A DNA stretch of 64,000 nucleotides. Source: Clostridiales bacterium (lineage in GTDB: Bacteria > Bacillota > Clostridia > Lachnospirales > Lachnospiraceae). The notes under the pieces were generated by a model. The model worked only from the letters and a program-made list of their open reading frames with translations. It did no database searches and was not told the origin of the DNA. A program made the translations under genes and the position numbers. Of this stretch, positions 1 to 64,000 are shown piece by piece. The first letter of the stretch is position 1; each line of letters starts with the position of its first letter. The stretch is from positions 90,050 to 154,049 of the forward strand of contig JAJQIK010000036.1 of NCBI GenBank assembly GCA_021199255.1, given 5' to 3'.

Positions 1-1036
1 TTCCCATAAACCGCTGCGTGTTTGCTGTGTCATATGTTTTATTCTCCGTAAAATAAGGAGCCAATGAGAGCATATTCGTAAAGACGCTCTTTTTTGCAGG
101 CTTATCCTTTGACAAGTTACGGGATGCTCCGATTTTGCCAAGAAACGGAACGGGGAGAAACACAGGCTTTGGCAGCTTTATGGAAAGATTTTCCCCTGCC
201 CAGCCACGCACAGCGTCGATTAGCTCCGCTACTGTCGGCTGCGTAGAAGAAGGCGCGGTCAGATGAAAGGTTTTTCCAACAGCGTCTTTGGCGTAAGTAA
301 TACGGACAATTGATTTCGCGACATAATCCACCGGCACCATGTTGACACGCATGGATTTTTTGATTGGGAAAATACGCATTTGCTGTTTCAAATACAGCTT
401 CAGCGGATAATAAAGCGTGTTAAAATTTTTTACACGTCCGGTTTTGGAATCTCCCACAATCTGACCGGGACGAAAAACCGAAACAGGAAGCTGCTCCATA
501 GACTGCGCGACAAGACGCTCCCCCTCAAACTTGCTTTGCTCATACAGACTGGAAAAGCCTGCTTCTATCAGGGAAGCCTCCATGATTTGTCCGTTTCTGG
601 CTCCTGCCACATAGGCGGTGGACACATGGGAAAAACGCCTGAGCGGGTGGTCTGACTGGATGCGTTTAGCGAATTTCAGGACATGATCGGTACCGACTAC
701 ATTGACATCCCAAAATTGCTTGCGGCTATGGTTGATACCAATAACAGCAGCAGTATGAATGATGTAATCTGTGTTCTGAATCAGCCAATTTTGATCCGCA
801 TCAGAAAGACCAATGTTTTCTTTTGTAATATCACCAAGTACAGGCAAAATACGGCTTCCAATGTTTTCTGTCAGCTCAGGACGCTCATGCCAAAGAGCGG
901 AAAGGGTGTTGACCGCCTCCGTAATGGAATTAGCTCTGATAAGACCATAAACAACATCGTTAGTCGTCCGCATAATTTCTGAAATGACTTCCGTCCCCAA
1001 AAATCCGGTTGTACCGGTAAGGAATATATTATACAT
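1..1036 (-). CDS. NAD(P)-dependent SDR, thioester-reductase/epimerase type (C-terminus outside window)
   Basis: An extended short-chain dehydrogenase/reductase read on the minus strand from an ATG at 1036; it is still open at base 1, so the C-terminus lies outside the window. The N-terminus carries the Rossmann motif GTTGFLGT (residues 8-15). A YEQSK segment supplies the YxxxK catalytic pair, preceded by a serine/threonine-rich stretch. The segment FRPGQIVGDS is typical of the NAD_binding_4 group (fatty acyl-CoA reductase or carboxylate thioester reductase C-terminal domains) and of related epimerases. A GGAGGG ribosome site lies 8 bases upstream. It is the third gene of the operon with the flavodoxin and pyruvyl transferase, 25 bp after the latter. 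Substrate is unknown; a nucleotide-sugar or acyl substrate are both possible. Confidence 0.8.
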   Translation of the reverse strand, partial: MYNIFLTGTTGFLGTEVISEIMRTTNDVVYGLIRANSITEAVNTLSALWHERPELTENIGSRILPVLGDITKENIGLSDADQNWLIQNTDYIIHTAAVIGINHSRKQFWDVNVVGTDHVLKFAKRIQSDHPLRRFSHVSTAYVAGARNGQIMEASLIEAGFSSLYEQSKFEGERLVAQSMEQLPVSVFRPGQIVGDSKTGRVKNFNTLYYPLKLYLKQQMRIFPIKKSMRVNMVPVDYVAKSIVRITYAKDAVGKTFHLTAPSSTQPTVAELIDAVRGWAGENLSIKLPKPVFLPVPFLGKIGASRNLSKDKPAKKSVFTNMLSLAPYFTENKTYDTANTQRFMG

Positions 1037-1061
1037 CGGCAATCCCTCCGTATATTCTGCA

Positions 1062-2417
1062 TCAAATCAAACTTTCATGATCAAACAGCCATGAAATCAA
1101 AAAATCTCTCATATCCTCCAGCGTGTTTTGATAACACACAAGCTGATGCCCAATTTTCGCCTTAATCTGTTCCTGATGAAATAGGGTATACTCTAAGGCA
1201 CTTTTAAGCTCCGAAGCCAATTCCTTATCATCTGCGTGCAGCAGCTGATGCTCGCACAGCTTCATTTCCTCCATGATATTGTCCAAGCGCTCGTCCATCG
1301 AGATTGCCACGCTGGGTACCCTTGCATCCATAGACAGCACTTGTGCATGATACCTTGATGTAATCAGAAGGGACATCTTCCGTAATACAGCCGCCATCTC
1401 ATAGCCGTCATGGTCGGAGGACAAAAAGACAGCTGCCGGTCTTGCAAGCTTTGCGTTCAGCTTGTTACAGGCATCCGCATCCAGACGCTCCATTCCAAGT
1501 ATGACGACATGACAAGAATACTTTTTTGTAAATTCATTCACTGACAGAGCGATAGCATCCAAATAATCCTCAAATTGCCGTTCCTGCCGTTTTGACCAGC
1601 TAAAAAAATACCACAGCTGAAATTGCAGGGAATGATCCCCTGTAACTCCTGCTTTCATCCACTTCGCCAGCGAAGGTCTGACCGGCCACCAAAAAGGATT
1701 GATTGGCGCAATACCAAGAAGCGGCGAAGTGCCATCCCAGCCGGATTCACGAAGCTGCGTGGCAGCCCACTCCATATGAGAGGAACTGTCAAATTTCCAT
1801 GCGGTATCCGTTCCCAAATGACCTTTTAGCCCCAACCGTTGAATCTGCTCCAGCGAGTTTTTTGTTCTGGCGATAAAATAAGTATCTGAACAGAGCCGTT
1901 TCACAGTGCGTTCCAAAAATGCGTCCATCTCACCGGCTTCTGAGCCATAGGCAATGCAAGTCTTGTGCTGATTTTTCATAATTCCAGCCGCCTCGCAAAA
2001 ATATAAGGTAAGGGCATTGGCAAATTTGCTTTTGAGCGTAGAACCCTCACACAATATTACGGCATGATTCGCACAGCAAGCCCGAAATACATCCACAAAA
2101 AAGATGGAGCTAAACGGAACGAGCCGGATATCAGAATCAAAATAGCAACAGATATTTTCTTCATCCAGCGTCATGACGGAAATCTGTGCTTTCTCTTTTC
2201 CGAAACATCCCTGAAGCTGCTTTGCTATTTCAGCTACCCGCACGTCTGCGCCGGTATTTCTGGCTCCATTATAGCCTACCAACAAAATATGCAGTTTCGA
2301 TTCCCTCTCTAAATTTCTGAAGTCCCTATATTCTACAAAACCAAGCTTAGCGAAAACAGGGGCAAACCGAGATAAGAAAACGAAGCATTTTACAAGAATA
2401 TTGATAAAATAATCCAT
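1062..2417 (-). CDS. Polysaccharide pyruvyl transferase family protein
   Basis: A 451-residue protein of the polysaccharide pyruvyl transferase family (CsaB-like), which transfers pyruvate from phosphoenolpyruvate to sugars of cell-surface polymers. Visible signs are the N-terminal GYNGARNTGADVRV segment (around residues 48-61), which has the family's glycine/asparagine nucleotide-fold loop, the EGSTLKS segment near 122, and the C-terminal SRYHAQVLSM segment followed by a VPSVAIS strand (around residues 345-365), matching the family's xRxHA...A...P motif. The start has only a weak ribosome site and follows the flavodoxin stop by 15 bp, so translational coupling is likely. The actual acceptor cannot be told from sequence. 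Confidence 0.8.
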   Translation of the reverse strand: MDYFINILVKCFVFLSRFAPVFAKLGFVEYRDFRNLERESKLHILLVGYNGARNTGADVRVAEIAKQLQGCFGKEKAQISVMTLDEENICCYFDSDIRLVPFSSIFFVDVFRACCANHAVILCEGSTLKSKFANALTLYFCEAAGIMKNQHKTCIAYGSEAGEMDAFLERTVKRLCSDTYFIARTKNSLEQIQRLGLKGHLGTDTAWKFDSSSHMEWAATQLRESGWDGTSPLLGIAPINPFWWPVRPSLAKWMKAGVTGDHSLQFQLWYFFSWSKRQERQFEDYLDAIALSVNEFTKKYSCHVVILGMERLDADACNKLNAKLARPAAVFLSSDHDGYEMAAVLRKMSLLITSRYHAQVLSMDARVPSVAISMDERLDNIMEEMKLCEHQLLHADDKELASELKSALEYTLFHQEQIKAKIGHQLVCYQNTLEDMRDFLISWLFDHESLI

Positions 2418-2432
2418 AAGCGTATACTTGGC

Positions 2433-2861
2433 TTAATGAAGCTCCGCAATTATTTTCGTTGCGAATTGCCTTGCATCGTCCAAATCCTTACGGTTCGGGC
2501 GTCCCATATGCAGCGCAGTAAACTCTCCCCTGCAATAAAAATTCCTGCTGTCCACCTGAATACCGTGGCTCTGCAGCTTCTTTTGAATTTGAGGAAAAGC
2601 CCTTTCTGCCATTGCGGAGGTAGAGAAAACCACAACCTTGCCAATTTTATTCTTGTCCAAGGTCCGGATGTATTCCTTCACTTCGGAACAGATGCCGCCC
2701 CAGTAAACGGAAGCTCCCAGAAACAGAATGTCTACTTTGCCATCAATAGGCGCAGGTATCTGCTCCGCCTTACAGCCGACTGTGTTTGCAATCTCATCCG
2801 CCAGTTTTCTCGTATTTCCGGATTTAGAAAAGTAACGCACAGCTATATTTGTTTTTTGCAT
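2433..2861 (-). CDS. Flavodoxin family protein
   Basis: A 142-residue single-domain flavodoxin-fold protein, expected to bind FMN and act in one-electron transfer or as a small NAD(P)H-dependent reductase. The phosphate-binding loop is the SKSGNTRKLA segment near residue 13, and a GASVYWGG segment (around residue 48) provides the second FMN loop. The start at 2861 was chosen because GGAGG lies 8 bases before it; an upstream TTG at 2876 is possible but overlaps that ribosome site. It is the first gene of the leftward operon with the pyruvyl transferase and SDR, and is divergent from the HxlR gene, a common pairing of redox flavoproteins with HxlR regulators. Confidence 0.85.
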   Translation of the reverse strand: MQKTNIAVRYFSKSGNTRKLADEIANTVGCKAEQIPAPIDGKVDILFLGASVYWGGICSEVKEYIRTLDKNKIGKVVVFSTSAMAERAFPQIQKKLQSHGIQVDSRNFYCRGEFTALHMGRPNRKDLDDARQFATKIIAELH

Positions 2862-2943
2862 TGTAAGTTCCTCCAATCATGTTAGTATGAATTTTTTCAT
2901 TTCAGCACTCTTAAAAATTGCTTTACTCTTAATTTGTTATCTG

Positions 2944-2959
2944 CTATAATTCATTATAG
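2944..2959. promoter_or_regulatory. Palindromic operator candidate for the HxlR regulator
   Basis: A perfect inverted repeat, CTATAAT-TC-ATTATAG, sits in the divergent intergenic space. It covers the -10 box of the leftward promoter and also offers a TATAAT for the rightward gene, with TTTACT 17 bp upstream at 2922-2927. Binding here could block both genes, as expected for an autoregulated HxlR repressor. The assignment to HxlR rests on position only. Confidence 0.5.
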
Positions 2960-2981
2960 TTATAGAGTAAGTCTAAGTCAA
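2953..2981 (-). promoter_or_regulatory. Sigma-A promoter of the flavodoxin operon
   Basis: On the minus strand, TTGACT (2981-2976) and TATAAT (2958-2953) are separated by 17 bp, a near-consensus housekeeping promoter pointing into the flavodoxin gene. Its -10 box is half of the palindrome at 2944-2959. Confidence 0.75.
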
Positions 2982-3037
2982 TTACACAGTTTTTGCGGAG
3001 TAGGTAAGAAAAAACAGACTTGCAAGGAGGAAATGAA

Positions 3038-3364
3038 ATGGCAAATGAGCATATTTGTCCCTGCACTGTGGGATGCCCTTTACAGAAGGTAATGAATGCG
3101 TTAGGCGGAAGGTGGAAAATGTCTATTTTATGTTCACTGTCAAACGACGGCTCCACCAGATACAATGACATCAAGCGGAAAATGGGCAATATCTCCAACA
3201 CCATGCTTGCGAAATCCTTAAAAGAGCTTGAGGAAGATGGGCTTGTAAAAAGGACAGAATATGTAGAGGTTCCGATTCGCGTTGAGTATGAAATAACGGA
3301 TTCAGTCCGCTCCTTGATTCCGATTTTGACCGAGCTTGCCGTGTGGGGAAGCAATTTGAAATGA
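3038..3364 (+). CDS. HxlR-family winged-helix transcriptional regulator
   Basis: A 108-residue HxlR-type DNA-binding protein. The typical core WKMSILCSL...RYNDIKRKM...ISNTMLAKSLKELEEDGLV is followed by a beta wing and YEITDSVRSLIPIL. Three cysteines lie at the N-terminus (CPCTVGCP, residues about 6-13), so redox or electrophile sensing is plausible, as in several characterised HxlR proteins. The ATG at 3038 has AAGGAGG seven bases upstream; an in-frame TTG at 3020 would put the ribosome site inside the gene. It is divergent from the flavodoxin operon and probably controls it. Confidence 0.9.
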   Translation: MANEHICPCTVGCPLQKVMNALGGRWKMSILCSLSNDGSTRYNDIKRKMGNISNTMLAKSLKELEEDGLVKRTEYVEVPIRVEYEITDSVRSLIPILTELAVWGSNLK

Positions 3365-3544
3365 TAACAATTCAGTAGCTTTACACGGGCTATATTGATA
3401 ATTAACTCACAGTATATCAACTTTATATAGCTTTATGCTTAAGAAGATAGCGCACACATTTCCCGTTTCTTTTACAACAAGCTTGGTATATTGATCACGA
3501 TTTGACATGAGTTCTCTTATATGACATATAATTCAATCGACTAA

Positions 3545-3585
3545 AAAGGCTCTGCATATCATACACAGAGCCTTTCTAAGCTTTT
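3545..3585. terminator. Terminator-like hairpin
   Basis: AAAGGCTCTG (3545-3554) pairs perfectly with CAGAGCCTTT (3566-3575) around an 11-base loop, followed after a few bases by CTTTTT. It could end transcripts from either side, but lies 180 bp after the HxlR stop. Confidence 0.55.
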
Positions 3586-3625
3586 TATCCACTACATAGT
3601 GTATTTTCTGTCTATAAAATTCATT

Positions 3626-3790
3626 TTACAGAATTATACCCGCCTTTTTCGCAAAGTAATCTTTTTTCCCGACAAGCTCCGACTGTTTTTCCTTTGGCAG
3701 AATATTGAATACTTCATCATAGACAATATCATCTAATTGTATTTGCAACGATTGCAGCGCCCCTGTTTGATTAATTAATAAAAAAGAAAG
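3626..3790 (-). pseudogene. Possible C-terminal remnant of an unidentified gene
   Basis: Reading the minus strand toward a TAA at 3628-3626 gives about 50 codons without a stop and a protein-like, charged and amphipathic end (for example LDDIVYDEVFNILPKEKQ and GKKDYFAKKAG). No start codon or ribosome site was found upstream, and the open stretch runs into the lipoprotein leader. It may be the tail of a gene lost by deletion. I do not recognise the family, and an open frame this short can occur by chance. Confidence 0.25.
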
Positions 3791-3804
3791 AGTGGAAAAG
3801 AAAA

Positions 3805-4770
3805 ATGAAAAAAGCAGTATTGTTATGCCTGCCGGTTCTTATGATTTTGGGCGGCTGCGCAAACCGGAGCGCGAATACAGAAGATGTAAGCAGTGAACAG
3901 GAAGAAATACTTATTACAGACAGTGACGCCGGACTGGAATCCGAACAGGAAGCCGGGAGTGAAGCGCAGCAGGAAGCTGGGACGGAAGCGGAAGCGGCGG
4001 AGGAAGAGGGAATTTTCGCCGTGCTGCCGAAGGAATTTCATTTTTCCGGCGGAGCCGGAGGCTGGGGAACGGAATTGTTTTTGGAAGCCGACGGGACTTT
4101 CTGGGGCGTATACCATGATTTGGATATGGGGGCGACGGGCGAGGAATATCTCGATGGAACACAGTATATCAGCAGATTTCATGGCAAATTTACAGAGCCT
4201 GTGCAGAAAACGGATTATATCTATTCCACTGCGATCGAATCGATAGAGGTTGAATATATTGAGGACGGCGTAAAATATATTGTGAGCGAACCCTACGGGC
4301 TGAGCGGCGCGGACGAGATTTTATTGTATTTATATGGGATTCCTGCGTTAGAACTGCCGGACGGTTTCCTTTCGTGGATATCGATGGCTGAAGTGGCAGG
4401 GGATACTTTGGGATTATACGGAATTTATAATGTGAATGAAGAAACCGTATTCACAGGGGTGAAGTATGAAGAGATTTCAGAATTATATAATCATGGAACC
4501 TATGTGAATGAATTGGGAGATCAATTGACAATAAGATTGGCGGGAGCAATAGACGAGGATTCGTATGAATTGGGGAGAGTGGATTGGATTCCTCATGACG
4601 GGGAGCTGCAGGATGGAACCATTACCAGGAATGGCATGGGCGGTTTTAGCATCAATCTGCCTGAATCCATGTCGTATAGCTTTAAAATGACAAATTATGA
4701 ACTGGGCAGGATAGAGTTTGTGGGCGATGGCGAGTGGTCTGAACATTTGGGGACGTTTGTGATGCAATAG
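3805..4770 (+). CDS. Predicted lipoprotein of unknown function
   Basis: A 321-residue protein with a lipoprotein signal: MKKA start, hydrophobic run VLLCLPVLMIL, then the lipobox LGGC with the lipidated cysteine at residue 19. It is therefore expected on the outer face of the membrane. An acidic Glu/Ala/Ser-rich linker (residues about 25-70) leads to a folded domain of roughly 250 residues, rich in tyrosine and beta-type segments and repeating ELGR (ELGRVDW, ELGRIEF). Similar lipoproteins are common in gut Clostridia without assigned function. It stands alone: the next gene has its own promoter. Confidence 0.75.
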   Translation: MKKAVLLCLPVLMILGGCANRSANTEDVSSEQEEILITDSDAGLESEQEAGSEAQQEAGTEAEAAEEEGIFAVLPKEFHFSGGAGGWGTELFLEADGTFWGVYHDLDMGATGEEYLDGTQYISRFHGKFTEPVQKTDYIYSTAIESIEVEYIEDGVKYIVSEPYGLSGADEILLYLYGIPALELPDGFLSWISMAEVAGDTLGLYGIYNVNEETVFTGVKYEEISELYNHGTYVNELGDQLTIRLAGAIDEDSYELGRVDWIPHDGELQDGTITRNGMGGFSINLPESMSYSFKMTNYELGRIEFVGDGEWSEHLGTFVMQ

Positions 4771-4819
4771 AATAGCTGAGCTGCTTTTATACGCTGCGCT
4801 ATCCCTCTGCGCAGTCCGA

Positions 4820-4848
4820 TTGACTTTTTACATTATCTCCTGTACAAT
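4820..4848 (+). promoter_or_regulatory. Sigma-A promoter of the signalling operon
   Basis: TTGACT (4820-4825) and TACAAT (4843-4848) with a 17-bp spacer lie about 70 bp before the CheY-like gene, and nothing else of this quality is seen before the four-gene operon. Confidence 0.7.
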
Positions 4849-4915
4849 AATTTGTAGTATATTTTTGATTGAAAGACTGACTTGATAGCAGAGGTTGACA
4901 GGGAGCAATAAGAAA

Positions 4916-5278
4916 ATGAAGAAAATTTTGGTTGTGGACGATACTTTTATCAGCCGGGCGACGGCGGAACGTATTTTAAGGGAGCAGTACTCCGTCCTGA
5001 TGGCGGACAGCGGCCAGGCGTGCCTTTCCATTCTTGCAAAAGAGCAGGTAGATCTGGTACTGCTGGATATGGAGATGCCGATTATGAACGGCATCGAAAC
5101 GCTGACTCAGATACGGAGACTTCCAGGCGGCAAAAACCTTCCCGTCATCATGGTAACGGGCAACGACGACAGAGAAACGGTTGTTGCGGCGGTAGAACTG
5201 TCGATAGAGGATTATTTGGTTAAGCCGTATATGCCGGAGGATTTGTTGCGCCGTGTGAGAAAGTGTATTCAGGGATAA
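4916..5278 (+). CDS. Single-domain response regulator (CheY-like)
   Basis: A 120-residue receiver domain with no output domain. The acidic pocket is ILVVDD near the N-terminus, the phospho-acceptor aspartate lies in LVLLDMEMP, and the conserved lysine is in YLVKPY near residue 104. Such a protein passes phosphate or binds a target rather than DNA. The ATG at 4916 follows a GGGAG site; an in-frame TTG at 4895 is less likely. It opens an operon with an HD-GYP regulator and two hybrid kinases, so its phosphate probably comes from one of these kinases. Confidence 0.9.
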   Translation: MKKILVVDDTFISRATAERILREQYSVLMADSGQACLSILAKEQVDLVLLDMEMPIMNGIETLTQIRRLPGGKNLPVIMVTGNDDRETVVAAVELSIEDYLVKPYMPEDLLRRVRKCIQG

Positions 5279-5324
5279 TCGCAGTCCCTGCAGCGGGCAA
5301 TGATTTTTACGGAAGGGATCTTTT

Positions 5325-6350
5325 ATGAGCGACTGGATATTAGTGGTGGACGATAGTGCGTCGAACTTAAAAATGGCAAGCCATATACTGACGGAAGCGG
5401 GAATGAGGGTCAGTTGCCTGAAATCAGGCGGGGAAGCCTTGAAATTTCTGGAGCATAACAGGCCGGACGTTATTCTTCTGGACATTCATATGCAGGGAAT
5501 GGACGGTTTTGAAACGATGGCGGCTATTCGGAGTAAGGAGAATCTGGCGGATATCCCGGTGATTTTCCTTACGGCGGACGAGGATAGCGAGACGGAGACG
5601 AAGGGATTACAGAGCGGCGCTGTGGATTTTATCAGAAAGCCTTTTGTGTCGGAGGTGCTTTTGACCAGAATCCGGCACACCATCGATCTGATGCGCCTCC
5701 AGACCAGCTTGTCCCGGGAGGTGGATAAGAAGACGCAGGAGATCGCGCGGCAGCAGGCCAAAATTGAGATGCTGTTTGTGGAGGTCGTCAATGCGCTGGC
5801 GGGCGCGATCGACGCCAAGGATTCCTATACCAAAGGACATTCCGCAAGGGTGGCGGATTATTCGCGGAAAATCGCCGCGCGTCTGGGATTGTCGGACGAG
5901 GCGCAGGGCGATATCTATATTATGGGGCTTCTGCACGACGTGGGCAAAATCGGTATTCCTGACAGCATTATCAATAAACCGGATAGCCTGACGGAGGAGG
6001 AATATGCGGTGGTTAAGAGGCACCCTGTGATGGGCTCGGATATATTGGGGAAAATTACGGAGTTCCCCCGGTTGGCAACCGGGGCGAAATGGCATCATGA
6101 GCGTTATGACGGGAAGGGGTATCCCGACGGTATTTCCGGCGAAGAGATACCGATGGAAGCGCGGATTATCGCGGTTGCGGACGCTTACGATACCATGAGC
6201 TCCAAGAGAAGTTATCGGGATGTGCTGCCTCAGGGCGTAGTGCGGGAGGAAATTGCCAGGGGAAGGGGAACACAGTTTGACCCGGTGTTTACGGACGTGA
6301 TGCTGGCTTTGATCGATGAAGACACGGCATATGAAATGCGGGAAAAATAG
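5325..6350 (+). CDS. Response regulator with HD-GYP c-di-GMP phosphodiesterase domain
   Basis: A 341-residue REC/HD-GYP protein. Residues 1-120 are a receiver domain (ILVVDD, phospho-acceptor in ILLDIHMQG, lysine in FIRKPF); a short coiled linker follows; residues about 150-335 form an HD-GYP domain with HDVGKIG (H204, D205), HHERYDGKGYPDG (GYP at 265-267) and the DAYDTM segment. All main metal and signature residues are present, so it should hydrolyse cyclic di-GMP under phosphorylation control. It is 46 bp after the CheY-like gene and 27 bp before the first kinase. This suits control of the motile-to-sessile switch next to a flagellar cluster. Confidence 0.93.
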   Translation: MSDWILVVDDSASNLKMASHILTEAGMRVSCLKSGGEALKFLEHNRPDVILLDIHMQGMDGFETMAAIRSKENLADIPVIFLTADEDSETETKGLQSGAVDFIRKPFVSEVLLTRIRHTIDLMRLQTSLSREVDKKTQEIARQQAKIEMLFVEVVNALAGAIDAKDSYTKGHSARVADYSRKIAARLGLSDEAQGDIYIMGLLHDVGKIGIPDSIINKPDSLTEEEYAVVKRHPVMGSDILGKITEFPRLATGAKWHHERYDGKGYPDGISGEEIPMEARIIAVADAYDTMSSKRSYRDVLPQGVVREEIARGRGTQFDPVFTDVMLALIDEDTAYEMREK

Positions 6351-6377
6351 GAGTCCTTTGAAAAACGGAGGGGTTAT

Positions 6378-9245
6378 ATGGGCGAAAGAGTAAATAAGCG
6401 TTCCGGGCATCTTCAGATATTGATCTGTTATACCATTATGGAAACCGCGTTAATTTTGGAAGGTCTGCTTCTGGGCTGGGATATGTCTGCGGCGATGCTG
6501 CTTCTGGTTGGCCTGATGGCAAGCTGGGCGATTTATGTCACGGAGAAGCTGGAGGCGGAGATAAGCCTGTGGCTGTATTTTATCCTGATGATGCTGGCTT
6601 TTTTCTATTACGGAATGCATGCGACGAGCCTTTATGATCTGGCGCCCACGATGGCTACGATTATCCTGCTGATGTCAGGTACGGGCAAGCGGATTCTGGT
6701 AAGGCTGTGTACCGTCACTTATTTTGTGACCATGATTTACGGCCTGCTGTTTGTGGCGGGAGATACCATAGAGATGGATTCCCTTACCGTTACAAGGACG
6801 ATGCTCCACTTCGCCCTTGTATGTATTGCGGACTGGCTGGTCAAGGCGCAGCAGCGGGAACGCGCGGGGCTGCAAAGGGATATGGACGCCAAGGTGTCTG
6901 AATTGGAGGAGAGCAATCACAAAATCGAGAATTTCCTTGTCAATGTTTCCCATGAGCTGCGCACGCCCATTAACGCGATTATGGGTCTTACGTCGGTTAT
7001 GCTGGATAGGGAAAGGGACGCGTCGAAAAGGCGGGAGGTGTTGTCTATCCAGAAAGCGGGGCACCGCCTGTTCGACCAGATTGAAGATATCCTTGACTAT
7101 ACGGAAATCGACACGGGAAGCATCCAAATCAACAATGCGGATTATATGATTTCCTCTGTGATAAACGATATTGTGATAGGGGAGCGGTCACGGGAGCACG
7201 GTAACTATCCGGAGATTATTTTTGACGTGGATCCTGGTATCCCCGCCAGACTTGTAGGCGACGGCCGCAAAATCAAGAAAATCGTAAAGCATTTGATCGA
7301 CAACGCGGTGAAGTTTACGCCCCAGGGCGCGGTTTTGGTGGAAATATCGGGGCGGCGCCGGGAATATGGCGTGAATCTGTGCATCCGGGTAACGGATACG
7401 GGAATCGGCATCAGGGAAGAAGATATTAAAAAGCTTTCGGGGCAATTTTATCAGTTGAACGGGGAGAGAAACAGGAACGCCAGCGGGCTGGGACTGGGTC
7501 TTTCTATTGTGTATGGAATCGTTTCGGCGATGGGCGGCTTTGTTAAGATCGAGAGCCGGGAAAACGAGGGCACGGTTGTATCTGTCAGCATCCCGCAGGG
7601 CGTGTCGGACGAAGCGCGCGGTATGTCGGTGGATCATCCCGGAGAGCTGTGTATTGCCTGTTATTTAAAGCCGGAGAAATATGCGTCGCCCAAGGTATTT
7701 CAGTTCTATGATAATATGATTTCCCATATGGCGCAGGGGCTGAGTATTCCTTTGCACAGGGCGGGGAACGAGGCGGAGCTGGAACGCGTTCTTGCCAGGT
7801 ACCGCGTTACGCATTTGTTTATCGGCAAAGAGGAGTATCTGGACAGACCCTCCTATTATGAGAGCCTGTGGCGGGAAACCAGCGTGGTGACAGTGACGGA
7901 CGACGTGGGCGCGCTTCCTGCGGACAGCCATGTAACCGCGCTGGAAAAGCCTTTCTATTTCCTGCCGATTATTGACATTCTGAATCAAAGCGGCGCGGCG
8001 CACGTCGGCTTGTTCGATACGCGCAGATTCCTCTGCCCCGGCGTTAAGGCGCTGATTGTGGACGACGAGCCGATGAACCTGATGGTAGCGGAGGAACTTC
8101 TGAAATCCTATCAGATGCGGGTCTGGACGGCCGACAGCGGCAGAAAGGCCGTCGATATCTGCATGGAGGAAGAGTTTGACCTGATTTTCCTGGATCATAT
8201 GATGCCCGAAATGGACGGGGTTGAGACCTTGAAGCTGCTTCGCAGAAGGAGCGGCGCGGGAAAGAAGGAACCCAATAACAAGATGACCGTTATCGCCTTT
8301 ACCGCAAATGCGGTAAGCGGCGCAAGAGAAATGTTCCTGCGGGAGGGCTTTGATGAATTTCTTTCGAAGCCGATTGAAAGGCTCGAACTGGATCGCGTAT
8401 TAAAGAAGGTGCTTCCGGGAACGGCTATTGTTTATCCGCCTGAGGAGGAATTGCCGTCAGATGGACAATCGTCGGAAGACGTACTGGGTTTGCCGGAGAG
8501 TAAGCCGGAGCCAACCCCTCAGCAGGACGCGGCCGGTGAAAATAAGCCGCCGGAGGGAAAGGAAGAGGCGCCGGAGGCGGAGAGCGAATTGGCGTTTCTT
8601 CAGGACGCCGGAATCAATACCTCGTCCGGCTTAATGTATTGCGCGGGAGATCAGGACTTTTATAAGACGATGCTGGCCAGCTTTGCGGAGAGCGCCCCTC
8701 GGAATACGGCGGATATGCGGGGCTTCCTGCAAAGCGGGGATTGGGACAATTACCGGGTTCTGGTGCACGCTTTAAAAAGTACCGCCAAAATGATCGGGGC
8801 GGACGCGCTTTCCGCAATGGCAAAGGCGGCGGAGGACGCGGCTAAGAAATCGGACGCGGACTATATCACAGCGCATGAGGGGGAACTTATGGCGCAATAT
8901 AGCCAGACTGTACAGGCCATAGCGGACGCGCTTCATCTGGCTGAGAGTCAGGGCGGCGGGGATCAGGCGGAGGATAGCCCGACGCAAACTCCGGCGGAGG
9001 ATTTCCGGGAATTGACGGGGGAGGAATGGAAAAGCCGCCTGCTGGAGTTGAAGGAATGTCTTGATCTGTTTGAGGCGGACAGGGCGGATAGCCTGATTGC
9101 GGAAATAAGAGGCGCGGTATACGGCGGCAGAAAAGTGGAAGCGATTCTTGCCGGGGTCATTCGGGACGTGGAGGATTTTGAATTTTCGGCTGCTTCTGAG
9201 AAAACAGGGGAGCTGATCGGCACATTGGAAGGCGGTGATGCATAG
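6378..9245 (+). CDS. Membrane hybrid histidine kinase (HisKA-HATPase-REC-Hpt)
   Basis: A 955-residue phosphorelay kinase. Five or six membrane segments fill residues about 12-155. The dimerisation/phospho-acceptor helix is SHELRTP with H192. The ATPase domain shows DNAVKF, DTGIGI and GLGLGLSIV. After a less conserved region (about 420-550) comes a receiver domain (VDDEPMNLMVAEE; phospho-acceptor D606 in LDHMMPEMDG; KPIERLEL). A long acidic/proline linker precedes an Hpt domain with H797 in VHALKSTA. The C-terminal 120 residues are unassigned. The stop directly abuts the next gene's ATG, implying coupling. Hpt can relay phosphate to the free receivers encoded upstream. Confidence 0.92.
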   Translation: MGERVNKRSGHLQILICYTIMETALILEGLLLGWDMSAAMLLLVGLMASWAIYVTEKLEAEISLWLYFILMMLAFFYYGMHATSLYDLAPTMATIILLMSGTGKRILVRLCTVTYFVTMIYGLLFVAGDTIEMDSLTVTRTMLHFALVCIADWLVKAQQRERAGLQRDMDAKVSELEESNHKIENFLVNVSHELRTPINAIMGLTSVMLDRERDASKRREVLSIQKAGHRLFDQIEDILDYTEIDTGSIQINNADYMISSVINDIVIGERSREHGNYPEIIFDVDPGIPARLVGDGRKIKKIVKHLIDNAVKFTPQGAVLVEISGRRREYGVNLCIRVTDTGIGIREEDIKKLSGQFYQLNGERNRNASGLGLGLSIVYGIVSAMGGFVKIESRENEGTVVSVSIPQGVSDEARGMSVDHPGELCIACYLKPEKYASPKVFQFYDNMISHMAQGLSIPLHRAGNEAELERVLARYRVTHLFIGKEEYLDRPSYYESLWRETSVVTVTDDVGALPADSHVTALEKPFYFLPIIDILNQSGAAHVGLFDTRRFLCPGVKALIVDDEPMNLMVAEELLKSYQMRVWTADSGRKAVDICMEEEFDLIFLDHMMPEMDGVETLKLLRRRSGAGKKEPNNKMTVIAFTANAVSGAREMFLREGFDEFLSKPIERLELDRVLKKVLPGTAIVYPPEEELPSDGQSSEDVLGLPESKPEPTPQQDAAGENKPPEGKEEAPEAESELAFLQDAGINTSSGLMYCAGDQDFYKTMLASFAESAPRNTADMRGFLQSGDWDNYRVLVHALKSTAKMIGADALSAMAKAAEDAAKKSDADYITAHEGELMAQYSQTVQAIADALHLAESQGGGDQAEDSPTQTPAEDFRELTGEEWKSRLLELKECLDLFEADRADSLIAEIRGAVYGGRKVEAILAGVIRDVEDFEFSAASEKTGELIGTLEGGDA

Positions 9246-11972
9246 ATGAATCTGAAGAATTTCTGGAAGGATATCATGAACCGCGAGCTGAGCTTACAGG
9301 TGAGAATGTTCCGGCTTTTTACAACGCTGGCTTTAGCCGGCTTTGGCATCGGAATTTTGGGCGCGTCTGCGGCGGGCGAGGATCTGCTCACTTTAATCCT
9401 GCCGATGGTCGTCCTGTTTTTCCTGCTTTTGGGCATCACGCAATGGACGGTCAAATACAATAAAATACAGGCAGGAGCGGTTATCATAGCGTTCTTTGTT
9501 GTGTATGTGGCCTTGCCGATTAACTTTTTTAATGCGGGAGGCGTTTTGAGCGGAGGCCCTATCTGGTTTCTGTTTGGCGTCATGTATGTCTGTATGAATG
9601 TATATGGCCGAGTGAAATATTTTTTCCTGGGAAGCTGCGCGGCCATATTTACCGGCTGTTATTATATGGCTTATTTTTATCCGGAGACGATTTCCGAGTA
9701 TACGCAGGACGCGCTGTTTGTGGATTCGGCGATTTCACTGTCTGTCATCAGCGTGCTGTTAGCTGTGATGATCTTATTCCAAAATGCTATCTACCGTTCG
9801 GAAAACAGCCTTGCCAGACAGCAGAAAAGGGAGATCGAAGAACTGAATCGAGCCCAGAACCGCTTCTTTTCCACCATGAGCCATGAGATTCGGACGCCAA
9901 TTAATACCATTATCGGCCTCAACGAGATGATTCTGCGCGAGGATATCCCGGACGAGGTAGCGGAGGACGCCAGGAATATTCAGGGTGCCAGCAAAATGCT
10001 GCTTGCCCTGATCAACGATATTCTCGATATGTCTAAGATAGAATCGGGCAGCATGGATATCGTGCCGGTGGATTATGACCTGGGGGAGATGCTGTCGGAT
10101 CTTGTGAATATGATCTGGGTGAAGGCCAGGGAGAAAGGGCTTGCGTTCCATGTGAATGTAGATCAGAGGGCTCCCGCCCGGCTCTACGGGGACGAGGTGA
10201 GAATCAAGCAGGTGCTGATTAACCTCCTGAATAATGCAGTTAAATATACGGCGGAGGGTTCGGTCACCCTGTCGATTCAATGTGAGAAGACGCAGGAGGG
10301 CAGCGTCAATATGGTTTATTCCGTAGCGGATACGGGTATGGGAATTAAAAAGGAGAGCCTGCCCTATCTTTTTACGGCTTTCAAACGTGTAGATGAAGAA
10401 AAAAACAGATACATCGAGGGCACCGGACTGGGGCTTTCCATTGTGAAACAACTGGTAGAGCTTATGGGAGGCACTGTTTCTGTCAACAGTATTTACACGA
10501 AAGGCTCTACCTTTGTGATTACCCTGCCTCAAGGCGTTTCAGGTTTGTCGCAGATCGGGAAGTTTGATCTGGAAGGCAAGCACGACATGAACCGCAGGGA
10601 GCATTACAGGCAGAGCTTTGAAGCGCCGGAGGCGCGTATCCTGATCGTAGATGACAATGAGATGAACCTTATGGTTGCCGGAAAGCTTCTGCGGGACACC
10701 AGGGTACAGATCAAGACCGTCACAAGCGGAGCCGCCTGCCTGCAGGAGACGGCGCGTACAAAGTATGACGTGATTTTTATGGATCACATGATGCCGGAAA
10801 TGGACGGTATCGAATGTCTGCACAGGATACGGAAACAAACAGAGGAGTTGAACGGACATACGCCGGTGGTCGTCCTGACTGCCAATGCGGGCGGGGAAAA
10901 CCGTATTCTTTATGAGCGGGCAGGTTTCGACGGCTACCTCTTAAAGCCTGTCAGCGGCAAACAGATGGAGATGGAGCTGCTGCGGCAGCTTCCCAAAGAG
11001 CTTGTGAGTATCAGGTATCACGAAGATGCCGGAACTCCCGAAGAACTGTTGTTTGTGCATAATGCAAAGCTTCCTGTTATGATTTCGACAGACAGTGTCT
11101 GCGATCTGCCGGCGGAGCTGGCGGAACAGTATCGGATTGTTGTAATGCCTTACCATGTCTATACGGAAGAAGGAGATTTCATGGAGGGAATCGAAGTGGA
11201 AACGGACGGCCTGATGTCCTATATCGGCGACAGGGGGAGAAAGGCACATTCGGAACCGCCGAAGATATCCGAATATGAAGACTTCTTTGCGGATAACCTG
11301 ACGAAAGCGAGACATATGATTCATATTTCCATGGGCAAACGGTCAAGCCGCGGCTATGCCAACGCGTGCGAAGCCGCCGAGACCTTTGATAACGTACAGG
11401 TGATCGATTCGGGGCATCTGTCCAGCGGAATGGGGCTGATTGTGCTGCGCACGGCGGAATATGCCGCGGAGGGCAGTCATACGCCGGAGGAAATCGCAGA
11501 TTTCGCGCAAAGCCTGGCAAAGAGAACCGTCACAACCTTTATGGTGGAAGATACGGAATATCTTGTCCGTTCCGGCAGACTGTCGCCCAGAGTGAGTAAG
11601 CTGTGTAAGGCGCTGACGATTTATCCTAAGCTTGGCATGCGGAACAGCAAAATTACCCTTGCGGGGATTCTGGCAGGCTCCAGGGAGAGCAGATGGAAGA
11701 ATTATATCGACGGCGTTTTGCGCCATGCAGGCGGCATCGATACAAGGCTGCTCTTCATCACCCATGTGGGTCTGACGCCGGAGGAACTGCGGGAAATAGA
11801 AAAGGAAGCGCTGCGGAAAGCGCCTTTTGAAGAGGTGATCTATTGTCAGGCCACCGCCGCCATTGCCACGAATTGCGGGCCGGGCGCCTTCGGACTGCTT
11901 TTCATGAGAAGTGCCGGGGGGGGGGTAACGAGGATTGACGGTGAGGACTCAAGGAAAGCGCTATTTGTGTAG
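9246..11972 (+). CDS. Membrane hybrid histidine kinase fused to a DegV domain
   Basis: A 908-residue fusion. Residues about 20-185 hold six membrane segments without a recognisable extracellular domain. HisKA follows with H213 in MSHEIRTP, then the ATPase domain (NNAVKY, DTGMGI, GTGLGLSIV), a receiver domain (VDDNEMNLMVAGK; D513 in MDHMMPEMDG; LLKPVSG), and from about residue 609 a full-length DegV domain of roughly 296 residues (VMISTDSVCDLPAELAEQY, VMPYHVY, SGHLSSGMG, VEDTEYLVRSGRL, CGPGAFGL). DegV proteins bind a fatty acid and, in Firmicutes, serve as FakB subunits presenting it for phosphorylation. The join suggests sensing or delivery of a lipid within a phosphorelay. A G10 tract lies near the 3' end. 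Last gene of the operon. Confidence 0.9.
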   Translation: MNLKNFWKDIMNRELSLQVRMFRLFTTLALAGFGIGILGASAAGEDLLTLILPMVVLFFLLLGITQWTVKYNKIQAGAVIIAFFVVYVALPINFFNAGGVLSGGPIWFLFGVMYVCMNVYGRVKYFFLGSCAAIFTGCYYMAYFYPETISEYTQDALFVDSAISLSVISVLLAVMILFQNAIYRSENSLARQQKREIEELNRAQNRFFSTMSHEIRTPINTIIGLNEMILREDIPDEVAEDARNIQGASKMLLALINDILDMSKIESGSMDIVPVDYDLGEMLSDLVNMIWVKAREKGLAFHVNVDQRAPARLYGDEVRIKQVLINLLNNAVKYTAEGSVTLSIQCEKTQEGSVNMVYSVADTGMGIKKESLPYLFTAFKRVDEEKNRYIEGTGLGLSIVKQLVELMGGTVSVNSIYTKGSTFVITLPQGVSGLSQIGKFDLEGKHDMNRREHYRQSFEAPEARILIVDDNEMNLMVAGKLLRDTRVQIKTVTSGAACLQETARTKYDVIFMDHMMPEMDGIECLHRIRKQTEELNGHTPVVVLTANAGGENRILYERAGFDGYLLKPVSGKQMEMELLRQLPKELVSIRYHEDAGTPEELLFVHNAKLPVMISTDSVCDLPAELAEQYRIVVMPYHVYTEEGDFMEGIEVETDGLMSYIGDRGRKAHSEPPKISEYEDFFADNLTKARHMIHISMGKRSSRGYANACEAAETFDNVQVIDSGHLSSGMGLIVLRTAEYAAEGSHTPEEIADFAQSLAKRTVTTFMVEDTEYLVRSGRLSPRVSKLCKALTIYPKLGMRNSKITLAGILAGSRESRWKNYIDGVLRHAGGIDTRLLFITHVGLTPEELREIEKEALRKAPFEEVIYCQATAAIATNCGPGAFGLLFMRSAGGGVTRIDGEDSRKALFV
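11916..11925 (+). repeat. G10 homopolymer inside the kinase-DegV gene
   Basis: Ten consecutive G fall near codons 891-894, coding for glycines in the last strand of the DegV domain. In the present length the reading frame is intact to the stop at 11972. A tract of this length is prone to slippage, and a one-base change would alter only the last 15 or so residues. Confidence 0.9.
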
Positions 11973-11988
11973 ATTTTGTGAAGTGTGT

Positions 11989-12015
11989 TAATGAAGTGCC
12001 TGAAGCGCCCGATAA
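11989..12015 (+). promoter_or_regulatory. Sigma-28 (FliA/SigD-type) promoter candidate
   Basis: TAAT (11989-11992), a 15-bp spacer and CCCGATAA (12008-12015) match the flagellar sigma consensus TAAA-N15-GCCGATAA at most positions. It lies 33 bp before the ATG of the small gene at 12048. Confidence 0.6.
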
Positions 12016-12047
12016 AATGAGTAAAGATTCATTTCAGGAGGTGCTTT

Positions 12048-12434
12048 ATGTCAATAAAAATTACCGATTACTTAAATGCAGCCAGCGTTCTGGCGACATC
12101 CGTATCTCAGAGTACGGCGGCAGCGGCGGCGGAGACGACAGCGGAGGAGGATAAGGATAGCTATATTTCTACGATATCTGATGAGAATACAGTGTATCCC
12201 AGCGAGAATTATAACGATCTGAGAACGATTGCGAAATCCTCCGCCACATCAGAAGACACCGAGCAGACGGCCGGCGGCGGAGAAAGCGGCGGCGGTTCCG
12301 CCGACGATTCCGAGAGCGAGACCACAACCTCTGTTGTAACCATAAATGGGATCACCTATCTGGAGACGACTACCACGGAAAATGGCGTCACCACAACCAC
12401 GAGACAGAGAATTTCAGGGATGGAAGAAAACTGA
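12048..12434 (+). CDS. Small Ser/Thr/Glu-rich protein of unknown function with a flagellar-type promoter
   Basis: A 128-residue protein with a strong ribosome site (CAGGAGG, seven bases before ATG). No signal peptide or membrane segment is seen. The N-terminus (residues 1-30) is helical and alanine/serine-rich, the middle is acidic and glycine/serine-rich, and the C-terminal part (TTTSVVTINGITYLETTTTENG, abbreviated as residues 91-112) is beta-prone and threonine-rich. The composition resembles secreted or filament-associated flagellar proteins, which lack cleaved signals. I do not recognise the family. The sigma-28 promoter and the position between a c-di-GMP operon and the flagellar cluster suggest a late motility gene; this is inference. 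Confidence 0.65.
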   Translation: MSIKITDYLNAASVLATSVSQSTAAAAAETTAEEDKDSYISTISDENTVYPSENYNDLRTIAKSSATSEDTEQTAGGGESGGGSADDSESETTTSVVTINGITYLETTTTENGVTTTTRQRISGMEEN

Positions 12435-12468
12435 CGGAAGCCTTAATGCTGCCGCCAGTTTTCAGGAC
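12427..12468. terminator. Hairpin terminator between convergent genes
   Basis: AAAACTGACGG (12427-12437) pairs with CCGCCAGTTTT (12452-12462) apart from one A-C mismatch. It has A and T runs at the two ends, so it can stop the small gene on the plus strand and the radical SAM gene on the minus strand. Confidence 0.65.
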
Positions 12469-13800
12469 TCAGACGGACCACAGCCTGTCTGCGGTTTCCT
12501 TCCATTGCTCCGCGTAAGGAATCGTTTTGTCGCATAGATGGTCTACATCTTCGGGGCTTTGATAGTCTGTATTGACGGCAGCCGTGTCTTTGACCATTGC
12601 TCTCAGCGCTTCCGGGTTTTCCAGCATCGGGCAGGGACGAAGCATATTATCGTTGAAGGGCTGATGATTGTGGTAAGCCATAAACAATGGACTTTTCAGC
12701 GCGTCTAATAAGCTGGTATCATGGATATTGCAATTGGAGTAATGTATAAATACGCAGGGCTCCACATCTCCCTTTGCGTTAATGTGCAGATAACTGCGGC
12801 CGCCCGCGATGCAGCCTCCCACATATTCCGCGTCGTTCTGGAAGTCCATGGAGAAGATCGCTTTCTTTGTGCGGTATTCCCGGATACGATGATAGACCGT
12901 CTCACGCTGGTCGGGGCTTGGCAGCAGATTGACCGCCGCGTCGTTTCCTACCGGCATATAGTGGAAGAACCATACAAACATTGCGCCGCTGTCGATGATA
13001 TAGTCAAAAAATTCTTCGCTGGTGATATCGGAATAGTTGCGGCTGGTATAACAGGTGGAAATACCAAAGGGCAGCTTATGGGATTTTAACAGATCCATAG
13101 CCTGTTTTACCTTTTGATAAATGCCCTGTCCCCGTCTGGAATCGTTGGCTTCTTCAAAGCCCTCCAGGGAAATAGCGGGGACAAAGTTTTTCACTCTCAA
13201 TAATTCCTTACAGAAATCCTCGTCGATCAGCGTCCCGTTTGTGAAGGAAAGGAACTCGCAATCCGGATGCATTTCACAGATTTTCAGCAGATCCTCTTTC
13301 CGTACTAACGGTTCCCCGCCGGTATAAATATACATATAAATACCCAGCTCCTTACCCTGACGGATAATGGAGTCGATGGTTTCCAGGCTTAGGTTAAGCC
13401 GGTTTCCGTATTCCGCCGCCCAACAGCCCGTACAGTGCAGATTGCAGGCGGAGGTGGGGTCGAGAAGAATCGCCCAGGGGACATTACAGTTTTCCTTTTC
13501 TTTGTATTCATTTTGAATGGCACTGCCCTTCAGCGCGGAATTAAATATGAAATTTTGGAAAAAAGCTTTCCGCACTCCGGGATCGAGTTCATATAGCTTC
13601 AAAATTAATTGATACCAGTTGTTTTTGTCCTCAATCACTTTCCGAATGACGGATCTCTGGCTTTCATACCAGCCCTCCGGGAGCAGCGTGTCTACCAGAT
13701 TCATTAATTTGGGAATATTTTTTTCAGGATTTCCTTCCAGATAATTCAACGCGCGATTCAGCGTGATTGACTGCATGGTTTGTTTTATGGAATTACTCAT
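12469..13800 (-). CDS. Radical SAM protein
   Basis: A 443-residue radical SAM enzyme. The iron-sulfur cluster motif CNLHCTGC has its cysteines at residues 119, 123 and 126, followed by the GGEPL SAM-binding segment. About 90 residues precede the core, and a C-terminal cysteine group (GGCIAGG, EPCVFIHYSNCN, RPCPM) resembles a SPASM-like auxiliary-cluster region. The ATG at 13800 follows an AGGCGGG site; longer upstream frames lack one. The substrate is unknown. It is divergent from a paralogue that has lost the cluster motif, and a TetR gene lies beyond. It could act in maturation of a protein or cofactor, but no peptide substrate gene is evident. Confidence 0.88.
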   Translation of the reverse strand: MSNSIKQTMQSITLNRALNYLEGNPEKNIPKLMNLVDTLLPEGWYESQRSVIRKVIEDKNNWYQLILKLYELDPGVRKAFFQNFIFNSALKGSAIQNEYKEKENCNVPWAILLDPTSACNLHCTGCWAAEYGNRLNLSLETIDSIIRQGKELGIYMYIYTGGEPLVRKEDLLKICEMHPDCEFLSFTNGTLIDEDFCKELLRVKNFVPAISLEGFEEANDSRRGQGIYQKVKQAMDLLKSHKLPFGISTCYTSRNYSDITSEEFFDYIIDSGAMFVWFFHYMPVGNDAAVNLLPSPDQRETVYHRIREYRTKKAIFSMDFQNDAEYVGGCIAGGRSYLHINAKGDVEPCVFIHYSNCNIHDTSLLDALKSPLFMAYHNHQPFNDNMLRPCPMLENPEALRAMVKDTAAVNTDYQSPEDVDHLCDKTIPYAEQWKETADRLWSV

Positions 13801-13849
13801 CTGTATGTAACCCGCCTTTCTTTGTCCTTTACAGGATTGCTTTATGCAG

Positions 13850-13878
13850 ATTATAGGTAAAATCGCCCTGTAAGTCAT
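13850..13878 (-). promoter_or_regulatory. Promoter candidate of the radical SAM gene
   Basis: On the minus strand ATGACT (13878-13873) and TATAAT (13855-13850) are 17 bp apart, about 50 bp before the start codon. Confidence 0.5.
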
Positions 13879-13936
13879 GGGACAGTAGGAAAAATCCGTC
13901 TGAATTTGAGACGCTGGGGGCAAATTGTTACATTTT

Positions 13937-13960
13937 GGGACACGGAAGCAAAAGTGTCCC
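13937..13960. promoter_or_regulatory. Inverted-repeat operator candidate in the divergent region
   Basis: GGGACAC (13937-13943) and GTGTCCC (13954-13960) are perfect inverted copies with a 10-bp centre. They abut the -35 box of the rightward gene. An outer pair, GGGGGC near 13916 and GCCCCC near 13972, makes a nested structure. A dyad of this size suits a TetR dimer, and a TetR gene lies next to the paralogue. Confidence 0.5.
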
Positions 13961-13989
13961 TTGCAAAAAACGCCCCCCAAATATATTCT
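13961..13989 (+). promoter_or_regulatory. Promoter candidate of the radical SAM-like paralogue
   Basis: TTGCAA (13961-13966), a 17-bp spacer and TATTCT (13984-13989) lie directly after the GTGTCCC half-site. Confidence 0.4.
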
Positions 13990-14075
13990 TAAGTGAGCCG
14001 ACTGTAATATGGCGCAGATACCTTGCCCTGCAATTCATCTATGCGCGGGCATTATATATGGAAGGAAGTAAGGCG

Positions 14076-15104
14076 ATGAAGAAAGCGACATCTCATATCC
14101 TGATAGAGACAATCGTCAGGAAAGCGTTGGCAGACATCAAGGATTCTCCGGAACGGAGTACCAGAAATCTGGTAGATATGGCGGCAAATTTTTCGGGAGG
14201 ACGCTTTCAGCATGAATTTTTTGAACTGGCGCAGACCATGTTGAAAAATGAGCGCAGCCCTTACTATGAACTGGTTAAGGATGTGGTCGCCCATGTGGAC
14301 GGAGAGAGAATTTTACGATTTGGCATGAATCTGGGATATAACAGTTGTACCTATGGAGCCGGGCAAATTCGTGAAAACGAGGAGAAGTACGGCTGCCATA
14401 TTCCATGGTCGATTTCCCTGAGGATACAGAATCAGGGGATTTTGGAACGGGCGGGGGAATATCGCTTAGTGATTGCCCAGGGGGAAGCGCTGGGCGTTTA
14501 TACATGGATGCTGTTTGCGGAGGATTCCGTGCAGGAGATCCTATCATTGGCGGCGGAATACCCGGACAGCGCGTTTATCGTGTTCTGTGAGCCGTCGGCA
14601 GTCACATGGTCGGTTCTGGACGGCCTGTCGGCCAATCGTCATTTGATGCTTGCCGTCCATTATGACGAGGAGGCGGCTCAGCTCTGCGGACGCCTTCGGG
14701 AAAGAGGGCTGTTGTATTCTGTTTATCAGTCTTATAGAGATGAAGATGTGGATTCGGTTGTCGGCGGAGACCTGTTTTACAGTACCCAACAGTATTATCC
14801 GCTTTTTACCGCGCTGCTTTCTGCGCCGGAATGTTCTGAGGACGCAAGGAAAAGGGTATATGATTATGTGGTATCGGCACGGAGAGAGCAGATGTTCCAG
14901 ACGATTCCGTGGGAAATCAGCCTGGACAGCAGATTTGTGGACAGTATTATTTCAGAAGACGCCTGCTCGGCGGTTTTTGCCGCAGATGGCCGCCTGTTGT
15001 CCGCCCGCTGCGGGACAGGGGAAGAATATAATATCTTCCACAGCGATCTGCTGACAATCCTGCAAGGCGCCTTCCCAAAGAAAAAGGGCGTTCCCCGCCC
15101 GTGA
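14076..15104 (+). CDS. Degenerate radical SAM-like paralogue without cluster cysteines
   Basis: A 342-residue protein that parallels the divergent radical SAM protein along its first two thirds. The N-terminal helical part aligns (NLVDMAANFSGGR with NLMNLVDTLLPEG), then KYGCHIPWSISL aligns with KENCNVPWAILL. From there GEALGVYTWMLFAEDSVQEILSLAAEYPDSAFIVF aligns in sense with GKELGIYMYIYTGGEPLVRKEDLLKICEMHPDCEF (both split here only for comparison). The CxxxCxxC motif and GGEP segment are absent, so it cannot bind a standard cluster. It probably acts as a partner or regulator of the active enzyme, or is a decaying copy; the intact frame favours function. The ATG at 14076 follows GGAAG; ATG 14058 is also possible. 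Confidence 0.65.
   Translation: MKKATSHILIETIVRKALADIKDSPERSTRNLVDMAANFSGGRFQHEFFELAQTMLKNERSPYYELVKDVVAHVDGERILRFGMNLGYNSCTYGAGQIRENEEKYGCHIPWSISLRIQNQGILERAGEYRLVIAQGEALGVYTWMLFAEDSVQEILSLAAEYPDSAFIVFCEPSAVTWSVLDGLSANRHLMLAVHYDEEAAQLCGRLRERGLLYSVYQSYRDEDVDSVVGGDLFYSTQQYYPLFTALLSAPECSEDARKRVYDYVVSARREQMFQTIPWEISLDSRFVDSIISEDACSAVFAADGRLLSARCGTGEEYNIFHSDLLTILQGAFPKKKGVPRP
15081..15100 (-). terminator. Terminator of the TetR gene
   Basis: On the minus strand GGGCG, a five-base loop and CGCCC are followed directly by TTTTT and further T-rich sequence. It lies 46 bp beyond the TetR stop, inside the 3' end of the convergent paralogue gene. Confidence 0.7.
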
Positions 15105-15146
15105 TCGTTGTCACAGACAGGGAGAAGCCTGCTTTAGCGCATCTGG

Positions 15147-15707
15147 TTAAGGGTTGGGAGAAACAGAAAGGTTCATATTGCGGCAGACCTCGATGGAGAC
15201 GCTTTGGGTCAGGGATTTTAAAATGGCGATAAACTGATCCGCCGGCATACAGTCGCTGCTCATTAGCCAGCGCTCGATGGCACAAAGGAAGCTGTCGGAA
15301 ATAAAATCAATACACATCGGATGGACGTCGTCTTTGCCGATGATTTTCTGTAGATGGTCATGGAGCAGCGGCTGCAGGAACTCGCGGAAATGTTCCGAAA
15401 GGGAATTTTGTCCTTTTACTTTTAACGCTTTGCGGTAGAAATTTCTGTTTTCGTAGAAATAAAAGCATACCATCTCCAGAAAGCTCCATCTGTCGTCGGG
15501 GCTTTTCTGTACCAAAGCAATGAAATCCGTATCAAAAATCCAGTTCACCAGGTCATATTTATCCTTGAAATGATAATAAAAGCTTTTGCGGTTCATGCCG
15601 CATCTTTCGCAAATCTGCGCCACATTGACTTTTTCAAAAGAAGACTCTTCCAGCAATTCCCTCAGGGCAGCGGCCAACGCCTTTTTCGTTATGTTGGAAT
15701 CAGCCAT
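15147..15707 (-). CDS. TetR/AcrR-family transcriptional regulator
   Basis: A 186-residue TetR-type repressor. Residues 1-50 hold the helix-turn-helix (ITKKALAAALRELL, VNVAQICERCGMNRKSFYYHFKDKYDLVNWIF), and the rest is an all-helical ligand domain with the FREFLQPLL and DFISDSFLCAIERWL helices of the short TetR_C group. A GGAGGG site lies just before the ATG. It is convergent with the radical SAM-like paralogue, and together with it and the radical SAM gene forms a three-gene island between signalling and flagellar regions. It is the best candidate for binding the 13937-13960 palindrome. Its ligand is unknown. Confidence 0.9.
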   Translation of the reverse strand: MADSNITKKALAAALRELLEESSFEKVNVAQICERCGMNRKSFYYHFKDKYDLVNWIFDTDFIALVQKSPDDRWSFLEMVCFYFYENRNFYRKALKVKGQNSLSEHFREFLQPLLHDHLQKIIGKDDVHPMCIDFISDSFLCAIERWLMSSDCMPADQFIAILKSLTQSVSIEVCRNMNLSVSPNP

Positions 15708-15828
15708 TGCAAATCCCTCCCTTATTTCGGAATATCATAGCAGAAAATCTGGCAATTTTCAACAGAGATTCTCCATGGTTCTTTTAAGCGTATCGAAAGT
15801 CCTGTTATCTGTTTTTTCTGAATCTGCA

Positions 15829-15856
15829 TAAGGATTAGCCCGCCGGATGCCGATAA
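15829..15856 (+). promoter_or_regulatory. Sigma-28 promoter before the flagellar cluster
   Basis: TAAG (15829-15832) and a perfect GCCGATAA (15849-15856) are separated by 16 bp, 24 bp before the first gene of the cluster. Confidence 0.65.
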
Positions 15857-15880
15857 TGATAATAAGAGGGAGGCGGAATT

Positions 15881-16447
15881 ATGAAAATAGGAGAAGCGAG
15901 AACGACATACAACGCTTATTACGATCAACTGACCGCTCGTTATAAGGAATTGAAAAGTCAGGCGGAGCGTGAAAGCAGTCTGGGGAACACCGAGCAGGCG
16001 GGCGTGATTCTGGAATTGTCCGAAGAGGTGCTGGCGAAGCGGGAAGAGGTTGGACAGTTTGCGAGATTTGACCTGGTGGAACTGACGGCGGATATGGCGA
16101 ATGAGATCCTTGCGCCGGAGCAGCAGGAAGCTGCCAGGAAGTATGCGCAGGACATGGCCAAAATGATGGAAATAGCCAGAAGAATCGCCTCCGGCGCCTC
16201 AGTTCCTGCGGAGGACGAGAGAAAGCTGATGGAGTATAACGATAAGCTGTATCAGGCGGTGAAGGCGGCTGCCCTGATGGCGAAGTCGGACAGGGAATAT
16301 GATTCGCTGTGGGCGGATGAAGAGGAACTGGAGCATACCAGTATGGAAGAGATAGAGCGGGAGATCGACGACACCGAACTGGATATGGAGCTTCCGGAAA
16401 TTGACAGGAGTCTCCTGTCAGATGCGGCAGAGGCGTCGGGCGAATAA
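15881..16447 (+). CDS. Coiled-coil protein of unknown function at the head of the flagellar cluster
   Basis: A 188-residue, strongly helical, acidic protein without signal peptide or membrane segment. Residues 1-60 and 85-135 have coiled-coil character (YDQLTARYKELKSQAERE; MAKMMEIARRIASG), and the C-terminus is very acidic (EIEREIDDTELDMELPEID). I do not recognise a named family. A sigma-28 promoter directly upstream and flgM 133 bp downstream place it in the late motility regulon, so a chaperone or export-related role is possible but unproven. The start has a GGGAGG site seven bases before ATG. Confidence 0.7.
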   Translation: MKIGEARTTYNAYYDQLTARYKELKSQAERESSLGNTEQAGVILELSEEVLAKREEVGQFARFDLVELTADMANEILAPEQQEAARKYAQDMAKMMEIARRIASGASVPAEDERKLMEYNDKLYQAVKAAALMAKSDREYDSLWADEEELEHTSMEEIEREIDDTELDMELPEIDRSLLSDAAEASGE

Positions 16448-16478
16448 AAAAGGAATCCAGAAAAAACAGGGTCTGCTC

Positions 16479-16505
16479 TAAAGTCTTTGCAAATTTATCC
16501 GATAC
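16479..16505 (+). promoter_or_regulatory. Sigma-28 promoter of flgM
   Basis: TAAA (16479-16482), a 15-bp spacer and TCCGATAC (16498-16505) match the flagellar sigma consensus well. The flgM start follows 75 bp later, so the anti-sigma gene would be under its own target sigma factor. Confidence 0.7.
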
Positions 16506-16539
16506 AAATAATAACAGTTCACAAAATTGAGGGTGGAGA

Positions 16540-16559
16540 CTGTCAACAGAGGTTGACAG
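16540..16559. promoter_or_regulatory. Perfect inverted repeat in the flgM leader
   Basis: CTGTCAAC and GTTGACAG are exact inverted copies around AGAG, ending 21 bp before the flgM start codon. It could be an operator or an RNA hairpin near the ribosome site. Its right part, CAGAGGTTGACAG, also occurs at 4889-4901 before the CheY-like gene. Confidence 0.5.
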
Positions 16560-16580
16560 AGTAGAAAGGAGGAGTCCCAT

Positions 16581-16862
16581 ATGCGCATTGAAGCTTATAC
16601 GCAGGTTCAGCAGTTATATAATGCCAAGAAGACCGCCAGGACACAGCAGTCATCGAAGAAAGCGGCGTCTGATCAGATTCAGATATCCAGCTTTGGCAAG
16701 GATATCCAGACTGCCAAGAACGCCGTAGCGGCGGCAGATGACGTCAGGACGGAATTAACAGCTCCTCTCAAAGCGAGTATTGCCAACGGTACCTATCAGG
16801 TAAGCGGAGAAAGTTTTGCAGAGAGACTGATGCAGAAATATGAGGAAAATGAAAACTTATAG
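16581..16862 (+). CDS. flgM: Anti-sigma-28 factor FlgM
   Basis: A 93-residue FlgM. The N-terminal half is polar and disordered, and the C-terminal half has the conserved sigma-binding helices (DQIQISSFGKDIQTAK...; ...PLKASIANGTYQVSGESFAERLMQKY). It holds the flagellar sigma factor inactive until the hook-basal body is complete and FlgM is exported. It has an AGGAGG site before ATG and is followed by flgN, the usual order in Firmicutes. Confidence 0.92.
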   Translation: MRIEAYTQVQQLYNAKKTARTQQSSKKAASDQIQISSFGKDIQTAKNAVAAADDVRTELTAPLKASIANGTYQVSGESFAERLMQKYEENENL

Positions 16863-16886
16863 ACACAGTGAAGGCGAGGTTGTACA

Positions 16887-17405
16887 GTGGCGAGTTTAAT
16901 GGAGACTTTGATCGAGGTTTTGGAACAGGAGAATCTGGAGTACGAGAATCTTTTCAATCTGTCCATGAAGAAAACGGCAGTCATTGTGTCTGAGGATTTA
17001 GAACAATTAGCGAAAATCACGGATGAGGAGCAAATCATAGTCAGCAGGATCAATCATCTGGATCATCAGAGGAATGAAACTGTGAATGATATTGCCAATG
17101 TGCTTAACAAGGATGTTGCCAAGCTGAAAATTGTAGATTTAATCAGAATGTTGGCGCCGAGGAAGGAAGAACAGGCCAGGCTTGCGGCTGTATTTGACAA
17201 GCTGCAGGCGAGTGTCCGCAATGTGAAGAGAGTCAACGAACAGAACCGGGAGTTGATTCAGAGCGCGCTGGATATGGTACAGTTCAACATGAATGTGGTT
17301 CAGTCCATGAACAAGGCGCCGGAGACGGCGAATTATAACAGGGGCGCGTACAATACCGGCGATGTGATCGGTATGAGCAACAAAGCCTTTGACGCCAAGC
17401 AATAA
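16887..17405 (+). CDS. flgN: Flagellar chaperone FlgN
   Basis: A 172-residue helical FlgN-family export chaperone, expected to keep FlgK and FlgL unfolded for the type III export apparatus. The family pattern is seen in LIEVLEQENLEYENLFNLS and in the C-terminal NRELIQSALDMVQFNMNVV helix. The start is the GTG at 16887, eight bases after a GCGAGG site; an in-frame ATG lies four codons on. It sits between flgM and its two probable clients, the tandem flgK genes. Confidence 0.88.
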   Translation: MASLMETLIEVLEQENLEYENLFNLSMKKTAVIVSEDLEQLAKITDEEQIIVSRINHLDHQRNETVNDIANVLNKDVAKLKIVDLIRMLAPRKEEQARLAAVFDKLQASVRNVKRVNEQNRELIQSALDMVQFNMNVVQSMNKAPETANYNRGAYNTGDVIGMSNKAFDAKQ

Positions 17406-17425
17406 TTGTTAAGGACGGTGGTGTA

Positions 17426-19066
17426 ATGTCATTATTTGGAAGCCTTTATGTAGGCGTATCAGGATTACAGACTTCAAACAACGCGCTGAATACCACGGCG
17501 CATAACATGTCAAACTTAGACACCGAAGGTTATACCAGACAGCAGGTGGCGCAGGGAACCAGATCTTATGTGACGATTTCCACCAGCAGTACCACCAGCT
17601 GGCAGCAGTTGGGTCTTGGTGTCAATTATTCCCAGACAAGACAGGTAAGAGATTATTTTTTGGATTTAAACTACCGGCGCGAATCGGGGCGGAGCGCGTT
17701 CTACGACGTCTCCACCAGCGCGCTGGAGGAAATTGAATATATATTGGGCGAATCGAACGAGGGCGAAGAATTTTCGGACGCGATTTCCAATCTCTGGACG
17801 GCAGTGGAGGAGCTAAGTAAGGATCCTACCAATTCCGTGAACCAGAATCTGTTCGTCACCCGCGCCTCTGAGTTCCTGACCAGAGCCAGCGCGGTTTATA
17901 CCAGCCTGTGCGAATATCAGGATAATTTAAACGACGAAGTGCTTACGGACGTCAAGCTGATTAACAGCTACGCGCAGCAGATCGAGGCGCTGAATGAACA
18001 GATCGTAGCCATTGAGGCGGGCGGCGTGGAAAACGCCAACGACCTGAGGGACCAGAGGAATTATCTGCTGGATGAGCTGGCTCAATTGGGCAGCATTTCC
18101 TATAGCGAGGATAATCTGGGATATGTCAGCGTGCAGTTTCAGGGCGTGGATCTGGTAAAAGGCGGATTGGTCAATGAAATCGCGGTTTACACGGATCCGG
18201 AGACGGGCTTCTATACCCCCTATTGGGTGATCCTTGCCGATAAAAGCTATAATTCGAAGGGCGAGCTGGTGGTTACGGAGGAGGGCATCTCGTCGGCCAA
18301 GGTGTTTAATCTGACACAGGAGATATCCTCCGAGCTGAACACCGATATCGGTTCCTTAAAAGCCGTTTTACTGGCCAGAGGAGACCACAGGGCTACCTAT
18401 AATGATATCAACGATATCAATACCGACGGCGAGTATGAAGAAGGCTGGTACGACACCAACATTTCCCAGTCCATCATTATGAATATACAGGCTGAATTTG
18501 ATCAGCTCATTAACGCGGTCGTGACAAAGCTGAATTCCATTCTCTCGGACGCTGCGGACAGGGCTACCGCGCTCAATCCCGATTCTGAGTATCTCCGGGA
18601 CGAAAACGGCGACGCCTACCAGCTCTTCCAGTTATCCGTGGAAGAGGGGGACTGGACGGTCAGCAATATTGTGATTAATACAGAACTGCGGCAGAATCCT
18701 TCCCTGCTGACCTTCCGGCTGGACGACAGCTCGGAGGATCAGGAGACCATGGAGGCGCTGAAAGCGGCCTTTGAGGAGGAGATTTATACCCTGAATCCCA
18801 ATGTAGAGACGCCGGTATGCTTTAAGGATTACTATAAGAATCTGGTATCCCAGGTGGCCAATTCAGGTTCCGTATACAGGGCGATCCAGTCCAGCCAGAC
18901 CCTGACTACCGACGCCCTTGCCAATGCCAGGGAGCAGATCGTAGGCGTGTCCTCCGATGAGGAGCTGGAGAATATGATTAAGTTCCAGAACGCTTATAAC
19001 GCTTCCAGCAGATATATTAACGTTGTGGACGAAATGCTGGAGCATTTGATTTCCAAGTTGGGATAG
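17426..19066 (+). CDS. flgK: Flagellar hook-associated protein FlgK (copy 1)
   Basis: A 546-residue hook-filament junction protein. The N-terminus has the flagellar rod/hook signature (SGLQTSNNALNTTAHNMSNLDTEGYTRQ, residues about 12-39, cited here by its ends SGLQTS and EGYTRQ). The C-terminus has the matching helix (ENMIKFQNAYNASSRYI...VVDEMLEHLI). Both ends form the coiled core and the middle is the exposed domain. A second, 618-residue flgK follows after 37 bp, so this organism has two paralogues that could form a mixed junction or be used alternately. Confidence 0.9.
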   Translation: MSLFGSLYVGVSGLQTSNNALNTTAHNMSNLDTEGYTRQQVAQGTRSYVTISTSSTTSWQQLGLGVNYSQTRQVRDYFLDLNYRRESGRSAFYDVSTSALEEIEYILGESNEGEEFSDAISNLWTAVEELSKDPTNSVNQNLFVTRASEFLTRASAVYTSLCEYQDNLNDEVLTDVKLINSYAQQIEALNEQIVAIEAGGVENANDLRDQRNYLLDELAQLGSISYSEDNLGYVSVQFQGVDLVKGGLVNEIAVYTDPETGFYTPYWVILADKSYNSKGELVVTEEGISSAKVFNLTQEISSELNTDIGSLKAVLLARGDHRATYNDINDINTDGEYEEGWYDTNISQSIIMNIQAEFDQLINAVVTKLNSILSDAADRATALNPDSEYLRDENGDAYQLFQLSVEEGDWTVSNIVINTELRQNPSLLTFRLDDSSEDQETMEALKAAFEEEIYTLNPNVETPVCFKDYYKNLVSQVANSGSVYRAIQSSQTLTTDALANAREQIVGVSSDEELENMIKFQNAYNASSRYINVVDEMLEHLISKLG

Positions 19067-19103
19067 ATGGAACAATCGGATTAGGGAAAGGATGTGATTC
19101 TTT

Positions 19104-20960
19104 ATGTCATCTACTTTTTTTGGCTTAACGATTGCGGCTTCAGGGCTCAGGGCAGCCAACGCCGCGTTGAATACGACGGCGAATAATATCAGCAATGTCA
19201 ATACCGAGGGCTACAGCAGGCAGGAGGTCGTCCAGGAAGCGGCCAGCGCCCTGCGGGTATTCGCCACCTACGGCTGCGCCGGAGCCGGAGTCGATACGCT
19301 CGCCATCGAGCGTATCCGGGACAGCTTTTACGATACGAAGTACAGGGACAATGAAACGAAGCTGGGCGAGTATGACGTGAAAGCTTATTACTGTAAAATG
19401 ATAGAGGAATATCTGACGGACGACGGCACCACCGGCTTTAAATCGCTCTTTGACCAGTTGGAGACTACGCTGGAGGAAATCACCAAGAATGCCAGCAGTA
19501 CTTCCACCAAGGCGCAGTTTATCTCCGCCGCCAAGAGCCTGACGGATTATTTCAATAATTTATACGGCGACTTACAGGATATGCAGTCGGATATCAATGA
19601 TGAGATCAAGATTCGTGTGGACGAGATCAATTCCATCGCCCAGGAGCTGGCGACGATCAACAAACAGATCCTGACTATTGAGATCAGCGGAACTACCGCC
19701 AACGAGCTGCGGGATAAAAGGGATACTCTGATTGATCAGTTGTCGGCGGTTGTAGACGTTGAGGTGACGGAGACCGCGATTTGCGACCAGTCCGGCAACG
19801 AGACGGGAGCCTATCGGTGTATAGTCAGAATCGCCGGCGGGCAGACGCTGGTAGACCAGGACGATTACCGGCAGTTAGTCTGCACGGCGCGTACCGCAGA
19901 GGAGAAGGTCAACCAGACAGATGTGGACGGTTTATACGATATCAGTTGGGACGACGGCCTGAGTTTCGGACTGTATAACGCTTCCATGGGGGGAGAGTTG
20001 TACGGGCTGATTCAGATGCGGGACGGCAATAACAGCGAATATTTTCAGGGGACTACGACCGATGTGACCTATCTGGGAAGCACCAGCCTGGTGACGATCC
20101 AGACCACAGCCTCTTACCTGAGCGATATGAATAAATGTAGCCTGTCTGATACGGGCGGCGTCATCAATATCGGAGACCAGTTGTATTATTATACGGACTG
20201 GACCTATGAGGGGGACGGCGTATATACCTTTACCATAGACAATGAGGCCAGCGACAAGGCCATTACGGCGTCCAAGAAGAACCAGACGGCGACCATCGGC
20301 GGTTCCGTGGATTATCAGGGGATTCCCTATTATATGTCCCAGATGAACGAGTGGCTCAGGGAGTTTGCCCAGAAGACCAATGAAATCTTTACAGAGGGTA
20401 TTACGGAAGCGGATGAGGACGCGGGGATCCTTTTCACGGCTGAGTATGTGGCTGTGGACGGACAGTATACCGAGGACGAACTGAACGATTCCGCGCAGAA
20501 CGGCAAGGGATATTATTATATGACCGCCGGTAATGTGGCGATTCTGGACGAACTGCTTAAGGACGCTTCCCTGCTGGGGACGCGGGGCAGCATTTCCGAC
20601 GGGGACGACGACAATGGGGAAGAGGTCGACGGTGTGGAACAGTGCACCCAGGTGACGAAGATGATCTCCATGATGAGCGATGTGAACCAGTTCAGCTTCC
20701 GGGGAAGGGACGCCAGCGGATTCCTGGAGTGCGTGCTTTCCGACGCGGCGTTAAACGCAAGCAACGCGGATACTTTTTACAGTATCTATTACAGTCTGGA
20801 GACCACGATTGAAAACCAGAGAACCTCTGTTTCCGGCGTAGACGAAGATGAGGAAGCGGTGAATCTGGTAAAATATCAAAATTCCTATACGCTGGCATCT
20901 AAGATGATTTCCGTATTAACGGAAGTGTATGACCGGTTGATTCTGGAGACAGGCGTATAA
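19104..20960 (+). CDS. flgK: Flagellar hook-associated protein FlgK (copy 2)
   Basis: A 618-residue FlgK paralogue with the N-terminal motif (ANNISNVNTEGYSRQE, residues about 27-42) and C-terminal helix (AVNLVKYQNSYTLASKMISV). It is 72 residues longer than copy 1, mostly in the surface-exposed middle. N- and C-terminal core regions resemble those of copy 1, while the middle differs, so duplication is old. It lies between flgK copy 1 and flgL in the same transcription unit. Confidence 0.9.
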   Translation: MSSTFFGLTIAASGLRAANAALNTTANNISNVNTEGYSRQEVVQEAASALRVFATYGCAGAGVDTLAIERIRDSFYDTKYRDNETKLGEYDVKAYYCKMIEEYLTDDGTTGFKSLFDQLETTLEEITKNASSTSTKAQFISAAKSLTDYFNNLYGDLQDMQSDINDEIKIRVDEINSIAQELATINKQILTIEISGTTANELRDKRDTLIDQLSAVVDVEVTETAICDQSGNETGAYRCIVRIAGGQTLVDQDDYRQLVCTARTAEEKVNQTDVDGLYDISWDDGLSFGLYNASMGGELYGLIQMRDGNNSEYFQGTTTDVTYLGSTSLVTIQTTASYLSDMNKCSLSDTGGVINIGDQLYYYTDWTYEGDGVYTFTIDNEASDKAITASKKNQTATIGGSVDYQGIPYYMSQMNEWLREFAQKTNEIFTEGITEADEDAGILFTAEYVAVDGQYTEDELNDSAQNGKGYYYMTAGNVAILDELLKDASLLGTRGSISDGDDDNGEEVDGVEQCTQVTKMISMMSDVNQFSFRGRDASGFLECVLSDAALNASNADTFYSIYYSLETTIENQRTSVSGVDEDEEAVNLVKYQNSYTLASKMISVLTEVYDRLILETGV

Positions 20961-20990
20961 CAGTTTAGTTGCGGAAGAGAGGTAGCAGAC

Positions 20991-22505
20991 ATGAGAATAA
21001 CCAATAAGATCATGAGGAATAATTCTCTGTACAATATTAATCAGAATAAAATATTAGAGGATAAGCTGACAAACCAGATGACCACCCAGAGTAAGATATC
21101 CAGACCCTCTGACGATCCGGTGGTGGCGATCCGCGCTCTCCGGCTCAGGAGCAATGTGACAACCGTGTCACAATATTATGACAAGAACGCGCCGGACGCG
21201 GAGCAGTGGATTTCTGTAACAGGAGACGCGCTGGATACGCTGGACGATGTGCTGAACGATTTATATGAGCAGGCGGGCACCGCTGCCAATAAGTATCTCA
21301 CCTCGGACGACCTGCAGATTATCCTGACGCAGATGCAGTCTCTGACAGAGGAGTTTTATTCCAGCGGCAATGTGGATTACGCGGGGCGCTATGTGTTCTC
21401 AGGATACAGAACCGATACGGCCATTACCTTCTCCGACGAGGATATCGCGGAGATGCAGAAGCACCCCGTTACCTATGAGATTCAGGAGGATATCGCTTAT
21501 TCTTCTATCAGCACCATCAATTATACGGATTATTCCGTGCTGACGGACGGTTTGCCTGCTGGTGCGACGGACAGCGAGTCCTATGAGCAGTACGTCACCA
21601 ATACCAATCTGTACCGTTTCCGGCTGTCCTATGATAATCTGGATACTGCCGACGCGGACGGCAATTCCCAGATCAGCATTACGGATCAGGACGGCAATGC
21701 ATATGCGGTTACGGAATATGCCACGGCTGAGGAGGCCTATCGGGCGGTGGCGAACGGCACGGAAACCGGGATTGCCTATATCCCCTCTACCGGCGAGCTG
21801 GTGTTTAGCGAGGATTTTTATCAGAATAATTACAGCACAGGGGACAGCTTTCAGATTACCTATTCCAAATCGGACTGGGAAGAGGGAGATATCAACCCGG
21901 TGCATTACTTCCAGTGTACGAAGACCAATGACGACGGCAGCAAGATCGCCTATAACACCGTCAGCCAGAATCAGGATATTTACTATGATGTGGGCTTCAA
22001 TCAGCAGATTCAGGTCAATACGGTGGCAAACGAGGTCTTTACCCATGACGTCCAGAGGGATATGGATGACTTACAGTACTGCTTGCAGGAGCTGCAGGCG
22101 ATAGAGACGGCGAAAAGCGATATTGAGGCCAAGCTGGAGGAGGCGGAAGAGGGCTCTGATGAATATGAGGATTTACAGAAACAGTTGGAGGCCGTAGAGA
22201 AAGCGGAAACCTATATCCGGGACAGTATTCAGACCAGCTTTGAGAATCAGATTACCAAATACCAGCAGTATATGAACAGTACCAATGTGGCTATTACCAA
22301 TAACGCCACCAGAGGCAGCAGGCTGGAACTGATTTCCACCCGCCTGATGAATCAGAAGACGACCTTTAAAGAATTGCAGAGCAATAATGAAGATGTGGAT
22401 ATCTCGGAGATTGCCGTAGAGTTATCCAGCGCTGAGCTGACCTATCAGGCGGCATTGATGGCAACCAGCAAGATTATGCAGACGAACCTGATGAATTATA
22501 TCTAA
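20991..22505 (+). CDS. flgL: Flagellar hook-associated protein FlgL
   Basis: A 504-residue hook-associated protein 3, the adaptor between FlgK and the filament. The N-terminus (MRITNKIMRNNSLYNIN, KISRPSDDPVVAIRAL) and C-terminus (ELSSAELTYQAALMATSKIM) carry the flagellin-like core helices. FlgL in Bacillus is about 300 residues; the extra length here is a beta-rich insertion at residues about 165-330 plus a coiled segment (SDIEAKLEEAEEGSDEYED). It is co-directional with flgK and followed 17 bp later by fliW. Confidence 0.9.
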   Translation: MRITNKIMRNNSLYNINQNKILEDKLTNQMTTQSKISRPSDDPVVAIRALRLRSNVTTVSQYYDKNAPDAEQWISVTGDALDTLDDVLNDLYEQAGTAANKYLTSDDLQIILTQMQSLTEEFYSSGNVDYAGRYVFSGYRTDTAITFSDEDIAEMQKHPVTYEIQEDIAYSSISTINYTDYSVLTDGLPAGATDSESYEQYVTNTNLYRFRLSYDNLDTADADGNSQISITDQDGNAYAVTEYATAEEAYRAVANGTETGIAYIPSTGELVFSEDFYQNNYSTGDSFQITYSKSDWEEGDINPVHYFQCTKTNDDGSKIAYNTVSQNQDIYYDVGFNQQIQVNTVANEVFTHDVQRDMDDLQYCLQELQAIETAKSDIEAKLEEAEEGSDEYEDLQKQLEAVEKAETYIRDSIQTSFENQITKYQQYMNSTNVAITNNATRGSRLELISTRLMNQKTTFKELQSNNEDVDISEIAVELSSAELTYQAALMATSKIMQTNLMNYI

Positions 22506-22522
22506 GAGAAGCGAGGACGAAT

Positions 22523-22984
22523 ATGGAGATAACAACGAAGGCCTTTGGCCAGATTACGATTGACGACGATAAGATTATCAATTTCCCGAAGGGCATCGTG
22601 GGCTTCCCGGATCTGACGGATTTCGCCCTGATTCATGATGTGGACAGGGGAACGGACACGATTCACTGGCTGCAGTCGGTGCAGGAGCCCGCTTTTGCCA
22701 TGCCGGTGATGGATCCGCTGCTGATATGCCCCGACTATAACCCGGAGGTGGACGATGAACTGCTGCTTCATCTGGGGGAGATTCAGCCGGAAGAGCTGCT
22801 GGTGTTAGTCACGGTAACCGTGCCTAAGGATTTAACGAAGATGACTGTAAATCTCAAGGGACCGATTGTGATTAACGCGGCGGAGAAAAAAGCAACTCAG
22901 GTAATTGTAGAGGGCGAACAGTATCAGGTGAAATTCCCGATTTACGAGATCCTTAACGCCAACAAGCAGAAAGCAGGTGAGTAG
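22523..22984 (+). CDS. fliW: Flagellar assembly factor FliW
   Basis: A 153-residue FliW with typical segments (INFPKGIVGFPDLTDFAL, FAMPVMDPLLICPDY, PIVINAAEKKATQVI). FliW binds flagellin or CsrA. When flagellin is exported, free FliW sequesters CsrA and so relieves repression of flagellin translation. The stop codon directly abuts the csrA start, the standard partner-switch pair in Firmicutes. Confidence 0.95.
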   Translation: MEITTKAFGQITIDDDKIINFPKGIVGFPDLTDFALIHDVDRGTDTIHWLQSVQEPAFAMPVMDPLLICPDYNPEVDDELLLHLGEIQPEELLVLVTVTVPKDLTKMTVNLKGPIVINAAEKKATQVIVEGEQYQVKFPIYEILNANKQKAGE

Positions 22985-23203
22985 ATGTTAGCTTTATCCA
23001 GAAAGAAGAATGAAGCCCTGGTGATTAATAACAATATTGAAGTTACAGTGCTGGAGATCAAAGGGGAGCAGGTGAAGCTTGGCATCAGCGCACCGCGGGA
23101 AGTGCCTGTGTACCGCAAGGAAGTGTATGTGCAGATTCAGGCTTCCAATCAGGAAGCTGTCAGCATGGACGGCATGGATGCCTTGAAAGAATTGTTAGGT
23201 TAA
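22985..23203 (+). CDS. csrA: Carbon storage/translational regulator CsrA
   Basis: A 72-residue RNA-binding homodimer with MLALSRKKNEALVINNN at the N-terminus and VKLGISAPREVPVYRKEVY in the core, including the RNA-contact arginine of the APREVPVYR segment. It represses flagellin translation by binding GGA sites in leader mRNA. It directly follows fliW and is ended by the hairpin at 23207-23246. Confidence 0.95.
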   Translation: MLALSRKKNEALVINNNIEVTVLEIKGEQVKLGISAPREVPVYRKEVYVQIQASNQEAVSMDGMDALKELLG

Positions 23204-23206
23204 TGA

Positions 23207-23250
23207 AAACGCGGCTCTGTGATGTTCCTGTCACAGAGCCGCGTTTAAAA
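23207..23250. terminator. Bidirectional terminator between csrA and the first CgeB-like gene
   Basis: A 16-bp perfect stem (23207-23222 with 23231-23246, 8-base loop) begins three bases after the csrA stop, is flanked by A and T runs on both sides, and its right arm contains the stop codon of the convergent glycosyltransferase gene. Confidence 0.9.
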
Positions 23251-24442
23251 TACGTATCATTTCCGTCAGTCTCCGCTCGTAGGTGTGGTATCCGGCGACC
23301 TTCTCATAGCCGTTGACGGCGATTTCTGTCCGTTCTTCCTCGTGGGTCAGATAGTAAGCGACCTTTTCCTCCAGCTCTTCCATGGATTCATAGGCTTCCA
23401 GATCTTTGCCGATTTCGAAATAATCGGGAAGCTCCGCCTGATAATTGGTCAACAGGAAGCCTCCGCAGCCAAGGACGTCCCAGACCCGCAGGGAAAGACC
23501 TGTCTCAATGGGGCGCATGGTAATGTTTAAGTTAATTTTGCTGGCATGAAAAATCTTGGGCATTTCCGTCAGCGTCCTGGCGCCGCCCATGGAACGCGCT
23601 TTGGGAATGGGCGCAGAGTCGCTTCTGGTGTAGAGGGACACAGGGAAACGCTCCGCCAGCCTGTTCAGCGTCCGCTCCCGTTCTACGGCGGCCAGCTTCA
23701 TGCCGATATACTGATGCGCTACCAGATAACGGTCGGTATCCATATAGGTGTCAGAGCTTCGGTAAAAATCAGGGTCGGCGTCCGCGATTTCCCTGACGAC
23801 GCGGTCTGTCAGAAGCTCCGGGATAAAATTGCAGCCGTATACATGAAGCTGCGCCTCAATCAGTCCCTCCACAAAGCCCTGCGTGTACTCGGAAATTCCG
23901 GTATGGGGGGCGTCTGCGCCGCCTGTCCGCGGCAGCCGGTCATATCTGCACTTTTCCGTATAAAGAGAGCCTACAAAGCTTACGTCGGCGCCGTATCGGG
24001 CGAAATCCTCTTCCGTCATATGCAGAACCACATCTTCCCAGCGCCTTACGTTGGTGGCGAGAGGAAGATAGAAGATACAGGAGGGATTCACGGGCCGGAA
24101 GAAATCATACTGGGCGCGGTCAAAGAGGAACACGCGGTTCCAGCGGTTTTTCAGCGCGTTGGAAAATAATTCCGGCACAGGGGAATCCACGCTCCAGCAT
24201 ACATAGGGTACCTGAAAACGCTCGCAGGTATAAGAAATCGCCGGAAAGAAATTAATGCTGAATACAAACGCCAGAGGGCGCTTCATAAGCCATTCGGTGA
24301 TTTTGGCGGCGCACTGTCTGGGAGTCACGGTCTTGTCCCGCATCTCCATTTCCTCTATGTGCACCGTAATGCCGAAGCCGGTCAGAACCTGTATGATGTC
24401 AGGCTCACAGATGCTGTTGTAGCGGTAAAATAAAATTTCCAT
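23231..24442 (-). CDS. CgeB-like glycosyltransferase (copy 1)
   Basis: A 403-residue protein of the CgeB/DUF3880-plus-glycosyltransferase-1 type. The N-terminal Rossmann half has ILFYRYNSI and a VCWSVDSPVP segment, and the C-terminal half has the donor-binding pattern ASKINLNITMRPIETGLSLRVWDVLGCGGFLLTNYQ followed by an Asp/Glu-rich YEKVAGYHTYERRL end (cited in parts). The other two copies share the INLN(I/L)T-R-IE-G pattern. Unlike its neighbours it runs against the flagellar genes, with its own promoter. It may modify flagellin or a surface polysaccharide. Confidence 0.8.
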   Translation of the reverse strand: MEILFYRYNSICEPDIIQVLTGFGITVHIEEMEMRDKTVTPRQCAAKITEWLMKRPLAFVFSINFFPAISYTCERFQVPYVCWSVDSPVPELFSNALKNRWNRVFLFDRAQYDFFRPVNPSCIFYLPLATNVRRWEDVVLHMTEEDFARYGADVSFVGSLYTEKCRYDRLPRTGGADAPHTGISEYTQGFVEGLIEAQLHVYGCNFIPELLTDRVVREIADADPDFYRSSDTYMDTDRYLVAHQYIGMKLAAVERERTLNRLAERFPVSLYTRSDSAPIPKARSMGGARTLTEMPKIFHASKINLNITMRPIETGLSLRVWDVLGCGGFLLTNYQAELPDYFEIGKDLEAYESMEELEEKVAYYLTHEEERTEIAVNGYEKVAGYHTYERRLTEMIRILNAAL

Positions 24443-24468
24443 AGGTGTGGATTCCTTTCCGTGTCTTT

Positions 24469-24497
24469 AGTATAATAGAAAATAACGATGAAGTAAA
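24469..24497 (-). promoter_or_regulatory. Sigma-A promoter of CgeB-like copy 1
   Basis: On the minus strand TTTACT (24497-24492) and TATACT (24474-24469) are 17 bp apart, 27 bp before the start codon. Confidence 0.5.
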
Positions 24498-24530
24498 CCG
24501 ATAACTTCCGGGCGAAAAAGGAGGGCGGAT

Positions 24531-25703
24531 ATGAAGACGCTGTTCGCGGGTTCTGAAAAAATGCAGATTCCCAATATCCCCATTGCACTGAAACGAATGG
24601 GACATGAAGTAATCCTGTATGACAAATCCATGGAGTATGTGGAGGAGCATGAAGAGGAGTACGAAGCCTTTGCCGCCTTTCTGGAAAGAACTGCGCCAAG
24701 GCTGGTGATTTCCACCGTCTTTTTCCAGATTGTCGCGGCCTATACCCATAAGCTGGGGATTCCCTACGCGGTCTATGGAATGGATTCTCCCCACTACGCG
24801 GCGTGGACGCCTCATTACCCGATGCTGGATAACGTCTGGCTGTTTACCTTTGATACCAAAGAACTGGAGCGGTTTCAAAGCTGCGGGTACCGGAATGTCT
24901 TCTATATGCCTCTGGCGGCGGGAACCGGCTGGGCGGACGGCATACAGATGACCGCCGCGGAATGGGAACGGTATGGCTGCGACATTTCTTTTGTAGGGGG
25001 ATTGTACGGCAGCAATGTCTATGACCAATGCTGCGGGGAGCTGCCGGAGAACCTGCGGCAGTATTTGGGCGGCGTGCTGGAGCAGAGCGCTTTTATCTGG
25101 GACGGACAGGACAGGCTTACCCCTGCCCTGAACGGGCAGATCGTCGGCCTTTGCCGGACGGCGGCACCCCGGCTGTGCAATTATGGGTTCCGTATGCCTG
25201 ACGAATATTATTTCCGCCAATGGACGCTGGCGCGTAAGCTGTCCCAGATAGAGCGGCGGCTGCTTCTGGAACAGATCGCCGGGCAGTATGATTTCAGACT
25301 GTATACAAGAGCCGAAGAGCAGGTTCCCCCAGGTATCCGGAAATATCCTCAGGTCAACGCCATGACAGACCAGCTGAAGGTATTCAGCGCCAGCAGGATT
25401 AACCTGAATATCACCCTTAGGAGCATAGAGTCCGGCGTGCCTCTGAGGATATTCGATATTATGAGCCGGGCGGGGTTTGCGCTGACAGATTATCGGCCGG
25501 ACGCGGCGGGATTGTTTGAGGAGGATCAGGAAATCGTCATGTTCCGCAGCCCGGAAGAACTGTTGGACAAGCTCGACTACTATCTGACCCACGAGGAGGA
25601 GCGGCGGAGAATCGGGGAGAACGCCTACAGAAAAGTCAGGGAAAATTACAGCTACGAGAATCAATTGGGCAAAATCATACAAATTCTTGGCTTAAAAAGC
25701 TAA
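24531..25703 (+). CDS. CgeB-like glycosyltransferase (copy 2)
   Basis: A 390-residue member of the same family. It has a LFAGSEKMQIPNIPIAL N-terminus, YAVYGMDSPHY near residue 80, DISFVGGLYG near 150, and the C-terminal SRINLNITLRSIESGVPLRIFD segment (about 285-306), closely matching copy 3. The YGMDSPHY segment is identical between copies 2 and 3, so these two are closer to each other than to copy 1. AAGGAGGG precedes the ATG. It lies between csrA and flaG, and a sigma-28 promoter for flaG overlaps its stop codon. Confidence 0.85.
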   Translation: MKTLFAGSEKMQIPNIPIALKRMGHEVILYDKSMEYVEEHEEEYEAFAAFLERTAPRLVISTVFFQIVAAYTHKLGIPYAVYGMDSPHYAAWTPHYPMLDNVWLFTFDTKELERFQSCGYRNVFYMPLAAGTGWADGIQMTAAEWERYGCDISFVGGLYGSNVYDQCCGELPENLRQYLGGVLEQSAFIWDGQDRLTPALNGQIVGLCRTAAPRLCNYGFRMPDEYYFRQWTLARKLSQIERRLLLEQIAGQYDFRLYTRAEEQVPPGIRKYPQVNAMTDQLKVFSASRINLNITLRSIESGVPLRIFDIMSRAGFALTDYRPDAAGLFEEDQEIVMFRSPEELLDKLDYYLTHEEERRRIGENAYRKVRENYSYENQLGKIIQILGLKS

Positions 25704-25727
25704 ATAATTACTATTTTTCACCGATAT
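25701..25727 (+). promoter_or_regulatory. Sigma-28 promoter of the flaG-fliD-fliS operon
   Basis: TAAA (25701-25704), a 15-bp spacer and ACCGATAT (25720-25727) match the flagellar sigma consensus. The TAAA box contains the stop codon of the preceding glycosyltransferase. The flaG start is about 97 bp downstream. Confidence 0.75.
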
Positions 25728-25823
25728 ACATAATAAGAGATTGCGCCTGCCCGGCTTGGGACAGGGCGTTGTCACGAGACGATTCTACTAATATTCATAA
25801 GTATCACATGGAGGTGATTGGCG

Positions 25824-26288
25824 ATGGCAATTGAACCATTAAGCAGTGCCATGACATATCAGGCACAGGGAGCGGTAAAGACACAGGCTGCGGTACCAGT
25901 GAACACGGAAGTTCCTGAGGACGGACAGACGATTAATGTGGATGAGACCACTGCAGCCGTAGCGCAGATCCAGACAGAGGACGAGAATCAAAGCGAAAGC
26001 GGCGATTATGGCAGTTCACAGCAGCAGACTTCACAGAGCACACAGCAGTCACAGCAGAAGGGCGTGACAGATCAGCTGAAAAAAGCGATAGCTGAAATGA
26101 ATAAGAAGATTAATAACAGTAATGAAGAGGCCGTATTCGGGGTTCATGAGGAGACCAACCGGGTTATGATCAAGATCGTGGATAAGGACACGAAGGAGAT
26201 TATCAAGGAGTTCCCGCCGGAGAAAACATTGGATATGATAGCCAAGGTCTGGGAGGTAGCGGGTATTCTTGTGGACGAGAAACGGTAG
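25824..26288 (+). CDS. flaG: FlaG family protein
   Basis: A 154-residue protein whose C-terminal 75 residues match FlaG (DQLKKAIAEMNKKINNSNEEAVFGVHEETNRVMIKIVDKDTKEIIKEFPPEKTLDMI, cited by family pattern: a helix then the VMIKIVDKDTKEII strand pair and FPPEKTL). FlaG affects filament length and lies beside fliD in many flagellates. The N-terminal 70 residues are a polar Gln/Ser-rich tail. ATG 25824 was chosen because GGAGGTGATT ends four bases upstream; a TTG at 25818 would overlap that site. Confidence 0.85.
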   Translation: MAIEPLSSAMTYQAQGAVKTQAAVPVNTEVPEDGQTINVDETTAAVAQIQTEDENQSESGDYGSSQQQTSQSTQQSQQKGVTDQLKKAIAEMNKKINNSNEEAVFGVHEETNRVMIKIVDKDTKEIIKEFPPEKTLDMIAKVWEVAGILVDEKR

Positions 26289-26307
26289 AGTATTGGAGGG
26301 TTGATCA

Positions 26308-28533
26308 ATGTCTATTAGAATTACAGGTATGTATTCCGGGCTGGATACGGAGAGTATTATCAACGAGCTGGCTTCCGCGCAGAGCTATAAGGTTACCAGC
26401 CTGGTAAAGGCGCAGACCAGGCTCAGTTGGAAGCAGGACGCCTGGAAAGCGTTAAATACGAAGATTTACAGTTTCTATACAAACGTACTGAGCGATATGC
26501 GTTATGAGAGCTCTTATCTGAAAAAGAAGACGACGGTATCCGACACCAGCGCCATCAGCATTGTGTCGGGCGACGACGCGGTAAACGGCGTGAACACGGT
26601 CAAGGTAGAGCAGCTTGCCAAGGCGGCTTATCTGACGGGCGGCAGTATCCAGACGGCGAGCGGCGTATGCTTTACCTCCGGGGCGACCTTAAGCCAGTTG
26701 GGCTTTACCGGGGAGGGCAGCATTACGGTAGCGGGCGCTAACGGCGCTTCCTTTGATATCGACCTGACCGGGGATATGACCATCAGCGATGTGGTCAGCA
26801 AGCTGCAGGCCACCGGCTTGAACGCCAGCTTCGACCAGACCAACCAGAGGTTGTTTGTCAGCTCTTCCAACACCGGCGCGATCAATGACTTTACGATTAC
26901 CGCCAATAATGCGGACGGCCTGAAAGCGCTGTCAGCCCTGGGGTTGTTGTCCGCCAATGATCTGGCAAGTGACGAGTATGTCACATGGGCAAGCTACGGC
27001 GATGCAGATGATACGGAGGCTCAGGCAGCTTATCAGGCGGCTCTGGACGCCGAGGTGGCGGAGCGCGCCGCAGCTTATAAGGCGGCGAATGACGCCCTGG
27101 AGAAAGAAAATGCGGCGATCGCGGCCAACAATAAGACGAACTGGACCAACCTGAAGAATTTGGAAGGCTATAGTAATGACGAAGACTTGGACTCTTTGAA
27201 GTTAAGTCTTTATGGTACTACCATAGAAGAGACTGTTACAGATGATGAGGGCAATGAGACGACTGTGACCACCACCACCTATGAGGACGGCTCCTATGGG
27301 AAAGCGCTGGCTGATGCCCAGGATGCACTGACCGCCGCCCAGGAGGCGCTGGCCGCCGCCCAGGAGGAAGGCAGTGAGGCTACCGACGAGGAAATTGCTG
27401 AATTAGAGGCAGCAGTTGAGAACGCGCAGGCCGCGGTTGACTCGGCGCAGGCGGACTTTGATGCGGCGGAGCTGCGCTATACCTTCTATGACGGCATCGC
27501 TCAGAATGAGCAGATGATTGCCGATAATGAAGAGACTATTGCGGCAAATGCGGAATATTACGAAGAAGATGAAGACGGCAATATCACAGGCAGCGAGAAA
27601 CTGACTGATGAAGTTACAGCGGAATTTGCGGAGAAGATTGCGGCGGCGAAGGCTGTCGTCAACGGCGATTACGATAGTCTTGCCACTGCCACCAAGATTG
27701 ACGGACAGGACGCGGTGATCACCTTAAACGGCGCCGAATTTACTTCCCTGACCAATACCTTTACAGTTAACGGGCTGACCTTTACCGCCCTGAAGGAGAC
27801 GGACAGCGAGGTCACCATGACCACGGCGGAGGATACCGACGGCATCTATGATATGATCAAGAATTTCTTTACGGAATATAACGCCCTGATCAACGAGATG
27901 GACGCTTTATACAACGCGGAATCCGCCAGCGATTACGATGTGCTGACTTCTGATGAGAAGGACGCCATGTCCGACAGTGAGATTGAGGAATGGGAACAAA
28001 AGATTAAGGATTCCCTCCTTCGCAGGGATTCTACCCTCAGTACGGTAGCAAGCGCCATGAAGTCCATTATGCTGCAGGGCGCTACCGTAAACGGAACGCA
28101 GATGTATCTGTCTGATTTTGGGATCAGCACTTTAGGATATTTCAGCGCGGCGGAAAACGAGAGAAACGCCTACCATATCGATGGGGATTCGGACGATGCC
28201 AATTCCACAGTCAGCCAGGCGGACGATGTGCTTAAGAGCATGATCGCCTCCGACCCGGATACGGTAACGGCTTTCTTTACCACATTATCTAAGAACCTGT
28301 ATGAATCGCTGACCAGCCAGATGAGCAGTACGACCATGAGCAGCGCTTTCACGGTATATAATGATAAGCAGTTGCAGGACGAGTACGACGACTATACCGA
28401 TAAGATTTCGGAACAGGAAGAGAAGCTGAACGACCTGATCGACAAGTGGTATACGAAGTTCTCCGCTATGGAGACGGCGCTTGCCAAGCTGGAGTCCCAG
28501 AGCAGTTCTCTTTCCAGCCTGCTGGGAAGCTGA
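26308..28533 (+). CDS. fliD: Flagellar filament cap protein FliD
   Basis: A 741-residue filament cap (HAP2). The N-terminal domain has RITGMYSGLDTESIINELASA and the VEQLAKAAYLTGG strand, and the C-terminal domain has FFTEYNALINEMDALYN, ATVNGTQMYLSDFGIST and an ALAKLESQSSSLSSLLG end, all typical. FliD is usually 450-500 residues; the excess is an Ala/Glu-rich coiled-coil insertion at about 225-435. It is 19 bp after flaG and followed by its probable chaperone genes. Confidence 0.92.
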   Translation: MSIRITGMYSGLDTESIINELASAQSYKVTSLVKAQTRLSWKQDAWKALNTKIYSFYTNVLSDMRYESSYLKKKTTVSDTSAISIVSGDDAVNGVNTVKVEQLAKAAYLTGGSIQTASGVCFTSGATLSQLGFTGEGSITVAGANGASFDIDLTGDMTISDVVSKLQATGLNASFDQTNQRLFVSSSNTGAINDFTITANNADGLKALSALGLLSANDLASDEYVTWASYGDADDTEAQAAYQAALDAEVAERAAAYKAANDALEKENAAIAANNKTNWTNLKNLEGYSNDEDLDSLKLSLYGTTIEETVTDDEGNETTVTTTTYEDGSYGKALADAQDALTAAQEALAAAQEEGSEATDEEIAELEAAVENAQAAVDSAQADFDAAELRYTFYDGIAQNEQMIADNEETIAANAEYYEEDEDGNITGSEKLTDEVTAEFAEKIAAAKAVVNGDYDSLATATKIDGQDAVITLNGAEFTSLTNTFTVNGLTFTALKETDSEVTMTTAEDTDGIYDMIKNFFTEYNALINEMDALYNAESASDYDVLTSDEKDAMSDSEIEEWEQKIKDSLLRRDSTLSTVASAMKSIMLQGATVNGTQMYLSDFGISTLGYFSAAENERNAYHIDGDSDDANSTVSQADDVLKSMIASDPDTVTAFFTTLSKNLYESLTSQMSSTTMSSAFTVYNDKQLQDEYDDYTDKISEQEEKLNDLIDKWYTKFSAMETALAKLESQSSSLSSLLGS

Positions 28534-28580
28534 TCTGGCGGCAATTAATATGGTAAGTATGATCAAGGAGGAGAGTATTT

Positions 28581-28958
28581 ATGCCAACACAGAATCCCTA
28601 CGAGCAGTATCAGAGGAACAAAATATTGACAGCGAAGCCGGCAGAGATTACCCTGATGCTGTATGAGGGCGCGATTAAGTTCTGCAACATCGCGATTATG
28701 GCGATCGACAGTAACGACGTGGAGAAAGCCTATCACAATATTATGAGGACGCAGCGTATTATAGAGGAGTTCCGCAATACGCTGGATCGTAAATATCCGG
28801 TGTCGGAGGATTTCGACAGAATTTATATTTATTTATTACAGCGCCTGTATGTGGCGAATATCAAAAAGGATAAGGAAATTCTGGAGGAGGTCAACACACA
28901 CCTGCGGTCTTTACGCGATACATGGAAAGAGGTTATGAAAAAGTGCAATCAGGCATAG
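28581..28958 (+). CDS. fliS: Flagellar export chaperone FliS
   Basis: A 125-residue FliS with the characteristic N-terminus (QNPYEQYQRNKILTAKPAEITLMLYEGAIKF, seen as YEQY, LTAKPAEITLMLYEG) and the helical NIMRTQRIIEEFRNTLD segment. It binds the C-terminal helix of flagellin before export. An AAGGAGGAGAG site precedes it, and the next gene starts 12 bp after its stop. Confidence 0.95.
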   Translation: MPTQNPYEQYQRNKILTAKPAEITLMLYEGAIKFCNIAIMAIDSNDVEKAYHNIMRTQRIIEEFRNTLDRKYPVSEDFDRIYIYLLQRLYVANIKKDKEILEEVNTHLRSLRDTWKEVMKKCNQA

Positions 28959-28969
28959 AAAGGGTACTC

Positions 28970-29446
28970 ATGGATCAGAACGGCGTACAGATTTTGCTAC
29001 AGAGCCTGGAAAAGAAAATTCAGGTTTTAGACCAGATGCTCAGGCTGAATAAGGAGCAGGAGGAATTGCTCAAAGAAGAGCGGCTGAATATGGATCGGCT
29101 GGATCAGATTCTGGAAGAGCAGGGACAACTGGCGGGAGCGTTAGAGCGGTTAGACGAGGGCTTTGAATCCGTATATGACCGAACCAGGGAAGAGATTATC
29201 AATGGGAAGGTACGGTACCGCGCGCAGATTCAGCGGATGCAGGAATGTATCCAGCAGATTACGGCGAAGATCGCTACCATCAATGCGGGCAATATGCGCA
29301 ACAAAATGATGATGGAGAGCCAGTATAAGAAACAGAAGCAGGCGCTGGCCAAGAGCAAACAGAGAACTCAGGTGGCGAGAAATTACTATAACAGCATGAA
29401 TAAACTGAACAATGTGCAGCCCCAGTTCTATGACAGTAAGAAATGA
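28970..29446 (+). CDS. FliT-like helical protein downstream of fliS
   Basis: A 158-residue, almost wholly helical protein with heptad-like spacing throughout (LLQSLEKKIQVLDQMLRLNKEQEELL). It occupies the place where Firmicutes encode FliT, the FliD chaperone, but length and sequence do not let me name it firmly. The C-terminus is basic and ends in QPQFYDSKK. The ATG at 28970 has an AAGGG site; an upstream ATG at 28922 would overlap fliS by 37 bp. Confidence 0.7.
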   Translation: MDQNGVQILLQSLEKKIQVLDQMLRLNKEQEELLKEERLNMDRLDQILEEQGQLAGALERLDEGFESVYDRTREEIINGKVRYRAQIQRMQECIQQITAKIATINAGNMRNKMMMESQYKKQKQALAKSKQRTQVARNYYNSMNKLNNVQPQFYDSKK

Positions 29447-29484
29447 GACGAAGGTTGAAAACTTGCGCCGCAGGGCGCATACAG

Positions 29485-29525
29485 AAAGCTTCCGCGTTAT
29501 GGAAATAATGCGGGAGCTTTTTACG
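29485..29525 (+). terminator. Terminator after the fliD-fliS group
   Basis: AAGCTTCCGC (29486-29495) pairs with GCGGGAGCTT (29510-29519), with one G-T wobble, followed by TTTTT. A second small hairpin (GCGCC/GGCGC) lies at 29465-29477. The third glycosyltransferase gene begins 20 bp later. Confidence 0.75.
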
Positions 29526-29542
29526 AAAGTGAGAGGATTGCC

Positions 29543-30712
29543 ATGAGGATTTTATATTTGGCCAGTGAGAAGCTGCAAATTGCAGCGGTGCCCTTTACTC
29601 TGGAGGGAATGGGACATCAGGTAGGGATTTATCCCTGCCCTATGGAACAGATGGAATGTAATGAAGCGCTGCAAGAGGAATTTGAGCGCTTCCTGGGGCA
29701 TAATGCGCTGGATTTGGTTTTTTCCAATACCTTTTACAGATGGGCGGTGGAATGTACCCACCGCTATGGAATCCCCTACGCGGTCTATGGAATGGATTCT
29801 CCGCATTATGGGCTATGGCAGCCCTCGGCCCGCTATGAGAACGTCTATTTGTTCCAGTTCGACAGCCGCGAGTGCGAAATGCTGCAAAAGTATGGATACC
29901 GGAATGTGCGGTATCTGCCCCTCGCCGCAAGAAATAAGGATTCCCTGGTGGTGACGGACGAGGAGATCGGGCGTTACGGCGCGGATATTTCCTTTGTGGG
30001 GTCCCTGTATACCGCCAATGCCTTTGATGAGCGCAGCGGGGATTTCCCGGAAACCGTGCGGGAAGCCCTTCTGGGCATGATGGAAGAGAACGCGTTTCGA
30101 TGGGACGGGGCGGATCGGGTATCACCCCGGCTGGCTTTAGAAACGGAGCCCTATTGGGAACAGCTCTACGAGCTGTTTAGAAGAATGAACGACGGAATTT
30201 TGCTGGATATCCCCAGAACCTATCTGCTCAAAAGCTTTCTGGCGGACAGAAAGTTGACTAATCTGGAAAGAAATATGGTTCTCCAGCTTCTGTCGGAACG
30301 CTATGACCTGAAATTATACACGAGGGCGGAAGAAAAGGTTGCGCCCGGCATCAGACGCTTCGGGGAAGTGGATTGTGGCACGGACGCGATGAAGGTTTTC
30401 TATGCCAGCAAGATTAACCTGAACCTGACCCTGCGGAGCATTGAGACAGGGGTTCCTCTGCGCGTCTTCGATATTATGAGCGTGGGCGGCTTCGTCCTGA
30501 CGGATTATCGGGAGGACGCGGCGGAATTGTTTGAGGAAGATCAGGAGATCGTGATGTACCGTTCCCCGGAAGAGCTGCTGGATAAGGTCGATTATTACCT
30601 TGCCCATGAACAGGAGCGGCTTCGCATTGGCGTTAACGGGTACCGGAGGGTTAAGCGGGAATATAGCTTTGAAAGGCAGTTGAGTAAGATACTGGAGATT
30701 GTTTTTTCTTAA
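29543..30712 (+). CDS. CgeB-like glycosyltransferase (copy 3)
   Basis: A 389-residue paralogue of copy 2. Shared marks are the LYLASEKLQIAAVPFTLEGMGH N-terminus, YGMDSPHYG near 83, ADISFVGSLYTANAFDERSGDFP near 148, and the C-terminal SKINLNLTLRSIETGVPLRVFDIM and EEDQEIVMYRSPEELLDK segments (cited in parts). The start has GAGAGG nine bases before ATG. A terminator stands just upstream and no promoter was found between them, so expression may depend on read-through. It closes the flagellar region. Confidence 0.85.
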   Translation: MRILYLASEKLQIAAVPFTLEGMGHQVGIYPCPMEQMECNEALQEEFERFLGHNALDLVFSNTFYRWAVECTHRYGIPYAVYGMDSPHYGLWQPSARYENVYLFQFDSRECEMLQKYGYRNVRYLPLAARNKDSLVVTDEEIGRYGADISFVGSLYTANAFDERSGDFPETVREALLGMMEENAFRWDGADRVSPRLALETEPYWEQLYELFRRMNDGILLDIPRTYLLKSFLADRKLTNLERNMVLQLLSERYDLKLYTRAEEKVAPGIRRFGEVDCGTDAMKVFYASKINLNLTLRSIETGVPLRVFDIMSVGGFVLTDYREDAAELFEEDQEIVMYRSPEELLDKVDYYLAHEQERLRIGVNGYRRVKREYSFERQLSKILEIVFS

Positions 30713-30732
30713 AAAGGAAAATCAACAAATCA

Positions 30733-30761
30733 TTGAAAAAAATGCACAAGAATGATATGAT
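30733..30761 (+). promoter_or_regulatory. Sigma-A promoter upstream of ogt
   Basis: TTGAAA (30733-30738), a 17-bp spacer and TATGAT (30756-30761) lie about 155 bp before ogt and 20 bp before the small frame at 30784. Confidence 0.6.
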
Positions 30762-30783
30762 AATTCCATAAAAAGTATTAAAA

Positions 30784-30951
30784 ATGTCAAAAGACAAACG
30801 ATTCAATTTATGCCTGTGCTTCTTAGCCGCGGGGCATGGCAAACAGGCCGAGGTCATTAAGAAGACGGTATCGATCAATCAGGCTGTTGCGTCGGGAGGA
30901 TTAGAAGACAGGTTAGTATGCAGGAGCAAATGTTATTTCAGAGCCCCATAG
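30784..30951 (+). CDS. Possible small protein or remnant before ogt
   Basis: A 55-codon frame starting ATG TCA AAA GAC, without a good ribosome site, directly downstream of the 30733 promoter and overlapping the ogt start by 34 bp in another frame. The segment FLAAGHGKQAEVIKKTVSIN looks protein-like. It could be a leader peptide, a remnant, or chance. Function unknown. Confidence 0.2.
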   Translation: MSKDKRFNLCLCFLAAGHGKQAEVIKKTVSINQAVASGGLEDRLVCRSKCYFRAP

Positions 30952-31394
30952 GCGATTTGCTGTTATCCGGGGAGAAGGATTATATTACCGGTTTGGAATT
31001 GTGGAAACGGGAGGAAGCGCCGTCGGAGAAGACGGCGGCACATTCCGGGATATTGCTGGAAGCATACCGTCAGCTTGAGGAATATTTTGCGGGCAGACGG
31101 ATACAGTTTGATCTGCCCTTATCCTTACAGGGAACCTCTTTTCAAAGGCGCGTATGGGGAGAATTATGCAAAATACCTTACGGGGAGACCAGAAGCTATC
31201 AGGAAATAGCGGCGGCAGTGGGGAACCCAGGGGCGGTGCGCGCCGTGGGAGGCGCTAATGGACGCAATCCGATTATGATTATCGTGCCCTGCCATAGAGT
31301 AATCCATAAAAATGGCGATATCAGCGGCTTTTCCTGCGGCAATGAGGTAAAGAAGTTTTTGTTGGATTTAGAGAACGGAAAAAGTAAAAAGTGA
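30918..31394 (+). CDS. ogt: Methylated-DNA-[protein]-cysteine S-methyltransferase
   Basis: A 158-residue O6-alkylguanine-DNA alkyltransferase that moves the alkyl group from damaged guanine to its own cysteine and is consumed. The active site is VPCHRV with C125. The helix-turn-helix part RVWGELCKIPYGETRSYQEIA and the GAVRAVGGANGRNP recognition segment precede it. Length fits the Ogt group. It is ended by a strong terminator at 31400 and followed by two further DNA-repair-type genes. Confidence 0.95.
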   Translation: MQEQMLFQSPIGDLLLSGEKDYITGLELWKREEAPSEKTAAHSGILLEAYRQLEEYFAGRRIQFDLPLSLQGTSFQRRVWGELCKIPYGETRSYQEIAAAVGNPGAVRAVGGANGRNPIMIIVPCHRVIHKNGDISGFSCGNEVKKFLLDLENGKSKK

Positions 31395-31399
31395 CAGGA

Positions 31400-31424
31400 A
31401 CCCTTGCTGCGCAAGGGTCTTTTT
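31400..31424 (+). terminator. Terminator after ogt
   Basis: ACCCTTGC and GCAAGGGT form a perfect 8-bp stem with a three-base loop, followed by CTTTTTA. Confidence 0.9.
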
Positions 31425-31467
31425 ACTCTGTAGAAAAAATATGTTTTTAGAAAGAGAGGCTGCGCGT

Positions 31468-31959
31468 ATGATTGTCCATCCGTTTCCGCCGTTGTTTAAT
31501 GAAGAGTCAGAAGTATTGATATTGGGGAGCTTTCCTTCCGTGAAATCCCGCGAGCAGCGGTTTTTCTATGGGCACAGGCAGAATCGTTTCTGGAAAGTGA
31601 TGGCGTGCGTCCTGAATTGTCCGACGCCGGAAAGCATTGAGGAGAAAAGGGCGATGCTCCTGGGGAATCACATTGCGGTATGGGATGTAATCGGAAGCTG
31701 TAATATTACAGGCTCCTCCGACGCCAGTATTCAGGACGCAGCGCCCAACGATTTATCGCCGATTTTCGACGGGGCGCAGATTCGGGCGGTGTATGCAAAC
31801 GGTGGAAAAGCCTATGAGTTATATCAGAAATATCTTTATCCGCAGAACGGGCGCGAAATAGTCAGGCTTCCTTCCACCAGCCCTGCCAACGCCGCGTTTT
31901 CTTTGGAGAAGCTGGTGGAGCAGTGGAAGGTGATTGGGCAGGAGCTGGGGCGAGCGTGA
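31468..31959 (+). CDS. DNA-deoxyinosine/uracil glycosylase family protein
   Basis: A 163-residue member of the uracil-DNA glycosylase superfamily, most like family 6 hypoxanthine-DNA glycosylases. Signs are ILGSFPSVKSREQRFFYGHRQNRFWKVM near the N-terminus (water-activating loop), the WDVIGSCNITGSSDASI centre and the LPSTSPANAAF minor-groove loop (the HxSP-like motif). It would remove deaminated bases. The ATG at 31468 has GAGAGG upstream; an ATG at 31441 lacks a ribosome site. The MutS-like gene starts 15 bp later. Confidence 0.85.
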   Translation: MIVHPFPPLFNEESEVLILGSFPSVKSREQRFFYGHRQNRFWKVMACVLNCPTPESIEEKRAMLLGNHIAVWDVIGSCNITGSSDASIQDAAPNDLSPIFDGAQIRAVYANGGKAYELYQKYLYPQNGREIVRLPSTSPANAAFSLEKLVEQWKVIGQELGRA

Positions 31960-31974
31960 GAGAAAGGGGACTAT

Positions 31975-33576
31975 ATGGCTGTAGAATTTAGTTTGTTATA
32001 TCCGCCGGGTTATGACAGGGCGTCGGAAACGCCTATGAAGGATTTTAAATTTATTCGCTCCTTGCAGATTGACGATATGGTGGTGCTGATTAAGGAGAGC
32101 TATAGAGGGTTCGCGGATTTATCTCTGGAAAACTTTTATACCGCGGATCCGGTGGTGCTGCGGTATCGTCTGGCGGTGGTTCGGGATCTGGTGGAGCATG
32201 AGGAGCTTTACCGGGTATTTTGTCAGGCGGTGTCGGTGATTTATAATATCAGCGATCTGCGCAAATCCATCAACAGTGATTTTACGGTGGAGTCGGCTAT
32301 CAGCTCTGTGCGGTACCTGGAGATGTATCAGGAGATCGTGAATCTTTTCGCGGAAGCCCTGCAAGACTGCGACGTACATTCCGATGGAATGAGGCATTTT
32401 AAGGAGCAGATTCTTTCGATTGCCCAGAGCGAGGAATTTCAGACGCTTGACCAGCGCCTGTCCGAGATGGAGATGCGCTTCGGCTACCTGAAAAGCGTGA
32501 CCATTGGCGTGAATCTGGATGAAAACCTGCGCCCGAAAGAGGCGGGGATTCTTTCGGTCAATCAGGAGCCTTTTCGCCCGGGCAGCATTATGGACAGGCT
32601 GATTAAGAAAAATAACGCCCCGGACGTCCTGATGGCGCCCCTGTATCCGCTGAGCAAAGGGCTTCGGGGAGAAGAGCTGAAGGCCGTGAATCATGCGGTC
32701 AACGGCGCATTATATGAGATTTTTGCCAAATCCCTGCGAAGCTTTGAGCCTATGGTGCGCAATTATTACACCTCCAATACCTCGGTGTTCGTGGCGCTGC
32801 TGGACGATATTCGTTTCCTGACCGCGGGAGTCGGCTTTATCCGTTCCATGCAGGAGAAGGGGTTTCCTATGTGCTGCCCTGAGATCGCGGAGGTCGCGGA
32901 GAAGAAGTGTGATCTGGAACAGGTGTATAATCCTGTTTTGGCCCGCAAGAGCATTGAGCAGACGATTGTGTCCAACAGCTTTTCCTTTGATGAAAAGGGG
33001 CGCTTTTATCTGGTGACGGGGCCTAATCATGGCGGCAAATCGATTTTTGCCTATTCGGTGGGAATGGCGCAGGCTCTATTTCAACTGGGGCTTTACGTGC
33101 CGGCCCGGCGCGCGCGAATGAGTCCCGTGACGGCTATTTTTACTCATTTTCCCTCTTCGGACGAAAATAATTATGGCAAGGGAAGACTGGAAAGCGAGTG
33201 CGCCAGACTGGGAGAAATTATGACACAACTGTCAGAAACAGATATGCTGTTGATGGACGAATCCTTTTCCAGCACCAGCGGGCTGGAGGCCGGATATATT
33301 GCTTCCGAGGTTCTGATGGGAATCGGTATCATAGGCTGCGGGGGGATTTTCGTAACGCATATCCATGATCTGCCCCAGCAGGTAGAGCGGTATAACGCCC
33401 ACCCGGATAATAAGGGCAAGATTGATAATCTGGTGGCGTTGATGGAGGATAAGGAAAACGGTATCCGCAGTTATCGGATTGAGAGAACGAAGCCCGACGG
33501 ATTGAGCTATGCGAGGGATATTGCCGGCAGATATGGGCTGAATCTGGACGCGATTTTATCAAGATTAAAACAATAG
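31975..33576 (+). CDS. MutS-family ATPase lacking the mismatch-recognition domain
   Basis: A 533-residue protein of the MutS-related ATPase group. The C-terminal ATPase has Walker A GPNHGGKS (349-356), the Walker B and signature region LLMDESFSSTSGLEAGYI, and the VTHIHDLP switch. The N-terminal 340 residues are helical core/lever regions, and there is no N-terminal mismatch-binding domain (no FYE-type motif), so it is not canonical MutS; the closest group is the MutS-related small proteins of Firmicutes without settled function. It is 15 bp after the DNA glycosylase gene. Confidence 0.85.
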   Translation: MAVEFSLLYPPGYDRASETPMKDFKFIRSLQIDDMVVLIKESYRGFADLSLENFYTADPVVLRYRLAVVRDLVEHEELYRVFCQAVSVIYNISDLRKSINSDFTVESAISSVRYLEMYQEIVNLFAEALQDCDVHSDGMRHFKEQILSIAQSEEFQTLDQRLSEMEMRFGYLKSVTIGVNLDENLRPKEAGILSVNQEPFRPGSIMDRLIKKNNAPDVLMAPLYPLSKGLRGEELKAVNHAVNGALYEIFAKSLRSFEPMVRNYYTSNTSVFVALLDDIRFLTAGVGFIRSMQEKGFPMCCPEIAEVAEKKCDLEQVYNPVLARKSIEQTIVSNSFSFDEKGRFYLVTGPNHGGKSIFAYSVGMAQALFQLGLYVPARRARMSPVTAIFTHFPSSDENNYGKGRLESECARLGEIMTQLSETDMLLMDESFSSTSGLEAGYIASEVLMGIGIIGCGGIFVTHIHDLPQQVERYNAHPDNKGKIDNLVALMEDKENGIRSYRIERTKPDGLSYARDIAGRYGLNLDAILSRLKQ

Positions 33577-33739
33577 TATACCATAATGGGAGAGTTTTGC
33601 TATCAAAGAAGCTTCCATTTCTTTCCTGTTCGTGGTAGGATTAGATGATTGTGAAATGGTGCAATCTGCAATTACCTGGGCGACAGGATGGAAGGGCAGG
33701 ATACGGAATGACACAGAGGATATGGAAAGAGGCGGCAAA

Positions 33740-34405
33740 ATGGAACAGAAAGAAATATTAAAACACGTAGATCATACTTTACTGACGCAGACGGCGACCT
33801 GGGCGGAAATTCAACAGATCTGCGACGACGCGATAGCCTATGGAACCGCGTCGGTATGTATCCCGGCTTCCTATGTGAAGCAGGCGAAGGCGTATGTACA
33901 GGATCAGATGGTGGTCTGCACCGTAATCGGCTTCCCCAATGGCTATGCAACCACCGCCTGCAAGGAGTTCGAGGCGAAGGACGCCTTAGAAAACGGCGCG
34001 GATGAAATTGATATGGTCATTAATATCGGCTGGGTGAAAGATGGCAAATACGACGCGGTGGAAAAGGAAATCCGTACCCTGAAGGAAGTGTGCGGCCATC
34101 GGATTTTAAAGGTGATTATTGAGACCTGTCTGCTGACGGAGGCGGAAAAAGTGAAAATGTGCGAGGTGGTAACCCGCGGGGGCGCGGATTACATTAAGAC
34201 CTCCACCGGCTTTTCCGCCAAGGGGGCGACCTTTGAAGACGTGGCGCTTTTTGCGGAGCATATAGGCTCCGGCGTGAAGATTAAGGCGGCGGGAGGCATC
34301 TCGTCCTTAGAGGACGCGGAAAGATTTCTGGCGCTGGGTGCGGACAGACTGGGAACCAGCCGTATCATTAAGCTGGTCAGACAGGAACAGACGGAAGGGT
34401 ATTAA
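33740..34405 (+). CDS. deoC: Deoxyribose-phosphate aldolase
   Basis: A 221-residue DeoC that cleaves 2-deoxyribose 5-phosphate to glyceraldehyde 3-phosphate and acetaldehyde in deoxynucleoside salvage. Visible marks are [26 protein letters not shown], the Schiff-base lysine K153 in DYIKTSTGF, and IKAAGGI. ATG 33740 follows a GAGGCGG site; earlier in-frame starts read through non-conserved sequence. The 163 bp upstream hold no convincing promoter. No other nucleoside catabolism genes are adjacent. Confidence 0.95.
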
Positions 34406-34413
34406 CAGGAAAT

Positions 34414-35208
34414 ATGAAGCAAACAGAGCAGGGGTTTCTGAGCGGCGCGGTTTTAAAGACCATAGCCTGTATTTCCATGCTGATCGACCATTTCTCCGCC
34501 ATTGTGTTATGGGCTTATGTGCGGCAGTCGGCGGAGGCAGGGAACCCCAATATACAGTTAAAGAATCTCTATAATGGGGGAAGGGCAATCGGAAGGATTG
34601 CCTTTGTTTTGTTCGCCTATCTGCTCGTGGAAGGGTTCCGCTATACAAGAAGCAGGGGCAGATTCCTGCTGCGTCTTGGGATATTTGCCCTGCTTTCGGA
34701 AATCCCATATGACCTTGCCTTTGAGGGCAAGTGGCTGGAGGGGAGCAGCCAGAATGTGTTTTTTACGCTGTTTCTGGGACTGCTGGCGCTGACGCTCTGG
34801 GAGTGGGGCGGAAGGCGCGGGAGCGTATGGCGTCAGTACGGCGCGGTTGCGCTGTGCGCTCTTGCGGCCTATTATCTCAGGACAGATTATCAGTATATCG
34901 GCGTTCTGCTCATTTTCGTGTTATATCTGACGCATGACGTCGGGCTGCCCTGGCAGATGACAGCGTCGGGCGTTGTGCTGCTTTTGGGGACATGGAGCGC
35001 TAATTGTCTACGGTATGGGGAGAGTTATTCCCTGTCCTACCTGTTTCAATTCTCTCTGCGGGAAATGTACGGAATGGCAGCCTTTGTGCCGATTGCCTTT
35101 TATGACGGAAGCAGAGGGAAGCAGCTTCCGAAATGGTTTTGGTATGGATTTTACCCGATTCATTTGCTGCTGCTGTATGGCATCTCCCGCGCGTTTTTAT
35201 CAGGCTGA
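34414..35208 (+). CDS. TraX-family integral membrane protein
   Basis: A 264-residue polytopic membrane protein with seven or eight hydrophobic segments. The family pattern is clear: LKTIACISMLIDHF at the N-terminus, GRIAFVLFAYLLVEGFRYTRSR, ALLSEIPYDLA, NVFFTLFLGLLAL, and LRTDYQYIGVLL. TraX was named for F-pilin N-acetylation in E. coli plasmids, but chromosomal copies like this are widespread in gut Firmicutes and probably acylate some surface component. It is nine bases after deoC. Confidence 0.85.
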   Translation: MKQTEQGFLSGAVLKTIACISMLIDHFSAIVLWAYVRQSAEAGNPNIQLKNLYNGGRAIGRIAFVLFAYLLVEGFRYTRSRGRFLLRLGIFALLSEIPYDLAFEGKWLEGSSQNVFFTLFLGLLALTLWEWGGRRGSVWRQYGAVALCALAAYYLRTDYQYIGVLLIFVLYLTHDVGLPWQMTASGVVLLLGTWSANCLRYGESYSLSYLFQFSLREMYGMAAFVPIAFYDGSRGKQLPKWFWYGFYPIHLLLLYGISRAFLSG

Positions 35209-35222
35209 GAAGCGCGGAAGGT

Positions 35223-36083
35223 TCAGCGCGTCCAACGCCCGGAAGCGCCGCAGGGAAGGATCAGCCCGTTTTGGCTGACGGGAAGCCCTATCTCAGAGGC
35301 CGTCACGTGTCCGCCGAACCGTGGGCTCAGGACGGTGTGGAGCATATAAGTCAGTACCGCGGGCTGCAAGCCGGTGGTATAGGAGTTTATGAGGAAAAAG
35401 AGAGCGTCCCTGGCCAGAAGCTTAGACGTCAGCTCCAAAAAGGAGAAAAGACTGTCCTCTATTTTCCAGATCTCGCCCTTCGGCCCTCTTCCATAGGAAG
35501 GAGGGTCCATGATAATACCGTCGTAGGTATTGCCGCGGCGGATTTCCCGCTCCACGAATTTCACGCAGTCGTCCACTAACCAGCGTATGGGCGCCTGCTC
35601 CAGGCCTGAAGCCAGGGCGTTTTCCTTAGCCCAGGTTACCATGCCCCTGGACGCGTCCACGTGGGTTACGCTGGCTCCCGCCTGAGCGGCCGCCAGCGTA
35701 GCGCCGCCGGTATAGGCGAACAGGTTCAGCACCTTCACCGGCCTGCGGGCTTCCTTTATAATAGAAGAAACCCAATCCCAGTTGACCGCCTGTTCCGGGA
35801 AGAGCCCGGTATGCTTAAAGCTGAAGGGCTTCAGATGGAAGGTGAGTTCCCGGTAGCGTATGCGCCATTCCTGCGGCAGATTCCAAAATTCCCATTCGCC
35901 GCCGCCCCTGGAGCTTCTGTGATAATGGCCGTTTGGGCGCTCCCAGCGTTTGTCGGCTTTGGGCGTGCCCCAGATGACCTGCGGGTCGGGGCGAACCAGA
36001 ATATAATCGCCCCAGCGCTCCAGCTTTTCACCCTCCGAGGTATCTATGACTTCATAATCTTTCCATTGATCTGCAATCCACAT
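35223..36083 (-). CDS. Class I SAM-dependent methyltransferase, RlmK/RlmI-like
   Basis: A 286-residue methyltransferase of the Methyltrans_SAM group whose members methylate 23S rRNA. Motif I is VLNLFAYTGGATLAAAQAGA, with VTHVDASRGMVTWAKEN following and the catalytic region IIMDPPSYGRGPKGEIW. It lacks the N-terminal PUA domain of RlmI. The ATG at 36083 has AAGGAG upstream. It is divergent from the ribosomal protein operon and convergent with the TraX gene, from which it is separated by 14 bp. Confidence 0.9.
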   Translation of the reverse strand: MWIADQWKDYEVIDTSEGEKLERWGDYILVRPDPQVIWGTPKADKRWERPNGHYHRSSRGGGEWEFWNLPQEWRIRYRELTFHLKPFSFKHTGLFPEQAVNWDWVSSIIKEARRPVKVLNLFAYTGGATLAAAQAGASVTHVDASRGMVTWAKENALASGLEQAPIRWLVDDCVKFVEREIRRGNTYDGIIMDPPSYGRGPKGEIWKIEDSLFSFLELTSKLLARDALFFLINSYTTGLQPAVLTYMLHTVLSPRFGGHVTASEIGLPVSQNGLILPCGASGRWTR

Positions 36084-36170
36084 ATGAGCTCTCCTTAGAT
36101 GTATGTTCCTGAAATATCCCATTAAGCATAGCATATTTTGAAATTTTTTTCCAAAAAAATTAAAAAACGC

Positions 36171-36199
36171 TTGCATCTTTTGAAAATATCCTATATACT
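36171..36199 (+). promoter_or_regulatory. Sigma-A promoter of the S10-spc-alpha operon
   Basis: TTGCAT (36171-36176), a 17-bp spacer and TATACT (36194-36199), preceded by A/T-rich tracts that may serve as an UP element. No other promoter of this quality was seen before rpsJ, so a leader of about 240 nt is transcribed. Confidence 0.75.
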
Positions 36200-36205
36200 A
36201 GTCAA

Positions 36206-36448
36206 TGCTGTGGCATGATAGCGATGAAGCGTGAGGTTGCTGCCCGCTGTGGCAGGTTTTCCGTGGAGCGAATGTCAAGTTAGGAAACTGACGACAAGTC
36301 ACTGTACAAGCAATAATGTCTGGCGTCCGCCAGAAACAACGTGGTTAGTAGTTCGGGACATGAAGGTTTAGGACACACACGGGAGAGTGTACAGTCACCG
36401 CTTGTCGTACTTAGAAATTAAAAGTGCGAAAAGGAGGCGACTTTTTTT
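36206..36448 (+). ncRNA. Structured 5' leader of the ribosomal protein operon
   Basis: A long untranslated leader with several well-formed elements. GTTAG and CTGAC close on a GAAA tetraloop (about 36281-36292) inside a TGTC/GACA stem. TCTGGCG/CGCCAGA is a perfect hairpin (36319-36334). A long-range pairing joins GACAAG and ACTGTAC (36293-36307) with GTACAGT and CTTGTC (36389-36406), enclosing the centre as a multi-branched domain. No terminator is evident. I cannot assign it to a named leader family; autogenous control by a ribosomal protein is the obvious hypothesis. Confidence 0.6.
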
Positions 36449-36766
36449 ATGGCAAGTCAAGTAATGAGAATTACACTTAAGGCCTATGATCATCAGTTGG
36501 TTGATGCATCTGCAAAAAAAATCATCGAAACGGTAAAGAAGAACGGATCCCAGGTGAGCGGACCGGTACCCCTTCCTACAAAGAAGGAAGTAGTTACCAT
36601 TCTTAGGGCGGTTCACAAGTACAAGGATTCCAGAGAACAGTTCGAGCAGAGGACTCACAAGAGACTCATCGACATCATCACGCCTACCCCTAAGACGGTT
36701 GACGCTTTACAGAGATTAGAGATGCCTGCAGGCGTTTATATCGACATTAAGATGAAAAACAAATAA
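36449..36766 (+). CDS. rpsJ: 30S ribosomal protein S10
   Basis: A 105-residue S10 ([14 protein letters not shown] at the N-terminus, [17 protein letters not shown] in the loop, [25 protein letters not shown] at the end, cited in parts). It is part of the 30S head and, through its NusG/NusB contacts, of antitermination complexes. First gene of the operon, with AAGGAGG before ATG. Confidence 0.98.
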
Positions 36767-36857
36767 GACCCCTACTAGTATGATCAGAAGCAAGTCCCTG
36801 CCGCGGGCAGGTGGCAACGCTGTTTGATCCGCTGTAGAATAACAGGAGGTAAAGAAA

Positions 36858-37544
36858 ATGAAGAAAGCTATCTTGGCAACAAAAGTCGGAATGACTCAAA
36901 TCTTCAATGAAGACGGTACGCTGACGCCGGTTACCGTGCTTCAGGCAGGACCTTGTGCGGTTACACAGGTAAAGACTGTTGAGAACGACGGTTACAGCGC
37001 TGTACAGGTTGGTTTTGTGGACAAGAAGGAAAAAATTGTCAACAAAGACAAGAGCGGCAGGAAAGAAGTAATCCACAGACATGGCGTTAACAAAGCGCAG
37101 AAAGGCCACTTTGACAAGGCTGGCGTTTCCTGCAAGAGATATGTGAGAGAATTGAAATTGGACAATTCCCAGGATTACGAGTTAGGAAGCGAAATCAAGG
37201 CTGATATCTTTGAAGCCGGCGACAGAGTCGATGCAACAGCAATCTCGAAAGGTAAAGGATTTCAGGGCGCTATCAAGAGACATGGCCAGCACAGAGGACC
37301 CATGGCTCACGGTTCTAAATTCCATCGTCATCAGGGTTCTAACGGCGCGTGCTCCTCGCCCAGCAAGGTATTTAAAGGAAAAGGCATGCCGGGACATATG
37401 GGCTGCGTAAGGGTTACGGTTCAGAATCTTACGGTAGTAAGGGTAGACGCAGATAAGAACCTGCTTCTGGTAAAAGGCGCCGTACCGGGGCCTAAGAAAG
37501 CCTTAGTAACTATTAAAGAGACAACTAAGGTTGAAGCGAAATAG
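36858..37544 (+). CDS. rplC: 50S ribosomal protein L3
   Basis: A 228-residue L3, an early 50S assembly protein reaching the peptidyl transferase centre. It starts [15 protein letters not shown] and has the conserved tip region [20 protein letters not shown] 91-bp gap after rpsJ holds a small hairpin (CCTGCC/GGCAGG near 36797-36811). Confidence 0.98.
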
Positions 37545-37579
37545 TGACAGGGGTCACAGATGAAAGGAGGACCATTCAG

Positions 37580-38200
37580 ATGGCAAACGTATCTGTTTAT
37601 AATATGGAAGGTAAAGAAGTCGGCAAGATGGACTTAAACGATGCGGTATTCGGTGTAGAGATTAACGAACACCTTGTACACATGGCGGTTGTCCAGACAC
37701 TTGCTAATAAACGTCAGGGAACACAGAAAGCAAAAACCCGTTCCGAAGTGTCCGGCGGTGGCAGAAAGCCTTGGAGGCAGAAAGGAACAGGCCATGCAAG
37801 ACAGGGTTCCATCAGAGCTCCTCAGTGGAAGGGCGGCGGCGTTGTGTTCGCTCCGGTTCCGAGAGACTATTCTTTCAAGTTAAACAAGAAAGAGAAGAGG
37901 GCGGCTCTTAAATCTGTCCTGACCAGCAGAGTTCAGGAAAACAAATTAATCGTTGTGGACGAATTGAAATTCGACGAGATTAAGACTAAGAATTTTAAAA
38001 ATGTTATGGACAACTTAAAAGTTGAGAAAGCAATCGTGGTACTTGGCGAGAAAGATGACAATGTGTTCTTTTCCGCAAGAAATCTTCCCAAGGTCTCTAC
38101 GGCGATAGCAGACAACATCAATGTATATGACATCTTAAAGGGAGATACCTTAGTGCTCACCAGAGATGCTGTAGCAAAGATCGAGGAGGTGTATGCATAA
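37580..38200 (+). CDS. rplD: 50S ribosomal protein L4
   Basis: A 206-residue L4 with the tunnel-loop region [24 protein letters not shown] (cited in parts: [15 protein letters not shown]). L4 is the autogenous repressor of the S10 operon in E. coli; whether it acts on this leader is unknown. ATG 37580 has AAGGAGG seven bases upstream. The stop overlaps the rplW start by one base. Confidence 0.97.
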
Positions 38201-38499
38201 TGGCAGCGATTCAGTATTATGACGTAATCCTCAAACCGGTTATTACCGAAAAGAGTATGGCCGGCATGAGCGAGAAGAAATATACTTTCCTGGTTCATCC
38301 GGAAGCAAACAAGACGCAGATTAAAGAAGCTGTTGAAAAGATGTTCGAGGGCGCCAAGGTACAGAAGGTTAACACCATGAACCTGGACGGCAAGACCAAA
38401 AGACGCGGTATGGTATACGGCAAGACCGCCAAGACCAAAAAGGCTATCGTACAGTTGACAGCAGACAGCAAGGATATTGAGATTTTTGCGGGACTTTAA
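38200..38499 (+). CDS. rplW: 50S ribosomal protein L23
   Basis: A 99-residue L23 ([44 protein letters not shown]), located at the tunnel exit where trigger factor and SRP dock. It overlaps rplD (TAATG). Confidence 0.97.
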
Positions 38500-38582
38500 G
38501 TTTCGCAGCGCGGTAGAAGCGGGATAATGTATGCGGCGTAAGAGACGCCGCGCAAAAATCTATATGAAAAGGAGAAACAACC

Positions 38583-39425
38583 ATGGGAATTAAGACATAT
38601 AACCCATATACACCTTCCAGACGTAATATGACTGGCTCCGACTTCTCTGAGATTACCAAGAAGACTCCTGAAAAGGCGCTTTGTACTTCTCTCAAGAAAC
38701 ATTCGGGACGTAACAATCAGGGTAAGATCACAGTCAGACATCATGGCGGCGGAAGCAGAAGATTATATAGAAACGTAGATTTCAAGAGGAATAAGGACGG
38801 TATTGCCGCTACGGTAATCGGCATTGAGTACGATCCCAACAGGACAGCCAATATCGCGCTGATCTGTTATGAGGACGGACAGAAATCCTATATTCTGGCT
38901 CCGGAAGGCTTGACAGACGGCATGAAGGTAATGAACGGGCCTGAGGCGGAAGTAAGACTGGGTAACTGCTTACCCTTGTCAGAAATCCCTGTAGGCGCCC
39001 TGGTTCACAATATTGAACTGTATCCGGGCAAGGGCGGACAGTTGGTTCGTTCCGCAGGAAACAGCGCGCAGTTGATGGCAAAGGAAGGCAAGTACGCTAC
39101 TCTGAGACTTCCCTCCGGCGAGATGAGAATGGTTCCCATCGTGTGCAGAGCTACCATCGGAACCGTTGGCAATGTAGACCATAACCTGATTAAGATTGGT
39201 AAGGCAGGCCGTAAGCGTCACATGGGTATCCGCCCTACTGTCCGCGGTTCTGTTATGAATCCTAACGACCATCCTCACGGCGGTGGCGAAGGCAGGGCGC
39301 CTATTGGACGTCCGGGTCCGTGTACTCCTTGGGGCAAGCCTGCTCTTGGTTTGAAGACACGTAAGAAGAAGAAGGCTTCCAACAAGCTGATTGTAAGAAG
39401 AAGAGACGGCAGAGCAATCAAATAA
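38583..39425 (+). CDS. rplB: 50S ribosomal protein L2
   Basis: A 280-residue L2, needed for subunit joining and peptidyl transfer. It has [16 protein letters not shown] at the N-terminus and the highly conserved [19 protein letters not shown] segment with the functional histidine. The 83-bp gap before it contains a GCGGCG/CGCCGC hairpin (about 38532-38550). Confidence 0.98.
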
Positions 39426-39460
39426 TTAGGATCTATCAATAAAAAACAGGAGGAAAGATC

Positions 39461-39742
39461 ATGGCTAGATCACTGAAAAAAGGACCATTTGCAGATGCGA
39501 GCTTACTGAAAAAAGTAGATGCGATGAATGCATCAGGACAGAAACAGGTTATTAAGACCTGGTCCCGCCGTTCTACGATTTTCCCTTCTTTCGTGGGGCA
39601 CACATTCGCTGTTCACGATGGAAGAAAGCACGTACCGGTATATGTTACAGAAGATATGGTTGGCCACAAGCTCGGCGAGTTCGTAGCGACCAGAACTTAT
39701 AGAGGACATGATAAGGACGAGAGAAAGTCCAAAGTTCGCTAA
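39461..39742 (+). CDS. rpsS: 30S ribosomal protein S19
   Basis: A 93-residue S19 ([35 protein letters not shown]), part of the 30S head near the decoding site, in its usual place between L2 and L22. Confidence 0.98.
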
Positions 39743-39763
39743 TTTGAAAGGAGGTTTTAATCT

Positions 39764-40150
39764 ATGGCTAAAGGACATAGATCCCAGATAAAGAGAGAGA
39801 GAAATGCGAACAAAGATACTAGACCTTCGGCTAAGTTATCTTACGCAAGAGTGTCTGTTCAGAAAGCTTGTTTCGTATTGGATGCCATCAGGGGAAAGGA
39901 CGTAGAGACAGCGCTTGCTATTCTGGAATACAATCCTAGATATGCGTCGAGCATTATTAAGAAGTTATTGGAATCTGCCATCGCCAACGCAGAGAACAAC
40001 AACGGCATGAATGTGGAGAACCTTTACGTTGCCGAATGTTACGCAAACAAAGGGCCGACCATGAAGAGAGTAAGACCGAGAGCGCAGGGCAGGGCTTATA
40101 GAATCGAAAAGAGAATGAGCCATATCACAGTCGTTCTTGATGAAAGATAG
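39764..40150 (+). CDS. rplV: 50S ribosomal protein L22
   Basis: A 128-residue L22 whose beta hairpin lines the exit tunnel. The hairpin region CYANKGPTMKRVRPRAQGRA is intact with no insertion or deletion of the type linked to macrolide resistance that I can see. Confidence 0.97.
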   Translation: MAKGHRSQIKRERNANKDTRPSAKLSYARVSVQKACFVLDAIRGKDVETALAILEYNPRYASSIIKKLLESAIANAENNNGMNVENLYVAECYANKGPTMKRVRPRAQGRAYRIEKRMSHITVVLDER

Positions 40151-40174
40151 GATTATATTAGGAAGGAGAACAAC

Positions 40175-40831
40175 ATGGGACAGAAAGTTAATCCACACGG
40201 CTTAAGAGTCGGTGTTATTAAAGATTGGGATTCCAAATGGTATGCTGATGCAGAGTTTTCTGATTTCTTAGTAGAAGATTACAACATCAGAAAATACTTA
40301 AAGAAGAAATTATACAGTGCCGGTATTGCTAAGATCGAAATCGAAAGAGCATCTGACAGAGTAAAGGTAATTATCTATACCGCAAAACCGGGCGTCGTAA
40401 TCGGTAAGGGCGGCGCAGAAATTGAAGTTACGAAGAAGGAGCTTTCCAAGCTGACAAGCAAAAAGGTTCTGGTAGATATCAAGGAAATCAAGCGTCCGGA
40501 CAAAGACGCCCAGTTGGTTGCAGAAAATATTGCGCAGCAGTTGGAGAACCGTATTTCTTTCAGACGTGCCATGAAATCCTGCATGGGCAGAACCATGAAG
40601 GCAGGCGCAGAGGGAATTAAGACATCTGTATCAGGACGTCTGGGCGGCGCGGATATGGCCCGTACAGAGTTCTACAGCGAAGGGACGATTCCGCTTCAGA
40701 CATTGAGGGCGGATATCGATTATGGGTTCGCAGAAGCAAATACAACTTATGGTAAGGTCGGCGTCAAAGTATGGATTTACAAAGGCGAGGTACTTCCTAC
40801 TAAATCTAACAAGGAAGGGAGCGATAAATAA
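40175..40831 (+). CDS. rpsC: 30S ribosomal protein S3
   Basis: A 218-residue S3 at the mRNA entry tunnel. The KH-domain loop is [11 protein letters not shown] and the C-terminal domain has [31 protein letters not shown] (cited by parts). The stop overlaps the rplP start (TAATG). Confidence 0.98.
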
Positions 40832-41268
40832 TGTTAATGCCAAAGAGAGTAAAACGTCGTAAACAGTTCCGTGGTTCTATGGCCGGTAAAGCAACTCGCG
40901 GCAATACGATCACATATGGCGAATATGGTATCGTAGCATTAGAGCCATGCTGGATTAAATCTAATCAGATCGAGGCAGCCCGTGTGGCTATGACCCGTCA
41001 TATTAAGCGTGGCGGTAAAGTCTGGATTAAGATTTTCCCTGATAAGCCGGTAACAATTAAGCCTTTGGGAACGCGTATGGGTTCCGGTAAAGGCGCGGTT
41101 GACTGTTGGGTAGCAGTTGTTAAGCCGGGACGCGTAATGTTCGAAATCTCAGGAGTGGCTGAGGATGTGGCTAAAGAAGCGTTACGTCTTGCAACACATA
41201 AGCTTCCATGTAAATGTAAAATCGTTTCTAAAGCAGACTTGGAAGGCGGTGCGGTAAATGAAAATTAA
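40831..41268 (+). CDS. rplP: 50S ribosomal protein L16
   Basis: A 145-residue L16 ([62 protein letters not shown]), which organises the A-site tRNA region. It overlaps rpmC by 11 bp. Confidence 0.98.
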
Positions 41269-41467
41269 TAAGTATGTAGAAGATTTAAATAAGAAATCAG
41301 ATGCAGAATTAGCACAGGAATTAGTAGACGCTAAGAAAGAACTTTTCAACTTAAGATTCCAGAACGCGACAAACCAGTTAGACAATACGGCAAGAATCAA
41401 AGAGGTCAGAAGAAACATTGCAAGGATTCAGACTGTTATTACTGCAAAAGCCAAGGCTACTAACTAG
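41258..41467 (+). CDS. rpmC: 50S ribosomal protein L29
   Basis: A 69-residue helical L29 ([35 protein letters not shown], cited by parts), at the tunnel exit next to L23. The start lies inside the 3' end of rplP. Confidence 0.97.
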
Positions 41468-41500
41468 CGCATAGATGGGACTAAGAAAGGAGAAGCAATC

Positions 41501-41755
41501 GTGGAAAGAAATCTGAGAAAGACCCGTACTGGCAAAGTGACCAGTAATAAGATGGATAAAACTATTGTCGTAGCAATAGAAGACCATGTAAAACATCCGC
41601 TTTACAAGAAGATTGTAAAGAGAACCTATAAATTAAAGGCACATGACGAGAAGAACGAATGTAACATCGGCGATACCGTTAAGGTGATGGAGACAAGACC
41701 CTTATCCAAGGATAAAAGATGGAGACTTGTTGAGATCGTTGAGAGAGCAAAATAA
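41501..41755 (+). CDS. rpsQ: 30S ribosomal protein S17
   Basis: An 84-residue OB-fold S17 ([27 protein letters not shown]Τ[16 protein letters not shown] pattern), a primary 16S rRNA binder. The start at 41501 is a GTG with AAGGAGA upstream. Confidence 0.97.
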
Positions 41756-41812
41756 AAGGCCGGAGCATTTTTCCGCAAGGCTCGACAATATTAAGATAAG
41801 GAGAATATTAGC

Positions 41813-42181
41813 ATGATTCAACAGGAAAGCAGACTTAAGGTCGCTGATAATACCGGTGCGAAAGAGCTTCTTTGCATCAGAGTTATGGGCGGTTCTACAA
41901 GAAGATATGCGCGTATTGGCGATGTGATTGTTGCTACGGTCAAAGATGCAACGCCAGGCGGCGTTGTAAAAAAAGGCGACGTTGTGAAAGCCGTAGTTGT
42001 GCGCAGCGTTAAAGGCGCTCGCCGTAAAGACGGTTCTTATATCAAATTTGACGAAAATGCTGCTGTTATCATCAAAGAGGATAAGACTCCGAGAGGAACC
42101 CGTATTTTTGGACCAGTAGCAAGAGAGCTTCGTGATAAACAGTTTATGAAAATTGTTTCACTGGCTCCGGAAGTATTATAG
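41813..42181 (+). CDS. rplN: 50S ribosomal protein L14
   Basis: A 122-residue L14 ([50 protein letters not shown]), at the subunit interface where it contacts 16S helix 14. Confidence 0.98.
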
Positions 42182-42192
42182 GAGGTGCCGGT

Positions 42193-42504
42193 ATGTCAAC
42201 ATTTAAGATTAAAAAGGGCGACACCGTAAAGGTGATCACCGGTAAAGATAAAGACAAAGAAGGCAAAGTGATTTCCGTAGACAGAAAGAACAACAGAGTT
42301 GTAGTAGAGGGCGTGAACATGATTACCAAGCATGAGAAGCCTTCGGCAGCCAACCAGAACGGCGGCATTGTTAAGAAGGAAGCGGCTATCGACGCCTCCA
42401 ACGTAATGTATGTTCACAAGGGCAAAGCAACCAGGATCGGATTTAAAATGGAAAAAGACAAGAAGGTCCGCTATGCGAAATCCACAGGCGACATCATCGA
42501 CTGA
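42193..42504 (+). CDS. rplX: 50S ribosomal protein L24
   Basis: A 103-residue L24 with a KOW motif ([20 protein letters not shown]), an early assembly initiator. It follows rplN by 11 bp, with GGAGG overlapping the rplN stop. Confidence 0.97.
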
Positions 42505-42528
42505 TTCTAAGAAAGGAGGTCTAAAACG

Positions 42529-43068
42529 TTGAGTAGACTAAAAGATATGTATAAAGACGAGATCGTAGACGCTATGATCAAAAAGTTTGGATATAAAAAT
42601 ATTATGGAAGTTCCGAAGCTTGACAAAATCGTAATCAACATGGGCGTTGGCGAAGCCAAAGAAAACGCTAAGGTTTTGGAAGCCGCTGCGGGCGATATGG
42701 AAAAAATCACAGGACAGAAAGCGGTACTTACCAGGGCTAAAAATTCTATTGCAAACTTCAAGCTCAGAGAGGGTCAGGCAATCGGCTGTAAGACGACTCT
42801 CCGCGGCGAAAAGATGTATGAATTTCTTGACCGTCTGGTCAATCTGGCACTGCCCCGTGTACGTGACTTCAGAGGCGTTAATCCGAACGCGTTTGACGGC
42901 AGAGGCAATTACGCGCTGGGTATTAAAGAGCAGATCATCTTCCCGGAAATCGAGTATGATAAGGTAGATAAGGTAAGAGGTATGGACGTCATCATCGTTA
43001 CCACTGCCAAGACAGATGAAGAAGCCCGTGAGTTGTTAAGATTATTTAATATGCCATTTGCTAAATAA
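42529..43068 (+). CDS. rplE: 50S ribosomal protein L5
   Basis: A 179-residue L5, which holds 5S rRNA in the central protuberance ([52 protein letters not shown]). It starts with TTG at 42529, preceded by AAAGGAGG; the next ATG is four codons or more inside conserved sequence. Confidence 0.97.
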
Positions 43069-43082
43069 AAGGAGGTAAATTC

Positions 43083-43268
43083 ATGGCTAAGACAGCAATG
43101 AAGATTAAACAGCAGCGCAAACCCAAATTCTCCACAAGAGAATACAACCGCTGTAAAATTTGTGGTCGTCCACATGCTTATTTGAGAAAATACGGAATTT
43201 GCAGAATTTGCTTCCGTGAGTTAGCATATAAAGGTCAGATCCCCGGCGTTAAAAAGGCCAGCTGGTAG
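43083..43268 (+). CDS. rpsZ: 30S ribosomal protein S14, zinc type
   Basis: A 61-residue S14 of the zinc-binding form with the four cysteines in CKICGRP and CRICFRE. This short C-plus form is usual in Firmicutes; a longer zinc-free S14 may exist elsewhere as an alternative for zinc shortage. Confidence 0.97.
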
Positions 43269-43287
43269 AATAGAAGGAGGAAAAATC

Positions 43288-43689
43288 ATGACAATGAGCG
43301 ATCCTATTGCAGATATGCTTACAAGAATCCGTAATGCAAATACTGCGAAACATGATACGGTAGACGTTCCGTCATCTAAAATGAAATTAGCTATTGCGCA
43401 GATTCTTTTAGAGGAAGGTTATATTAAAAAATTCGATGTGATTGAAGACGGTAACTTCAAAACAATCCATATTACATTGAAATATGGCGAGGATAAGAAT
43501 GACAAGATCATTTCCGGCCTCAAGAGAATTTCCAAGCCGGGTCTTCGTGTGTATGCGGGCAAGGAAGAACTGCCGAGAGTTCTGGGCGGTCTTGGCATTG
43601 CGATTATTTCTACCAACCAGGGCGTTATAACGGATAAGAAGGCAAGAGAGCTTCAGGTCGGCGGCGAAGTGTTAGCGTTTGTTTGGTAA
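43288..43689 (+). CDS. rpsH: 30S ribosomal protein S8
   Basis: A 133-residue S8 ([43 protein letters not shown]), a primary 16S binder. It is the spc-operon autogenous repressor in E. coli. Confidence 0.98.
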
Positions 43690-43750
43690 AAGAGTAAGAG
43701 AGTAAAATTCAGTAACTGTTAAGTTTACAAATAATATAGGAGGTACGGGC

Positions 43751-44293
43751 ATGTCACGTATAGGAAGAATGCCAATCGCAATTCCTGCAGGCGTAACTGT
43801 AGAGGTTGCAGAAAATAACAAAGTGACTGTAAAAGGTCCCAAGGGAACACTGGAGAGAGTGCTTCCGTCTGAGATGGATATCAAAGTAGAGGCCGATCAT
43901 GTTGTGGTAACAAGACCCAACGACTTAAAGAAGATGAAGTCCTTCCACGGCCTTACCAGAACACTGATTAACAATATGGTAGTCGGCGTAACAGAAGGCT
44001 TTGAAAAGAAATTGGAAGTAAACGGTGTGGGTTACAGAGCGTCCAAGTCCGGCAAGACTTTAACTCTGAACTTAGGTTACTCCCATCCGGTAGTTATGAC
44101 AGATCCCGACGGAATTGAGACTGTTGTCGACGGACAGAACCTGATCATCGTTAAAGGTATTGATAAAGAAAAGGTTGGACAGTTTGCGGCTGAAATCAGA
44201 GATAAGAGAAGACCGGAGCCTTATAAGGGCAAGGGTATCAAGTATGTTGACGAGACGATCAGACGTAAAGTTGGTAAGACCGGTAAGAAATAA
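43751..44293 (+). CDS. rplF: 50S ribosomal protein L6
   Basis: A 180-residue L6 of two similar domains ([27 protein letters not shown], and the C-terminal [16 protein letters not shown]), near the factor-binding stalk. Confidence 0.98.
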
Positions 44294-44313
44294 CAGATAA
44301 GGAGAGTATGAAA

Positions 44314-44682
44314 ATGGTTAATAAAAAATCGAGACAAGAAGTTCGTGTAAAAAAACACAACAGAATGCGTAACCGTTTCAGCGGCACTGCTGAGAGACCG
44401 CGTTTAGCCGTGTTCAGAAGTAATAATCATATGTATGCTCAAATTATTGACGATACCGTTGGCAATACTTTGGTTTCAGCGTCCACTCTGGAGAAGAGCG
44501 TTAAGGCTGAAATCGAAAAAACCAATAACGTTGATGCGGCGGCATATTTAGGAACAGTAATCGCTAAGAGAGCAATCGAAAAGGGTATTACCACCGTTGT
44601 TTTTGACAGGGGAGGTTATATTTACCACGGTAAGGTCGCGGCATTAGCTGACGCAGCCAGAGAAGCTGGCTTAGAATTCTAG
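44314..44682 (+). CDS. rplR: 50S ribosomal protein L18
   Basis: A 122-residue L18, a 5S rRNA binder ([32 protein letters not shown], cited by parts; [26 protein letters not shown]). ATG 44314 is nine bases after GGAG; the ATG at 44308 would be only three bases from it. Confidence 0.96.
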
Positions 44683-44701
44683 GAAGGGGGAAGAAAATCA
44701 C

Positions 44702-45211
44702 ATGAGACGCACAATCATTGATGCAAGTCAGTTGGAATTGACTGAAAAAGTTGTAACAATCAAACGTGTTACCAAGGTTGTTAAAGGTGGCCGTAACATG
44801 CGCTTTACCGCTCTTGTAGTAGTTGGCGACAGCAATGGCCATGTGGGAGCCGGATTAGGTAAAGCAACTGAAATCCCTGAAGCAATTCGTAAAGGCAAAG
44901 AAGATGCAATCAAGAATTTAGTTTCTGTTGCACTGGATGACAATATGAGTATCACACATGATTTTATTGGGAAATTCGGTTCCGCGTCCGTTCTCCTGAA
45001 GAGAGCTCCGGAAGGTACCGGTATTATCGCAGGCGGTCCCGCCCGTATCGTATGTGAGCTTGCGGGTATCAAGAATATCCGTACCAAATCATTAGGCTCC
45101 AACAACAAACAGAACGTTGTACTTGCTACAATCGCTGGGCTCAGCCAGTTAAAGACTCCTGAAGAGGTGGCTAAGAACCGCGGCAAATCTGTAGAAGAGA
45201 TCCGCGCTTAA
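44702..45211 (+). CDS. rpsE: 30S ribosomal protein S5
   Basis: A 169-residue S5, an accuracy protein of the 30S body. The double-stranded RNA-binding part is [21 protein letters not shown] and the C-terminal part has [22 protein letters not shown]. Confidence 0.98.
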
Positions 45212-45255
45212 GTTACCGCCTGGTATGGAATAAATAAATTTAGGAGGAAGAGAAG

Positions 45256-45456
45256 ATGGCAGAAAAGAAAGCAGCAGCTAAAACATTAAAGATTACTTTA
45301 GTCAAATCTACAATCGGTCAGATTCCCAAAACCCGTGCGACAATCACGGCTATGGGGCTTAGAAAGCTTCATCAGACAGTAGAGCTGCCTGACAATGAAG
45401 CGACCAGAGGCCAGATTCGGAAGGTCAGACATTTGGTGAAAGTAGAAGAAGCATAA
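45256..45456 (+). CDS. rpmD: 50S ribosomal protein L30
   Basis: A 66-residue L30 (LKITLVKSTIGQIPKTRATITAMGLRKLHQTVELPD, cited by parts), in its usual place between S5 and L15. Confidence 0.97.
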   Translation: MAEKKAAAKTLKITLVKSTIGQIPKTRATITAMGLRKLHQTVELPDNEATRGQIRKVRHLVKVEEA

Positions 45457-45514
45457 GAGCCTGCGCCGCTGTCGGCGGTATGATGAGCAGACTTGGAAAG
45501 GAGCATAGCTAGAG

Positions 45515-45955
45515 ATGGAATTATCTAATTTAAGACCCGCAAAAGGTTCCGTGACGAGCGATAATTTTAGAAGAGGCCGTGGACACGGTTCAGGAAACGG
45601 CAAGACTGCCGGTAAGGGACACAAAGGCCAGAAGGCTCGTTCCGGCGCGCCGAGACCGGGCTTTGAAGGCGGCCAGATGCCTTTATACAGACGGCTGCCC
45701 AAGAGAGGTTTTACCAATAGAAATACAAAGGACATCGTTGCAATCAATGTTACTGCCCTGGAGGTATTTGACAATGGCGCAACAGTTGACGTAAATGCAT
45801 TAATCGAGAAGGGTGTTATCAAAAACCCCCGCGACGGCGTTAAGATTCTTGGAAACGGAGAACTTACTAAGAAGCTCGATGTCAAGGTGAATGCCTTCAG
45901 TGCATCCGCAAAAGAAAAAATCGAGGCACTTGGTGGAACAGCAGAGGTGATTTAA
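45515..45955 (+). CDS. rplO: 50S ribosomal protein L15
   Basis: A 146-residue L15 ([47 protein letters not shown]), a late assembly protein. Its stop overlaps the secY start (TAATG). Confidence 0.98.
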
Positions 45956-47268
45956 TGCTTAAAACCTTAAAAAATGCGTTTAAAATCAAAGAAATCAGGA
46001 AAAAACTGCTCTTTACCTTTTGCATGCTGGTTGTGATCCGTCTTGGGTCGCAGCTTCCTGTTCCCGGTGTAGACAGAGATTATTTCAGCAGTTGGTTTGC
46101 CCAGCAGACCGGCGACGCTTTCAATTTCTTTGATGCTTTTACAGGTGGATCATTTTTGAATATGTCCATTCTCGCATTGAATATCACACCGTATATCACA
46201 TCTTCCATTATTATGCAGCTGATGACGATTGCGATTCCGAAGCTGGAAGAGATGCAGCGTGACGGTGCGGATGGGCGCAAAAAAATCGCATCTATCACAA
46301 GATACGTTACGGTAGGCCTTGCGTTGATTGAGGCCAGCGCCATGGCGATCGGTTTTGGCCGTCAGGGGCTGCTGGAAACCTATAATCCGATTAACGTGAT
46401 TACGGTTATTGCAGCGCTTACCGCGGGCAGCGCTTTCCTGATGTGGATTGGCGAGAGGATTACGGAGAACGGCGTTGGCAACGGTATTTCTATCGTGCTG
46501 ACCATCAATATCCTGTCCCGTATGCCTCAGGACATCACGGCTTTGTTTGAACAATTCGTAATCGGCAAGTCGATTGCGAAGGGCGTGGTGGCAGCGATTA
46601 TCATTATCGCTATTATTGTCCTGATGGTAGTGCTGGTCATTCTCTTGAATGATGGTGTGCGTAAGATTCCCGTTCAGTATGCCAAGAAAGTACAGGGCAG
46701 AAAGATGGTTGGCGGACAGACCACGAATATCCCGTTGAAGATTAATACGTCGGGCGTTATTCCGGTTATTTTCGCCTCGTCCCTGATGCAGCTTCCTATC
46801 GTTATCTGTTCTCTGTTTAGCGTTAACAGTACAGGCGTATGGGGCGAGATTTTAAAGGGGCTGAATTCTAATTATTGGTGTAATCCGGACGATCTGGTTT
46901 ATTCCATCGGTTTGGTGGTATATATTGTGCTGGTTATTTTCTTTGCATATTTCTATACTTCCATTACCTTTAATCCTTTAGAGATTTCTGAAAATATGAA
47001 GAAGCAGGGCGGTTTTATCCCCGGTATCAGACCCGGCAAGCCCACCAGCGATTATCTGACGAAGGTGCTGAACCGTATTGTGTTTATCGGCGCGGTAGGA
47101 CTTACGATTGTATGTATTATACCGTATTTCTTTAACGGTGTGTTTGGCGCAAGCGTGTCCTTCGGCGGCACGAGTCTGATCATTATTGTCAGCGTTGTGT
47201 TAGAGACAGTCAAACAGATTGAATCTCAGATGTTAGTTCGTAATTATAAAGGATTTTTAAACGACTAA
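45955..47268 (+). CDS. secY: Protein translocase subunit SecY
   Basis: A 437-residue channel protein with ten membrane segments, the pore of the Sec system. Typical segments are RLGSQLPVPGVD in the first helix region, the plug loop after it, GERITENGVGNGISIVL, and KPTSDYLTKVLNRI before the last helices. The 85-bp gap after it holds a GGGACG/CGTCCC hairpin followed by T-rich sequence (47293-47325), perhaps a partial terminator. Confidence 0.98.
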   Translation: MLKTLKNAFKIKEIRKKLLFTFCMLVVIRLGSQLPVPGVDRDYFSSWFAQQTGDAFNFFDAFTGGSFLNMSILALNITPYITSSIIMQLMTIAIPKLEEMQRDGADGRKKIASITRYVTVGLALIEASAMAIGFGRQGLLETYNPINVITVIAALTAGSAFLMWIGERITENGVGNGISIVLTINILSRMPQDITALFEQFVIGKSIAKGVVAAIIIIAIIVLMVVLVILLNDGVRKIPVQYAKKVQGRKMVGGQTTNIPLKINTSGVIPVIFASSLMQLPIVICSLFSVNSTGVWGEILKGLNSNYWCNPDDLVYSIGLVVYIVLVIFFAYFYTSITFNPLEISENMKKQGGFIPGIRPGKPTSDYLTKVLNRIVFIGAVGLTIVCIIPYFFNGVFGASVSFGGTSLIIIVSVVLETVKQIESQMLVRNYKGFLND

Positions 47269-47353
47269 TGAATAAAAGTAATGGTAGGGACGGCTGGATC
47301 ACTGGTACGTCCCTTCCTTGTCTTGACCGTAAGAAGCGGAATGGAGGGAAACG

Positions 47354-47995
47354 ATGAAAATTATAATGTTAGGCGCTCCGGGCGCGGGAAAAGGAACACA
47401 GGCTAAGATGATTGCGGAGAAATATGGCGTTCCCCATATCTCCACAGGCGATATTTTCAGGGCGAATATCAAGAACGGTACGCAGCTTGGAATGGAAGCG
47501 AAAAAGTATATGGACCAGGGGCTTCTGGTGCCGGACGAACTGACGGTTAAGATTCTGCTGGACAGGGTAGCCGGGGAAGATTGTAAGAACGGATATGTGT
47601 TAGACGGATTCCCCAGAACGATTCCTCAGGCGCAGGTGCTGGACGAAGCGCTGACAGAGCTGGGCGATCAGATTGATTACGCGATTAACGTGGACGTCCC
47701 GGATGAGAATATTATAAAAAGAATGGGCGGCAGGCGCGCCTGCCTGTCCTGCGGCGCTACCTATCATATCGAGCATGTACCGCCGAAGAAGGAGGGTGTC
47801 TGCGACGTCTGCGGTCAGGAATTGGTGCTGCGTGACGACGATAAGCCGGAAACTGTGAAAAACCGTTTGCAGGTGTATCATGACCAGACGCAGCCGCTGA
47901 TCGATTTCTATACGCAGAAAAATGTACTGAGAACCGTGGACGGTACGGCGGATATGCAGGATGTGTTTGCCGCCATCGTTGCGATTCTGGGCTAG
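47354..47995 (+). CDS. adk: Adenylate kinase
   Basis: A 213-residue long-lid adenylate kinase interconverting ATP, ADP and AMP. The P-loop is GAPGAGKGTQ and the AMP site is GFPRTIPQA. The lid has a four-cysteine zinc site (CLSCG...CDVCG), as in many Gram-positives. Confidence 0.97.
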   Translation: MKIIMLGAPGAGKGTQAKMIAEKYGVPHISTGDIFRANIKNGTQLGMEAKKYMDQGLLVPDELTVKILLDRVAGEDCKNGYVLDGFPRTIPQAQVLDEALTELGDQIDYAINVDVPDENIIKRMGGRRACLSCGATYHIEHVPPKKEGVCDVCGQELVLRDDDKPETVKNRLQVYHDQTQPLIDFYTQKNVLRTVDGTADMQDVFAAIVAILG

Positions 47996-48028
47996 ATTGA
48001 TTGATGGAAGAAAAGAAGGTATGCGATA

Positions 48029-48802
48029 ATGGCTGTTACGATTAAGTCTGAAAGAGAAATTGCACTTATGAGAGAGTCCGGAAGACTTCTTAGTATCGTA
48101 CACGAGGAACTGGCCAAGGTAATCCGGCCGGGAATTTCTACCAAATCTATTGATAAAGTGTGTGAGGAGATCATCAGAAGCTTTGGCTGTACGCCGAATT
48201 TCCTGCATTACCAGGGCTATCCGGCGTCGGTATGCGTGTCCGTCAACGAAGAGGTGGTACACGGGATTCCGCGGGAAAACCACATTCTTCGGGAGGGCGA
48301 TATTGTCAGTCTGGATACGGGATTAATCTACCAGGGCTACCACTCCGACGCGGCAAGGACTTATGGAGTGGGGGAGATCAGCGCCGAGGCGCAGAAGCTG
48401 ATAGACGTTACCAGACAGAGCTTTTTTGAAGGGATTAAAATGGCGAAGGCGGGAAATCATCTATATGATATCTCTAATGCGATTGCCGCCTGCGTCGCAC
48501 CCTATGGATATGGTATTGTAAGAGATCTGGTGGGGCATGGTATCGGCACGAGGATGCATGAGGAACCGCAGATCCCCAACTTCCCGCAGCGCAGAAAAGG
48601 GCTGAGGCTGCAACCGGGAATGACGCTGGCGGTGGAACCGATGATTAATATGGGAACCGCGGCGGTGGAATGGCTGGACGACGACTGGACGGTGATTGCC
48701 GCAGACCATTCCCTGTCGGCCCATTATGAGAATACCATTCTTATTACAGAAGGAGAACCGGAAATCCTGACGCTGCCCGCAGGGCGGGAGGAAGCCCTGT
48801 AA
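48029..48802 (+). CDS. map: Methionine aminopeptidase, type I
   Basis: A 257-residue M24 peptidase that removes the initiator methionine. Metal ligands are visible in LDTGLIYQGYHSDAARTYGVG (two aspartates), the GHGIGTRMHEEPQIPN segment and the final ENTILITE glutamate region. Located after adk as usual in Firmicutes. Confidence 0.97.
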   Translation: MAVTIKSEREIALMRESGRLLSIVHEELAKVIRPGISTKSIDKVCEEIIRSFGCTPNFLHYQGYPASVCVSVNEEVVHGIPRENHILREGDIVSLDTGLIYQGYHSDAARTYGVGEISAEAQKLIDVTRQSFFEGIKMAKAGNHLYDISNAIAACVAPYGYGIVRDLVGHGIGTRMHEEPQIPNFPQRRKGLRLQPGMTLAVEPMINMGTAAVEWLDDDWTVIAADHSLSAHYENTILITEGEPEILTLPAGREEAL

Positions 48803-48851
48803 GCCGCACCGGAGAGGGTTTGCCGGTTTGGGAAAGGATTGGCTGCTAAAA

Positions 48852-49127
48852 ATGGAAGGAATGTTGGCTAAGTCCACAGCAGGTCACGATAAGGAAACAA
48901 TATATGTCATAGTTCGGGAGGACGACTCATACGTATATTTAGCTGACGGCAGAATCCGGACTGTGGCGCAACCGAAGAAGAAAAATAAAAAGCATATTCA
49001 AATCATTAAGCGGTTTCAGACGCAGACGGAAGGAAAACCCCTTAATGATCTGCAAATAAAGAGCACAATCAAGCATTATCTAAAAACCACGGGAGTGACA
49101 GAAAAAGAGGAGGAAACAGATGTCTAA
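48852..49127 (+). CDS. KOW-domain RNA-binding protein, L14E-like
   Basis: A 91-residue basic protein related to the ribosomal L14E-like proteins found between map and infA in Firmicutes. The KOW-like segment is [32 protein letters not shown] (cited by parts), followed by a lysine-rich stretch. ATG 48852 was preferred on homology, although its ribosome site is weak. It overlaps infA by 8 bp. Confidence 0.8.
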
Positions 49128-49338
49128 AGCCGATGTAATTGAAATCGAAGGAACCGTAATTGAAAAGCTGCCGAACACCATGTTTCAGGTTGAGCTGGAA
49201 AACGGGCATGTGGTATTGGCGCATATAAGCGGCAAGCTGCGTCAGAATTTCATTCGTATCCTGCCCGGCGATAAGGTAACCCTGGAGTTATCGCCTTACG
49301 ATCTTTCCAAGGGAAGAATTATCTGGAGAGACAAATAA
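49120..49338 (+). CDS. infA: Translation initiation factor IF-1
   Basis: A 72-residue OB-fold IF-1 ([45 protein letters not shown], cited by parts), which blocks the A site during initiation. Its start lies within the preceding KOW gene, after GAGGAG. Confidence 0.98.
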
Positions 49339-49405
49339 AAGGCTTGCCAAATTACAGGTATGATGCTATAATGTAAAACGGTCTTTTTTGAAAGGAGGGT
49401 TTGAG

Positions 49406-49519
49406 ATGAAAGTCAGATCATCAGTAAAACCGATTTGCGAAAAATGCAAAGTCATTAAAAGAAAAGGAAAGATCAGAATTATCTGTGAAAATCCAAAGCA
49501 TAAGCAGGTACAAGGTTAA
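49406..49519 (+). CDS. rpmJ: 50S ribosomal protein L36
   Basis: A 37-residue L36, shorter than usual gene-calling cut-offs. The zinc ligands are CEKC, then C and H in [10 protein letters not shown], the C-plus form. AAAGGAGGG lies six bases before ATG. Confidence 0.97.
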
Positions 49520-49804
49520 TCCCCGGATTTCAGTGTTTCAACGGGGTTCTTTGTCAGTAATATGAAGCGGCTGCAGCACCGCTCTTTTTCCGGTTGGGCT
49601 GATTGGCTTCCGGGGGAATGCGGCGACTGATTATCATATAGATGAAAGAGCCTGAGGGAGATTACTTTTTGATACCAACATATGCTTGGAAAGATCGGAT
49701 GTTTTGATCCGGTTGGGTAGAACCTACCCCAATCAATTAGTGTCACGTATACAAGGTATACGAATCGATTGCATGTATATGCAGAGAAAATGGAGGAAAC
49801 GTAA
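49520..49804 (+). other. 285-bp structured space between rpmJ and rpsM
   Basis: No gene is seen, but several hairpins are: AGCGG/CCGCT followed by CTTTTT (49566-49588), TTGGGTAG with CTACCCCAA (around 49712-49735), and CGTATAC/GTATACG (49746-49762) shortly before the rpsM start. It could contain a partial terminator and an mRNA control element for the S13-S11-S4-RpoA-L17 part of the operon. No sigma-A promoter could be identified. Confidence 0.45.
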
Positions 49805-50173
49805 ATGGCTCGTATTGCAGGTGTTGACTTACCTAGAGAAAAACGTGTGGAAATTGGTCTTACTTATATCTACGGTATCGGTAGAACAAGCGCCAATAAG
49901 ATTCTGGAGGCTGCTAATGTGAATCCGGATACCCGCGTCAGGGAATTGACAGACGATGAAGTAAAGAGACTTGCAGAAGTAATTGAGAAGGATTACATGG
50001 TAGAGGGTGATTTGAGAAGAGAGGTTGCCCTGAACATTAAGCGCCTTCAGGAGATTGGATGCTACAGAGGTATCCGTCATAGAAAGGGACTTCCGGTTCG
50101 TGGACAGAAGACGAAGACCAACGCAAGAACCAGAAAAGGTCCTAAGAGAACAGTTGCAAATAAGAAGAAATAA
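49805..50173 (+). CDS. rpsM: 30S ribosomal protein S13
   Basis: A 122-residue S13 ([51 protein letters not shown]), in the 30S head contacting tRNA and L5. Confidence 0.98.
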
Positions 50174-50218
50174 GTAACAGGCGTAAAGTAATTATATGAG
50201 AAAGTAGGTTAGTTTATT

Positions 50219-50614
50219 ATGGCTAAAAAAGTTGCAAAAAAAGTAACAAAAAAGCGTGTAAAGAAAAACGTTGAACGTGGACAGGCACATATTCAGTCTT
50301 CCTTTAACAATACAATCGTTACCATAACAGATAACGAGGGTAATGCTTTAAGCTGGGCAAGTGCCGGTGGTCTTGGCTTTAGAGGTTCAAGGAAATCTAC
50401 TCCATATGCAGCGCAGATGGCTGCGGAAACAGCTACAAAGGCTGCTTTAATTCATGGTTTAAAGACAGTAGACGTTATGGTAAAGGGCCCCGGTTCAGGC
50501 CGTGAGGCTGCTATCCGTGCCTTACAGGCATGCGGCCTTGAGGTTACAAGTATCCGTGACGTAACGCCCGTACCTCATAATGGCTGCCGTCCGCCTAAGA
50601 GACGCCGTGTATAG
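50219..50614 (+). CDS. rpsK: 30S ribosomal protein S11
   Basis: A 131-residue S11 on the 30S platform ([58 protein letters not shown]). Confidence 0.98.
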
Positions 50615-50690
50615 TAGTATTGTCAGCAGTATAATGTTTGGATGAAGGTGAAGATTCACTGTAAACAAAAATGAGAAAGGAGCCAACACA

Positions 50691-51284
50691 ATGGCAATCA
50701 ACAGAACCCCTGTATTAAAGAGATGCAGATCACTTGATTTAGATCCTACTTACTTAGGATATGATAAGAAATCTAACAGAACATCGGCCAGAGCCGGCAA
50801 GAAGGTCAGCGAGTATGGCCTGCAGTTAAGAGAGAAACAGAAAGCGAAGTTCATTTATGGCGTATTAGAGAAGCCTTTCAGAAATTATTATAAGAAGGCC
50901 GACAGAATGAAAGGCATGACCGGTGAAAACCTGATGGTTATGCTGGAGAGCAGACTGGACAGCGTCGTATTCAGAATGGGGTTTGCGAGAACAAGAAGAG
51001 AGGCGCGGCAGGTTGTAGGCCATAAGCACTTCCTTGTAAACGGCAAGCCGGTAAATATCCCTTCCTATCTGGTTAAGGCGGGCGATGTGATTGAGGTAAG
51101 GGAAAAGTCCAAATCCTTACAGAGATATAAAGATATCCTCGAAATAACAGCCGGAAGACTGGTTCCGGAGTGGATGGAAGTAGATCAGGAAGCGTTAAAG
51201 GGAACTGTTAAATACCTTCCCACAAGAGAAATGATCGACGTTCCGGTAAACGAGATGCTGATCGTCGAGTTGTACTCCAAGTAA
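50691..51284 (+). CDS. rpsD: 30S ribosomal protein S4
   Basis: A 197-residue S4 with the S4 RNA-binding fold ([37 protein letters not shown], cited by parts). The N-terminus lacks the four-cysteine zinc site and is the C-minus form. It follows a 76-bp gap. Confidence 0.97.
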
Positions 51285-51320
51285 ATCCGTAAAATGATGT
51301 TCGTAAAGGAGGGTATTTGA

Positions 51321-52280
51321 GTGTTTGATTTTGAGAGACCAAATATTGAGGTTGCAGAAATCTCAGAAGATAAGAAGTATGGTAAATTCGTAGTAGAACC
51401 TTTGGAAAGAGGTTACGGCATTACCCTTGGTAATTCTCTTAGAAGAATTATGCTTTCTTCTTTACCGGGTGCGGCAGTCAGCCAGGTCAAAATCGAAGGC
51501 GTCTTACATGAGTTTAGTTCTATTCCCGGCGTGAAAGAAGATGTGACGGAAATCATCATGAACATCAAGAGTCTTGCGATCAGGAACAGCAGCGATACCA
51601 ACGAACCTAAGACGGCGTATATCGAGTATGAAGGAGAAGGTATTGTAAGAGCATCTGATATTCAGGTTGACCAGGATATTGAAATCCTGAATCCCGACTT
51701 GGTTATCGCTACCTTAAACGGTAAGGATACTAAGCTGTACATGGAGTTGACGATTACAAAGGGCAGAGGATATGTAAGCTCTGACAAAAACAAGACGGAG
51801 GATCTGCCGATTGGAGTCATTGCAATAGATTCTATCTATACGCCTGTTGAAAGAGTCAATGTAACTGTGGAAAACACTCGTGTTGGCCAGATTACCGATT
51901 ATGACAAGCTGACGCTGGACGTACACACCAACGGAACGCTGGTTCCCGATGAGGCGGTCAGTCTGGCAGCTAAAGTACTGAGCGAACATTTAAGCCTTTT
52001 CATCGATTTATCCGAAAATGCCAAAACCGCAGAGGTTATGGTAGAGAAAGAAGATGATGAGAAAGAAAAAGTATTGGAAATGAGCATTGACGAATTGGAG
52101 TTATCTGTTCGTTCCTATAACTGCTTAAAGAGAGCTGGTATTAATACAGTAGAAGAATTAACCAACAAGACTTCCGAGGATATGATGAAGGTCCGCAATC
52201 TGGGACGCAAATCCCTTGAAGAAGTGCTTGCCAAGTTAAAGGAGTTAGGTTTACAGCTTAATCCCGCAGATGAGGCTTGA
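51321..52280 (+). CDS. rpoA: DNA-directed RNA polymerase subunit alpha
   Basis: A 319-residue alpha subunit. The N-terminal assembly domain has [31 protein letters not shown] (cited by parts). A flexible acidic linker follows, then the C-terminal domain ([31 protein letters not shown]) that binds UP elements and activators. It starts with GTG at 51321 after AAAGGAGGG. Confidence 0.98.
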
Positions 52281-52440
52281 ACAGAGCTTTAGGCATGAAT
52301 GACGTGTAGGGTAAGTCCGAAGAGCGCCGGCGCGTCAGCTCATAGATGGACAATATTAATACATTCGGTAAGTAAGTCCAAAGCGCGTGGCCGGATGTAC
52401 CATGATGGGAGAGAACTCCCAGGTGAGAAAGGAGCCGATT

Positions 52441-52977
52441 ATGGCAAAATACAGAAAGCTGGGCAGAAATTCTGCGCAGAGAAAAGCATTACTGAGAAGT
52501 CAGGTAACAGCGCTTCTTTATAACGGAAAGATCGTAACGACAGAGGCAAGAGCCAAGGAAGTCCGCAAGATCGCAGACGGTCTGATTGCGCTGGCTATTA
52601 AGGAAAAGGATAACTTCGAGACCGTTAAGGTTACCGCCAAGGTTGCCCGTAAGGACAAGGACGGTAAGAGAGTAAAAGAAGTCGTAGACGGCAAGAAGGT
52701 TACCGTATATGATACGGTAGAGAAGGAAATCAAGAAGGATATGCCTTCCAGATTACATGCCAGAAGACAGATGCTGAGAGTTTTATATCCTGTAACGGAA
52801 GTTCCTACTACGGCGGCAGGCAGAAAAAGAGGCACCAAGGAAGTAGATTTAGTCGCAAAGCTCTTTGATGAGTATGGCGCTAAATATGCAAATCGTCACG
52901 GCGGTTACACGAGAATCATCAAAATCGGCCCCCGTAAAGGCGACGCCGCTATGGAAGTGGTACTGGAGTTAGTATAA
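52441..52977 (+). CDS. rplQ: 50S ribosomal protein L17
   Basis: A 178-residue L17 (YRKLGRNSAQRKALLRSQVTALL at the start, YTRIIKIGPRKGDAAMEVVLEL at the end), at the tunnel exit. It is about 50 residues longer than many L17 because of an insertion at about 60-105 (KDKDGKRVKEVVDGKKVTVYDTVEKEI), a feature of some Clostridia. ATG 52441 has AAAGGAG upstream. Last gene of the operon. Confidence 0.97.
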   Translation: MAKYRKLGRNSAQRKALLRSQVTALLYNGKIVTTEARAKEVRKIADGLIALAIKEKDNFETVKVTAKVARKDKDGKRVKEVVDGKKVTVYDTVEKEIKKDMPSRLHARRQMLRVLYPVTEVPTTAAGRKRGTKEVDLVAKLFDEYGAKYANRHGGYTRIIKIGPRKGDAAMEVVLELV

Positions 52978-53002
52978 AACATCATAGTAAGTTCAAACGT
53001 TC

Positions 53003-53031
53003 AAATCCCCGCACGGTGTGCGGGGATTTTT
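53003..53031 (+). terminator. Terminator of the ribosomal protein operon
   Basis: A perfect 12-bp stem (AAATCCCCGCAC with GTGCGGGGATTT, loop GGT) followed by TT, 26 bp after the rplQ stop. Confidence 0.92.
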
Positions 53032-53048
53032 GCTGATAGGGGCTTTTG

Positions 53049-53273
53049 TTAGCGCGGGGAATAGGGAGTTTTATGATTTGTTAAGCCGCATAAATAATCT
53101 AAGCTTACATGGTAATACTGGGCGAGTCTGATAAGGTGGCGGATAGGCATTTCATTAGCGCCGCGCTCATAACGGGCATACATGGTCTGTGACGTGCCTA
53201 AATATTCCGCAATTTCCTGTTGGGTTTTGTCAGAATCCTCGCGCAGATTTCGAATACGTTCAACATAGGTCAT
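53049..53273 (-). CDS. XRE-family transcriptional regulator
   Basis: A 74-residue single-domain Cro/CI-type DNA-binding protein. The helix-turn-helix is TQQEIAEYLGTSQTMYARYERG, followed by MPIRHLIRLAQYYHVSLDYLCG. ATG 53273 follows a GAGGA site; a longer reading from 53423 would run through the operator region and is unlikely. It is divergent from the large surface protein, and the double palindrome between them is the likely target. Confidence 0.88.
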   Translation of the reverse strand: MTYVERIRNLREDSDKTQQEIAEYLGTSQTMYARYERGANEMPIRHLIRLAQYYHVSLDYLCGLTNHKTPYSPR

Positions 53274-53334
53274 GGAATCCTCGTTTCTGATCGGCTGGTT
53301 TACCGCGAAGGTAATTTCTATTATTATCCTAGCA

Positions 53335-53377
53335 TAGTAAAGATATTTACTATTGACATTAGTAAATATCTTTACTA
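53335..53377. promoter_or_regulatory. Double operator: 18-bp perfect inverted repeat of two palindromic sites
   Basis: TAGTAAAGATATTTACTA (53335-53352) and its exact inverse complement (53360-53377) flank TTGACAT. Each arm is itself a dyad of AGTAAA and TTTACT half-sites around four bases, giving four identical half-sites. The seven-base centre holds the -35 box of the surface-protein promoter, so bound repressor would cover it. The XRE gene alongside is the natural ligand. Confidence 0.8.
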
Positions 53378-53381
53378 AACT
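53353..53381 (+). promoter_or_regulatory. Promoter of the surface protein gene within the operator
   Basis: A perfect TTGACA (53353-53358) and TAAACT (53376-53381) are 17 bp apart; the -35 box lies between the two operator arms. The start codon is 72 bp downstream of the -10. Confidence 0.55.
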
Positions 53382-53452
53382 AAACAAGTGAGATGAAAAT
53401 AGAAATGCGTTACCAACAAACAATGCAATGCATCAAATGAGGAGGAGATAGC

Positions 53453-56400
53453 ATGAAAGGAAAGTGGAGAAAGAGAATTGCCGCGGAGCTGGCAATGCTG
53501 CTGACGGTTATGGCATTAGAACCGTTAGGGACGGTATATGCCGAAGAACTGCCCGGCGTCAATGAGGCGGCGGGTATGGTGGAAGAGGCGGAGGCTGCGC
53601 AGGAGCAGACGGAGGCGTCCGGCTTAGAAACAGATCAGGACGCTGTTCAGGAAACACAGAAGGATACTGTGCTGGAGCAGGAAGAACAGGCCGGGAATGA
53701 GGATGCGCAGACGGAAGCATCGAATGAGGTATCAGAAGATACGGCCGATATGGAAGAAGAAATATTGGAAGAGAGCGAAGAGGAGAGCCCTGAGGATGAT
53801 GTCTTGGAGGAGGAAAATGAGGTATCCGACAAGAAGCTTCTGGAAGCAGATGAAACGCAGGAGATTGTACTGAACGGTGATACGGCGGAGGTGCTGTACT
53901 GCTATGAGGATGAATCCGGCTTAGTTTATATGGCTTCCGATCTCACAACGCTGGCTGCCATATCCTCCCATACGTTTGCGGAAACTGCTGCTGATACAGA
54001 AGCCCTGCCGGCGCCTACAGGATTGCAGTGGAACGCAGAAGGAAACGGAGAATTCAAATTCATTTATACTGGGGTTAGCGGTTCAGAAGCCGTGTATACA
54101 ACAGAAATTTACAAGGATAATAAATTAATGCTAATAACAGTTAGCTATGGTGATAGAGAATACGGGGAGGAGATTTCAGCTTGTGAGTGCGTAAATATTT
54201 CAGATTGGGGAACCGGAACTTATAAATTTAGGGTGAAAGCCGGGGACGAAAGTTCTGATAATGAGTGGTCGGATTGGAGCGAAGAATGGGATTATGTCAA
54301 ACCCTCAGAAAAACTCACACCTGCGCCTGACGGATTAAAATGGAAAAAAACGACGGCACAGTGGGGAGCCGTTGACGGAGCGGACGGTTATTTTGCGTTG
54401 TTGTTTCTGGACGGTGTGTTTGAAGCAGGGGTATTAAAGGGGCATCGTGGGTACGGAGAAGTGAGTCTCGGTGAAAATTGGGACTTTTTCATGACAGCAT
54501 CAGGAAACTATACCTTCCGGGTGCGTGCCATCAGCGACAATATTACCGAAAAGGATCACAGCGACTGGTCTGCTTCCAGCCCGGCTTATGAGACCGGTAC
54601 GGTAGAACAGCAGGCTCAGGATACGCTGGATGAAGCGTTGGAACAGGTGGAAGATGACCCGGACAGCGCTTTGGCGACAGTGCTTGCAGGAATTGATCTG
54701 GAAGACATGGCGGTCGCCATGCAGACCAACGCGGACGTACTGGCGACGGTGCAGGAGCTGGAGGAAGCGTATGCACAGGGAAAGAGCATTACGGTAACCA
54801 CACAGACGGATGATCATGTGCAGAGTTATGTAGACGCTTCTAAGATCACAGTGGTGGGGGCGGCGCTCAATACGACGTCTTCCAATACGCAACTGACGAT
54901 GAACTTTAGCAAGGTTGGGAGCGCAATCGCCACAGAGGCTTATCCCTATCTAATGAAGAACTGGGTACAGTTCAATATCGATTTAGAGGGGCGGGAAGAG
55001 GGAGATCAACTGCTGGTACCAGTACGAATCACGATCCCGATTCCTGCGAATGTGGTGGAGGATCGGTTTCGGATTTTACATTATCATCAGAACGGAAGCT
55101 ATGAGGAGATCATTCCGGTGTTAAACGGAGATGGAACGGCATCCTTTACCGTGACCAGCTTTAGCCCCTTTGTATTTGGAAATGAGCTGGAAAAACCGGC
55201 GACGGCATTGAGCTTGAATAAGACCAGTATGGCGTTACAGAAGGTAGGAGACTCTGGCAGTCTGGCAGCGGTTACGGCTCCGGTGGGTTCTGACAGCAAC
55301 TTGACATGGACTTCTGAAAATGAGAGTGTGGCAACTGTGGAGGACGGCGTGGTGAAAGCTGTCGGAAAGGGTACCACGGTCATTCGTGTTGCGGCGGAAG
55401 AAGATGAATCTGTGTATGCGGAATGTAAGGTGGCTGTAGCGGGAGCGGCCGACGGCGGTGACGGTGAGATTATCTATCTTTCCAATTTGGGTCTTTGGAT
55501 GAAAAATATCGACGACCAGGTGTACACAGGCAAGAATATTTGCCCAGAGGTAGAAATCTATGATAATGGAACGCTTTTGACCGCTCAAAAGGATTATACG
55601 GTTTCTTATAAAAACAATAAAAATGTTGGGGTCGCCTCTGTAGTGATCACCGGAAAAGGTAATTACAGCGGGAAAGGGAATGGTTCCAGGACTGCGGATA
55701 TTTCATTCAGTATTGTTCCCAGGGATATCAGCGAGCTGACCGTTTCAATGGATTCCTGTTACGCTACGGCTAATAAGAAACAGACGCCCCAGCCCAAGGT
55801 GACAAACGGTTCCATTACTTTAAAGAATAAGACGGATTATACGCTGACCTATAGAGATGGAGAGGGAAACACACTGGCAGAGAACGCCATTCCAAAGGGG
55901 GCGTCGGGAACCTGGCAGGTCGTGATTTCCGGCACTAAAAATTATACAGGCGAAATCGTCAAGGAGATACAGATAGTTGATGGGACAAAGCTGCTGAGCA
56001 AGGCCAGTGTGAAATTTGCCTCCGGAGCCAATAAGAAATCTTATAATAATGGGGAGCAGATTACCTTAAGTGCACAGGAGATTACCGTTACGCTGAATAA
56101 GACTGCGTTGGTATATGGAACAGATTATGTGCTGACATATGAAGACAATATCTATCCTGGCAAAGCGAAAGCGGTTATCGTGCCTGCGGAGGGCAGCGAT
56201 TATGCTGGCAGCAAAGAGATTACCTTTACCATTACCGGCAAAGCGATTAACAGTCAGGTAAAGCTGGAAGGGTTTGTTTCCAAATTACCCTATACAGGGG
56301 CGGAAGTAAAGCAGACCGATATGGTACTGACAGACAAAAAAACTGTTCAGACTTTGACGGAAGGCGAGGATTATACGGTGACTGTCAGCAACAATATTCA

Positions 56401-57352
56401 TGCGGGGAAAGCGACTATGGTCATTCAGGGGATTGGCGGATATACCGGAACAATCAAGAAGACCTTTACGATTACACCCAAAACCCTGACCGATGATATG
56501 ATTACGGGAACCGTATCGGATGATATTACTAACGAGATTACCAGAGAAACCATTCAGGGACAAGAGGTATGGTATATCAGCGACCCCTTAGTTTATAGCA
56601 AGGGCGGATGCAAGCCGGTACTTGCCCTGTCCTGTAACAATGAAGCCATCAGCGGCAAATACAGCTATAAAAACGCGGAAACAACTTGGGCTGTAGGAGA
56701 GGATGAGACACCGGCTCTCAAAAAAATGCCCTATCTAACCTTTACCGCAACTGGTGATTATAGCGGAAAGATTCAAGTATATTATGCTGTGGAAGCGGCA
56801 GAACTGGATGAGCAGACCATACAGATTAACGACGTGGTATATAATAAAAAAGCTGGAAAATTCCAATCTGCACCGATTTTGACGGATGCAGTGAGCGGCA
56901 AAAAGCTTGTAGCGGGCAAGGATTATGAAAAAACGCTGTCTTACACCTATGCGGACGGTGAGAGTGCAGGTCAGGAAATCAGCAAAAAGATCAGCCCTGC
57001 TGCCCATACGGAGATTCTGGTTACCGCGACGGGCAAAGGCAAGTATCAGGGGACGATTAGTGCAACATATGAGATTATTCCTGCATCAGTAGCTACCGCG
57101 ACAGTAAAGGTTAAGGATCAGATTTACACAGGAGAAGCGTGTCTGCCGACTGCGGATGATGTAACGGTAAAAATTGGCAAAACTACTCTCACAGCCGGGA
57201 CGGATTATCTGATTCAGGAAAATGGCACAGATATTACGAATGTGGGAACTCGCAGCTTTACTATTGTTGGTACAGGCGATAACTATGGCGGAACAAAGAC
57301 AGTAAAATTTAAGATTAAACAGAAGAGCTTTTTGTGGTGGTTTTTCCAATAA
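53453..57352 (+). CDS. Large secreted surface protein with Ig-like and MBG-type repeats
   Basis: A 1299-residue protein. A signal peptide (KRIAAELAMLLTVMALEPLGTVYA, cleavage after VYA near residue 30) is followed by an extremely Glu-rich linker (to about 135), two fibronectin-III-like modules (PAPTGLQW, PAPDGLKW) up to about 380, a helical section, a Big_2-type Ig domain (ALSLNKTSMALQ...TWTSENESVATV...GKGTTVIRV, about 585-665), then five or six repeats of about 85-100 residues with the Y-T-G...N-G-x-x-L...DYTVSY-x-N-N...ITGKGNYSG pattern. The end is hydrophobic (SFLWWFFQ) with no LPxTG signal, so anchoring is unclear. GAGGAGG precedes ATG. XRE control is likely. Confidence 0.85.
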   Translation: MKGKWRKRIAAELAMLLTVMALEPLGTVYAEELPGVNEAAGMVEEAEAAQEQTEASGLETDQDAVQETQKDTVLEQEEQAGNEDAQTEASNEVSEDTADMEEEILEESEEESPEDDVLEEENEVSDKKLLEADETQEIVLNGDTAEVLYCYEDESGLVYMASDLTTLAAISSHTFAETAADTEALPAPTGLQWNAEGNGEFKFIYTGVSGSEAVYTTEIYKDNKLMLITVSYGDREYGEEISACECVNISDWGTGTYKFRVKAGDESSDNEWSDWSEEWDYVKPSEKLTPAPDGLKWKKTTAQWGAVDGADGYFALLFLDGVFEAGVLKGHRGYGEVSLGENWDFFMTASGNYTFRVRAISDNITEKDHSDWSASSPAYETGTVEQQAQDTLDEALEQVEDDPDSALATVLAGIDLEDMAVAMQTNADVLATVQELEEAYAQGKSITVTTQTDDHVQSYVDASKITVVGAALNTTSSNTQLTMNFSKVGSAIATEAYPYLMKNWVQFNIDLEGREEGDQLLVPVRITIPIPANVVEDRFRILHYHQNGSYEEIIPVLNGDGTASFTVTSFSPFVFGNELEKPATALSLNKTSMALQKVGDSGSLAAVTAPVGSDSNLTWTSENESVATVEDGVVKAVGKGTTVIRVAAEEDESVYAECKVAVAGAADGGDGEIIYLSNLGLWMKNIDDQVYTGKNICPEVEIYDNGTLLTAQKDYTVSYKNNKNVGVASVVITGKGNYSGKGNGSRTADISFSIVPRDISELTVSMDSCYATANKKQTPQPKVTNGSITLKNKTDYTLTYRDGEGNTLAENAIPKGASGTWQVVISGTKNYTGEIVKEIQIVDGTKLLSKASVKFASGANKKSYNNGEQITLSAQEITVTLNKTALVYGTDYVLTYEDNIYPGKAKAVIVPAEGSDYAGSKEITFTITGKAINSQVKLEGFVSKLPYTGAEVKQTDMVLTDKKTVQTLTEGEDYTVTVSNNIHAGKATMVIQGIGGYTGTIKKTFTITPKTLTDDMITGTVSDDITNEITRETIQGQEVWYISDPLVYSKGGCKPVLALSCNNEAISGKYSYKNAETTWAVGEDETPALKKMPYLTFTATGDYSGKIQVYYAVEAAELDEQTIQINDVVYNKKAGKFQSAPILTDAVSGKKLVAGKDYEKTLSYTYADGESAGQEISKKISPAAHTEILVTATGKGKYQGTISATYEIIPASVATATVKVKDQIYTGEACLPTADDVTVKIGKTTLTAGTDYLIQENGTDITNVGTRSFTIVGTGDNYGGTKTVKFKIKQKSFLWWFFQ

Positions 57353-57369
57353 TATGATTTTCTGGTAAT

Positions 57370-57412
57370 AAGGAGCTGTCGCACTAAATCATTAGTGCGC
57401 GGCTCCTTTTGC
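57370..57412. terminator. Bidirectional terminator between the surface protein and M15 peptidase
   Basis: AAGGAGC pairs with GCTCCTT and an inner CGCACTAA with TTAGTGCG, closing on ATCA, with a small internal loop and T/A runs outside. It serves the convergent genes on both sides. Confidence 0.85.
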
Positions 57413-57434
57413 CTTTTCTGCTGCGCATGATTCC

Positions 57435-58550
57435 CTACTCCAGCGTCTTCTGAAAATGCTGGTAGTCCTTGCAGGAGTTCCAATCCCCGCCCCAGGTAAA
57501 GCCGTGCTCTTTAAACAGTCGGTAGCACAAGTCTGTCTCATCGATTTTGTAGGCAAAGCTTTTGCTGCGGTCGGCGTAGATTTCACTGCCGGCGGGGGAA
57601 ATATAATCGCCGCCGTTTTCTCCTTTACCAAAGACAATATAGGGATTGTAGAAAGGGTTAATATCAATAGCCAGGCCATAAGCGTGCTTGGAGAGACTGC
57701 TCGTGCCGTCTACCACCCTGTAATTAAAGCAGGAGGTGTTGTTATCCATCATGGACAGCGTATCATCTCCGCTGTATTCGTCGATCAGGCGGATTTTTTC
57801 AATCTGGTAGTCGTTTTGATATAACTCGTAGAAGATTTCCACCATATCCTGTGCAATGGCCTGGTGGCAGATTAATTCGCCTTCCTGCTCTTTGCCGTCA
57901 AAGTCATAATGCAATACGCTGACATAGCGCAGATCGTCGTAGGATATGGCGGGCGTTGTATCGTCGGCAATGATATTGACTGCCATAACGGCGGTTTCCG
58001 ACGCCAGCGCTTCCGATACCGGATAGGAGATGCCGGTAATCCGCTGTTTCAGCGTTTCGTTTAACGGCTCATAATAGAAGCCCGGCTGGTAAGTGATACG
58101 TTCTGAATGATCATTCATTGTTTCATTCTCCTTTACAGATTGCAGCGCGCCGTCTGTAGTCTCTGCTTCATCATATGCAGAGAGCCCGTTCCCGGTGCCG
58201 TCCGCGTCAGAGGAAGCGGCGCCTTCAGCATTGCTGGAATTATCTGCGTCATTAGAATTTGTATATTCCGTGGAAGCGTCGCCCGTATTATCCTGGCTTC
58301 CGTAGGCCTGTTCCGGGTTGTTGGCGGCATATTCCGCCAGAGTTTCCGAACCTGTCAGGTAACGCGCCAGAAAGGCGCATATCATGATAAGAAGCAGCAG
58401 AAAGCTGAACGGTTTGGCAGCCTGCCTGCACAGAGCTTTCCAGACAGGCGCCTGCCGAGGAGCCTGGCCGTTGGACAAATGGTTGGAGGCAGCTTTGTTG
58501 TTATCCTCGCCAGGATTGGCTGGCGTGGTATGAAAAGTATTTTCTGACAT
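57435..58550 (-). CDS. Membrane-anchored M15-family peptidoglycan peptidase
   Basis: A 371-residue protein with one membrane segment (PFSFLLLLIMICAFLARYL, about 47-65), an Asn/Asp/Ser-rich spacer, and a C-terminal D-Ala-D-Ala carboxypeptidase/L-Ala-D-Glu endopeptidase domain of VanY/CwlK type. Zinc ligands are seen in SKHAYGLAIDIN (H and D) and WGGDWNSCKDYQHFQ (H). The protein would act on peptidoglycan outside the membrane. ATG 58550 has GGGAGA upstream. It may remodel the wall to which neighbouring surface proteins attach. Confidence 0.88.
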   Translation of the reverse strand: MSENTFHTTPANPGEDNNKAASNHLSNGQAPRQAPVWKALCRQAAKPFSFLLLLIMICAFLARYLTGSETLAEYAANNPEQAYGSQDNTGDASTEYTNSNDADNSSNAEGAASSDADGTGNGLSAYDEAETTDGALQSVKENETMNDHSERITYQPGFYYEPLNETLKQRITGISYPVSEALASETAVMAVNIIADDTTPAISYDDLRYVSVLHYDFDGKEQEGELICHQAIAQDMVEIFYELYQNDYQIEKIRLIDEYSGDDTLSMMDNNTSCFNYRVVDGTSSLSKHAYGLAIDINPFYNPYIVFGKGENGGDYISPAGSEIYADRSKSFAYKIDETDLCYRLFKEHGFTWGGDWNSCKDYQHFQKTLE

Positions 58551-58707
58551 GTGTGTCGTATTCTCCCTGTGTCGTGTTAGTATGGTGAATAGGAATCCAA
58601 TTACAGTATACCCCATTCTACAGCGGAACGGTTAAGTTTTTTATGGAATGTAGGATTGCCGCCGGACGCTGCTGCGGCCAGACTGGCGTTTCCAGACGCA
58701 ATTTGGC

Positions 58708-58736
58708 TTGTATTTTCCCCCATAATCTAGTACAAT
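58708..58736 (+). promoter_or_regulatory. Promoter of the ecf-truA operon
   Basis: TTGTAT (58708-58713) and TACAAT (58731-58736) with a 17-bp spacer, 29 bp before ecfA1. These genes usually follow rplQ directly, so here they have a promoter of their own. Confidence 0.6.
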
Positions 58737-58755
58737 GTCCGAGTAGGCTTGTGGG

Positions 58756-58791
58756 CAGCTCAGAATGGTGATTAAAATGGGAATTATTAAG
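58756..58791 (+). repeat. Imperfect direct repeat, left copy (start of ecfA1)
   Basis: About 36 bases across the ecfA1 start (AGCTCAGAA, then TGGTGATTAAA and a GGAATTATTAAG end) recur after truA at about 62195-62230 with a one-base gap and few changes. Confidence 0.45.
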
Positions 58792-59646
58792 ACCGATAAA
58801 TTAGTATTTGAATATATCCGTCGTGACGAAGAAGGCAATGTGGAGGGGATTACCCGCGCGGTAGACGAAGTAGATATCGATGTGAAGCAGGGCGACTTCG
58901 TAGCGATTCTGGGGCATAATGGTTCGGGGAAATCCACTCTGGCGAAGCATATTAATGCGATTCTCTATCCGACGGAGGGTACGGTATGGGTAGACGGGAT
59001 GGACACAAGGGAGGAAAAGGATTTGTGGAACATCCGTCAGGAAGCCGGTATGGTTTTTCAGAATCCGGACAATCAGATTATCGGTCAGATTGTGGAGGAG
59101 GACGTGGGCTTTGGCCCGGAAAACATGGGCGTGCCTACTGAGGAGATCTGGCAGCGCGTGGAAGAGAGCTTAAAGGCCGTAGGCATGTATGAGTTTCGGA
59201 AACATTCCCCCAATAAGCTTTCCGGCGGCCAGAAGCAGCGGGTATCGATTGCAGGAGTGATCGCCATGCACCCTAAATGCATTATTTTGGACGAGCCCAC
59301 GGCGATGCTTGACCCGAATGGGCGGAAAGAAGTCGTGCGCGCGATAAGGGCGTTAAATGATGTGGAAGGGATTACGGTTGTGCTGATCACGCACTATATG
59401 GAAGAAATTATCCATGCAAATAAGGTTTTTGTCATGGATCAGGGAAGAATTGCCATGGAGGGCACGCCGCGGGAAATCTTTTCACAGGTGGAGAGATTAA
59501 AGGAATTGCGTCTGGACGTCCCGCAGGTGACGCTGCTGGCTTATGAATTAAAAAAGAGCGGGCTGAATCTTCCCGACGGTATTCTGACCATCGATGAATT
59601 TACGCAGGCGCTGCTTAACAGCCTAGAACAGGAAAATAAAAAGTAA
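58765..59646 (+). CDS. ecfA1: Energy-coupling factor transporter ATPase EcfA1
   Basis: A 293-residue ABC ATPase powering vitamin and metal uptake through exchangeable S components. Walker A is GHNGSGKST, signature LSGGQKQR, Walker [13 protein letters not shown], switch histidine in LITHYMEE. The ribosome site is weak; starts at 58765 and 58777 are both possible. ecfA2 follows by 15 bp. Confidence 0.95.
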
Positions 59647-59661
59647 AACGGCAGAGGGGAC

Positions 59662-60516
59662 ATGAAGATGTCTTTAATATTAGACCATGTCAATTACATA
59701 TACGGCGATGATACGGCGCTTGCGGTGCACGCTTTGAAGGACGTGAGCCTGGTGATCCCGGACGGGCAGTTTATCGGCCTGATCGGCCATACCGGTTCCG
59801 GCAAATCCACCCTGGCGCAGCATTTGAACGGGCTGATCAAGCCTACTGGCGGCAGTATTTATTTTAATGGAGAAGATATCCATGCAGACGATTATGACAA
59901 GAAGAAGCTGCGCAGTAAGGTCGGGCTGGTTTTTCAGTACCCGGAGCATCAGCTTTTTGAGGTCGATGTATTTACGGACGTGTGCTTTGGCCCTAAGAAT
60001 CTGGGATTATCCAAGAAAGAAACTGAGCTTCGCGCCTATGCGGCGCTTAAGCAGGTCGGGCTGGAGGATGAATATTTCTACCAGTCGCCCTTTGATCTGT
60101 CCGGCGGACAGAAACGGCGTGTGGCGATTGCGGGAGTGCTGGCCATGAAACCTGATATTCTGGTGCTGGACGAGCCCACGGCGGGCTTAGACCCCAAGGG
60201 CAGAGATGAGATTCTGGATCAGATTGCGAAGTTAAAAGAAGAGACGGGGATTACCGTTATTCTGGTTTCTCATAGTATGGAAGATATCGCGAAGTATGTG
60301 GAGCGTATTATTGTGATGAATCAGGGCGCGGTGCTTTATGACGACGTGCCAAAGGAAGTCTTTAAGCATTATAAGGAATTAGAGCAGGTAGGGCTTGCCG
60401 CGCCCCAGGTGACTTATATAATGGAAGCGCTGCGGGAGAAAGGGCTGCCCGTCGCCGCCGACGTTACGACGATTGAACAGGCAAAACAGGAAATTTTGCG
60501 GGTGATCGGGAAATAA
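59662..60516 (+). CDS. ecfA2: Energy-coupling factor transporter ATPase EcfA2
   Basis: A 284-residue partner ATPase (Walker A GHTGSGKST, Q-loop VFQYPEHQLFE, signature LSGGQKRR, Walker B ILVLDEPTAGLD, switch VSHSMED). EcfA1 and EcfA2 form the heterodimer under EcfT. ATG 59662 or the ATG two codons later could be used. Confidence 0.96.
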   Translation: MKMSLILDHVNYIYGDDTALAVHALKDVSLVIPDGQFIGLIGHTGSGKSTLAQHLNGLIKPTGGSIYFNGEDIHADDYDKKKLRSKVGLVFQYPEHQLFEVDVFTDVCFGPKNLGLSKKETELRAYAALKQVGLEDEYFYQSPFDLSGGQKRRVAIAGVLAMKPDILVLDEPTAGLDPKGRDEILDQIAKLKEETGITVILVSHSMEDIAKYVERIIVMNQGAVLYDDVPKEVFKHYKELEQVGLAAPQVTYIMEALREKGLPVAADVTTIEQAKQEILRVIGK

Positions 60517-60567
60517 CCCTTTCGCGAAACGCTCCGGAATGGAGAATTAGATGGGAAAGGAACAAAT

Positions 60568-61368
60568 ATGATACGTGAGATTACATTGGGCCAATATTAT
60601 CAGACGGATTCCGTCATTCATAAACTGGACCCACGGGTGAAATTAGTAGCCACAATCTGTTTTATCATATCCCTTTTTGTGGTACAAAACTGGCTGGGAT
60701 ATGTGGTCGCGGCTGTTTTTCTGGCTGTGGCGATCAAACTGTCTAAGGTGCCTTTTAAGTTTATGGTTAAGGGCATGAGAGCGATCGTGTTTATTCTGAT
60801 GATCACGGTGGTCTTTAACCTGTTTCTGACGCCGGGAGAAGCGCTGGTGTCTGTCTGGAAGCTGACCATCACCAGAGAGGGCGCCGAAACCGCGGCTATG
60901 ATGGCGATTCGCCTGTCCTTTTTGATTATAGGCTCTTCGGTTATGACGCTTACCACCACGCCCAACAGTCTTACGGACGGCATGGAGAAGCTGATGAATC
61001 CCCTCAAAGCGGTGAAGGTGCCGGTACACGAGGTGGCGATGATGATGTCTATCGCCCTGCGTTTTATCCCGATTTTGCTGGAGGAGACAGATAAGATTAT
61101 GAAGGCGCAGATCGCCAGAGGTGCGGATTTTGAGAGCGGGAATCTGATTAAAAAAGCGAAGGCGATGGTGCCTTTGCTGGTGCCGCTGTTTATTTCCGCG
61201 TTTAGGAGAGCCAATGACCTGGCTATGGCGATGGAGGCCAGATGCTATCGGGGCGGCGACCACAGAACGAAGATGAAGCCGCTGCAATATCAGAAGAGAG
61301 ATGGGATCGCCTATCTTGTATTAGTCGGCTATCTGGCGGTCTGCGTGGGAATGAATTATGTAATGTGA
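60568..61368 (+). CDS. ecfT: Energy-coupling factor transporter transmembrane protein EcfT
   Basis: A 266-residue membrane protein with four to five hydrophobic helices and the cytoplasmic Ala-Arg-Gly coupling motif in AQIARGADFESG, plus a second ARCYRGGD segment; these contact the ATPases. It begins IREITLGQYYQTDSVIHKLDPRVKL, typical of the family. The next gene, truA, follows by 19 bp. Confidence 0.95.
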   Translation: MIREITLGQYYQTDSVIHKLDPRVKLVATICFIISLFVVQNWLGYVVAAVFLAVAIKLSKVPFKFMVKGMRAIVFILMITVVFNLFLTPGEALVSVWKLTITREGAETAAMMAIRLSFLIIGSSVMTLTTTPNSLTDGMEKLMNPLKAVKVPVHEVAMMMSIALRFIPILLEETDKIMKAQIARGADFESGNLIKKAKAMVPLLVPLFISAFRRANDLAMAMEARCYRGGDHRTKMKPLQYQKRDGIAYLVLVGYLAVCVGMNYVM

Positions 61369-61387
61369 CGGCAAAACGGAGATGGGT

Positions 61388-62125
61388 ATGAAAAGAATCC
61401 TGTTGGTGGTAGCTTATGACGGAACCAATTATCATGGCTGGCAGATACAACAGAATAAGGAAACGATAGAGGGCGTCTTAAACAGATGCCTTTCCGCGCT
61501 TTTGCGGGAAGAAATTCAGGTGATCGGCGCGAGCAGGACAGATGCCGGCGTGCACGCAAGGGGAAATATAGCCGTTTTTGATACGCAGACGAGGATTTCC
61601 GCCGATAAAATAGCCTACGCCCTGAATGTGAGGCTGCCGGAGGATATCCGGATTCAGGAATCGAAAGAAGTGGACGGCGCTTTTCATCCCAGACATTGCG
61701 ACAGCCGCAAAACCTATGAATATAGAATTTATAATGCGCCCTTTGCCATGCCCACAGAGCGGTTGTATACTTATTTTACCTACGCGCGTCTGGATATAGA
61801 AAGAATGAGGGCGGCGGCGGCCTATCTGGCCGGAACCCATGATTTCAAAAGCTTCTGTAGTGTGGATACACAGGCACAGAGTACGGTGCGGCAGGTAGAT
61901 GAGGTGGAAGTGTCCCGGCAGGGGCAGTTGATTACAATACGGGTAACCGGCAGAGGCTTCCTCTATAATATGGTAAGAATTATGGCGGGCACATTGCTGG
62001 AGGTGGGCAGAGGACGCATCGAGCCTGAGGGGATTCCGCGGATTCTGGAGGCGCGGAACCGAAGCGCCGCCGGGCCTACGGCTCCGGCCTGCGGCCTGAC
62101 GCTGATGAAGTATGAGTTCCTGTGA
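61388..62125 (+). CDS. truA: tRNA pseudouridine synthase A
   Basis: A 245-residue TruA that makes pseudouridine at positions 38-40 of tRNA anticodon stems. The catalytic aspartate is in GASRTDAGVHARGN; other marks are YDGTNYHGWQ at the N-terminus and RGFLYNMVRIMAGTLLEVG near the end. ATG 61388 is six bases after ACGGAG; ATG 61382 is too close to it. The usual next genes rplM-rpsI are not present here. Confidence 0.96.
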   Translation: MKRILLVVAYDGTNYHGWQIQQNKETIEGVLNRCLSALLREEIQVIGASRTDAGVHARGNIAVFDTQTRISADKIAYALNVRLPEDIRIQESKEVDGAFHPRHCDSRKTYEYRIYNAPFAMPTERLYTYFTYARLDIERMRAAAAYLAGTHDFKSFCSVDTQAQSTVRQVDEVEVSRQGQLITIRVTGRGFLYNMVRIMAGTLLEVGRGRIEPEGIPRILEARNRSAAGPTAPACGLTLMKYEFL

Positions 62126-62130
62126 GGGCA

Positions 62131-62194
62131 GATGAGAAATCGCCTTCGCAAATTTCTCATCGCCTCTTCGCACAAGCGCCTTACCGGCGCTTTT
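62131..62194 (+). terminator. Double-hairpin terminator after truA
   Basis: A GATGAGAAAT/ATTTCTCATC stem (62131-62161) is followed by AAGCGCC-TTACC-GGCGCTT with a short T run (62174-62194). Confidence 0.75.
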
Positions 62195-62230
62195 AGCTCA
62201 GAAATGGTGATTAAATTGTAATTTCTTAAG
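62195..62230 (+). repeat. Imperfect direct repeat, right copy (after truA)
   Basis: This stretch reads AGCTCAGAAATGGTGATTAA then ATTGTAATTTCTTAAG, near-matching the ecfA1 start region at 58756. Together they bracket the four-gene block. Confidence 0.45.
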
Positions 62231-62240
62231 GTTCAGGTGA

Positions 62241-62269
62241 TGGAAATGTCAGACTGGCTGTGGTAAAAT
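62241..62269 (+). promoter_or_regulatory. Promoter candidate of the sortase gene
   Basis: TGGAAA (62241-62246), a 17-bp spacer and TAAAAT (62264-62269), about 58 bp before ATG. Confidence 0.4.
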
Positions 62270-62326
62270 ATGTGATATACGGTTGTAGCGCGGAGGGCGT
62301 TGCAGCCTGGTAATGAGGGGGCATAA

Positions 62327-63145
62327 ATGATGCGGAAGAGAAAGAGGCTCCGTCTGGTCAGGGCGGCTCTTTTGCTTATTGTGCTTGCGTGTCTGTGTGG
62401 GCTTGCGTGGGAATACAGCCTGTCTGTCAGGCACCGAAGGGCGCAGGAAGAGCTGGCCGCTGCCGCTGCGCCGTTGGGGACGTCTGAATCTGTCCCGGAG
62501 ACGGAGGAAGCGGTATCGGAGCCTGCGCCCGAAATGCAGACGCAAAAGGACGATACGCAAGAGCCTGCCGTTATGGGTAAACTCGCGAATCTGTATGCCC
62601 AAAACAATGATTTGGTCGGGTGGCTTTCTATCGCAGGCATGGAGATAGACTATCCCGTCATGCAGTGCGGGGACAACCAATACTATCTTCATCATGATTT
62701 CTATGGAGAGGAGGACAAATATGGCTGCCTCTTCGTCAAGGATATTGCGGATGTCGATACCCCCGGTACGAATTTTATTATCTATGGACATAACATGAAG
62801 GACGGCAGTATGTTTGGAGATTTGGACGCATATCGGGAAGAAGCGTTTTACCGGGAACATACGGAACTGACCTTTGAAACGTTGTATGAGGAACGAACCT
62901 ATGAAATCATGGCGGTATTCCTTTCCCGCGTTTATCAAAGCGACGAGGAGGGATTTCGCTATTATGAGTTTTATCAGGCGGATAACGAAGAAGAATTTCT
63001 GGACTTTTACGATAATGTAAAGGCGCTGGCGCTTTACGATACAGGAGTTGAGGCGGCGTTTGGCGACACTTTTATAACCCTCTCCACCTGCGCTTACCAC
63101 GAGGAGGACGGCAGGCTTGTGGTCGTAGCAAAGCGTGTGGGTTGA
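62327..63145 (+). CDS. srtB: Class B sortase
   Basis: A 272-residue sortase with an N-terminal membrane anchor (AALLLIVLACLCGLAWEY, about 13-30), a variable Glu/Pro/Ala linker, and a catalytic domain with H155 in YGHNMKDGSMF, C255 in LSTCAYH and R263 in GRLVVVAKRV. These and the NDLVGWLSIAGMEIDYPVMQ segment place it in class B. It joins surface proteins to peptidoglycan or pili. The repeat protein that follows after 27 bp may be its substrate, but that protein's sorting signal is outside the window. Tandem ATGs at 62327 and 62330 are both usable after GAGGGGG. Confidence 0.92.
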   Translation: MMRKRKRLRLVRAALLLIVLACLCGLAWEYSLSVRHRRAQEELAAAAAPLGTSESVPETEEAVSEPAPEMQTQKDDTQEPAVMGKLANLYAQNNDLVGWLSIAGMEIDYPVMQCGDNQYYLHHDFYGEEDKYGCLFVKDIADVDTPGTNFIIYGHNMKDGSMFGDLDAYREEAFYREHTELTFETLYEERTYEIMAVFLSRVYQSDEEGFRYYEFYQADNEEEFLDFYDNVKALALYDTGVEAAFGDTFITLSTCAYHEEDGRLVVVAKRVG

Positions 63146-63172
63146 TCAAGGACAGATAGGAGAAAAAAAGCT

Positions 63173-64000
63173 ATGGATAAGCTATTGAGGTGTCAGACAA
63201 TTTTTTACAGGGGACTGTCGGTGCTGGTAGCAGTCGCGCTTCTTGCAAGCCAGAATCAGCTTGTGACGCTCGCGGCGGAAAATGTAGAAGCGGAAACGGC
63301 GGCTGAGGGCGATACGAACCTCGCTGAAAGCAATGCCGAGCCGGAGCAGGGAGAGTCCGCCGAAGGCAATGCTGAAGCAGAACAGGACGAGTCTGCCGGG
63401 AGCAATGCTGAAGCAGGGCAGAATGAACTTCTTGAAGGAGAAACCGAGCCGGAAACGGACGATAATCGTACCGGGGGGGGGGGTGCGGAGGATACACAGG
63501 AAGCCGCGGAAGACGGCACGCTGGTAGAAACGGAGGAAGAGGAAACTGCCGTCGGGGAAACGCTGATTACTGTGTCCTCGGAGAGTACGGGCTATGGAAT
63601 GAAAGCAGCGGCAGCCGCCAGCGTGGGGGACGAATTTAACGATGAGACGTACACCTATAAAGTCACCTCGGCTGATGAGGGTGATTTGCAGGTGGAGGTG
63701 ACGGGAGTAAGTACATCAGATCGTATTACCAACCCGAAGATTCCTTCGAGCGTCTCAGATGGCGAAAAGAGTTATACTGTCAAAAGCATTGGAGAAAACG
63801 CCTTTCGGTCTCTGAGGATTCCTGAGGGAAATTATACAGCTCCCCAATTGCAGGGACAATTGACAATTCCCGACAGTGTGACAGAGATAGGGAAATATGC
63901 GTTTGGTTATTGCAGTGGGTTAACCGGAACGTTGACAATACCAAGCGGAGTGACCAAGATAGGGGAATCTGCGTTTTATGAATGCAGCGGGTTAACCGGT
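63173..64000 (+). CDS. BspA-like leucine-rich repeat surface protein (C-terminus outside window)
   Basis: The first 276 residues of a secreted protein. A signal peptide (GLSVLVAVALLASQNQLVTLAA) is followed by a low-complexity Glu/Asn/Ala region that includes three 12-residue repeats (residues 52-87: ESNAEPEQGESA, EGNAEAEQDESA, GSNAEAGQNELL) and a four-glycine run coded by a G11 tract. A beta-rich spacer follows, then the first LRR_5 repeats (LTIPDSVTEIGKYAFGYCSG, LTIPSGVTKIGESAFYECSG). Such BspA-type proteins bind host or microbial surfaces. AGGAG precedes the ATG at 63173. Pairing with a sortase suggests wall anchoring. Confidence 0.85.
   Translation, partial: MDKLLRCQTIFYRGLSVLVAVALLASQNQLVTLAAENVEAETAAEGDTNLAESNAEPEQGESAEGNAEAEQDESAGSNAEAGQNELLEGETEPETDDNRTGGGGAEDTQEAAEDGTLVETEEEETAVGETLITVSSESTGYGMKAAAAASVGDEFNDETYTYKVTSADEGDLQVEVTGVSTSDRITNPKIPSSVSDGEKSYTVKSIGENAFRSLRIPEGNYTAPQLQGQLTIPDSVTEIGKYAFGYCSGLTGTLTIPSGVTKIGESAFYECSGLTG
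63326..63433 (+). repeat. Three 36-bp coding repeats
   Basis: Three successive 12-codon units with the pattern x-N-A-E-x-x-Q-x-E-(S/L)-(A/L) lie in the N-terminal linker of the LRR protein. Copies differ at several bases, so they are not recent exact duplications. Confidence 0.7.
63473..63483 (+). repeat. G11 homopolymer near the start of the LRR protein gene
   Basis: Eleven consecutive G code for four glycines near residue 101-104. In this length the frame continues into the LRR domain; a change of one base would stop translation early, before any repeat domain. Confidence 0.9.

Follow-up and report, generated by a model that had tools for sequence, protein, structure and literature searches.

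The closest known carriers to the protein described here are the FakB/DegV proteins, which include FakB1 of Staphylococcus aureus (5uto, 6mh9, 7scl), DegV of Bacillus subtilis (3fys) and the proteins of entries 1pzx and 2dt8. According to the portions available of two reports (PMC8892158, PMC9136124), Thr62, Ser95, Ser171 and His270 of FakB1 form a hydrogen-bond network with the carboxylate of the fatty acid, Arg173 is required for phosphorylation by FakA, and Arg205 contacts both FakA and the membrane, with helix α8' entering the bilayer. The multistep hybrid kinase phosphorelays that feed REC-HD-GYP or REC-GGDEF proteins share with the present locus the HisKA, HATPase and REC domains, one Hpt and response regulators encoded in the operon. 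The locus differs from these relays by an added DegV domain and by an Hpt that is found on either of two proteins. The 6TM domains of class III adenylyl cyclases (Rv1625c/Cya) and the CqsS-type 6TM hybrid kinases are near systems as well, and CqsS is not known to carry a DegV domain. DhaQ of L. lactis, a co-activator of the DhaK fold, is also among the closest known systems and, unlike a DegV linked to kinases, works on a transcription regulator and not on a histidine kinase.

In the current analysis we have studied a DegV-bearing hybrid histidine kinase of 908 residues, encoded on the forward strand (9246..11972) of a 64,000-nucleotide stretch of DNA referred to as the window; all features of the window given below lie on the same strand. 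The protein is comprised of a membrane domain of six helices at the N-terminus, which has the 6TM fold of class III adenylyl cyclases (9246..9818), a HisKA domain (residues 203-268, 9852..10049) with the phospho-acceptor H213, an HATPase_c domain (residues 315-429, 10188..10532), a receiver domain (Response_reg, residues 465-574, 10638..10967) with D513, and a C-terminal DegV domain (residues 612-887, 11079..11906; E-value 4.7e-42), all four Pfam matches being far above cut-off. The HisKA histidine, the HATPase domain and the receiver aspartate identify it as a hybrid histidine kinase. The initial annotation had read HisKA (H213), ATPase, receiver (D513) and a DegV domain of residues 609-905 in one frame, and the Pfam domain order and a single open frame with no internal stop bear this out.

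The gene begins at the base right after the stop codon of a partner hybrid kinase of 955 residues (6378..9245), whose Pfam organisation is membrane domain, HisKA, HATPase, an inter-domain segment, REC and Hpt. The upstream genes encode a REC-HD-GYP response regulator that is a predicted c-di-GMP phosphodiesterase (5325..6350; Response_reg 5.7e-29, HD_5 6.2e-36) and a free receiver protein (4895..5278; Response_reg E-value 4.7e-29). With an Hpt and receiver regulators at the locus, the operon has the components of a multistep phosphorelay. A promoter-like site (TTGACT-17-TACAAT, 4820..4848) lies 5' of the operon and has 10 of 12 matches in a consensus scan; it is graded weak because the region is no richer in such sites than its shuffles (8 found, mean 7.5 in shuffles). 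The inter-domain segment of the partner (residues 409-560, window positions 7602-8057), between HATPase and REC, has no Pfam match, is specific to the partner and is possibly a degenerate receiver.

The DegV region belongs to the DegV/EDD fold family (PF02645) by its Pfam score (144.7 bits, cut-off 27) and by its fold. Modelled with relatives it reaches a pLDDT of 96.6, and the best solved structural neighbours of the model are DegV/FakB fatty-acid-binding proteins. A chance match to DegV is ruled out by the Pfam score and these neighbours. The positions of FakB1 were mapped through a profile alignment with 6mh9, and a joint MAFFT alignment with the 6mh9 sequence included served as a check. 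The profile alignment paired R205 of FakB1 with a conserved glycine and was shifted by one column on the KYRG motif of the free DegVs, in agreement with MAFFT. The equivalents of T62, S95, S171, R173, R205 and H270 in the window protein are S669, S701, S776, R778, A810 and N876. An apparent loss of T62 and S95 in pairwise alignments was overturned by the FakB1 profile alignment, where both are serine. Two Ser/Thr positions of the carboxylate network are thus serine in this protein (S669, S701), and the full network of FakB is broken by the asparagine in place of H270. R173 is retained, and R205, which serves the docking to FakA and the membrane, is lost, with an arginine (R812) found within three columns of its position. 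Since two defining features of FakB, the network and R205, fail in this protein, it is classed with the hybrid kinase phosphorelays and not with FakB.

A search for the DegV domain in 299 genomes of the same family revealed at least 58 further matches in frames of 700 or more residues, in at least 45 genomes. This recurrence rules out that the joining of REC and DegV stems from misassembly or a frameshift, which the initial annotation had named as a possible refutation. We fetched 60 loci (L037-L096), made up of the 58 listed frames of 700 or more residues and two matches in shorter frames. A kinase- or receiver-linked DegV occurs in at least 51 of the 299 genomes, of which 46 come from the 60 loci and the others are the genome of the window, G274, G174, G044 and G266; G174 is counted with only REC-DegV visible at a contig end. 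The commonest domain order among the 60 loci is membrane domain, HK, REC and DegV, and a C-terminal Hpt is added in nine fusions of full pairs and in L066 (contig end), giving proteins of about 1110-1150 residues. The placement of DegV at the output end, as first proposed, is therefore the commonest arrangement and not the sole one; the domain is N-terminal in L056, is joined to an Hpt alone in L096 and is a separate gene in L146, L149 and L150. The H-box is present in 56 of the 60 ORFs, the exceptions being L095 (cut), L096 (no kinase part), L081 and L090. In the last two (L081 7249-9837, L090 7225-9837) DegV is joined directly to an ATPase that follows a membrane domain of the partner type, a HisKA match being absent, and they are possible pseudokinase versions; two GGDEF proteins follow the fusion of L090.

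Among the matches listed for 398 phylum-wide genomes, of which a small number belong to the own family, three frames reach 700 residues, all from the own family, and a frame of 580 residues is found in G367. Nine loci of named relatives come from MAG contigs that bear the labels Lachnospiraceae, other Clostridia, Erysipelotrichaceae and Atopobiaceae, and two of them (L104, L105) carry unlinked, canonical DegVs. The kinase pair is present on contigs from MAGs under the names Oscillospiraceae, Clostridium and Atopobiaceae (L098, L099, L102), for which the bin labels may be wrong. In L102 (29-5277) the pair is complete, and its occurrence in a bin of Atopobiaceae (Actinomycetota) would reflect either transfer or mis-binning. 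In the closest relative (G196; L037 near 9890-10191) the protein is extended at its C-terminus, and this extension, in which a long run of prolines comes after unknown bases, looks like an assembly flaw.

The association of the two kinases is conserved. Immediately before the DegV gene, and on the same strand, 51 of the 60 loci encode a full partner-type kinase; the other nine are contig ends (L039, L040, L050, L066, L095), split partner ORFs (L037, L092) and the partner-type fusions L081 and L090. The partner was identified by its best match to the 955-residue protein, obtained in 53 of 60 loci when fragments are counted, together with the inter-domain segment, for which 54 ORFs at these loci give a match; the kinase profile also matches the fusions. 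For a relation between the membrane domains of partner and fusion, hhalign gave a probability of 26%. The Hpt lies on the partner only in 39 pairs, on the DegV protein only in 10, on neither in two and never on both, and the two pairs without it have a separate Hpt ORF nearby, downstream in L094 and upstream in L056, where the fusion ORF is cut by a contig end. Such a distribution, in which the Hpt of one protein complements its lack in the other, speaks for a single relay made up of both proteins and served by one Hpt. DegV is a separate gene right after a partner-type kinase, with no second kinase fused, in three genomes (L146, L149, L150), and thus follows the partner kinase and not its usual fusion kinase.

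The linked DegVs (n = 61, window included) were compared with free DegVs (n = 43) in a joint MAFFT alignment with FakB1. The position of T62 is serine in 42 and threonine in 9 linked DegVs, so that a hydroxyl is kept in 51 of 61, against threonine in 42 of the 43 free ones. Ser95 is retained in 36 of 61 against 42 of 43, Arg173 in 28 of 61 against all 43, and Arg205 in 2 of 61 against 40 of 43 (38 of 43 free DegVs by profile column 205). His270, present in 41 of 43 free DegVs, is replaced by asparagine in 55 of 61 linked ones. The position of S171 does not discriminate between the groups, since it varies among the linked DegVs and is glycine in 41 of the 43 free ones. At least one charged residue occurs at five positions of helix α8' in 47 of 61 linked DegVs and in 1 of 43 free ones. 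The profile columns 262, 265, 271 and 277 shift together, from Thr (36), Gly (36), His (41) and Leu (36) in the free set to Gln (45), Ser (58), Asn (55) and Phe (46) in the linked set. An arginine within three columns of R205 is found in 20 of the 61 linked DegVs, which could permit docking of another kind, and the free DegV L003 of the window's own genome is likewise without R205.

In a tree of 110 DegVs, the 67 rows labelled fused lie on one side of a single branch (100/95; 100% of 200 bootstrap trees), taking in the DegV-Hpt protein of L096 and L103, where a contig end hides any fusion; several free and fused rows are on long branches. The next row outside the 67 is L106, a separate-gene DegV adjoining a partner kinase; the residue change thus tracks membership of the kinase operon and not fusion itself. 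The 43 free rows include L106, which is of the Asn type and adjoins the partner kinase in L146. They also include 20 same-family DegVs picked by hand among the matches listed, with G274, G174, G044, G064:C77, G039 and G114 left out at that stage; of these outside sequences the DegVs of G039 and G114 have canonical residues, and the Asn type is seen in G044, G064, G274 and G174, whose DegVs are located within or beside kinase or receiver genes. The linked type thus differs from the FakB/DegV proteins in its position in or beside a kinase pair, the change of H270 to asparagine, the loss of R205 and the charged membrane helix.

The N-terminal domain of the fusion models as the 6TM domain of the adenylyl cyclase Rv1625c, a fold-based match at 10% identity; Foldseek alone gave a weak match for the membrane domain (E-value 0.11). 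The 6TM fold is supported on the side of the adenylyl cyclases, which this comparison covered. According to the available part of the source (PMC12505454), the membrane domain of Rv1625c is a fatty-acid receptor through which C18 monounsaturated fatty acids inhibit the protein.

The genes around the pair point to c-di-GMP. Upstream of the partner, the 51 pairs have REC, HD-GYP or GGDEF proteins in 31 cases, an MCP followed by CheW in 8, another gene in 9, a contig end in 2 and a gene on the opposite strand in 1. One of the 31 (L073) has a third hybrid kinase upstream with REC-GGDEF beyond it, and in five of the nine other loci a REC or REC-GGDEF gene lies directly downstream instead (L065, L076, L084, L087, L096). 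Pfam searches of example loci gave REC-GGDEF-REC-HD-GYP (L080), REC-GGDEF (L072) and CheA-CheW-MCP (L079). The subgroup behind CheW-MCP genes (L079, L085, L082, L086, L075, L074, L091, L093; Pfam CheA in L079) suggests a branch coupled to chemotaxis. Matches to flhA (PF00771, E-value 1e-30 or better), among those listed, occur in 44 of the 51 genomes that have a linked DegV and in 109 of the other 248 (odds ratio 8.0, Fisher's p 2e-8, genome relatedness ignored). Seven genomes with linked DegVs count as lacking flhA, one of which (G174) has a flhA fragment; four of the seven have REC-GGDEF genes beside the pair (L060, L062, L071, L149) and one has REC-HD-GYP (L063). Since such neighbours occur in genomes that lack flhA, the direct output seems to be c-di-GMP and not the flagellum. 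The link to c-di-GMP, drawn at the outset from one operon, is hence supported by neighbouring genes in many genomes, and the link to flagellar genes is supported by co-occurrence, as a correlation uncorrected for relatedness.

The best reading of these comparisons is that a FakB-type carrier has probably become a regulatory, lipid-sensing domain of a c-di-GMP phosphorelay. A two-kinase multistep phosphorelay would set the activity of c-di-GMP enzymes, here the REC-HD-GYP phosphodiesterase. Phosphoryl groups would pass from the kinase histidines to their own receivers, then to the single Hpt of the pair, which here is that of the 955-residue partner, and from it to the free REC and REC-HD-GYP proteins. 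The DegV domain would be a fatty-acid binder of the FakB type recruited as a regulatory sensor, its service to FakA given up; it may take a lipid-like cytosolic ligand, a fatty acid or a relative, and bias the kinase/phosphatase state of the pair in one direction or the other. The adenylyl-cyclase-type 6TM domain would read a membrane or lipid signal. We give this scheme a probability of about 0.5. Sensing of lipids by the DegV domain is likely in view of its descent and the kept hydroxyl site, and sensing rather than delivery is probable because the usual site for the enzyme partner is lost. Counting against the scheme, Ser95 is kept in 36 of the 61 linked DegVs and an unrelated gene lies upstream of the partner in 9 of 51 loci. 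The changes of His270 to asparagine and of the membrane helix to a charged one could also reflect a complete loss of fatty acid binding or exchange.

A docking role and a changed ligand are serious rivals to lipid sensing. The C-terminal domain of FakA is DegV-like and is the place where FakB docks, and by the same principle the linked DegV may be a docking module that holds two kinases, or a kinase and a regulator, together with no sensing of a ligand. We consider this possible though doubtful, as a pure scaffold has no obvious need for the hydroxyl kept at T62 in 51 of 61 or for a DegV fold that is complete at high confidence. Somewhat less probable is the sensing of another small ligand, of which a lipid intermediate or a different amphipathic carboxylate would be examples, at a head-group site remodelled from Thr/Gly/His to Gln/Ser/Asn; the joint difference of columns 262, 265, 271 and 277 between the 43 free and 61 linked DegVs speaks for it, but these changes could be neutral once the constraint related to FakA was lost.

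The initial annotation had also allowed for a domain that delivers fatty acids, and a working FakB that hands its ligand to FakA under control of receiver phosphorylation would agree with the single FakA found when fakA was sought elsewhere in the genome and with R778, the equivalent of the arginine needed for FakA catalysis. We regard this as very improbable, given that R205 is A810 here and arginine in 2 of 61 linked DegVs, that R173 is kept in 28 of 61, that H270 is asparagine and the membrane helix charged, and that four free-standing DegVs of the genome, one near fakA, are available for that job. A fatty-acid-responsive role, the other half of that proposal, is plausible with the intact fold, S669 and S701, and a 6TM domain like that of Rv1625c. 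Lipid sensing by a regulatory DegV domain, the preferred reading, may be extended to a previously undescribed class of dual lipid-sensing phosphorelays, in which a 6TM lipid receptor and a carrier stripped of its docking to FakA and the membrane jointly set c-di-GMP, motility and chemotaxis in Lachnospiraceae; we offer this as a tentative proposal that falls short of an even chance.

The literature searched, outside which lay most subscription papers and all bioRxiv preprints, contained no paper joining DegV with c-di-GMP, none on a fusion of a DegV domain with a response regulator and none combining DegV, Lachnospiraceae and histidine kinase. Papers that mention DegV together with histidine kinase, with sensor kinase and fatty acid or with hybrid histidine kinase are, in the parts available, apparently not about such a kinase, and the same holds for PMC9912610. 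In the available part of the FpsR paper (PMC12688256), DegV is a separate gene that was tried for motility and another gene is named as responsible. If the preferred reading is true, DegV/FakB proteins also act in signalling as built-in parts of kinases, one fate of the Bacillota DegV paralogues is explained, and lipid becomes a concrete input to a c-di-GMP and motility circuit in a large family of gut bacteria. With DegV as a gene of its own, L146, L149 and L150 would let the partnership of DegV and kinase be tested with two proteins.

The genome of the window encodes flhA, 16 GGDEF matches and five DegVs. It also encodes a paralogous operon (L157; C12:69000-80000, locus 2329-8279) with a REC-HD-GYP protein of 358 residues, a TM-HK-REC protein of 714 residues and a TM-HK-REC-Hpt protein of 944 residues. 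This operon has the same type of membrane domain and no DegV and is a natural control; its kinase pair with REC-HD-GYP indicates that such relays can exist without DegV.
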